Assembly: GCA_020059045.1 (NCBI GenBank)
Contig: JAGVCW010000025.1
Span: forward strand, 1-32,406
Direction: 5' to 3'
Source: Minisyncoccota bacterium
Lineage (GTDB): Bacteria > Patescibacteriota > Minisyncoccia > Phycocordibacterales > Zambryskibacteraceae
Length of the DNA: 32,406 nt
In this document: positions 1 through 32,406 of the stretch, piece after piece
How the letters are laid out: each line of letters opens with the position of its first letter
Position numbering within the stretch: position 1 is the stretch's first letter
The notes under the pieces: generated by a model
What the model was told of the DNA's origin: nothing
Seen by the model: the letters and a program-made list of their open reading frames with translations, nothing else
The model's database searches: none
Position numbers and translations under genes: made by a program

Positions 1-544
1 CCATTTCATCACCTTCATAGATGGTTGATGCAAGTCCTGCACTTGATGCTGTAGCTGTAAGAGTACCTTCAACACCAGGAGTTGTGATTCCTGTGCCAGT
101 ACCTGTTCCAGTGCCAGTACCTGTTCCAGTGCCAGTACCTGTTCCTGCTCCGAACGTAGAGTTAGCTCTTGCTCGTGAGATAGGACCGAAGTAACCAACT
201 GCTGGAGTGATTCCGGAAGCCGCCTGCCATGCAGCAACTGCTGCTCTTGTTAGATTCCCGAAGTATCCGTATGCTACTCCCGCTGGCATCTGAAGATGAC
301 CTTGGGCTACCAAGGCTTGCTGGAGAGACGTAACGTCAGCTCCAGTGCTACCTATAGTAAGATCAGTGTTGAACTGAATTGCAGTACCCATTGAAGTTGA
401 GCCGCCAGCAAGTGCTGCGAGCTGTGCTTGTAACGAAGCAATTAACGCTTGAAGCTCCTCAATTGTAGCTGCCTGCGAAGTAGCAGGAGCAACAAAAGTT
501 GCAACAAGTGCGATTGCGAGAACACCTGCAAAAAATCTTTTCAT
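1..544 (-). CDS. Secreted peptidoglycan-binding-domain protein (3' end outside window)
   Basis: The reading frame starts at an ATG at 544 and stays open to the window edge, giving at least 181 residues. Residues 1-25 form a classical signal peptide (MKRFF, a hydrophobic core, then a small-residue SQA cleavage site), so the protein is exported. Residues about 30-50 are an Ala/Leu/Gln-rich helical stretch. Residues about 60-130 resemble a PG_binding_1 fold (LTIGSTGADVTSLQQAL, then GYFGNLTRAAVAAWQ and GYFGPISRARAN), a module that usually anchors proteins to cell-wall glycan. A Thr-Gly repeat linker follows, and the next, incomplete part is Thr/Ser/Ala-rich. Proteins of this build are common in Parcubacteria, often ahead of large adhesin-like or Ig-like regions. 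The C-terminal function cannot be seen here. The domain call is good; the role as a surface or cell-wall protein is inferred. Confidence 0.85.
   Translation of the reverse strand, partial: MKRFFAGVLAIALVATFVAPATSQAATIEELQALIASLQAQLAALAGGSTSMGTAIQFNTDLTIGSTGADVTSLQQALVAQGHLQMPAGVAYGYFGNLTRAAVAAWQAASGITPAVGYFGPISRARANSTFGAGTGTGTGTGTGTGTGTGTGITTPGVEGTLTATASSAGLASTIYEGDEM
89..146. repeat. 18-bp tandem repeat encoding a Thr-Gly linker
   Basis: Just over three near-identical copies of an 18-base unit (core ccagtgccagtacctgtt) lie in the coding strand of the peptidoglycan-binding protein. Read on the minus strand they encode alternating Gly and Thr. Such tracts are flexible linkers and tend to vary in copy number by slippage. 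Confidence 0.8.
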
Positions 545-753
545 AAATTTATAACTTTTTTTGGAACGACCATTATCGGAAATTATTTCTAAATGTGCTC
601 CGAAACATGATCGAGATTCATTAGCAATTTTTAAATTTGCTAATAAAGTGTAACTAATAATTTTTCTAATAATTCAACTCAAATTTCAACCTCTTATTCC
701 TACCCTCCACTTTTTAGATGGAAGGTCGACTCGAAACAAGAGGGGAGTTGGTA
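545..753. other. AT-rich intergenic stretch with one hairpin
   Basis: No gene is supported here. The only clear structure is an inverted repeat, attagcaa at 620-627 and ttgctaat at 637-644, with a nine-base AT loop. It has no adjacent T-run that would make it a convincing terminator. It lies upstream of the minus-strand secreted protein and could belong to its leader. No convincing spaced promoter for that gene was found. Confidence 0.5.
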
Positions 754-1014
754 ATGTGTGGTCGTGCGGACTTAACTGTAATTAAACCAGAATAAAGTCA
801 ATCAGAACTTAACGCTATATTCATTATGTCAAAGTTCAAAGATTACGGTTTTCTGCAATAAATCTGGAGTCACAACCGATTCGTAAAGATGCAAAGGACA
901 AACTCCTCTGCATTGGGCTTTATTATAAGCCGCATATGGTGACTGTGCAAAAAAACCTTGTGGATAACTCTAAAATCACGGTTTTAATGCGATTCTTGAG
1001 TTAAGGTATATCTT
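754..1014 (+). pseudogene. Probable decayed SRAP (YedK/HMCES-like) gene
   Basis: An ATG at 754 follows a good ribosome-binding site (aggggag, seven bases upstream). The encoded peptide starts MCGRADLTVIKPE and then hits TAA at 793. MCGR followed by x-LT is the hallmark start of SRAP-family proteins, whose Cys2 crosslinks to abasic DNA. Beyond the stop the same frame reads SQSELNAIF, as expected for the following helix. In another frame, positions about 849-1014, the translation reads FSAINLESQPIRKDAKDK then LLCIGLYYKP. This resembles the family pattern N-[IL]-x-P-[ST]-Q-x-P-V-[IV]-R followed by the W-G-L-[IV]-P segment. The gene therefore appears broken by a stop and a frameshift and cut short, because the rest of the roughly 200-residue family is absent. 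The start motif is seen directly; assignment of the downstream part is a judgement by eye. Confidence 0.45.
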
Positions 1015-1067
1015 ATCAAAATCTGTAAAAAAGTCAATAAGAATAAGCTTCCTTCAGAAAGTCAACC

Positions 1068-1877
1068 CTACACCAAGCTATACCTTGTCCACCGTCTTGC
1101 TCCCCTCCTTTTTACGATTCCCTCTTTAACTAAATTCTGTAACTCTCTTTGTATTGTTTTTTCACTACAATCCTTGAGGACTTCTGAGACATCTTTGATG
1201 ATTATTTCCTTTTTCTTCTTTATCAAAGCCACTATTATGCTTTGACGTTTATTCCTCTTTACAGCTACAGAGCTGAAATCTCTAAGTTTTTCATCTTTTT
1301 CAGAAAGACCGATTGGCAATTTACTATCACCAAGTTCGTTCTCATCATAAAGGACATCAATTTTGTCCTTTATGGAGCTTGTCTCCTCTTTTGTTTCAAT
1401 ATATTTCTCACCCAAAGCCTCACTAGTAGAATTTTCATTCTTTTCCTTTTCCAGGACAATGTTTGAGATATGACCAAGAAGAATCTGAAGTTCCCTTTTG
1501 AAAATGATCACATTCATACTTGAGATAAGACCTCCTGCTGAGACCACATCGAGAATTGAAATGATTTCAACTATATTACCTCTTATTTCATTTATAAGCT
1601 TAGCTGAGTGACTATGTGAACTACTCTTCAAAAGCAGGCACGCGTGAAGAAGACGCGTGAACAAATTTCTCAAAACCCATTTTGAAGGTTCCTCATCAGA
1701 AAAATAGGCAGTAAGAATGTAGATAGCCGCAATTAACTTCTCAATCTTTCTATGAAGGAAAGAAAGTTTTTTGTCCTTGTTAAAAAAATCATCAGCGACA
1801 ATACTACTAACAATAGGGTTTACCTGTAGGTTGTCTTGTGGGGCATTATTCAAAGTGTCCGATTGAGCTTTATCCAT
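1068..1877 (-). CDS. Winged-helix DNA-binding protein, probable transcriptional regulator
   Basis: This 269-residue protein has two visible parts. Residues about 30-145 are predicted helical with few charged clusters and resemble a helical-bundle domain. Residues about 150-200 are a charged linker. The C-terminal 60 residues form a winged helix: RQSIIVALIKKKKEI, then DVSEVLKDCSEKTIQREL (recognition helix) and LVKEGIVKRRGARRWTRY (wing). This C-terminal module, similar to DeoR-type helix-turn-helix domains, occurs in many small Patescibacteria proteins. The start at 1877 has no Shine-Dalgarno sequence, but a well-formed promoter lies upstream. Repeated TGTCCTTTAG sites around that promoter suggest autoregulation. 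The gene is divergent from ftsK. The HTH assignment is strong; ligand and target genes are unknown. Confidence 0.75.
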   Translation of the reverse strand: MDKAQSDTLNNAPQDNLQVNPIVSSIVADDFFNKDKKLSFLHRKIEKLIAAIYILTAYFSDEEPSKWVLRNLFTRLLHACLLLKSSSHSHSAKLINEIRGNIVEIISILDVVSAGGLISSMNVIIFKRELQILLGHISNIVLEKEKNENSTSEALGEKYIETKEETSSIKDKIDVLYDENELGDSKLPIGLSEKDEKLRDFSSVAVKRNKRQSIIVALIKKKKEIIIKDVSEVLKDCSEKTIQRELQNLVKEGIVKRRGARRWTRYSLV

Positions 1878-1915
1878 AGATTATTAAAGTCACTTATTTG
1901 CCGATATTCCCCATT

Positions 1916-2010
1916 AATGTCCTTTAGTGTCTTAAATACTATAATAACATGTCCTTTAGAAATATGCAAGCTGTTAAAGGACGACAGTACTCACAGTTTA
2001 TGACCTTTAA
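1916..2010. promoter_or_regulatory. Operator-like repeats TGTCCTTTAG between regulator and ftsK
   Basis: The core tgtcctttag occurs at about 1918-1927 and 1950-1959, an offset of 32 bases, or roughly three helical turns. An inverted copy (ttaaaggac) lies at 1974-1982 and a weaker one (gacctttaa) at 2002-2010. The copies flank and overlap the minus-strand promoter of the winged-helix gene. Their helical phasing suggests binding sites for a dimeric regulator, plausibly the neighbouring winged-helix protein itself. Confidence 0.4.
1941..1969 (-). promoter_or_regulatory. Sigma-70-type promoter of the winged-helix gene
   Basis: On the minus strand the -35 element TTGCAT (1969-1964) and the -10 element TATTAT (1946-1941) are separated by exactly 17 bases. 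Transcription would start near 1934, leaving a leader of about 57 bases. The element is overlapped by the TGTCCTTTAG repeats. Confidence 0.6.
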
Positions 2011-2125
2011 AATAGGCCTACGTTACAGGTTAAAATAGGAATCTCCTACTTTGCTTTACATAAGTTATCCACTTTTTTTGATAGTACTTAATCCAACTTA
2101 TTCATGTCTCATACGAAAATTTTTA

Positions 2126-2134
2126 TGTTATGAT
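2126..2134 (+). promoter_or_regulatory. Extended -10 promoter of ftsK
   Basis: TG-T-TATGAT at 2126-2134 is an extended -10 element; no good -35 is seen. A start of transcription near 2141 would leave only about nine bases before the ATG at 2150, so the ftsK message is close to leaderless. Confidence 0.5.
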
Positions 2135-2149
2135 TTAGCCACAAAAATC

Positions 2150-4336
2150 ATGGGAAGGAGAAAAAAAGACGCTGAAAACAGCAAAGTTGCTGGATTCTTT
2201 AGAAATCTAAATGAGGACACTTTACAGGGTATACTTGCTGTCACTTTTTTTGTAATTGGAGTTTTCTTTGTCCTTGCTTCCTTTCATAAAGCTGGGTTTG
2301 TTGGAGATAAGATATTTAAAGGACTGCACTTCTTGTTTGGCTTTGGCTACTACCTACTTTCAGTAGTTTTCTTCATGCTTTGTATATCCTTCTTCCAAAA
2401 CTTGGAGAGAAAATTTGCTAGCACCCAGATTTTTGGAGGAATACTTTTCTTTTTTTCTGCGCTAGGCCTTGTAAGTCTTATCTCCAGCGAAAAAGGTGGA
2501 CTGGTGGGTAAGTTTATATCGAACCCGCTTGTCTCACTCTTTGATATTTATGCTACAGGGATAATCTTAATCGCTCTTCTTATAATTTCATTCTTAGTTT
2601 TATACAATACGAAATTAAAAATTAACTTCTTGTCAGGCTTAAAAAATATGTTTGGTAAGAAAAAGAATCTTGAGAATGGAGAGGCTTCTACAACACCTCT
2701 CTTTGCTACCTCTCCAACCACTTCACAAGTTGAGACCACTGAACAAGATAGGGTGGATTCAGATAAAGTAAACTCTAAATTTTTGAGCAGAAAGCATGAC
2801 GAGGACGAAGATTTCCTACAACCAAAAACTAAGAGGATATCCCTTAAACCTTTCTCTCCCCCACCACTTTCTTTACTTGAAAAAGATCAGGGTAAACCAG
2901 GGGTTGGTGATATAAAAGCAAACGCAAATATTATAAAGAGAACTCTTCAGAATTTTGGAATTGCAGTAGAAATGGACGAAGTATCGATTGGACCATCAGT
3001 AACTCGATACGCTCTAAAGCCAGCAGAAGGCGTTAAACTTTCTCGAATACTGGGGCTTCAAAACAATCTAGAACTTGCACTAGCGGCTCACCCAGTTCGC
3101 ATAGAGGCTCCAATACCAGGAAAGTCACTTGTGGGAGTGGAAATACCCAACACAAGCAAAACTACTGTGGGACTTGGAACTCTTCTAAGTGAACCAGAAT
3201 TCCAAGGGTCAGAAAAACCTCTGTTGGTTTCAATTGGTAAGGGAATATCTGGCAAATCTCACTTTGCAAATGTGGCAAAAATGCCACACATGCTCATAGC
3301 GGGTGCTACAGGATCGGGAAAATCTGTAACAATTCATGCCATCATTACTTCCCTACTTTTCCGTAACTCACCTGAATTTATGAAGTTTATTATGATAGAT
3401 CCTAAGCGTGTGGAGCTTACTCTCTATAATTCTATTCCGCACTTACTTACACCGGTGGTAACAGAGGCGAAAAAGGCAATCCTCTCGCTCAAATGGGCGG
3501 CAAAAGAGATGGACCGTAGGTATAACATTCTGGAAGAATCCTCGGTAAGAGATATTGAGTCTTACCACAAAAACATACTCGAGCCGGAGTTAAAAAAGGC
3601 AAAAGACGGTGGCAAAAATGAGGATAGTGATAGCCTCCCCGAAACCATGCCCTACATTGTAATAGTGATAGATGAACTTGCAGATATTATGCATGCTTAT
3701 CCACGCGAGCTAGAATCAGCAATTGTCCGACTTGCGCAAATGAGCCGAGCTGTTGGGATTCACTTAATACTTTCCACACAGCGACCCTCCGTTAATGTCA
3801 TTACAGGACTCATTAAAGCAAACGTTCCTACTAGAATTGCCCTACAAGTTGCTTCACAAGTTGACTCTAGAACCATATTGGATATGGCAGGAGCAGAAAA
3901 ACTTTTGGGCGCAGGTGATATGCTTTACATGTCGGGAGAGATGTCTAAACCTCAACGTCTACAATCGGCCTTCATATCAGAAAGTGAGGTAAAGAAAGTA
4001 ACTAAGTATCTAGCAGACAATTACGAAAACGATGCTCCAAGTGAAATTGATTTCACAGGAGAAAATAGTAAAAATTCAATTTTTGAAGCGTCTGTCAGTG
4101 ACGAAGAGGATGATGACTTGTATGAAGAGGCGAGAGAAATTATAATCCAAGCAGGAAAAGCATCTACATCATATCTACAAAGAAAACTTGGCGTTGGATA
4201 CGCTCGTGCAGCTCGTCTTGTAGATATGCTTGAAGAACGAGGTGTGGTGGGACCAGGATCAGGATCTAAACCTCGGGAAGTACTTATGAAACCAGATAAC
4301 GTACCCCCAGAAACTACTTTAAATGACAATCCCTAG
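2150..4336 (+). CDS. ftsK: FtsK/SpoIIIE DNA translocase
   Basis: This 728-residue septal DNA pump moves chromosome ends through the closing division septum. The frame extends 33 codons further upstream, but the ATG at 2150 (MGRRKKD) is preferred: it follows the extended -10 element, and the upstream extension would lie before the transcription start. Four hydrophobic segments in residues about 25-165 anchor it in the membrane. A charged linker follows to about 250. The motor has Walker A GATGSGKS near residue 385, a DPKRVELTLY motif, Walker B IVIVIDELAD near residue 504, and the LSTQRPSVNVITG segment. The C-terminal 60-70 residues contain a winged-helix gamma domain (AGKASTSYLQRKLGVGYARA) that in other bacteria reads KOPS/SRS sites. 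Length and domain order are normal. It overlaps the next gene by 14 bases, so the two are probably translated together. Confidence 0.95.
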   Translation: MGRRKKDAENSKVAGFFRNLNEDTLQGILAVTFFVIGVFFVLASFHKAGFVGDKIFKGLHFLFGFGYYLLSVVFFMLCISFFQNLERKFASTQIFGGILFFFSALGLVSLISSEKGGLVGKFISNPLVSLFDIYATGIILIALLIISFLVLYNTKLKINFLSGLKNMFGKKKNLENGEASTTPLFATSPTTSQVETTEQDRVDSDKVNSKFLSRKHDEDEDFLQPKTKRISLKPFSPPPLSLLEKDQGKPGVGDIKANANIIKRTLQNFGIAVEMDEVSIGPSVTRYALKPAEGVKLSRILGLQNNLELALAAHPVRIEAPIPGKSLVGVEIPNTSKTTVGLGTLLSEPEFQGSEKPLLVSIGKGISGKSHFANVAKMPHMLIAGATGSGKSVTIHAIITSLLFRNSPEFMKFIMIDPKRVELTLYNSIPHLLTPVVTEAKKAILSLKWAAKEMDRRYNILEESSVRDIESYHKNILEPELKKAKDGGKNEDSDSLPETMPYIVIVIDELADIMHAYPRELESAIVRLAQMSRAVGIHLILSTQRPSVNVITGLIKANVPTRIALQVASQVDSRTILDMAGAEKLLGAGDMLYMSGEMSKPQRLQSAFISESEVKKVTKYLADNYENDAPSEIDFTGENSKNSIFEASVSDEEDDDLYEEAREIIIQAGKASTSYLQRKLGVGYARAARLVDMLEERGVVGPGSGSKPREVLMKPDNVPPETTLNDNP

Positions 4337-4733
4337 TACAAAAAAAACTGTGCGCAGAGCTCTTGTGGTGTTAACATTTTTAACATTGTGTGGTTATGTT
4401 GGATTCCAATCCAAAGACCTTATAGCGGGTCCTGTGCTCATGGTGGAAGAACCGGTCAATGGCTCTACAGTATACTCAGATAAGATTGAAATCACTGGAC
4501 AAGCTCAAAATATTTCTTATATTTACTTAAACGGCCGTCAGATATTTACCAATACAGAAGGACAATTTAGAGAGACTCTTATACTTAAGCCGGGTTATTC
4601 TATAATCAACCTTTCTGCAAAGGATAAATTCGGTAGAGAAACACAAAAAATAGTTCATATTGTAAGAGATGTGGACATTTCTATCGAGGAGACTATAGCT
4701 CTTTCTACCACTACTATTAATAACTCATATTAA
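4323..4733 (+). CDS. Membrane-anchored Ig-like domain protein
   Basis: This 136-residue protein starts inside the end of ftsK (14-base overlap) and ends two bases before recA, so it is part of an ftsK-recA transcription unit. A positively charged N-terminus (STKKTVRR) precedes a hydrophobic segment at residues about 12-28, which is a signal anchor or uncleaved signal. Residues about 38-115 form a beta-rich domain with the pattern [47 protein letters not shown] and AKDKFGRE. This matches the bacterial Ig-like or glucodextranase-B-type fold used in extracytoplasmic proteins. The most likely topology is one membrane helix with the domain outside. No catalytic residues are visible and no specific function can be given. 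Confidence 0.7.
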
Positions 4734-4735
4734 TC

Positions 4736-5749
4736 ATGATAAAAAAAGCAAAGAATATAGTATCAGAGGAACCAAAAAAAAATATTGATGAAACAATCCG
4801 ACAAATAAAGACGAAGTTTGGTGATGATGCAATAATGAAACTTGGAGAGAAAGCGAGAGTAGATATAAACAGCATTCCTACTGGCTCAATTGGTCTTGAT
4901 GCCGCACTCGGAGTAGGGGGCCTACCACGAGGACGTATTATTGAGATATTTGGACCTGAGTCTTCTGGTAAAACTACACTGACTTTGCATGTTGTGGCAG
5001 AAGCACAGAAGCTTGGCGGAATATGTGCATTTATTGATGCTGAGCACGCCATGGACCCAGAGTATGCCAAGCGCCTTGGTGTGAAAATTGATGAACTACT
5101 TATATCCCAACCTGATACAGGTGAGCAAGCTCTAGAGATTGTAGAAAGTTTGGTGCGTTCAGGAAAAATGGACGTTATTGTCATTGACTCAGTTGCCGCA
5201 CTTACTCCAAAAGATGAGATAGAGGGAGATATGGGTGCACACCATGTGGGCAAGCAAGCAAGACTAATGTCTCAGGCACTACGCAAACTAACAGCAATAG
5301 TAGCCAAGTCAAAGACCATTGTAATTTTTATAAACCAAATTCGCATGCAGATCGGGGTAATGTTCGGCAACCCAGAGACTACTCCTGGAGGAAAGGCTCT
5401 TAAATTCTATACATCTGTAAGACTTGATATCAGGCGCATTGCCCAGATCAAAAAAGGAGATGAAGTAATGGGTGGAAGAGTGCGGGTAAAAGTAGTTAAA
5501 AACAAAGTAGCCGCACCGTTTAGACAAACTGAATTTGATCTCATGTATAACGAAGGAATCTCTAAGGAAGGCGAGATTATTGCTCTTGGTGAAAAATATG
5601 GAATCATGCAAAAATCTGGAACCTCATACAGTTTCGGCGAAGTTAAGCTTGGACGCGGCTATGATGCTACTAGACAGTTTCTAAAAGAGAATACAAAAAT
5701 ATCCGACACAATACTTAAAAGTATTAGAACCAAACTTAAAGAGGAATAA
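4736..5749 (+). CDS. recA: RecA recombinase
   Basis: RecA is the strand-exchange ATPase of homologous recombination and SOS signalling. The 337 residues contain all core elements: Walker [10 protein letters not shown] (residues 73-81), the [14 protein letters not shown] segment, Walker [13 protein letters not shown], and the DNA-binding loop L2 with [20 protein letters not shown]. The C-terminal domain is short, as in other small genomes, and lacks a long acidic tail. The start at 4736 lies two bases after the preceding stop with no obvious Shine-Dalgarno sequence, which suggests translational coupling. The TAA stop at 5747-5749 directly abuts the convergent gene on the other strand, with no room for a terminator between them. 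Confidence 0.97.
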
Positions 5750-6073
5750 TCAAACACCCTTAGCGTTATTTATTATTTCAACAATCTCAGCTTTCAGGCT
5801 TTCGGCAGTATCTACATTTACTGCATCAAGAAATTCAATAAAACGAATGTTTACTTCTCTCGCCTCAGTCTCTCCCAGGTTGTTTATGCTGTCTACAGAA
5901 ATACCGCCAGGTCTTAATATCTCACCAAAAAAAATATCTCTGTCAGTCGGAGCAAACATACCTAGCATTTCAAGAAGAGGACCTTCTCTTTCTTTACCCA
6001 TCTCAAGTGTAATCTCCCCTTCATGAGATTCCCCACCGTCTATTGGTAATTCCAAACTTTCTGCTCGTGTCAT
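5750..6073 (-). CDS. Small acidic protein of unknown function
   Basis: I do not recognise this 107-residue protein. It is acidic, has no hydrophobic segment and is probably cytoplasmic. The middle (FAPTDRDIFFGEILRPGGIS) is the most structured-looking part. The C-terminal third (FIEFLDAVNVDTAESLKAEI) looks helical. It converges on recA with the two stop codons adjacent, so each transcript must run into the other gene. A gap of about 200 bases separates its start from that of the divergently oriented EF-P gene. Coding likelihood rests on an uninterrupted frame filling the space exactly and on its protein-like composition. Confidence 0.6.
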   Translation of the reverse strand: MTRAESLELPIDGGESHEGEITLEMGKEREGPLLEMLGMFAPTDRDIFFGEILRPGGISVDSINNLGETEAREVNIRFIEFLDAVNVDTAESLKAEIVEIINNAKGV

Positions 6074-6278
6074 AATTATGCTTTATGGTAACCCAAATAA
6101 ATATTTTAAAGAAGTGAATAGTGTAGTAATAGGCTACTGAGAATATGGACGATTCTCACATAGGACCCGGTAAATTGTATTTTGTGTAAAACTATAGTAC
6201 TCTGACCGCCTGAATACTAATATTAATTAAAGAAAATGAGGTTTGGGTGATGAATACAAGCACCTACAATATTCAAAC

Positions 6279-6860
6279 ATGCTCGAATATAACGAAATTA
6301 CAGAGAGAAAATACATTGTACTCGACGGTGAACCATACGAAGTCATAGGTTCACATGTCTTTAGAAAACAGCAAAGGAAGCCAGTAAATGCCACAAAGCT
6401 CCGAAATCTAATAACGGGTAAAATTGCAGAGCGTTCCTTCCATGTTTCAGAAAAAGTAGAAGAAGCAGATATAGATAGTAAAGAAATAAAGTATCTATAT
6501 AACAACAAAGACGAATGGTGGTTTTGTGACCTCAAGGACCCAAGTAAGCGCTTCTCTTTTAAAGATGCTTTCGTTGGAAGCAGAGGCCGATTCTTGAAGA
6601 CTAACACGGTGGTTGAAGCAATAGTATTTGGTGATCCTGAAACAAACGGTAAAACTATTGGAATAAAGCTTCCAATAAAAGTTGATCTTAAAGTTACAGA
6701 AGCACACCAAGCATCTCGAGGCGATACTGCAAAAGCAGGAACAAAGGAGGTGACTCTTGAAACGGGAACGACTATTCAAGTCCCAATGTTTATAAAGGAA
6801 GGTGACATTGTACGTATAAACACTGAAACCGAAGAATACACTGATCGAGTCACTAACTAA
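6279..6860 (+). CDS. efp: Elongation factor P (divergent modification loop)
   Basis: EF-P relieves ribosomes stalled at polyproline and similar sequences. The frame could begin at a TTG 36 bases upstream, but the ATG at 6279 gives the family-typical start MLEYNEITERKYIVLDGEPY and 193 residues. The KOW-like N-terminal domain (about 1-65), the OB domain (about 68-128) and the C-terminal OB domain (GTKEVTLETGTTIQVPMFI, GDIVRINTETEEY) are all present. The loop that in E. coli reads KPGKGQA, with the modified lysine at its tip, reads RKQQRKP here. By ungapped alignment the modified lysine corresponds to Gln32, followed by Arg33. The usual lysylation is therefore unlikely at that position. The 3' end overlaps the next convergent gene by eight bases. 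Confidence 0.9.
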   Translation: MLEYNEITERKYIVLDGEPYEVIGSHVFRKQQRKPVNATKLRNLITGKIAERSFHVSEKVEEADIDSKEIKYLYNNKDEWWFCDLKDPSKRFSFKDAFVGSRGRFLKTNTVVEAIVFGDPETNGKTIGIKLPIKVDLKVTEAHQASRGDTAKAGTKEVTLETGTTIQVPMFIKEGDIVRINTETEEYTDRVTN

Positions 6861-7143
6861 CTATCTGTGAACCCTCATCATGAGAATTAGCTGTTTTTAG
6901 TGTGGAATAAAAATAACCAAAGAGAATCCCTATAATTGTCCAAAAAAGTATTATATAAAGGGGTTCAAAATTCCCGAGTGAAAAGCCAAAAACTTTTAGC
7001 ATTAGGAGTGGTGAAAGAATAGGAACAAGAAAAGGATCAGCGAAGCAGCCAATTGAAACTGGGCAAGTAACTTTAAGTACAAAAATAATCAAAATAAGAC
7101 CGCACATGAATAGACCACCTCGTACAGCATAAGGAACTTTCAT
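6853..7143 (-). CDS. Small two-helix membrane protein, unknown function
   Basis: This is a 96-residue protein with a hydrophobic stretch at about 10-30 (GGLFMCGLILIIFVLKV) and a second at about 62-80 (LYIILFWTIIGILFGYFY). A further apolar region lies between them (PFLVPILSPLLMLKVFGFSL). A short polar C-terminus follows. It is predicted to be an integral inner-membrane protein. I cannot assign a family. Its 3' end overlaps the end of the EF-P gene in convergent orientation. It lies downstream of rpsR on the same strand, separated by about 53 bases, and may be read through from the rpsF-ssb-rpsR unit. Confidence 0.6.
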   Translation of the reverse strand: MKVPYAVRGGLFMCGLILIIFVLKVTCPVSIGCFADPFLVPILSPLLMLKVFGFSLGNFEPLYIILFWTIIGILFGYFYSTLKTANSHDEGSQIVS

Positions 7144-7196
7144 CTATACATACTAATATACGAATGAATACAAATCTACGAATTGCTACGAACGTT

Positions 7197-7388
7197 TTAT
7201 CTTGAGACAAACGGGAGAAGACCAAGAAATCGAGAATGCTTTACAGCGATAGCAAGCTTTCTTTGGTCCTTGGCAGACAGCCCTGTCTTCTTGCGAGATA
7301 GTATCCGAGCATGTGGGTTAAGGAACTTTTTGAGAAATTCTGTGTCCTTGTAATCTATGTGCTGAATGTTTTGTAAGTTATTTGTCAT
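7197..7388 (-). CDS. rpsR: Ribosomal protein bS18
   Basis: This is a 63-residue small-subunit protein that pairs with S6 on the central domain of 16S rRNA. The family signature is nearly complete: IDYKDTEFLKKFLNPHARIL, then SRKKTGLSAKDQRKLAIAVK and HSRFLGLLPFV. The length is at the short end for the family because the N-terminal tail is reduced. It is the last gene of the classical rpsF-ssb-rpsR cluster, about 73 bases after ssb. In that gap a TTGCTA/TAAATT pair with 17-base spacing could act as an internal promoter, but this is weak. A small inverted repeat (ttgtag/ctacaa) also lies there. Confidence 0.95.
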   Translation of the reverse strand: MTNNLQNIQHIDYKDTEFLKKFLNPHARILSRKKTGLSAKDQRKLAIAVKHSRFLGLLPFVSR

Positions 7389-7461
7389 AGTATTTATATA
7401 ATTTAATCACAGTACGGGATTGTAGCAAAATATAGTCGTCTACAACGGCTCCTTATTTCAC

Positions 7462-7914
7462 TCAGAATGGGATGTCGTCAGGGTTAATCTCGTCTGCTGG
7501 GTACTCGATGGTATCAAGTGCCTCTTTGGGTTCCTTTAGTTCCCCTCCTCCATCCTTCTCAGTTGCTGCTGGGGCACTCCCTCCTTCCCGACGTGGACCA
7601 AATTGTATTCTATCAGCAACTATCTCTGTTCTGTACTTTTTTGTGCCATCTTGGCCATCCCAGCTTCTCGTCTGCATTCTACCTTCAACAAGAACTGAAC
7701 TTCCCTTCTTCAGATACTGGGCAACATTCTCTGCCTGTTTACCAAAAACCACTACATTATGGTAATCCGTACTATCCTGTCTTGCTCCATTCTTGTCCTT
7801 CCAAACCCTGTTTGTTGCCACAGAGAAAGTAGTAACTTGTATACCGGATGGAAGCGCCTTACCCTCTGGATCACGAGTTAGATTGCCTATAATAATGGCT
7901 TTATTTAGGTACAT
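7462..7914 (-). CDS. ssb: Single-stranded DNA-binding protein
   Basis: SSB coats single-stranded DNA during replication and repair and recruits partner enzymes through its tail. The 150 residues hold the OB fold: MYLNKAIIIGNLTRDPE, TFSVATNRVWKD, YHNVVVFGKQAENVAQYL and GSSVLVEGRMQTRSW. A Gly/Glu/Lys-rich linker follows, and the conserved acidic tip DDIPF sits at the extreme C-terminus. The start at 7914 fits the conserved N-terminus. A perfect eight-base-pair hairpin lies directly before the ATG. The gene sits between rpsF and rpsR, the usual arrangement, so expression is probably tied to ribosomal protein levels. Confidence 0.97.
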   Translation of the reverse strand: MYLNKAIIIGNLTRDPEGKALPSGIQVTTFSVATNRVWKDKNGARQDSTDYHNVVVFGKQAENVAQYLKKGSSVLVEGRMQTRSWDGQDGTKKYRTEIVADRIQFGPRREGGSAPAATEKDGGGELKEPKEALDTIEYPADEINPDDIPF

Positions 7915-7917
7915 GAT

Positions 7918-7949
7918 TGATTTTCTTGAGCGGAGCGATTAGAAAATCA
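7918..7949 (-). promoter_or_regulatory. Hairpin immediately before the ssb start
   Basis: On the minus strand an eight-base stem (tgattttc/gaaaatca, arms 7942-7949 and 7918-7925) closes a 16-base loop containing gctccgctc, and ends three bases before the ssb ATG. It may control ribosome access. A CCG in the loop is reminiscent of the S6:S18 leader motif, but the resemblance is slight. Confidence 0.4.
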
Positions 7950-7951
7950 TC

Positions 7952-8043
7952 ATCCCGCCCCTTTAACTTAATAAGACCCACATTACTTTATTATATTAAT
8001 AATAACAAGACACCCCCCCACGTTTCATCTTTTTGGGCGGGAT
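7952..8043. repeat. Nine-base inverted repeat in the rpsF-ssb gap
   Basis: Perfect arms atcccgccc (7952-7960) and gggcgggat (8035-8043) enclose 74 bases that include a run of seven C. The arms fill the space between the rpsF stop and the ssb leader hairpin. In the transcript they would form a GC-rich stem, which could act as an attenuator, a processing site or a protein-binding site separating rpsF from ssb. There is no U-run after the stem. Confidence 0.55.
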
Positions 8044-8050
8044 AACCCGG

Positions 8051-8533
8051 TTAGGGCTCCTTAACAAGCTCTTCGATACTTTTGTCTATAGCTTCAGATG
8101 CCACTGTATCCTTAGGCAAAACAGTTTCTGCTCCTTCCTTTTTCTCCTCCGATTTCTCAACACTTTCTTTTAGAGGCACGGACACAATCTCTTCTGTCTT
8201 AGTCAGTAGAAACCTAAGAATATTTGGATCAGCTTCTAAGCTTTCTTTGTGCTTTAATAAGTTTTCTGCTGTTGCCTTAAACACATACCAGCCAAAATAA
8301 GCTAACTCAAATCTTTCTTTCTTGCCTTCGACTTCCTTCGTCATTTCATAAGCAAGTTCAGTCATCACAGGAAAAGCATCTCGAAGGATGACTCCTCCAA
8401 GCTTAATTACACCATCTTTCAAACGAGTTACTTCCTCAGAGACTTTTTCTTCGGAAATGGAAGGGAGGACTAAATACCCCACTTCGTAGACCCGTTCTGA
8501 GTCGCCTGACTCGGAAACAATTTCATCGGTCAT
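8051..8533 (-). CDS. rpsF: Ribosomal protein bS6 with C-terminal extension
   Basis: S6 dimerises with S18 in the 30S subunit. Residues about 14-115 follow the S6 fold: RVYEVGYLVLPSISEEKVSE, LAYEMTKEVEGKKERFELAY, YFGWYVFKATAENLLKHKES and ILRFLLTKTEE. Residues about 118-160 are an acidic and Lys-rich tail not needed for the fold, as seen in many S6 proteins. The gene heads the rpsF-ssb-rpsR cluster. Its start codon lies inside the first of two identical 11-base direct repeats (catatggacat on the plus strand), the second being 41 bases upstream. No clear promoter with both elements was found in the 103-base gap to tatD. Confidence 0.93.
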   Translation of the reverse strand: MTDEIVSESGDSERVYEVGYLVLPSISEEKVSEEVTRLKDGVIKLGGVILRDAFPVMTELAYEMTKEVEGKKERFELAYFGWYVFKATAENLLKHKESLEADPNILRFLLTKTEEIVSVPLKESVEKSEEKKEGAETVLPKDTVASEAIDKSIEELVKEP

Positions 8534-8582
8534 ATGGACATTCCTTAAATTATTAAGTTAGGAAAGACTAACATATGGACAT
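8531..8582. repeat. Direct repeat at the rpsF start
   Basis: catatggacat occurs at 8531-8541, including the rpsF start codon, and again at 8572-8582. The offset of 41 bases is close to four helical turns. In RNA the copies could be alternative sites for the same protein or initiating ribosome. Confidence 0.5.
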
Positions 8583-8636
8583 GGAAGGCGCAAATGCTTG
8601 ATTTTTTGCCTAGAACAGTTGTTGGTATGAGTCATA

Positions 8637-9422
8637 TTAAAACTTAATTCCAAATGTTCTAAGAGTATTTTCTACTAAAGTTTTTCCCACAAAATCCAAG
8701 TCCTCACCCCTAACTTCTGCAATCTTTTTTACCACTTCTATAACATAAGTTGGTTCGTTTCTCTTCCCACGATAAGGAGCAGGTGTTGCAAAAGGTGAAT
8801 CTGTCTCAGCAAGGATAGAGCTGATAGGAATATTTTTTATAACTTCGTCATAATCTCTAGCAAAAGTTATTGGTCCTGCAAATGAAATAGTAAAGCCCAG
8901 ATCTACAAACTTCTTTGCTTGTTCCAGATTGCCAGAGAAAAAATGAATGTTCCCACACAACTTACTGTTTTGTTCTTTGTAAATGGAAAGAATGTCAATC
9001 AATTCATCGTATGCAGAACGTGAGTGAATCATAAGAGGAAGATCGTGCTTCAGTGCAAACTTGATTTGAGTTTGAAACAAGTCTAATTGTCTTTTTTTGT
9101 CTTTTTCGTCGTTTGGATCAATACGGAAGTAATCAAGCCCACATTCCCCTATTGCCACAACTTTCGAGTGAGTTACTAGTTTTTCAAATTCTAATTCATC
9201 AAAAACTTGTTCTTTGTCATCAACCGGGTGCACTCCAACACAGGCAAACACCTCTCCGTGTCGACCTGCCAGGTTAACACATTCTTTTGAAGTTTTAAGG
9301 TCTGTTCCAACTGCGATAGCCCAAACATCGTTTTCTTTCATACGAGTAAGCACAGCTTCCTGGTCTGCACCGTAATCAGAGAAGTTAATGTGTGAATGAG
9401 CGTCGAAGTACTTAGGAAACAT
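8637..9422 (-). CDS. tatD: TatD-family metal-dependent DNase
   Basis: This is a 261-residue amidohydrolase-fold nuclease. The frame extends 12 codons upstream into the metG end, but the ATG at 9422 (MFPKYFDAHSHINF) gives the standard family start and leaves a 19-base gap. The metal ligands are visible: HxH at 9 and 11, the Glu in GECGLDYFR, the His in PLMIHSRSA, the His in NIHFFSG, and the Asp in ILAETDSPFATPAPYRGKRN. TatD proteins have 3'-5' exonuclease activity and are linked to DNA repair and quality control. The metG-tatD order is widespread in bacteria and supports co-transcription. Confidence 0.93.
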   Translation of the reverse strand: MFPKYFDAHSHINFSDYGADQEAVLTRMKENDVWAIAVGTDLKTSKECVNLAGRHGEVFACVGVHPVDDKEQVFDELEFEKLVTHSKVVAIGECGLDYFRIDPNDEKDKKRQLDLFQTQIKFALKHDLPLMIHSRSAYDELIDILSIYKEQNSKLCGNIHFFSGNLEQAKKFVDLGFTISFAGPITFARDYDEVIKNIPISSILAETDSPFATPAPYRGKRNEPTYVIEVVKKIAEVRGEDLDFVGKTLVENTLRTFGIKF

Positions 9423-9441
9423 AATAAGTAAGTAGTAATGA

Positions 9442-10905
9442 TTAATCCTTACGCACAAAAAGAGGAGCTTCTGGAGATTTATTTTCTTTTATTAATTTTT
9501 CTATTTTACCTGCAGTTATGGGCATGAATGGTCTTAATTTAATTGATATTTCAATCAAATATGCCAAAAAAACTTTGATATCTACTTCCGCTTTCTTCCT
9601 ATCAACCTTGATTGTCTTAAAGGGTTCGAGAGTTTGGATATCATTGTCTGCACGCTTTATCAAACTCCACAAGGAATCCACTGCTTCATTTACTTTAAAT
9701 TCAACAAAATAACTATCAATCTGCTCGTATAGATTGGTCTTCTTAAATAATTCTATATCTCTTTCGAGAGCTTTAATATTATTTACTTCTGCCATTTTCA
9801 TTATGCGTGACACTAGATTGCCCAAGCCATTTGCAAGATCAGCGTTGTATACAGCCTTGAATCTCTCTAGAGTCAAATCACTATCTTCAAACGGAGAAAC
9901 GTATCTCGCAAGATAGTAGCGAACTGCTTCATGACCATACTCATCGATAAGCATGAGCGGGTCTATGACATTACCAAGGGACTTGGACATTTTCTGTCCT
10001 CCGGAAGTTATAAGTCCGTGGACCAAAATGGCCTTTGGTAAAGGAAGTTTGGCTGAAAGAAGCATTGCGGGCCAAATAGCTGCATGGAAGCGCAGAATAT
10101 CTTTACCCACCACATGCAGATCAGCTGGCCAGAATTTATTGTAAAGATCACCATTCTTTGTACCGAAACCTAAGGCGCTTATATAATTGGTGAGTGCGTC
10201 ACCCCAAACATATATCCTTTGAGACAGATCCCCTGGAACTGGCACACCCACTGACACCTTGTCTGCAGAACGAGAAAAGCTAATATCCTCAAGGCCACGT
10301 TCAAGGAGCGCAAGGATTTCATTCTTTCGACTTTGTGGAATAATTCTAATCTCATCTGTTTCAATCTTTTGTTTTATCTCACTACTATATTTAGATAACT
10401 TAAAAAAGTAATTTTCTTCAGTCAATTCCTGTGGTGCTTCTCCGTGATCTGGGCACACGCCATTTACTAAATCTTTTTCAGTTAAAAATGCTTCATGCCC
10501 TACACAATATAGACCTTTGTATTCTCTCTTCTCGAGATCACCCGCGGCTACTAACCTATTCCACATTTCGATTACCCCAGGCCAATGCTTCTCTTCGTCT
10601 GATGTACGAATAAACTGATCATAAGAAATACCGAGCATTTTAAACAAGCTCTTGAAACCAGAAACCGTCTCATCTAGATAATCTTTCGTATTAATGTTTG
10701 CATCCTTTGCAGCTCTCACCACTTTTTCAGTATTTTCATCTGCTCCAGTTAGAAAGTAGACCTCCTCTCCTTTAAGCCTGTGGTAGCGAGCGAAAATATC
10801 ACAAAGCGTTGTTGTGTATTCATGACCCATATGCAAATTTGCATTTGGGTAATATATCGGAGTAGTTATATAAAAGGGTTTACCCTTCTCTTCTTGTTTA
10901 CTCAT
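9442..10905 (-). CDS. metG: Methionyl-tRNA synthetase
   Basis: This is a class I enzyme that charges tRNA-Met. Of its 487 residues, the HIGH-type motif is HMGH at 25-28 inside PIYYPNANLHMGHEYTTT, and KMSKSLGNVIDP lies near residue 305. The connective domain contains only a reduced Cys/His set (CVGHEAF ... CPDHGE), typical of the short, low-zinc form. The anticodon-binding helical domain is at the C-terminus (LIKRADNDIQTLEPF). There is no C-terminal tRNA-binding (Arc1p/EMAP-like) domain. The gene lies 20 bases after the permease gene and 19 bases before tatD, so it belongs to a minus-strand operon. Confidence 0.96.
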   Translation of the reverse strand: MSKQEEKGKPFYITTPIYYPNANLHMGHEYTTTLCDIFARYHRLKGEEVYFLTGADENTEKVVRAAKDANINTKDYLDETVSGFKSLFKMLGISYDQFIRTSDEEKHWPGVIEMWNRLVAAGDLEKREYKGLYCVGHEAFLTEKDLVNGVCPDHGEAPQELTEENYFFKLSKYSSEIKQKIETDEIRIIPQSRKNEILALLERGLEDISFSRSADKVSVGVPVPGDLSQRIYVWGDALTNYISALGFGTKNGDLYNKFWPADLHVVGKDILRFHAAIWPAMLLSAKLPLPKAILVHGLITSGGQKMSKSLGNVIDPLMLIDEYGHEAVRYYLARYVSPFEDSDLTLERFKAVYNADLANGLGNLVSRIMKMAEVNNIKALERDIELFKKTNLYEQIDSYFVEFKVNEAVDSLWSLIKRADNDIQTLEPFKTIKVDRKKAEVDIKVFLAYLIEISIKLRPFMPITAGKIEKLIKENKSPEAPLFVRKD

Positions 10906-10925
10906 ATTAAACCTGGATTAAGAAA

Positions 10926-11987
10926 TTAGTTTTTGGAAGCTTCAGACTTACGTTTTTCTACATCGTTCAAAAATTCCATGATAACTGCCGCAAGTGGGAC
11001 TGACAAAAGAATACCAAGGAAACCAGCAAGCTGACCTCCTATAACTAGAGCGAGTATAGAAATAATTGGAGGAACTCCTACAACCTTTTTCACCACAAGT
11101 GGGTATATTAGCTGGCTTTCAAACTGCTGAATTATGAGGTAAAGTCCTGCAACTATTAACGCAAGTGTTAGGCCGCCATCGAGGAACCCGATAAGAATGG
11201 CAGGAGTAGCTGCAAGGAAAGCACCGAAAATTGGTATGAGCTCAAATAGTGCTGTAAGCACACTTAGCAATAATGCATGCCTTACTCCAATAAGTGTTAA
11301 GCCAAGAAATGTAAGAACACCAACAATAACAATAAGTAGAAGCTGTCCTTGCATCCAAAGACCAATCTTGTCCTTCGACCTTCTCCAGAGATCCGCAACG
11401 TATTTCTCATGAGTTGCAGGAGTAACAATACGTAGAAACTTTCCCACACCATCCTCCTGCACTGCCAGATAGAACGAAAGTACTATTATAAGTAGGAAGC
11501 TTAGAACTCCGCCGAAAACCACATTTATAGTTCCCAAGAAACCACTTGAAATATTTGCAAGAGTAGAATTAATCTTGCCAATGATCTGGGGTAGAGAGAA
11601 ACTTTCAGAAAAACCTTGGAATATGTTTTGCGATACTTGCCCTGCGGTCGATGTAGCACTTTGTGTCAAGACAGTTGAGTATTCTGGCAAAGTTTGGAGG
11701 AAATCAAGTGACTCACCAACAAGTGGTAAGAGCAGAAAGTAAAATGTGGCAACAAAAAGTATTACAATACCCAAGTAAATTATAAGAACGGAGAGAACTC
11801 GTGGAACACGTCTCGTCACAAACCATCTTGTACCTGGCTCAATGGCAGAAGCTATGACAATAGCTGCGAGTATTACCATCACCACATCCCGGATGAGGAA
11901 TAACAAGTAGGCCAAGAAACCTATAATTATAGCCCTAATAAAGGTTCCTGATGTAATGCTGAATGACACTTCCTCCTTTTGTTGCAT
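10926..11987 (-). CDS. AI-2E family (PerM/YdiK-type) membrane permease
   Basis: This 353-residue polytopic protein has the family's pattern. A pair of N-terminal helices (FIRAIIIGFLAYLLFLI, VVMVILAAIVIASAIEP) is followed by another pair after the RVPRVLSVLIIYLGIV segment. A long amphipathic periplasmic loop (about 85-150) comes next, then a group of helices ending with SILALVIGGQLAGFLGILLS and VPLAAVIMEFLND. The motif GVLTFLGLTLIGVRHALLLS before FELIPIFGAFLAATPAI is characteristic. Members export autoinducer-2 in a few species, but most are exporters or ion antiporters of unknown substrate. It sits between the M16 peptidase and metG with short gaps, consistent with one operon. Confidence 0.9.
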   Translation of the reverse strand: MQQKEEVSFSITSGTFIRAIIIGFLAYLLFLIRDVVMVILAAIVIASAIEPGTRWFVTRRVPRVLSVLIIYLGIVILFVATFYFLLLPLVGESLDFLQTLPEYSTVLTQSATSTAGQVSQNIFQGFSESFSLPQIIGKINSTLANISSGFLGTINVVFGGVLSFLLIIVLSFYLAVQEDGVGKFLRIVTPATHEKYVADLWRRSKDKIGLWMQGQLLLIVIVGVLTFLGLTLIGVRHALLLSVLTALFELIPIFGAFLAATPAILIGFLDGGLTLALIVAGLYLIIQQFESQLIYPLVVKKVVGVPPIISILALVIGGQLAGFLGILLSVPLAAVIMEFLNDVEKRKSEASKN

Positions 11988-12018
11988 TAGGACATCATAC
12001 CACGATAACGTTACCCTG

Positions 12019-13287
12019 TTAAATCTTTAGAATCGCACGTAACTCTTTTTCATTTTCAACATCACCAACTAAAGCCAGATTGAGGCGGTTGTTATGAAAA
12101 ATATCTTTCGCAACATTCTTTATATCTTTTGCAGTAACCTTTTTTATTTTATGTTCAATTTCTGATGGAGTCTCGAGTTTTCCTTTTGTCACTTCTTGAA
12201 GCGCATAGAATCCCCCGAGCCCATCTGATGACTCAAGATTCAAGTGCATTGTTCCAATTATATAGTCTTTCGTTTTCTGAAGTTCAGCATCTTTTACTTC
12301 TTCACGTAAAAGCTTTTTAAATTCTTCTATGATCGCGGAAACTACCTCTTTGACTCGCGACTTATCTACGCCAGCACTTACATACAATGAGCCGTGATTT
12401 GCATACGTATCCGTGTCGCAGTGAACATAGTAACCTACTCCCATTTCTTCACGCAGTTTGGCAAAAAGCCTAGAACTCATTCCTCCCCCAAGAATTGTCT
12501 CAAGCACCGAAAGAGCAATGTTTCTCTCATCTCCTGCTCCCCAAGTACGAACTCCGAGTACAAGATGTGTTTGGTCCGTTTTCTTATATTTGACCTTAAT
12601 CTTTGGCTTAGACTGCTTCTCTGTTAATTTTGGATTCTTAGGCCTTGGAGCGGTCGATATCCGAGCAAAAGATTTTTCTACCAATTCTTCAACAATACTT
12701 TGGTTAAATGCACCAGATACTATTACAATTGTTGCCTTAGCAACATAATGTTTTGATCTGTACCCAATAAAGTCGTCTCTTACAATTTTCTTAATCACAT
12801 CTCTATCTCCTAAAATATTACTTCCTGCAGGATCACTTCCATATAAAAGCTCTAGAAAAAGATATGGTGCAAGTGCCTGGGGGGTGTCTTCATACATATT
12901 CATCTCCTCAAGTATCACGCCTTTCTCCTTCTCTATCTCTGATACTGGAAAAGTTGAATTTAAGTATATATCTGTGAGAACATCTACAATCTTTTCAGTG
13001 TGTTTAGGATGAGCTTTGGCCCAATAACCTGTATATTCATGCATTGTAAAGGCGTTTGATCTTGACCCAATACCATCTAAATCTCTTGCAATATCCATGG
13101 CTGTCGGCCTCTTTTCTGTACCTTTAAAACACATATGCTCCAGAAAATGAGATATGCCATTTTGGGTTTTTAACTCATATTTTGCACCAGTTTCGGCGAC
13201 AACCATTATTGTAGTGGTACTACTTGATTCAATTGGGACAGTAATAAGGCGAAGGCCGTTCTCAAAGGTTTTTTTAGTAAAATTCAT
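12019..13287 (-). CDS. M16 family zinc metallopeptidase
   Basis: This is a 422-residue pitrilysin-type protease. The inverted zinc motif HxxEH is HFLEH at residues 47-51, with the third ligand Glu127 in EKGVILEEMNMYE, 76 residues on as in the family. The second half carries the non-catalytic domain, including GGGMSSRLFAKLREEMGVGYYV with the conserved Arg/Tyr region. Single-chain subunits of this length work as homodimers or with a partner in related bacteria; no partner is seen here. Substrates are small peptides or leader sequences in known members. It heads the minus-strand series M16-permease-metG-tatD. No Shine-Dalgarno sequence precedes the ATG. Confidence 0.93.
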   Translation of the reverse strand: MNFTKKTFENGLRLITVPIESSSTTTIMVVAETGAKYELKTQNGISHFLEHMCFKGTEKRPTAMDIARDLDGIGSRSNAFTMHEYTGYWAKAHPKHTEKIVDVLTDIYLNSTFPVSEIEKEKGVILEEMNMYEDTPQALAPYLFLELLYGSDPAGSNILGDRDVIKKIVRDDFIGYRSKHYVAKATIVIVSGAFNQSIVEELVEKSFARISTAPRPKNPKLTEKQSKPKIKVKYKKTDQTHLVLGVRTWGAGDERNIALSVLETILGGGMSSRLFAKLREEMGVGYYVHCDTDTYANHGSLYVSAGVDKSRVKEVVSAIIEEFKKLLREEVKDAELQKTKDYIIGTMHLNLESSDGLGGFYALQEVTKGKLETPSEIEHKIKKVTAKDIKNVAKDIFHNNRLNLALVGDVENEKELRAILKI

Positions 13288-13355
13288 TGGATGAGTCTAT
13301 CAAAAAATTTGGAAAGAATGAATGAACTTGCATATGACTCTTAAAAAATTATAAA

Positions 13356-13380
13356 ACCGTAAGGGATTTACCCTTACGGT
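13356..13380 (-). terminator. Intrinsic terminator after the 72-residue orphan
   Basis: A ten-base perfect stem (accgtaaggg/cccttacggt) with a five-base loop is followed on the minus strand by ttttataatttttt. The stop codon of the upstream small gene lies in the stem, which supports that gene being real and separately transcribed from the M16 operon. Confidence 0.85.
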
Positions 13381-13592
13381 GAACTGTGCCAAACAACCCT
13401 TAGTCTGTGCCAAAGCAGAAACTTGCCACCGTTCGGAGCACGATCTCCATACACCTGCCTATAGGCTTCTCGTATCTTGTCTTCCGAAATTCTACCAACA
13501 TTTGGGCCAAGGATAACTGCAACCTGCTCGATCTTCAGAGCTTCAGATGCGGTAGAGACAAGATCACTTTCGCCTGACAAAGAAGGTTTCAT
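13374..13592 (-). CDS. Small protein of unknown function
   Basis: This is a 72-residue protein with no recognised family. The frame opens at a TTG at 13595, but the ATG at 13592 is preferred because AAGGAG lies five bases upstream, a strong Shine-Dalgarno sequence. The sequence has two helical-looking blocks (LVSTASEALKIEQVAVIL and ISEDKIREAYRQVYGDRAP) and a Trp/Arg-rich tail (LLWHRLRVVWHSSP). It is followed at once by a strong terminator. The clear RBS, clean frame and terminator support expression as a monocistronic unit. Confidence 0.6.
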   Translation of the reverse strand: MKPSLSGESDLVSTASEALKIEQVAVILGPNVGRISEDKIREAYRQVYGDRAPNGGKFLLWHRLRVVWHSSP

Positions 13593-13694
13593 CAAAACTC
13601 CTTGGGAAGGTCAGTACTAATGATATCACTCACTAAGTCAATATATAAAGGGTAATGGATTTCAGTTTGATTAAAAAAACCGCATGCCTTTCGA

Positions 13695-13958
13695 CTAGCG
13701 ATTTGGAACTGGAGATCGATTGTTTTTTAATTCTTGTATTCGTTTATGAATTTGATCCGCTACTTGAGGAGAGACAATTGGTCGCCCAAATACTTCGCTA
13801 TATATTGGGCCAATATCTTCTAGTCCTTTAGCGAAGATCTTAGTCGCCGCGAGTTCAATCTGTGCTTTCAGATTAACAATTTCTCCTCTTCGCTCTGTGT
13901 TTATCTCCGTAGCAGAGTGTCTTGTTTTCGGCCCCCCTTTCAGACGAATTAGGGTCAT
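13695..13958 (-). CDS. Small protein of unknown function
   Basis: This is an 87-residue, basic, mainly helical protein. Two ATGs lie close together at 13964 and 13958. CTGGAG directly abuts the first and is six bases before the second, so 13958 (MTLIRLKGG) is the better start. The middle (RGEIVNLKAQIELAATKIFA) could form a short coiled coil. The C-terminal part (SPQVADQIHKRIQELKNNRS) is again helical and charged. I see no known motif. It sits between glyS and the 72-residue orphan on the same strand and is about 50 bases from glyS. Confidence 0.55.
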   Translation of the reverse strand: MTLIRLKGGPKTRHSATEINTERRGEIVNLKAQIELAATKIFAKGLEDIGPIYSEVFGRPIVSPQVADQIHKRIQELKNNRSPVPNR

Positions 13959-14020
13959 ACCCATCTCCAGGTGAAAGAACGAAGTTCATAGTACATCAAA
14001 ATAATTAGGCTGGCAAGACT

Positions 14021-15355
14021 CTACTTCGTGAGAAAACTTACTAATTCACTTACGCCCACTCTCTCCTGATTACCTGTGTCTCTATCTCGCACTGTTACGG
14101 TATTATCATCAAGTGTTTGAAAATCTATTGTGACGCATTGTGGAGTGCCGATTTCATCTTGCCTTCTGTATCGCTTGCCTATGTTTCCATTGTCATCAAA
14201 CTCAGTGCTTGGAATCTGCTTTTTAATAAGAGCATGTACATCACGTGCCTTACTTATCAAATCTGGTTTGTTCTTTAGAAGTGGAAAAACGGCTACTTGA
14301 ATGGGAGCCAGGTGCTTTGCAAGTTTCAAATACGATCTAGTTTCTCCACCCAATTCATCTTCAGAATAAGCTTCAAGCAAAACAAAGAGAACCGCCCTAT
14401 CTACTCCCCCAGAGCACTCAATATCCCAAGGGATATAACGCTCTTTCTTTTCTTCATCAAAATATGACAAATCTTTGCCTGAGTATTCATTGTGTCTCTT
14501 CAAGTCCCAGTCTCCACGGTGATGAATCCCCCAAGCCTCTTTCCATCCGCCAAAAGGCGCGTTGTATTCAATATCCCAAGCATCCTTTGCATAGTGAGCT
14601 CGTTCATCTGAAGCATGCGCTCTAAGGCGCAAGTTTTCTTTCTTGAATCCAAGATTTAAATACCAATTAAACGCAAACTCCTTCCAATATTCAAACATTT
14701 TCTTTCCCTCTTCCTCGTCAGGTCGAATATAATATTGAAGTTCCATTTGTTCAAACTCACGCTGTCGAAAAAGGAAGTCTCGAGGGGTAATTTCATTCCG
14801 AAAAGCTTTTCCAATTTGGCCAATACCAAATGGAATTTTTGGATGCATCGAGTCCAAAATATTTTTGAAATTAACATGTACACCTTGGGTTATTTCTCCA
14901 CGTAAATAGACCTTAGTAGCAGAATCCTGTGATGCGCCGAGCTTTGTTTCGACTAGTAGATTAAAAACTTTTGGTTCTGACCATTTTGTTTTTTCTTTCT
15001 TTTTTGTGTGCATGTCTTCATGCTCCTTGATCGCGTCTAAGAGATCCTCCCTAATACGAGCGTGACAAAGTTCGCATTCAACTAGTGGATCACTGAATTG
15101 CTCAGTGTGTCCACTCGCCTCCCAAACTCGCTCAGGCATAAGTATTGCTGCACTCATTCCATACACATCCTCTCTCTCAGAAATAAATTTATTCCAAAAG
15201 TATTGTTTTATATTGTGTCTAAGCTCAACTCCAAGTGGGCCATAATCATAGATGCCGGCCAAGCCACCATAAATTTCTGATCCGGGGAAAATAAACCCCC
15301 GACGCTTGGCAAGAGAGACGATCTTTTCTAATTTTTCTGAATCAGATTTCAACAT
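14021..15355 (-). CDS. glyS: Glycyl-tRNA synthetase (alpha2, class II)
   Basis: This 444-residue enzyme charges tRNA-Gly. It is the dimeric type found in archaea, eukaryotes and many bacteria. The N-terminal region has GSEIYGGLAGIYDYGPLGVE (motif 1 area). A CELC pair belongs to the insertion. Motif 2 is FRNEITPRDFLFRQREF, and motif 3 is SGGVDRAVLFVLLEAY. The C-terminal anticodon-binding domain begins near HLAPIQVAVFPLLKNK and ends with VTVRDRDTGNQERVGV. Length is typical of compact members. The start is 16 bases after the preceding gene, so it is co-transcribed with ileS-recO and the membrane-anchored protein. Confidence 0.96.
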   Translation of the reverse strand: MLKSDSEKLEKIVSLAKRRGFIFPGSEIYGGLAGIYDYGPLGVELRHNIKQYFWNKFISEREDVYGMSAAILMPERVWEASGHTEQFSDPLVECELCHARIREDLLDAIKEHEDMHTKKKEKTKWSEPKVFNLLVETKLGASQDSATKVYLRGEITQGVHVNFKNILDSMHPKIPFGIGQIGKAFRNEITPRDFLFRQREFEQMELQYYIRPDEEEGKKMFEYWKEFAFNWYLNLGFKKENLRLRAHASDERAHYAKDAWDIEYNAPFGGWKEAWGIHHRGDWDLKRHNEYSGKDLSYFDEEKKERYIPWDIECSGGVDRAVLFVLLEAYSEDELGGETRSYLKLAKHLAPIQVAVFPLLKNKPDLISKARDVHALIKKQIPSTEFDDNGNIGKRYRRQDEIGTPQCVTIDFQTLDDNTVTVRDRDTGNQERVGVSELVSFLTK

Positions 15356-15371
15356 AGAAATACTTAATTTT

Positions 15372-17303
15372 TTACTTTACCACAATATCATCATCTCCTT
15401 TAAAACCGGGATCCGTAGTAGCTCGCGTGGTTAGGTCTGGCCTGAATACCTCAAGCAAGCGTCCGGTGAATTTGTCGTTTGCGACTGCTTTAACACTAGA
15501 CATAAGTACCGGAGAAGTTCCAACCTGGCTTAAGCTTGGAGTTAGGGCAACGTGGAAGGCAACTTCACGTGGGTTTAGAGTGACACCTGTACCAGAGCGC
15601 AATTCACCAACATTCCATATAACTTTCTTTTGTATAGTGTCATAAGTAATGTTTTCTGTTTGTGGACTTGTAAGACCTTGCCACTTTACATACGACGGCA
15701 AGACTCCTTCAACCCGCACGCTTCCTAAATCATTCGATGAGTTAGTTAGGTTCCAGATAATTGTATATGTTGTCTCCATATCGGCCCTAGGTGGTATTGG
15801 ACCCATGTTTTCAAACGGTCCAGTTGAACGTACAACTCGTGAAGAAAATCCGAGAACTGATGAGATCTTCACAGAACGCTCTGCTGTAGTAAATATTGAT
15901 TGTGGCGGCCCACTTGGTGAAAGTTGATTACCAGAAACACTTAGAACAATTTTAATATCTTGCTCACGCATAGATGATGAAATATTTGATATAGGCGCAA
16001 AAGTAAAACTAACTGCGCTACTTTCACCTGGATCCACACTTGAGAAATCTGGGTTAAACGATTTATCCCAAACTATTGTGTTATCAACTGATCTATAGAA
16101 ACCACCCTGTCCAGCAGCAACACTGTTTCTATCAAGAGACGCCCCTGTTAAACGAGCTTCTATCTTCATGTCTAGAAGTTTCGCCGACAAGTTGTTTGAC
16201 CAAACAATATTTGCTTTTACTTTCTGGCCTGGAGTTATGACTATATTGTTTCCCGTATCTCCATCAAACGATACCACGAGCCCAACAAACGGTTTCTTAA
16301 TTAGAACTGACTCAGCCATCACAGCAAGTGTTGCGCCAATCAAGTCTTCTTCATCCTTCGATGCAATACCTAAAGAAAAGTGAAAGGTTCTTTCCTCTTC
16401 ATTTTGCCCTTCTAGGGTACCTTTTATCTTTATTGTTTTCCTCTCACCACTTGGTAGGTCACCAACATCCCACGACGAATCTGCTAATACTGCTTGTGGT
16501 ACAGCACTTTTAAATGTGAAACCAAATGGATACTCTGCCTTAAGAATTAGATCATGAAGAACTTCTCCACTATTTGATGAGACTTCTACCACAAACTCGA
16601 ATTCTTGATTTGCATTTACTTCCTTTGGATAGTCAACCGTCACTATTACTGGCGTAGACTTTATAGCAAGTTCATATTTCTTTTCTTTATAGAACAACGC
16701 ACTTGATCCCTTCACTCTGTATTCTAAAGTTAACTTGACCTCTCTTACACTCTCCTTCTCACCAAAAAAAATTGATTTTAAAGTTTTGCGCACTTCTTTG
16801 CCTGCCTCTATCGAACCAATGGGGATGCGTTCTCTTACAAGTGGCGTAGTTGGATCCTCCGCAACACGTGTACCTTCTGGATACTCTACAAGAAGGGTGA
16901 CGCTTTCTATATCTGCTTTGTTGTTATTAGAAAGTATTGTCTCTAGGGACAGAACAGACCCTCCGGCAGTTGAAGTAGGGCCTAGCACCTGAATATCAAT
17001 ATTGTTCGCAGAAACAAAGTTTTTACCACCAAAAAAAACTGCAAGGACTACGCCAATAGACAGGACAAAAAACGCAACCGCTCCAATAAGTAATTTTTTG
17101 AAAAAATTGTTCTGCTTCTCTTCGCGGTGTATACGCTCACGCATCAAAAGTTCATTCATCCCCTCTTCCTCTTTCCAAACTGAACCCACAGCCGGGGCTT
17201 CTCCCTTTATCTCTGAGCGAATGTCTACGTAGGCTTCGTTTGGCTTACGAGAGTATAGCTTCTGCTCCATTCTCTCTATGCGCTTTTTGTCAAAATCTTG
17301 CAT
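15372..17303 (-). CDS. Membrane-anchored repeat beta-domain (DUF11-like) protein
   Basis: This 643-residue protein has a cytoplasmic charged N-terminus of about 69 residues, one transmembrane helix at about 70-92 (LLIGAVAFFVLSIGVVLAVF) and a large external part. The external region repeats a beta-sandwich pattern with phrases such as LVEYPEGTRVAEDPTTP, LKAEYPFGFTF with SSWDVGDLPSGE, and VEGVLPSYVKWQ with WNVGELRSGTGV. These phrases (weak V.vt.P...f, W.vG.L..G) are typical of DUF11 or conserved-repeat domains in surface proteins. It lies between recO and glyS with short gaps on both sides. I infer an envelope structural or adhesion role; no enzyme motif is visible. Confidence 0.75.
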   Translation of the reverse strand: MQDFDKKRIERMEQKLYSRKPNEAYVDIRSEIKGEAPAVGSVWKEEEGMNELLMRERIHREEKQNNFFKKLLIGAVAFFVLSIGVVLAVFFGGKNFVSANNIDIQVLGPTSTAGGSVLSLETILSNNNKADIESVTLLVEYPEGTRVAEDPTTPLVRERIPIGSIEAGKEVRKTLKSIFFGEKESVREVKLTLEYRVKGSSALFYKEKKYELAIKSTPVIVTVDYPKEVNANQEFEFVVEVSSNSGEVLHDLILKAEYPFGFTFKSAVPQAVLADSSWDVGDLPSGERKTIKIKGTLEGQNEEERTFHFSLGIASKDEEDLIGATLAVMAESVLIKKPFVGLVVSFDGDTGNNIVITPGQKVKANIVWSNNLSAKLLDMKIEARLTGASLDRNSVAAGQGGFYRSVDNTIVWDKSFNPDFSSVDPGESSAVSFTFAPISNISSSMREQDIKIVLSVSGNQLSPSGPPQSIFTTAERSVKISSVLGFSSRVVRSTGPFENMGPIPPRADMETTYTIIWNLTNSSNDLGSVRVEGVLPSYVKWQGLTSPQTENITYDTIQKKVIWNVGELRSGTGVTLNPREVAFHVALTPSLSQVGTSPVLMSSVKAVANDKFTGRLLEVFRPDLTTRATTDPGFKGDDDIVVK

Positions 17304-17333
17304 TGGTCAATTATAACACGCAGTAAGGACGAA

Positions 17334-17927
17334 TTACGAAAGATGACTTTCTTCGATAGCTTTATTTATATCTTGCAATATCTCGCGCTTGTAATCACTT
17401 GCCGCCCTAATAACATCTTTACTCCAGGCCGCATCAAGAATGTTTTCATACTCTTTTTTCCTAGCTATATAACCCAGATCTTCTAGAATCCTAAAAACTA
17501 AAACTATTTCGAACAACCTACATTCATCCTTGCTAAAAATCTCTTTTTTTAGAAAATCGAAACCACCAGTTAGAATTTGGAAAAGCTTCTTGTCTGCCCG
17601 TTCTCCCGTAACAAGGCTCCGAAGGAGACGGAGAACCTCGAAGCTTATACGTAATTTATCTTTTTCATTTTGGAAATCTTTATAAAGATTTCTCTCACTT
17701 GTTGCACTTGTGATTCGCCATGCAACTTTCCCTTTTACCACTGTAATAGTAGAAAGTGAGAAATCAAGAAGACCACTATTTAGTTTAGAGTCTTCCCTTC
17801 TAACACTTTTTGCAAATGCTCGTATAAGCCCTAAACCCTCTGTAAAGATGTACAGGTACTTATCTGCTTCACCAGTTTGCTCTCCCTTGAGAACAATCCC
17901 TTCCGTTGTATAGAGATTATATGCCAT
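17334..17927 (-). CDS. recO: DNA repair protein RecO
   Basis: RecO loads RecA onto SSB-covered single strands together with RecR. The 197 residues begin with the family's N-terminal OB-fold pattern (LYTTEGIVLKGEQTGEADKY, LYIFTEGLGLIRAFAKSVRR, GLLDFSLSTITVVKGKVAW). A helical domain follows, ending with ILEDLGYIARKKEY. The usual zinc cysteines are absent and the protein is shorter than the roughly 240-residue norm, as in many reduced genomes. Its ATG overlaps the ileS stop in a TAATG arrangement (one base shared), so it is translationally coupled to ileS. Confidence 0.88.
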   Translation of the reverse strand: MAYNLYTTEGIVLKGEQTGEADKYLYIFTEGLGLIRAFAKSVRREDSKLNSGLLDFSLSTITVVKGKVAWRITSATSERNLYKDFQNEKDKLRISFEVLRLLRSLVTGERADKKLFQILTGGFDFLKKEIFSKDECRLFEIVLVFRILEDLGYIARKKEYENILDAAWSKDVIRAASDYKREILQDINKAIEESHLS

Positions 17928-20900
17928 TAATCTAACGAAACTTCAAACCATGTTTGAGTGTTAGGATTACTCGTGCGGACGACTTTTATATTACTTATAT
18001 TTGTCACCTTTTTAATTCTATCCATGTTTCGTTCTATGACTCCCGCAAAATTTTCAGAAATTGATACTATACCAGTAACTTTTTCATCTGGTGTTAGACC
18101 TTTTTCTTTACGTAATTCCTGAAAGGCTCGAATAACGTCTTGGGTATCCCCTTCTTCTTTTAGCTCTGGGGTTATAACCGTATCTAACTCCATCTCATCA
18201 CTTATGGAACTACCGAACGTCACCTCCTTTATATTTACTTCATCCTTAACTAGTTCGATTAATTCTAGTTTACTTTTCAAAACTTCGCTTTTAACTTTTA
18301 ACTTGCTTAATGGCTGTCTTACTTTTATCTGGGCCGTAGAGCGCTTTTCTAGTGCAACTGAAACCAAATCCCTAACAACTTTCATGTCTTTTAACAACTC
18401 TTCATCTACCTTCCCCGCCTTGGGCCAGGCTTCCAAATGTACACTTTGGGAGTCACCAGGAAGACGAACTCCTTGAAAAATCTCCTCAGAAATAAACGGC
18501 ATGATTGGGGCAATGACTTTAGCAAAATCTAGAAATACTTTATGCATTGTAGAAAGTGCAAACTGCTTGTCTAGAACATTCTCCCCTTTTACTCTGTTTC
18601 TTGAGCGCCTCACATACCAAGTAGATAGATCATCAACAAAGTCACTAATTTGTCGCGCTGCAGATACTGTATCAAAGTGGTCAAAGGCATATGTAACTCT
18701 TTCGATAACTTGATTGAGGCGCGACATTATCCACTTATCAAGAATGTGCGTGCTCTCCTTGGCTTTAACCAGAGGATTGTAATCATTTTTGAATAAAAGG
18801 AAAAAAGTGTAAGTATTACTTAAAAGTGACACAACTCTATTTTGAACAACACGTAGATCTTCGTCCTTGAAATTAAAATCTTCAGCCTTCATAACCACAC
18901 TTCCTAACAAATAGAAACGAAAAGCATCTGCACTAAAACGATCAATGTTATCTAGAGGATCTGTATAGTTAGCTTTTGATTTGGATATTTTGCTCCCATC
19001 AGCTGCAAGTAAAGTGCCTGTAGTCAGTACATTTTTAAAAGCAAGCTTGTCGAACAAGAGGTTGCCCAAAGAATGCATATAGTAAAACCAGGTTCGTGTT
19101 TGAGCAATATACTCAGACACAAAGTCTCCTGGAAATCTCTTTTCAAATTCCTTTTTGTTTTCAAATGGGTAGTGATACTCTGCAAACGGCATACATCCAG
19201 ACTCCACCCAGCAATCCACGACCTCAGTAGTACGAATATATTCTTTTCCATCTTTTTCTAAAATAATCTTATCAATATACGGTCGATGAAGATCAAGCTC
19301 GTAGTTGCTATTGTGAGAAAGTTTTGTAACTGAAAAAGGTTCCATGTAGGCATCTGGAATGTTTCTAAATGTGTTTCGTATTACCCCTGCGGAGTGCTCA
19401 CCATCCATTCCTACCAATATCGAAGGAACAACCTGAAAGCCTACTCCGTGGGTTACGACAATAATATTTTTATCCTTATACTTTTCCTCTAAATCATACA
19501 AAAAATCTCCAAATCTATTCTTTGTCTGCTGTAGACTCTCTCCATTTGGCACCGAAAAATTCATGTCAAACTCATGGCCTTTGCGAAAGGCAGAATACTC
19601 ATCCCAAGATTTCAAGTTAAAATCTCCGAAATTATACTCGGCCACACGAGAATCTTCTTTAATTTTTTCTTTATCAAAACCTAGTCCTTCTGCAATAATA
19701 TCTGCAGTCTCCTTGGCACGCAAAAAGGGTGAACGAATTATCATATCCACACGCTCACTCTTAAGTTTCATTACAGTAGCCCTAACATGCTCCTTACCTT
19801 TTTCTGTAACATGGAAGGGGCTCTCTGGGTCACTACTACAAATATCTAGAACGTTATGCTCTGCCTCTCCATGACGAACAAAAAAATAGCGGTTACCAGA
19901 TTTTTTACTGTATTTTTTCAATTCATCTATTGAACCAATCACAAGTAAACCTTTTCCATCACGTTCTTTCCATATTGGTATTGGACTTGCCCAAAAACGG
20001 TTGCGAGATATTGTCCAGTCTGGAGCGTTATCAACAATATTTTTAAATCTACCATCTTTTAGATGCTCTGGGATCCAATTTATCTTTTCATTCTCCTTAA
20101 GCATTCGCTTTTTAACAGACTGTATATCGATAAACCACGAAGGAACCGCGTTATATATAAGAGGTGTGCCACATCTGTAACAATGTGGGTACGAGTGAGT
20201 ATTCATAGCACGACGAAATATGAGGCCTCTCGTTTCCAGGTCCGCCTTTATTGTTTTCTCCGCTTTCTTAATATATTGCCCTCGTATTATCTCTGGTGCT
20301 TTGTCATTGAATGTCGCACTTGCATCCAAAAGTTGAACCATAGGTAGTCCTTCTTTTTGTCCCAAAGCATAGTCATCTTCTCCATACATAACTGCGGTAT
20401 GAACAATACCTGTTCCTTCAGTAGTAGTAACGAAATCAGCTCCGACAACTGAGTACTTTTTGCCTTTATGATCCCCCATTACTGAAATTGTGTAGAGAGG
20501 TTCGTATTGAAGACCAATAAGATCTTTGCCTTTCTGTTTCTCAATAACCTTGTACTCATCTTCTCCGAAGACATCTTTAAGTCTCTCTTCTGCAAGAATA
20601 AATCTCACGAGAGAGCCGGTACCCATATCCTTTTTTTCAATCGTTACATATTCTGTATCTCTATGAACCGCTAGGGCAACATTCCCTGGCAAGGTCCACG
20701 GTGTTGTCGTCCAAGCAAGCAAGTAAGTTGCCTGAGTTAAATCATTTTCAAATTTTGATTTTATAACTTTAAATTTAATTGTTACAGCCTCTTCAGTAAC
20801 ATCCTTATAAGTATCATCCATCGCAATCTCTGCTTTTGCTAACGGAGTTTCACAATGTGGACAATACATAAGCACCCTGTTCCCTTCATAGAGCTTCCCT

Positions 20901-21442
20901 TTGTCATATATTTGTTTAAGAGCCCACCAGACTGACTCAATGTAAGCGGTGTCCATTGTTTTGTAGGAGTTGTCGAAATCAACCCAGCGACCAACTCTTT
21001 CTACATACCACTTCCAGTCCGATACATACTGAAGCACAAGAGAACGTGCCGTTTCATTAAATACATCAATGCCAATATTTAAAATATCTTTTTTGGTCTT
21101 GAGACCCAGTTTTTTTTCTACAAGGGATTCTATAGGCAAACCGTGAGTATCCCACCCCCAGCGTCTACGTACGTAAAACCCTTGCATAGTTTTATACCTA
21201 GGAATCGCGTCTTTGGATATTGATGCAAGAAGTGAGCCTGCGTGTGGTAGTCCTGTAGCAAAAGGCGGTCCGTCATAAAATACAAATTCTCCTTTATGAG
21301 CCTCTTTATCTAAAGTTTTCTTAAAAGTATCATTTTCCTGCCAAAATTTGAGAATTTCTTCTTCTTTTAAGGCAATAGCGCTTTTCACAGAGGCAGATTT
21401 CTCTTCTGTAGACTTTTTTTCTATATCCTTATTTTCAGCCAT
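17927..21442 (-). CDS. ileS: Isoleucyl-tRNA synthetase with embedded histidine-phosphatase domain
   Basis: This is a 1171-residue class I synthetase. The HIGH-type motif is HAGS (67-70) in GLPHAGSLLASI, with Ser in place of the last His. KISKS is at 818-822. The CP1 editing domain spans about 195-440 (TTTPWTLPGN, GTGIVHTAVMYGEDD), with CPHC at 194-197 and CYRC at 421-424. After SRNRFWASPIPIWKERDGKG and VIGSIDELKKYSKK, where other IleRS proteins continue to DLHRPYIDKI, about 195 residues are inserted (516-709). The insert is a histidine-phosphatase fold with RHG at 523-525, SPFLRAKETA (571-580), Glu602 in RVAEYNFGDF and the second catalytic His in VVTHGVGF (His665). The synthetase then resumes with DLHRPYIDKI and the C-terminal anticodon domain. 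Both halves look intact, so the insert is not a decay product. It heads the ileS-recO-membrane protein-glyS operon. Confidence 0.95.
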   Translation of the reverse strand: MAENKDIEKKSTEEKSASVKSAIALKEEEILKFWQENDTFKKTLDKEAHKGEFVFYDGPPFATGLPHAGSLLASISKDAIPRYKTMQGFYVRRRWGWDTHGLPIESLVEKKLGLKTKKDILNIGIDVFNETARSLVLQYVSDWKWYVERVGRWVDFDNSYKTMDTAYIESVWWALKQIYDKGKLYEGNRVLMYCPHCETPLAKAEIAMDDTYKDVTEEAVTIKFKVIKSKFENDLTQATYLLAWTTTPWTLPGNVALAVHRDTEYVTIEKKDMGTGSLVRFILAEERLKDVFGEDEYKVIEKQKGKDLIGLQYEPLYTISVMGDHKGKKYSVVGADFVTTTEGTGIVHTAVMYGEDDYALGQKEGLPMVQLLDASATFNDKAPEIIRGQYIKKAEKTIKADLETRGLIFRRAMNTHSYPHCYRCGTPLIYNAVPSWFIDIQSVKKRMLKENEKINWIPEHLKDGRFKNIVDNAPDWTISRNRFWASPIPIWKERDGKGLLVIGSIDELKKYSKKSGNRYFFVRHGEAEHNVLDICSSDPESPFHVTEKGKEHVRATVMKLKSERVDMIIRSPFLRAKETADIIAEGLGFDKEKIKEDSRVAEYNFGDFNLKSWDEYSAFRKGHEFDMNFSVPNGESLQQTKNRFGDFLYDLEEKYKDKNIIVVTHGVGFQVVPSILVGMDGEHSAGVIRNTFRNIPDAYMEPFSVTKLSHNSNYELDLHRPYIDKIILEKDGKEYIRTTEVVDCWVESGCMPFAEYHYPFENKKEFEKRFPGDFVSEYIAQTRTWFYYMHSLGNLLFDKLAFKNVLTTGTLLAADGSKISKSKANYTDPLDNIDRFSADAFRFYLLGSVVMKAEDFNFKDEDLRVVQNRVVSLLSNTYTFFLLFKNDYNPLVKAKESTHILDKWIMSRLNQVIERVTYAFDHFDTVSAARQISDFVDDLSTWYVRRSRNRVKGENVLDKQFALSTMHKVFLDFAKVIAPIMPFISEEIFQGVRLPGDSQSVHLEAWPKAGKVDEELLKDMKVVRDLVSVALEKRSTAQIKVRQPLSKLKVKSEVLKSKLELIELVKDEVNIKEVTFGSSISDEMELDTVITPELKEEGDTQDVIRAFQELRKEKGLTPDEKVTGIVSISENFAGVIERNMDRIKKVTNISNIKVVRTSNPNTQTWFEVSLD

Positions 21443-21486
21443 GATTATGGCTATCTTATCATGATTAGAGGTTCATGAAAATTTAT

Positions 21487-21516
21487 AAAATAGCAGTCTC
21501 GTGTAAGAAACTGCTA
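21487..21516 (-). terminator. Attenuator-like hairpin in the ileS leader
   Basis: On the minus strand tagcagt/actgcta form a seven-base stem (arms 21510-21516 and 21491-21497), followed by TTTTAT. It lies between the ileS -10 element and the ileS ATG, so it would terminate or attenuate ileS transcripts rather than end an upstream gene. Confidence 0.5.
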
Positions 21517-21538
21517 AAACTATCTGAGAGCGGGTTCT

Positions 21539-21544
21539 ATTATA
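21539..21544 (-). promoter_or_regulatory. -10 element of the ileS transcript
   Basis: A perfect TATAAT lies on the minus strand 97 bases before the ileS start. No good -35 hexamer is found at 16-18 bases. A start near 21532 would give a leader of about 90 bases that contains the attenuator-like hairpin. Confidence 0.45.
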
Positions 21545-21610
21545 GAGGCAAACGCGGTACGTACCCTGTTCAGTCGTGACAATAACTTTTCTTTAAATAT
21601 TTAAATAAGA

Positions 21611-21640
21611 AATCCCCCGACCAACGTGTGGTGGGGGATT
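21611..21640 (-). terminator. Terminator of the structured RNA
   Basis: An eight-base stem aatccccc/gggggatt is extended by acca/tggt around a short loop. On the minus strand it is followed by TCTTATTT. The strong stem directly ends the GC-rich region. Confidence 0.75.
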
Positions 21641-21683
21641 CCCTTCGAACCCGGGAGACCAGGAACCTGTATCAGCTCGAAGC

Positions 21684-21704
21684 GCGAAACGCGAAACGCG
21701 AAAC
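21684..21704. repeat. Heptamer repeat (GCGAAAC)x3 inside the structured RNA
   Basis: Three perfect tandem copies of gcgaaac lie in the 3' third of the RNA (gtttcgc on the transcribed strand), followed there by a degenerate gcgcttc copy. Such repeats probably arose by slippage and may set the length of a helix. Confidence 0.8.
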
Positions 21705-21992
21705 GCCCAGCCAATACAGTACTACGTACTGCCTGCACCAAGCCGACATGTTCGTCGCAAACCGGTGCAGTACTACCTGCGGCCGCCTTCAGGCCTTGTG
21801 GGCCATAAGGCAAGTGCAGTCCTGCGCGCCGGCCGTGTGGGAGCTCAGCGGTTGAGAATATATGCAGGCATTGCCTGCATGGGCGGGGGCAGGGAGAACG
21901 AACGCATATTGCTCCTGTGTTCGAAGGATGGAAGGATCGAACCCACACCTGTGGATCCACAGTACGAGACGCTCCCGTAACTTGTACTATCT

Positions 21993-22020
21993 ATTATACA
22001 CCCTTCTAGAAATTTGTCAA
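21993..22020 (-). promoter_or_regulatory. Consensus promoter of the structured RNA
   Basis: TTGACA (22020-22015) and TATAAT (21998-21993) are both perfect sigma-70-type hexamers with a 16-base spacer. This is the strongest promoter in the window and points to high constitutive expression of the RNA. It lies about 20 bases after the argS stop. Confidence 0.85.
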
Positions 22021-22041
22021 GTACATAATTGGCTTTCGTAA

Positions 22042-23742
22042 TTACATCTTTCTGGGTGCCGAAATACCAAGCAAAATAAGGCTATTCTGGAGTATCTGCG
22101 AAACTGCTTCCGTAATTGCCACCCTTTTTGATGATTTCTTATCCGCTATATCAATAATTTTGTTTTCTGCGTAAAACTTGTTGAACATTGCCGCGAGTTC
22201 AACAATATATGTCACAAGATAGCTTGGCGACATCTCAATTTGGGCTCTTTCTACTATCTCGGGGAATCTATAGATGTACCGCTCTACTTCATACACTTCA
22301 CTTGGAAACTCTGCCTCAAATTGAGATGTAATACCTGCCTCTTTTGCCTTCTCAAGTAGAGATATGCAACGCGCAAATGTGTACTGCAAGTATGGCCCTG
22401 AGTCACCTTCGAACGAAAGTGATTTATCTAGATCGAAAATAATATCTTTGCCTGGAGACTGTTTGAGAATGGAGTACTTGATAGCACCCACAGCAATTTC
22501 TTCTGAAAGCCGCTCTTTATCCTCGATACCTCTATCACTTTCCTCAATTTTCTTTAGCGCTTTTACCTTCAATTCACTGATTAGCACTTCTGCAGTGATC
22601 ACATCACCAGTACGGGAAGACATTTTCCCTGTAGGAAGTCGCAACATTCCATGCGAAACATGCTTGGTCTTCTCTGAAAGTTCTGGGAAAATCTCATGCA
22701 TTGCTCGGAGAATCACTTTGAAATATTCACTTTGTTCATTGGCCGTAACAATTATTGATGCATCATATGGGTAGACATCGTACTTGAGCTTAGCAAGCCC
22801 AAGATCTTTTGCCTCGTATGTTGGCAAACCTGCTTTATTCATAAACACACGAGTGTGCAATTGTGGATCAAAATTTTCACCATGAAATACTATTGCACCA
22901 TCACTCTCTTCAAACACATCCATATGTTTGTGCACTATTACTTTCCCAAATTCTCCAGTAGTAGATTCAAAGAAATAAAAATCAAATTTTGAACCCAGCT
23001 TTTTGTACACTTCTTCAAACTTATCAAGCGTCAGACGTCTACCCTCTTCGTACGCAGAGTTTATATTTTCATCTGTCTTTTCATAAACTAGCTTATTTGT
23101 CTTTGTTACAAGCTCTTTAAAATCTAGATCATCTTCGTACAAGGCACCACCACTTACATATGAACGAGCCACCTCTTCGGCTGAATTCCATACGACTTGT
23201 TTGTAAATTTTGTAAGCTATAGCTTTAGCCACATGGAGACCAATGTCGCTTTGATATGCAGCTCTCTTTACTTCCGCTCCATTAAAAGCTGCGAGTCTTG
23301 CGATAGCTTCACCAATCGAGTTCGGCATAAGATGCCCTATATGAAACTCCTTAAAAGGGTTTTGATTAGTGTATTCAACAATAATTTTCTGCCCTTTTAG
23401 CGAATCACTTTTCCCGTATTCCTCACCTTGCTCAAGAATTTTTCTAAGTTCAGATTCAAAGAAGCTATTCTCCAAGAAAAAGTTTATGAACCCAGGCTTT
23501 GCAACTTCAATTTTTTCAACTTGCTTAAGCAAGTTTCCCTGAGCTTGCTGAAGGACTACTGCTATCTTCTCTGCAACTTCAAGAGGATTTGCTTTAGTCG
23601 ACTTTGCAATAACCATTGCAACATTGGTGGAATATTCTCCGTGCAAAAAGCTTTCCGGGTGTTCAACGACAAAATCCACTTTTTCAAGCGAAAGGCTCTC
23701 GACTGCCTTATCAATTAACTCTTTAATAGTTTTCTGTACCAT
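22042..23742 (-). CDS. argS: Arginyl-tRNA synthetase
   Basis: This 566-residue class I enzyme charges tRNA-Arg. The N-terminal Add-1 domain includes GEYSTNVAMVIAKSTKANPL and GFINFFLENSFF. The HIGH motif is HIGH at 134-137 within NPFKEFHIGHLMPNSIGEAI. The catalytic core continues with ANEQSEYFKVILRAMHEIFP and GMLRLPTGKMSSRTGDVI, a KMSKS equivalent often degenerate in ArgRS but here KMSSR. The C-terminal DALR anticodon domain has YLQYTFARCISLLEKA and ends ISAPRKM. Transcription probably starts at a TATTAT element only six bases before the ATG, giving a leaderless message. The tmk terminator lies just upstream, so argS is transcribed separately. Confidence 0.96.
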   Translation of the reverse strand: MVQKTIKELIDKAVESLSLEKVDFVVEHPESFLHGEYSTNVAMVIAKSTKANPLEVAEKIAVVLQQAQGNLLKQVEKIEVAKPGFINFFLENSFFESELRKILEQGEEYGKSDSLKGQKIIVEYTNQNPFKEFHIGHLMPNSIGEAIARLAAFNGAEVKRAAYQSDIGLHVAKAIAYKIYKQVVWNSAEEVARSYVSGGALYEDDLDFKELVTKTNKLVYEKTDENINSAYEEGRRLTLDKFEEVYKKLGSKFDFYFFESTTGEFGKVIVHKHMDVFEESDGAIVFHGENFDPQLHTRVFMNKAGLPTYEAKDLGLAKLKYDVYPYDASIIVTANEQSEYFKVILRAMHEIFPELSEKTKHVSHGMLRLPTGKMSSRTGDVITAEVLISELKVKALKKIEESDRGIEDKERLSEEIAVGAIKYSILKQSPGKDIIFDLDKSLSFEGDSGPYLQYTFARCISLLEKAKEAGITSQFEAEFPSEVYEVERYIYRFPEIVERAQIEMSPSYLVTYIVELAAMFNKFYAENKIIDIADKKSSKRVAITEAVSQILQNSLILLGISAPRKM

Positions 23743-23748
23743 CTCTGT

Positions 23749-23754
23749 ATAATA
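23749..23754 (-). promoter_or_regulatory. -10 element of argS (leaderless start)
   Basis: TATTAT lies on the minus strand six bases before the argS ATG at 23742. No strong -35 is seen because that position falls in the tail of the tmk terminator. Transcription would begin at or next to the start codon. Confidence 0.4.
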
Positions 23755-23775
23755 TCATTCAAAAACTTATGAAAA

Positions 23776-23796
23776 AGCCCTGCAAAATGCTGGGCT
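23776..23796 (-). terminator. Terminator of tmk
   Basis: agccc/gggct arms close an 11-base loop, and the minus strand continues with TTTTTC. The tmk stop codon overlaps the start of the stem. Confidence 0.75.
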
Positions 23797-24478
23797 ACTT
23801 GGGAGTATCAGCCACCGTCTGCAAACACGGAATCTCTATACCTGTAATCTGCGAAATAGACACTCTGACCTCTTCGTACACATCATCTAGAGACCTTGAA
23901 GCATCTATCACCTTGTAGTGTCGCTCTCCTCTTACAAAATGAAGGTACCCTTCTCGAACTTTTTGGTGAAACTCAAGTTCGCGGGTATCGAAATGATTTT
24001 GTAAACCAACTTGACACTTTCTCTTTAAACCAACTTCTGGGGGAAGGTCCAGAAATATATAGTACGGATGTAACCAATCAGTCACACCAGGATCAAGGGG
24101 AAGGACATAACGTCTTCTTATGTGACGAAACATGTCTTCTAGTCCAAGCTCGTCTCTTGCATAGAGTTGATACGCGTAAGATGAAGCATCCAGCCTATCA
24201 GTTACAACATGAATACCTTGAAGAAGTTTGGGTCGCACCACTTCACGAAAAAGGGCTAGGCGTGATGCCATGAAAAGTAGCAATTCCTCTACGGGTACAG
24301 TCGTCACTTCAGTATCTAAGAGGACACTCCTTATTTTATCCCCTAAACGTGTTCCACCTGGCTCTCTCACAAAGTAGAACTGTTCTGTGTGGTCAACTGC
24401 ATCTTTGAGACGTTGTGACACGGTTCTTTTACCACTTCCATCTCCGCCCTCAAGAGCTATCAATTTTCCTATCGGCAT
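23795..24478 (-). CDS. tmk: Thymidylate kinase
   Basis: Tmk phosphorylates dTMP to dTDP for DNA synthesis. The 227 residues start with the P-loop LIALEGGDGSGKRT (11-19). The substrate-binding REPGGTRLGDKIRSVLLD comes next, then VVTDRLDASSYAYQLYARDE (the DR[YL]-type motif). A lid segment with GLKRKCQVGLQNHFDTRELE precedes FHQKVREGYL. The protein is slightly longer than the roughly 205-residue norm because of an insertion around DMFRHIRRRYVLPLDPG. A strong ribosome-binding site (ggaggt) precedes the ATG. The gene is divergent from dcd with 88 bases between the starts; a perfect palindrome TTGATTAATCAA in that gap provides the dcd -35. A role in making or salvaging modified thymidine nucleotides is possible from the neighbours but not shown. 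Confidence 0.92.
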   Translation of the reverse strand: MPIGKLIALEGGDGSGKRTVSQRLKDAVDHTEQFYFVREPGGTRLGDKIRSVLLDTEVTTVPVEELLLFMASRLALFREVVRPKLLQGIHVVTDRLDASSYAYQLYARDELGLEDMFRHIRRRYVLPLDPGVTDWLHPYYIFLDLPPEVGLKRKCQVGLQNHFDTRELEFHQKVREGYLHFVRGERHYKVIDASRSLDDVYEEVRVSISQITGIEIPCLQTVADTPK

Positions 24479-24530
24479 CCGACCTCCGTCTGTTAATTGG
24501 AGCTATCTTTCCTTAGCTTATATTTATTTT

Positions 24531-24560
24531 TTGATTAATCAAGGAATTGAGGGTTATAAT
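24531..24560 (+). promoter_or_regulatory. Promoter of dcd, leaderless
   Basis: TTGATT (24531-24536) and a perfect TATAAT (24555-24560) are separated by 18 bases. The dcd ATG at 24567 falls where transcription should start, so the message has no 5' leader. The -35 lies in the 12-base palindrome ttgattaatcaa, which gives the same hexamer in the tmk direction. Confidence 0.75.
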
Positions 24561-24566
24561 TCCCCT

Positions 24567-25226
24567 ATGGCTCTCAGTGATAAGGACATACTTAGACATA
24601 AGGAACTTGGGAATATTGTTATCGAACCATTCGAGCAAGAGAGCCTTGCTACTTCAAGCTACGATGTGAGGCTTGGCGAATTCTACTTTACCGAACAAAG
24701 GCAAGTTTTTGATATATATAATATTTGGAACAAAGCGCATACGGAAAAAGTTTGGGGTCGCGAAGCCAAGCGTGCCGAACAAGCGAAAAAAGTTTTAAAA
24801 GACCTAGACTCAATTGGTATTAAACCGAAAGAGAAAGTAATCATTCTTGCACCTGGAGAAACAATACTTGCTCATACAGAAGAGTTTATAGGAGGAAGAA
24901 CAGAGATTACCACAATGATGAAAGCCCGCTCTTCACTAGGACGCAACTTTATAGAAGTTTGTAAGTGTGCAGGTTGGGGAGATGTGGGATATATAAACCG
25001 TTGGGCAATGGAGATTACAAATAATTCCAGATTTTATTCTATTCCACTTATTGTCGGACGTCGCATTGCTCAAATTATTTTCTTCCACACTGGTCCAATC
25101 CTTGAAAGTGATTATACAAAAAAAGGAAAATACCAAACAACGCAAGATCTAGTAAAGCTCAAGAAAACCTGGGATCCCCTATCTATGTTGCCACAACTTT
25201 ATAAAGATAGAGAAATACCAAATTAA
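24567..25226 (+). CDS. dcd: dCTP deaminase / dUTPase superfamily protein
   Basis: This is a 219-residue member of the trimeric dCTP deaminase-dUTPase fold, which makes dUTP or dUMP from dCTP. The open frame extends 60 codons upstream, but the ATG at 24567 (MALSDKDILRHKELGNI) is the family start and matches the promoter position. Recognisable segments are IVIEPFEQESLATSSYDVRL, ILAPGETILAHTEEFI, MMKARSSLGRNFIEV (substrate-binding Arg/Ser), CAGWGDVGYINRWAMEITNN (catalytic Glu region) and GRRIAQIIFF. It is longer than the usual roughly 190 residues because of an insertion around EKVWGREAKRAEQAKKVLKD. Deaminase, dUTPase or both cannot be decided from these motifs. The next gene belongs to a thymine-modification family, so a specialised nucleotide role is conceivable. 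Confidence 0.88.
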   Translation: MALSDKDILRHKELGNIVIEPFEQESLATSSYDVRLGEFYFTEQRQVFDIYNIWNKAHTEKVWGREAKRAEQAKKVLKDLDSIGIKPKEKVIILAPGETILAHTEEFIGGRTEITTMMKARSSLGRNFIEVCKCAGWGDVGYINRWAMEITNNSRFYSIPLIVGRRIAQIIFFHTGPILESDYTKKGKYQTTQDLVKLKKTWDPLSMLPQLYKDREIPN

Positions 25227-25298
25227 GACACAGCAAGGTTAAGGAAATTTATCTGACCTGTCTGTCTAGAATAGCTTTGCCAGTATTAAACTTCTTGT

Positions 25299-25328
25299 TG
25301 TTGAATTTTTCTGAGATTAGTATATAAA
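25299..25328 (+). promoter_or_regulatory. Promoter of the hypermodification-like gene, leaderless
   Basis: TTGAAT (25299-25304) is followed after 18 bases by TATAAA (25323-25328), or after 16 bases by TATATA. The ATG at 25335 is six bases after the -10, so this message is also predicted to be leaderless and independent of dcd. Confidence 0.55.
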
Positions 25329-25334
25329 AATTTT

Positions 25335-26297
25335 ATGAGTAATGACGAAATACCATTAAATTTTAAATCTCTTTATAAGCACTGGAGTCTGCATACATCA
25401 GAAGGAAATGGTTTGATCGAGGAAAACTCCGTTTGCAAAGACAAAAAACTTTTTGATGAAATAACTTGGTTTATAAACGAAAGAATTACAATTTGGAAAA
25501 AGAAAACTAGAGGCGAAGCACCACCGTTTACTAGTGATGACATTCTTTCTACATACAAATTCTGCAACATATTCAGAGAATTCGACCGCCAGACCATTGA
25601 ATTTCACACCATGCTTAGCCCTCTACGGGGCAACTTGGCTTTATGGCTCTTAAACATGTTTTACTGTCGTATAGTAGCTAGACCAGAAACCATTCTCTAC
25701 ACAGGGCTCCTGTCTTTCGATAAGAATGAAAACAAAGTTCTCTATGAAAAGCTTACGGACTCTCCTCGACCCCGCTACGGCACGCCGTATGTATTTCCTG
25801 TAAGTGTTATACAAAGAGGACCGACACATACACGAGAACTTTTTATTGGAAAGTATCTACCAGGTATTATGCAAGCAGTGGCTGAAGAAATTTCAAGCTG
25901 GAACAAATTGTCTGTGTACGATGGTGTGGGAAAAATTATTCCTATATTTAGATACGAACTACGATTTCTCTGGACAGAAGTGCTTATCGATACTGCGTAT
26001 CAGTTTCCTCACCTATTAGATTTGTTCGGTAGGTTCCCAGCTGGCCCTGGAGCAGCTCCTACGCTTACAAGGATAGACCCATCTCGCGACCCATCTTTAC
26101 TTGTGGTGGATCTGTCCAAATTGAACATAGGAACAAACCTAACTTATGAAGGTCTTCCTCTCAAACTATCCGCAGAAAACTGGGAAGGTATTGCCTGCGA
26201 GTTCAGAAAGTATACAAATCTCAAAAATGGCAGAGGAAGACACAGACTTTACAATAAAGAAGATTCTAGGAAACCAAAAAATACTTCTCTCTTCTAA
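25335..26297 (+). CDS. HMUDK-helical / aGPT-PPlase-like DNA thymine hypermodification protein
   Basis: This 320-residue protein matches by eye the family annotated as 5-hmdU DNA kinase helical domain or alpha-glutamyl/putrescinyl thymine pyrophosphorylase. Near residues 42-85 it has WFINERITIWKKKTRGEAPP, then FTSDDILSTYKFCNIFREFD and R-Q-T. This is the family's start (a basic ER.RI.x(n)GxPPP(W/F)T.D.IL..Y.F.N..RE.DR). The middle and C-terminal parts resemble the helix-hairpin-helix glycosylase-like fold, with FRYELRFLWTEVLIDTAYQF and FGRFPAGPGAAP (compare GPGA..GL.R). Known relatives act on 5-hydroxymethyluracil in phage DNA after pyrophosphorylation or phosphorylation. No hydroxymethylase or amino-acid transfer partner is in the window. 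Tmk and a dCTP deaminase are adjacent. Phage origin or a host role in DNA modification are both possible. Confidence 0.6.
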   Translation: MSNDEIPLNFKSLYKHWSLHTSEGNGLIEENSVCKDKKLFDEITWFINERITIWKKKTRGEAPPFTSDDILSTYKFCNIFREFDRQTIEFHTMLSPLRGNLALWLLNMFYCRIVARPETILYTGLLSFDKNENKVLYEKLTDSPRPRYGTPYVFPVSVIQRGPTHTRELFIGKYLPGIMQAVAEEISSWNKLSVYDGVGKIIPIFRYELRFLWTEVLIDTAYQFPHLLDLFGRFPAGPGAAPTLTRIDPSRDPSLLVVDLSKLNIGTNLTYEGLPLKLSAENWEGIACEFRKYTNLKNGRGRHRLYNKEDSRKPKNTSLF

Positions 26298-26317
26298 ACT
26301 AATATTTGATCAATAAA

Positions 26318-26353
26318 TCCTCTGGTACTATTCGTACGAATAGTACCAGAGGA
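26318..26353. repeat. Perfect 36-base palindrome, core TATTCGTACGAATA
   Basis: Arms of 18 bases (start tcctctggtac, centre ttcgtacgaa) match without a mismatch or loop. It follows the hypermodification-like gene. A second perfect palindrome with the same 14-base core lies at 26842-26885, on the other side of the orphan gene at 26401-26742. Confidence 0.95.
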
Positions 26354-26373
26354 AAAACTTTGTAAATAAAAAA

Positions 26374-26391
26374 ACCACGGGTTGTCGTGGT
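26374..26391 (-). terminator. Terminator hairpin, strongest for the minus strand
   Basis: accacg/cgtggt arms enclose ggttgt. On the minus strand the stem is followed by TTTTTTTATT, ending the orphan gene at 26401. On the plus strand the following gttttgg makes it a weaker terminator for the upstream gene. Confidence 0.8.
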
Positions 26392-26400
26392 GTTTTGGAA

Positions 26401-26742
26401 CTAAGAAACTGGTTTGGGTGGCTTCAACTCTCGTTGAACGAGTCCCGAATCCATTTCTCCCATTACATTTAGGAAGTCAGACGGAACTGATTCAATTGCT
26501 ATTTCGGTACCCCTTCTTACATGACGATAGATTAGATACCTAACATATTTTTCTTCGGCTCCAATGCCACTTAGTATGTCTGTGCCAGATGGTAAGTCGT
26601 ATATATCCACTGTCCTAATTATTCCCTCCTTCAATTCCCCTTTCACCATTTCCTTTGCCCTTTTTGCTGCCTCTTTAGGACTATCTGTAAGTAGATCGGA
26701 CACAGTTGTTGAAGCTTGCGGGGTGCATTGGACATAATACAT
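26401..26742 (-). CDS. Small protein of unknown function between two palindromes
   Basis: This is a 113-residue soluble protein with no recognised family. The ATG at 26742 follows GGAG by eight bases. The first half (TVSDLLTDSPKEAAKRAKEM) looks helical. The second half (EEKYVRYLIYRHVRRGTEIA) mixes strand and basic helix. The tail is Pro/Lys-rich (KPPKPVS). A good terminator follows its stop. It lies downstream of rplK on the same strand but is separated by about 370 bases of structured non-coding sequence. Two perfect palindromes sharing a core lie on either side, which suggests the gene may be, or once have been, part of a small mobile unit or a regulated cassette. No function can be given. 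Confidence 0.6.
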   Translation of the reverse strand: MYYVQCTPQASTTVSDLLTDSPKEAAKRAKEMVKGELKEGIIRTVDIYDLPSGTDILSGIGAEEKYVRYLIYRHVRRGTEIAIESVPSDFLNVMGEMDSGLVQRELKPPKPVS

Positions 26743-26841
26743 AGTTTTTCTCCGTTATGAGAGGTGTGCCTTCATTATCACTTTCTTAGATTTATATACC
26801 ACTTCTATTACTTAATGTCTAATATCTAGATCCATGCATAC

Positions 26842-26885
26842 TAAATTTACTAGTCTTATTCGTACGAATAAGACTAGTAAATTTA
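26842..26885. repeat. Perfect 44-base palindrome, core TATTCGTACGAATA
   Basis: Arms of 22 bases (taaatttactagtc ... centre ttcgtacgaa) are fully complementary with no spacer. The outer sequences differ from the palindrome at 26318 but the central tattcgtacgaata is identical. Confidence 0.95.
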
Positions 26886-26925
26886 ATTCAAAAAATTATT
26901 GCACTAACTTGTTTTCTGAGATATA

Positions 26926-27129
26926 TCAAAAGGTCACGTCCACTTCTTACAGAAGCAGTACACCTTTTGGATACTTCACTTCACTACGTTCGTGAAGATA
27001 TCACAAAAGGTCGGTGGACGTTTCTCTACATCACGTCCACCTACACATACTTTTCTGCTGAAAAGTTGCGCAGGCCCACCTCGGATCGACATCCTCCGGC
27101 CGGTTGATGTTCTCTACATCACATCAACC
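26926..27129 (-). ncRNA. Structured non-coding stretch after rplK
   Basis: Reading down the minus strand, this region forms a chain of hairpins. Hairpin A (27102-27129) has the rplK stop codon in its loop. GGAT/ATCC (27083-27094) lies inside ggcc/ggcc. cttttc/gaaaag is at 27050-27065. Hairpin B (27013-27041) has the same loop as A but a different stem. A long stem caaaaggt/accttttg pairs 27004-27011 with 26962-26969. A second caaaaggt at 26927-26934 can pair with the same 26962-26969 arm. Likewise gtggacgt (27014-27021) can pair with acgtccac at 27033-27040 or at 26936-26943. Two sets of exclusive pairings are therefore possible. It occupies the place where rplA usually follows rplK and has no coding frame. 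The rest of the gap to 26743 holds only the 44-base palindrome. It may be a 3' regulatory RNA or the leader of the next gene. Confidence 0.55.
27013..27129 (-). repeat. Two hairpins sharing the loop GATGTAGAGA with covarying stems
   Basis: Hairpin A is GGTTGATGT / loop GATGTAGAGA / ACATCAACC (27129-27102). Hairpin B is GGTGGACGT / loop GATGTAGAGAA / ACGTCCACC (27041-27013). The stems differ at two pairs (U-A to G-C and U-A to C-G), with both sides changed so pairing is kept. The loop is conserved. Confidence 0.85.
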
Positions 27130-27536
27130 CCCATGTTGCGAGCGGTGCCGGCAACAATTTTCATAGCCGCATCAATATCATTTGCATTCAAATCCGGCAT
27201 TTTCTTCTCAGCGATGTCTCTCAACTGAGCTTTGGATAACTTCCCTATCTTTACAGTATTTGGTTTACCTGAGCCTTTTTCTGCACCAATTGCTTTAAGT
27301 ATGAGTCCGGATGCAAGAGGAGTCTTAAGTACAATACTGAATGTTCTGTCTTCATAGACACTAATCTCTGCAGGTATAGTGTCGCCTATCATGTCCTTAG
27401 TAGCATTGTTAAATTCCGTTATGAATTGACCAATATTAATACCAGCCTGGCCTAGAATTGGACCATACGGAGGAGCGGGTGTTGCTTTACCTGCTGGCAT
27501 GATTACTTTTAGCTTTTTGGTTATCTTTTTTGCCAT
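27114..27536 (-). CDS. rplK: Ribosomal protein uL11
   Basis: L11 binds the GTPase-associated centre of 23S rRNA with L10/L7-L12. The 140 residues start [20 protein letters not shown], followed by [19 protein letters not shown], the Pro-rich N-terminal domain contacting EF-G. The C-terminal rRNA-binding domain has [20 protein letters not shown] and ends ARNMGVDVM. Length is normal. The UAG stop lies in the loop of a nine-base-pair hairpin, which is odd. rplA, which follows rplK in most bacteria, is absent here; the next 370 bases are non-coding. It lies 17 bases after nusG. Confidence 0.96.
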
Positions 27537-27553
27537 AGAGGTTCAAGACTAAC

Positions 27554-28099
27554 TTATATTTTCTTTATCTGCAAGAAATCAAGTTCGACAGGTGTTTCTC
27601 TTCCGAACATGGAAACGAGCACCTTAACCTTACCGCGCTCGTCATCAACTTCCTTCACCTTGCCTTCGAGATCTTTAAATGGACCATCAATAATCATTAC
27701 CGCATCATCAACCACAAGATCAACTTTGTGAGTAACTTTATCTGCATTCATCCGAACAAAGATAGAATCAACTTCCTTTTTGTCTATTGGCACGGGGTAT
27801 ACTCCGCTTCCGACAAACCCTGTAACACGAGGAGTGTTTCGCACCACATACCACGAGTCATCAGTAACTATCATATCTACAAGTATGTAGCCGGGGTATA
27901 TCTTCTCTTCCTCCTCTACTCGCTTACCTGACTTAATCTTGATCTTCTTTTCAGTGGGTACAATAACATTGAAAATTTTGTCCTCCATTCCGAGAGACTC
28001 TATACGTTGTTTTAAGTTTCGCATCACTGCGTTCTCATAACCAGCATAAGTGTGAATTACGTACCAATTCCTTCCTTCTTGGATTTTTTGTTTACTCAT
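27554..28099 (-). CDS. nusG: Transcription elongation/antitermination factor NusG
   Basis: NusG binds RNA polymerase and links it to Rho or the ribosome. The frame extends five codons upstream, but MSKQKIQEGRNWYVIHTY at 28099 fits the family and gives 181 residues. The NGN domain has WYVIHTYAGYENAVMRNL, with VEEEEKIYPGYILVDM and VVRNTPRVTGFVG. The C-terminal KOW domain has DGPFKDLEGKVKEVDDERGK and FGRETPVELDF. The position between secE and rplK is the standard one. Confidence 0.96.
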   Translation of the reverse strand: MSKQKIQEGRNWYVIHTYAGYENAVMRNLKQRIESLGMEDKIFNVIVPTEKKIKIKSGKRVEEEEKIYPGYILVDMIVTDDSWYVVRNTPRVTGFVGSGVYPVPIDKKEVDSIFVRMNADKVTHKVDLVVDDAVMIIDGPFKDLEGKVKEVDDERGKVKVLVSMFGRETPVELDFLQIKKI

Positions 28100-28167
28100 G
28101 AAATTAATATACAAATTTTGCTAATCTACTAATGGGAAAATTATTTGTAGTAATTAGTATATCTAGC

Positions 28168-28347
28168 TTATAAAACTATCTTCTCTAAGGCCAAAGTAAA
28201 TAGTGCATCGAAGAAACCACAGTAAAATGCGACAGCAAGAGATATAAGAATGACCACTATTGTAAACACAATCGCCTGCTTGCGTGTCGGCCAACTGACA
28301 TGCTTGAGCTCTCCCCTTGTCTCTTTGACGTAATTGATTAGACCCAT
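28168..28347 (-). CDS. secE: Protein translocase subunit SecE
   Basis: SecE clamps the SecY channel. The 59-residue form has an amphipathic start (MGLINYVKETRGELKHVSWP) with the conserved VSWPTRKQA motif, and a single transmembrane helix (IVFTIVVILISLAVAFYCG). The longer frame upstream lacks family features and would cross the transcription start, so the ATG at 28347 is used. It heads secE-nusG-rplK, driven by a strong promoter whose transcript begins with a terminator-like hairpin. Confidence 0.93.
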   Translation of the reverse strand: MGLINYVKETRGELKHVSWPTRKQAIVFTIVVILISLAVAFYCGFFDALFTLALEKIVL

Positions 28348-28395
28348 TTTATTAGTAGTTAGTAACCAGTAAATAGTAATACTGTCTATAAAAAA

Positions 28396-28410
28396 ACACC
28401 TCGGAGGTGT
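28396..28410 (-). terminator. Terminator-like hairpin at the 5' end of the secE transcript
   Basis: acacctc/gaggtgt arms (seven bases, minimal loop) are followed on the minus strand by seven T. It lies only a few bases after the predicted secE transcription start, too early to serve an upstream gene. It may attenuate the operon or stabilise the 5' end. Confidence 0.6.
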
Positions 28411-28416
28411 GCCTGA

Positions 28417-28445
28417 ATCATACACCCCGATATGCTAGATGTCAA
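28417..28445 (-). promoter_or_regulatory. Promoter of secE-nusG-rplK
   Basis: TTGACA (28445-28440) and TATGAT (28422-28417) are separated by 17 bases on the minus strand. Transcription should begin near 28411, next to the terminator-like hairpin. Confidence 0.8.
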
Positions 28446-28552
28446 CAATCGTTATTCATTCTTCTTACCTTATAAACCCTTCTCTCTACTTAAATTTATA
28501 TTGACAACTATTATTTCGGGTATAGTGTTGGAGCGTTGTTCCTTATAAACCA

Positions 28553-28617
28553 GTATCTCAACAGGGTACGCCCGAGAGATACATACTAGAGAGGTGATGG
28601 CTTATGGGTACGCCCAT
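28553..28617 (+). promoter_or_regulatory. Leader hairpin and start-codon hairpin sharing GGG-TACG-CCC
   Basis: In the leader, gtatctc (28553-28559) pairs with gagatac (28576-28582) around an inner stem ggg-tacg-ccc (28564-28573). At the gene start, atggg (28604-28608) pairs with cccat (28613-28617) around the same tacg loop, burying the start codon. gggtacgccc is thus repeated exactly, 42 bases apart. The Shine-Dalgarno gaggtg at 28591-28596 lies between the two. Confidence 0.6.
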
Positions 28618-29500
28618 TCGAATGTCCCCATTTTGGAACATGCACTTCTTTGCCCGGTCCACACCATTTAGCAATGAGGAGTGGGAAGAGTTGATCGATG
28701 ATCGAGTCAGGATAGTAAGAAACAACTCGAATGTAACTACCTTCCCGACTCTTGGTGAGCTTAAATGCATGCGAGGAGAACTCAACCATGAGATTCGTGT
28801 TGATGAGCCTGCTATCGAATCTACAGATGACTTGTCACTTGGGACTCAAGGGCTTTTCAAAAGCACCTACGTAAGTTTCGAAAGTCCTGCTTCTCGACAC
28901 CCGAATGGTTTTTTCTACGTTTGGGGCATCACACGCAGAGACCAAAGATGGATGCTTGCTCGTATTGAGATGAGGGGTGAATCAGGGTACAAGGATCGTG
29001 GTTATAATCGAGCGACAAAGGTTTATATTCAATATACAACCCTTGAGCAAATCATAGACTTAGCGAGGACTTCGTATGAAGACATTTGGACTCATCTCGG
29101 ATACGTCATTCTTGAGTGGAGAGAGAATGCGAGATCACGACTGACTGGTTTAGAAGAGGTTGGACTTGCAATCGAAGCTCAGATATCTGCCCTTAAAAGT
29201 GTAAAGGATAACTGTCAACCTACACTTATTCACTGGCACTGTGACCGATGCAAGACCAAAGGATTTGTCTCACGACATGTGAGTGCAACAATATTTTATC
29301 CTGAAATGTCCGCCCAGACTGCCCATGACAATTACGACCGACTAAATATCCTAAATACTAGTCACCATACACCTTGCAGAGCAAAACCCGTTTGGACCTC
29401 ATATGAAAATTTAGGTCCTGAGGTAGGTAAGAAGACCCTACAGTACACAGAAGCCCCTCTAGCAACTTTCACCAAAGACGGATACACCGAATCGCTATAA
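28604..29500 (+). CDS. Protein of unknown function with Cys/His cluster
   Basis: This is a 298-residue soluble protein I do not recognise. The start is supported by gaggtg seven bases upstream. Residues about 20-60 have an acidic helix (SNEEWEELIDDRVRIVRNN). The middle (LFKSTYVSFESPASRHPNGF, FYVWGITRRDQRWMLARIEM) looks beta-rich, and a Tyr/Thr stretch with YIQYTTLEQIIDLARTSYED follows. A C-terminal cluster of HWHCDRCKTKGFVSRH, then about 35 residues on HHTPC, could bind zinc. A strong terminator follows the stop. It is a lone plus-strand gene between secE and the SIMPL gene, with its own leader hairpins, so it is probably regulated independently. A TTGACA at 28501-28506 is present but the nearest TATAGT is only 14 bases away. 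Confidence 0.65.
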   Translation: MGTPIRMSPFWNMHFFARSTPFSNEEWEELIDDRVRIVRNNSNVTTFPTLGELKCMRGELNHEIRVDEPAIESTDDLSLGTQGLFKSTYVSFESPASRHPNGFFYVWGITRRDQRWMLARIEMRGESGYKDRGYNRATKVYIQYTTLEQIIDLARTSYEDIWTHLGYVILEWRENARSRLTGLEEVGLAIEAQISALKSVKDNCQPTLIHWHCDRCKTKGFVSRHVSATIFYPEMSAQTAHDNYDRLNILNTSHHTPCRAKPVWTSYENLGPEVGKKTLQYTEAPLATFTKDGYTESL

Positions 29501-29519
29501 CACGCCAAAAAACGGCGTG
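29501..29519 (+). terminator. Terminator after the Cys/His orphan
   Basis: cacgcc/ggcgtg arms around an A-rich loop are followed by atttttatt. It begins directly after the stop codon. Confidence 0.85.
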
Positions 29520-29526
29520 ATTTTTA

Positions 29527-29563
29527 TTACACAAAATCCCGCATTAAACGGGATTTTGTGTAA
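29527..29563. repeat. 15-base-pair perfect hairpin
   Basis: ttacacaaaatcccg and cgggattttgtgtaa enclose cattaaa. It follows the terminator and lies before the end of the convergent SIMPL gene. There is no classic U-run on either side, so it may be a transcription barrier between convergent genes or a repeat element. Confidence 0.85.
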
Positions 29564-29619
29564 GCCTATTTATTCGGTGTCACTCGTTAATCAGGACTTA
29601 TTCATATATTCGTGTGTGT

Positions 29620-30405
29620 CTATTTGATTTCGTATGTGATTGTCACACTTGAGCTTATGGTGTTTTCTCCTGTTGGGAGTGATGGAGCTGGTGCTGCCCC
29701 TCCTCTGCCGTCTGCCATGAGAGCAGCTTCTGTCTTGTAGTAGATTGGATATGGCCCACCATTCTCTGAAAAGCTTACAATTTTGCCAAGTCTTACTCCT
29801 AGATCATCTGCGAGTACTTCGGCTTTTTCCTTAGCTTCATCTATTGCTTGCTTGCGAGCGTCTCTTAGCAATGAATCCTCGTCATCAATTGTGAAAGAGA
29901 TTCCACTAACATTCGTTGCTCCAGCAGTCGTAACTACGTCTATTGCTTTACCAGCATCATCTATATCTCTAACCTTTACAGTTATGTTGACGTTCACTTC
30001 ATAGCCAACAATTTCTTGCTTTCCTTGAGGACAAGGTGTTGTGATGCAGTAAATCTGGTTAAACTCATATTTAGGATATGCGTTGAATCCACTTGTCTTA
30101 ATATCTTTCTCTTCAATTCCAAGACCCTTGAGAGCCGCGAGCGCGGCATTTATCTTTGTAGTTGCCTTGTCTTGAGCTGACTTCACATCCACGCCTTCCT
30201 CGACGATACCAAATGAGAATTCTGCAATATCAGGTACTGCAAATACTTCGCCATCACCACTTACTGTGATCACGTTTTCTGGATATTCATTGCGATCGTA
30301 ACCACGAATACCAGAAATAACTTGTACGATTAAGAACAGCGATAGTATTACTGTTAGTAGCGGAACATATCTCCATTCCCTCCTTGTTGTGTTTTCTTCG
30401 TTCAT
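29620..30405 (-). CDS. SIMPL (DUF541) domain protein, membrane-anchored
   Basis: This 261-residue protein has a single N-terminal membrane helix at about 13-34 (VPLLTVILSLFLIVQVISG) and an extracytoplasmic SIMPL domain. The family start is clear: NVITVSGDGEVFAVPDIAEF and SFGIVEEGVDVKSAQDKATT. It continues with KDIKTSGFNAYPKYEF, a bC.TTPC pair (ITTPCPQGKQEIVGYEV), NVSGISFTIDDEDSLLRDAR and QAIDEAKEKAEVLADDLGV. Members form large periplasmic assemblies and in some bacteria are linked to oxidative stress defence. The C-terminus (ENTISSSVTITYEIK) is as expected. No operon partner is evident, because 91 bases separate it from the PAP2 gene upstream. Confidence 0.9.
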   Translation of the reverse strand: MNEENTTRREWRYVPLLTVILSLFLIVQVISGIRGYDRNEYPENVITVSGDGEVFAVPDIAEFSFGIVEEGVDVKSAQDKATTKINAALAALKGLGIEEKDIKTSGFNAYPKYEFNQIYCITTPCPQGKQEIVGYEVNVNITVKVRDIDDAGKAIDVVTTAGATNVSGISFTIDDEDSLLRDARKQAIDEAKEKAEVLADDLGVRLGKIVSFSENGGPYPIYYKTEAALMADGRGGAAPAPSLPTGENTISSSVTITYEIK

Positions 30406-30496
30406 TGTTTGTCTATTAGTTATTAAGATTCTTTATATTATATCACCCTGTAACACCTATGACGCAGACGGTTCATTATTATTTCATATTTTATTT

Positions 30497-31132
30497 TTAC
30501 TTTAAAACTTTACTTTCGTAATTTTTCAGAACGAGAATACCTAGTGTCGCAGAGAATATTCCGAATGCAAATCCGGCTGCCACATCAGACGGCCAGTGCA
30601 CCTCAAGGTAAAGACGGCTAAGACCAGAAATCACTACAAGAAAAATAGCAACCACAGCAATAATTGCCCCAAGAACACGGTCATGAATACGATGCTCAAG
30701 TGCATATAAAATAGTGAGGAAGAAAACTGCTGCAGATATTGCATGCAGGCTTGGGAAACTGCCTCCAAGCACTTCACTATAGGAATTGATCGGTCGAGCA
30801 ATATCAAACATCCCTTTAAGCGCGATCCCAAGACCTATGCTTGCAACAAATACTGCGATAAATACATTTGCAAATAGGTATCTCTTGTGAAAATAGAGAA
30901 ACCCTGCAATAAGAAAGCCGGCCACAAGTAAAACTACTGGATGAAGAAAGGTGCTTACAAGTAACGCAAGTGTAGTCCAAGCACCACTCTGCTTATATGC
31001 CGCGATACTCGAATGTGTTTGATCAATATTCCATATCCCCCCACCAACCACTAGCACTGCAAGAAATATAAATACGATTAGGGAAATAATATTTAAGAGA
31101 ACAAGGCGAATATGAGCACGCAAAAATTTCAT
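30497..31132 (-). CDS. PAP2-type membrane phosphatase
   Basis: This is a 211-residue polytopic phosphatase of the PAP2/phosphatidic acid phosphatase family. All three catalytic signatures are visible: KGMFDIARP (Lys106 to Pro114), PSLH (127-130, the variant of PSGH) and SRLYLEVHWPSD (172-183) with the catalytic His and Asp. Five to six hydrophobic helices surround them. Related enzymes dephosphorylate phosphatidate, diacylglycerol pyrophosphate or undecaprenyl pyrophosphate. With such a small genome, recycling of the cell-wall lipid carrier is a reasonable inference but not proven. The ATG at 31132 follows the terminator of the upstream orphan, so it has its own unit. Confidence 0.92.
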   Translation of the reverse strand: MKFLRAHIRLVLLNIISLIVFIFLAVLVVGGGIWNIDQTHSSIAAYKQSGAWTTLALLVSTFLHPVVLLVAGFLIAGFLYFHKRYLFANVFIAVFVASIGLGIALKGMFDIARPINSYSEVLGGSFPSLHAISAAVFFLTILYALEHRIHDRVLGAIIAVVAIFLVVISGLSRLYLEVHWPSDVAAGFAFGIFSATLGILVLKNYESKVLK

Positions 31133-31154
31133 TATTTAATATTACCAAATAAAA

Positions 31155-31181
31155 AGGCCGGACTCGTGTTGAGTCAGGCCT
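31155..31181 (-). terminator. Terminator of the 127-residue orphan
   Basis: aggcc-g-gactc and gagtc-a-ggcct form a ten-base-pair stem with one mismatch and a five-base loop, followed on the minus strand by TTTTTATT. Confidence 0.85.
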
Positions 31182-31216
31182 CAGGAACATAGATCAGTTG
31201 ATATTACTTCTGAAAA

Positions 31217-31600
31217 TTACGTTGTCCCCACAAGAACGCCCTCGAGAGCACGACGTACTTCTGGTCGACGGTGATGATCCTTCTGCAGTGCAATCAGACG
31301 ACTGACACCATCCCCGGTCAGCCCGCAGATGTTCATGAGCTGCTGGCGACCATGGTCAAGTACCGAGAGTCTGAGATGCACAGGAATCGTACGGGGCATC
31401 GGATGTCCCGCCATGTGAGCAAGCAGAAGATGAAACGCATAGACTTTCGGGTTGGGAGTCTTGCCTGCCTCCCTTTCGTACTTTTCCATCATGTCGGTAT
31501 ACAACTTTCTTACAGAAAGTGTCTCCCTAACACGGCTATTGGTTGAGGTTGATTTTCCACTCCCGGTGGTGGAAAAGTTTTTTCCAACTGGAGCTGTCAT
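31217..31600 (-). CDS. Small protein of unknown function
   Basis: This is a 127-residue basic protein without a recognised family. The frame opens 12 codons earlier, but AAAGGAG lies six bases before the ATG at 31600 (MTAPVGKNFSTTGSG), making that the better start. The first 30 residues are Ser/Thr/Gly-rich and probably disordered. The rest is helical with many His and Arg (KVYAFHLLLAHMAGHPMPRT, HLRLSVLDHGRQQLMNICGL, VSRLIALQKDHHRRPEVRRA). A good terminator follows. RBS and terminator support expression. No metal or nucleic-acid motif is specific enough to name a role. Confidence 0.6.
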   Translation of the reverse strand: MTAPVGKNFSTTGSGKSTSTNSRVRETLSVRKLYTDMMEKYEREAGKTPNPKVYAFHLLLAHMAGHPMPRTIPVHLRLSVLDHGRQQLMNICGLTGDGVSRLIALQKDHHRRPEVRRALEGVLVGTT

Positions 31601-31681
31601 CCCCGACTCCTTTATAAAAGAACTGTGATGTGACACACCGTTGTGCCACGAAGATGAATTTTACATGAAACACAAAACAAA

Positions 31682-32406
31682 TCAAACAATTATGAGGATA
31701 GTACCTGTGATTATTATAAGGGCCGCGATAAGTTTGCGGCCTATATTTTTCTCATGAAAAAGTTCACCACCAATAAGTGTAACGAAGAAAGCAGAACTGC
31801 GCTTAATTGCAGACACAAGACCCACGTATGCAACCGAGAGTGCTTCCATCTGAAATGTGCGATACAGAATTGTAAAAAGTGAAATAAGAAATATTGATCT
31901 CTTCTCTCTTTTGATACTTGCCCAGACACTCCCGAATCCGTGACCAGAGAACAAAACAATTGGAACAAATATTCCCGCTATGAAAACATGGAAAAAAAAC
32001 ATGTAGTTTGGCACCGGGATTTCGAAAACACTAAGTACGGTTCTATCGAAGGTTGCTCCCATAGCGTAAAAGAGAATAGAAGCAAAAACAAAGTGCACGT
32101 ATTGAGATTTAGCAAAAACTTTAAGCGGATGCAAGAACGACTTCTCAGGATCGAGGGTTAGTACATATGAGCCAGCTATCATTAGAATAATACCAAGTAC
32201 GCTTAGCCGCTCAAGATTTTCACCAAGTACAAGGAACCCGAAAAGTGCTGTTACTCCCGGATTAAGCGCGAGGAGTGGTGCAACCAAGCTTATTTCAAGA
32301 TGCCGAACCGCCTTTATAACAAGGAAAAACGATACCGAAGCAAGAATTGCACCACCAAGTGTTAATAGTAGAGACAAAGGAGAAACGAAACTCCAGTCAA
32401 CAAAAA
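31682..32406 (-). CDS. EamA/DMT-family transporter (5' end outside window)
   Basis: This is a 10-TMS drug/metabolite-type permease. The frame is open across the right edge of the window (…FVDWSFVSPLSLLLTLGG), so the start lies outside; about 241 residues are visible. The EamA pattern is clear in the first visible repeat: LVIKAVRHLEISLVAPLLAL, NPGVTALFGFLVLGENLERL and IILMIAGSYVLTL. It is repeated in the second half: YVGLVSAIKRSSAFFVTLIG, GGELFHEKNIGRKLIAALII and ITGTILIIV. The substrate is unknown; family members export amino acids, nucleotides or other metabolites. It ends 81 bases upstream of the orphan at 31600, on the same strand. Confidence 0.9.
   Translation of the reverse strand, partial: FVDWSFVSPLSLLLTLGGAILASVSFFLVIKAVRHLEISLVAPLLALNPGVTALFGFLVLGENLERLSVLGIILMIAGSYVLTLDPEKSFLHPLKVFAKSQYVHFVFASILFYAMGATFDRTVLSVFEIPVPNYMFFFHVFIAGIFVPIVLFSGHGFGSVWASIKREKRSIFLISLFTILYRTFQMEALSVAYVGLVSAIKRSSAFFVTLIGGELFHEKNIGRKLIAALIIITGTILIIV

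Follow-up and report, generated by a model that had tools for sequence, protein, structure and literature searches.

The type-2 isoleucyl-tRNA synthetase (IleRS2) of Priestia megaterium (8c8v and 8c9d; PMC10485003) is one of the closest known counterparts of the IleRS described here, which has in common with it the whole body, the editing domain, connective peptide 2 (CP2) and the C-terminal domain, but adds within CP2 a histidine phosphatase of about 200 residues with an intact active site. The small phosphatases PhoE, PSP1 and CobC have the same fold as this insert (Z 20-23) and the same catalytic set; however, the phosphatase described here is embedded in a synthetase, and the main insert group has 'SS.P..HHLT' in place of the pocket motif 'QG..D.PLT'. 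The nearest precedent is CAAD, a single module recruited repeatedly into cyanobacterial class I synthetases, ValRS, IleRS and others among them, but CAAD is a membrane anchor and not an enzyme (PMC4893482), whereas the module in Patescibacteria is an enzyme-type domain inserted in CP2. Another IleRS with an extra enzyme-type domain, an N-acetyltransferase, is represented by the model NF040702 (ileS_w_GNAT); the enzyme is a different one, and our protein scores 336 of the 1999 bits required. A nucleic-acid enzyme is also fused to a histidine phosphatase in PRK07238, the bifunctional RNase H/acid phosphatase, where the domains lie end to end and not one inside the other, as they do here. IleRS and the small histidine phosphatases are each a classic family. 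For their combination as an internal insertion with intact catalytic residues, order-wide and repeated in ValRS, we found no description in open-access papers, though the architecture may be visible in domain databases.

The window, by which we mean the whole stretch of DNA analysed, comprises 32,406 nucleotides of contig JAGVCW010000025.1 from a Minisyncoccota bacterium of the order Phycocordibacterales. The features that concern us, all on the minus strand, are the following:

17927..21442 (-), ileS (type 2), the isoleucyl-tRNA synthetase gene, 1171 aa, which houses the inserted domain
21236..21247 (-), HIGH signature, here HAGS, from the alignment
19907..19990 (-), CP2 loop, arm preceding the insert, about aa 485-512, ASPIPIWKERDGKGLLVIGSIDELKKYS, from the alignment
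19298..19906 (-), inserted stretch, about aa 513-715, missing in insert-free relatives
19397..19885 (-), His_Phos_1 core, aa 520-682, from Pfam and fold
19868..19876 (-), RHG motif, aa 523-525, with R523 and the catalytic H524 both unchanged across 128/128
19718..19732 (-), SPFLR, aa 571-575 (S571 and the second Arg, R575), S571 and R575 invariant in 128/128
19637..19639 (-), E602, the catalytic acid, the same in all 128 inserts
19448..19450 (-), H665, the second catalytic His, likewise the same in all 128
19193..19297 (-), CP2 loop, arm following the insert, aa 716-750, begins LDLHRPYIDKI, from the alignment
18977..18991 (-), KMSKS signature, here KISKS, aa 818-822, from the alignment

By family model, editing and anticodon domains, signature motifs (with HIGH altered) and predicted fold, the window protein is an isoleucyl-tRNA synthetase. 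It passes the NCBIfam ileS model TIGR00392 with 818 bits (cut-off 621), and Pfam finds tRNA-synt_1 split in two by His_Phos_1, with Anticodon_1 at aa 902-1047. The ORF at 17927-21442(-) runs as a single frame of 1171 codons' translation with no break, and the synthetase is thus continuous on both sides of the insert, as the earlier note had it. AlphaFold2 models the whole chain with pLDDT 90.7 and pTM 0.86, and the body matches the type-2 IleRS fold with Z 45.6 over 917 aligned residues at 38% identity, the nearest solved structure being P. megaterium IleRS2. This protein is the sole full-length IleRS match in its host genome. At the HIGH site, other forms seen among the relatives are HYGS and HSGS; about two dozen have GXHH, a variant linked in IleRS2 to mupirocin hyper-resistance (PMC10485003). 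The gene lies in a minus-strand synthetase cluster (9442-23742) that also holds MetRS (9442-10905), a class II synthetase bearing HGTP_anticodon (14021-15355) and ArgRS (22042-23742), and its end shares one base with a RecO-like gene (17334-17927). Elsewhere in the window, the protein of a plus-strand gene at 25335-26297 matches, over a short stretch, the 5-hmdU DNA kinase helical domain (PF18723); genes for a thymidylate kinase and a dCTP deaminase-like protein lie close by.

The insertion site is CP2, between 'PIPIW...VIGSIDEL' and 'DLHRPYID'. Since insert-free relatives align as far as aa 510-514 of the window IleRS and pick up again at about 715-717, the limits of the insert can be set at about aa 513-715; the site given in the earlier note was therefore correct, while the extent that it proposed, 19316-19897, was slightly too narrow (about 19298-19906). 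In many relatives CP2 carries a zinc-ribbon-like pair of arms, with CxxC in the first and CxCG in the second; the window IleRS is without these cysteines.

That a histidine phosphatase sits inside the synthetase, which had been proposed from motifs, is borne out by the family search and by structure prediction alike. Within the protein recognized by TIGR00392, Pfam His_Phos_1 (PF00300) matches aa 520-682 with 94.4 bits and an E value of 9e-27 (cut-off 21.7), and the insert modelled alone adopts a histidine phosphatase fold with pLDDT 94.6 and pTM 0.91. The positions read for RHG (523-525), SPFLRAKETA, E602 and H665 proved exact in translation and alignment, and the Arg-His pair, second Arg, acid and second His of branch 1 are all present (R523, H524, R575, E602 and H665). 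Against known folds the model gives Z 18-23 for PSP, PhoE and PGM: the top match is the metal-independent phosphoserine phosphatase (PSP) 4ij6 (Z 23.3 over 183 residues), followed by glucosyl-3-phosphoglycerate phosphatase (Z 22.0) and PhoE (Z 21.4), with most mutases ranking lower (Z about 19-20). A profile built from 25 inserts likewise places PhoE (E 5e-32), PSP1 (4e-30) and CobC (3e-26) ahead of the mutases. Sequence and predicted fold together place the insert in branch 1 of the histidine phosphatase superfamily, among the small enzymes of the PhoE and phosphoserine phosphatase kind.

No model of a characterised histidine phosphatase subfamily was reached by the insert. The two best NCBIfam sub-models, archaeal dPGM (NF038349) at 90 bits and CobC (TIGR03162) at 79 bits, could hint at a moonlighting glycolytic phosphoglycerate mutase or an alpha-ribazole phosphatase, but both scores are far below their cut-offs of 225 and 162.9 bits, and gene content speaks against the mutase as well. 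Neither enolase nor the PF01676 metalloenzyme (iPGM-type) was matched in the host genome, which is 97% complete, and eight further insert-bearing genomes (G173, G214, G196, G270, G057, G170, G113 and G061) gave no enolase match. Moreover, mutase-like copies have an Arg a few residues past the second His (HGNSLR), which is absent in the inserts compared. For the host genome we rejected the glycolytic mutase role on these grounds, and we regard either of the two specialised activities as barely credible for the insert. Free-standing dPGM-like copies adjoin enolase in three genomes (G357, G072 and G268). In two other loci a dPGM-like domain is fused to a part which, named by eye, is pyruvate-kinase-like (L319, G087) or resembles D-3-phosphoglycerate dehydrogenase (L172, G418).

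The insert evolves faster than the synthetase apart from its catalytic set. Median column conservation is 0.46 in the insert vs 0.60 in the synthetase, and mean identity to the window protein is 34% vs 51% and 45% for the two halves of the body. Among 128 inserts, only 6 of 200 columns are invariant, R523, H524, S571, R575, E602 and H665, and all belong to the catalytic set; even two shortened inserts (162-173 aa) retain the catalytic residues. The earlier note had named the loss of these residues in all homologues as grounds against its reading, and they are kept in 128/128. Since nothing but the catalytic set is invariant while the median column is less conserved than that of the synthetase, the pattern looks like selection for catalysis and not for the surface. 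It could be argued that the domain is a neutral passenger in a permissive loop, its catalysis irrelevant, given that the same loop bears unrelated linkers of 6-45 aa in insert-free relatives and that the domain comes and goes. Yet the sole invariant residues of 128 divergent copies are the catalytic ones, and no other domain was seen at the CP2 loop in the sequences aligned, which makes a passenger very improbable.

A survey of IleRS across the candidate phyla radiation, which had also been proposed, shows that the architecture is widespread. The detailed comparison took in 159 IleRS: 117 belong to the order, 6 to the rest of its class and 36 to the phylum's other classes. The insert was present in 109/117 (from 71 families), 6/6 and 13/36 of these, respectively, fractions that are not population estimates, as the rows were unevenly drawn, partly for high or low score. 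In an order-wide sample the query was matched in 297/297 genomes, and among the best matches listed there nearly all span the insert, their frames measuring roughly 1090-1290 aa. When about 85,000 species were scanned with patterns, 412 relatives came up. In the best 80 of these every named one belongs to the Patescibacteria (Nomura-, Kaiser-, Zambryski-, Campbell-, Wolfe-, Taylor- and Lloydbacteria, and Paceibacterota/Minisyncoccota), with 27/80 having no phylum in the record. These best 80 include loci on two closed chromosomes (CP011215 and CP011209), and the architecture recurs in 128 genes, which rules out an assembly chimaera. Patterns drawn from the window protein alone retrieved no relative from viral contigs.

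On a FastTree phylogeny of the synthetase minus the insert, the presence of the insert switches about 15 times, at least 12 of them forced by starred branches, a rough count that cannot alone separate gain from loss. One case is likely to be a recent loss: the IleRS of G028 is insert-free (974 aa) and lies on short branches beside carriers of the same genus, G157 and G107. IleRS without the insert are normal at about 950-985 aa, and because those inside the order look normal, the insert appears, from these sequences, not to be needed for aminoacylation. Neither G028 nor G054 has a PF00300 protein anywhere in its genome. As to origin, AU tests do not reject a single clade for all embedded copies (p 0.31) or for all copies in IleRS, the second member of each tandem pair among them (p 0.12), although free trees split the embedded copies apart. 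Tandem histidine phosphatases occur in IleRS of about 1470 aa in two genomes of one family (G387 and G401; loci L121 and L122).

A module of this kind is found in a second synthetase, ValRS. In at least seven of these enzymes the corresponding CP2 loop holds a histidine phosphatase, six in the order (G173, G034, G260, G122, G011 and G248) and one in another class (G299), which has the domain in ValRS and none in IleRS. Insert-bearing ValRS loci are L157/L186, L296-L300 and L316. Five of the ValRS copies form one supported clade. Since the acid position is Asn in G260 and holds no clear acid in G299, the ValRS copies are less strictly kept, and not all of them are intact. The CP2 placement in two closely related editing synthetases would suit the main rival of the reading that we favour below, an in-cis regulator that dephosphorylates the synthetase itself or the bound tRNA end and so switches charging or editing. 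However, losses leave a normal IleRS behind and no phosphorylated form is known, and we consider this regulator unlikely.

Could the domain instead remove a by-product, hydrolysing PPi or AMP from the synthetase and thereby pulling charging forward? It does ride on an enzyme that produces both, and the host genome gave no match to the PF00719 pyrophosphatase. Nevertheless, PF00719 is present in most insert-bearing genomes of the order, with no clear link to the insert, so that replacement of an inorganic pyrophosphatase is unsupported. Every synthetase yields PPi and AMP, yet among synthetases the embedded domain was seen in IleRS and ValRS only, and we know of no small histidine phosphatase that acts as a dedicated pyrophosphatase. 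By-product removal thus seems to us quite improbable. Small histidine phosphatases act on phosphomonoesters, a class to which aminoacyl-AMP does not belong, and this speaks against the domain editing adenylates directly; an aminoacyl-phosphate analogue, as the earlier note had suggested, is chemically unlikely as the substrate of a phosphomonoesterase.

Activity, action in trans and any substrate are what we infer for the insert, and the reading that we hold to be probable is a working phosphomonoesterase tethered at the CP2 tip of a normal type-2 IleRS and acting in trans. Enzymes of the histidine phosphatase family work through a phospho-His intermediate, with an acid as proton donor and an Arg/Arg/His pocket for the phosphate. 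In the insert, His524 would take up the phosphate to give phospho-His524, Glu602 would protonate the leaving group, and Arg523, Arg575 and His665 would hold the phosphate. The tethered domain would in this way dephosphorylate a phosphomonoester, be it a small metabolite or a phosphoprotein, in trans, and would have no part in aminoacylation, being an add-on that gains co-expression and co-location on an essential enzyme.

Across a large lineage of very small bacteria, most of them uncultured, an essential translation enzyme bears a second enzyme domain whose active site is its most conserved part. Such a domain is easily overlooked, because the family model calls the protein simply isoleucine--tRNA ligase. 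The same loop in IleRS and ValRS, the tandem copies and the losses offer natural comparisons. We put forward only tentatively that in Patescibacteria histidine phosphatases are a recurrent, selected module of IleRS and ValRS, both of them editing synthetases of class Ia, and that this would give the cells a translation-coupled phosphatase reaction not known from elsewhere. The domain suggests that protein synthesis is physically tied to a phosphate-removing reaction, and its substrate, once found, would link charging to phosphate metabolism in minimal-genome cells.
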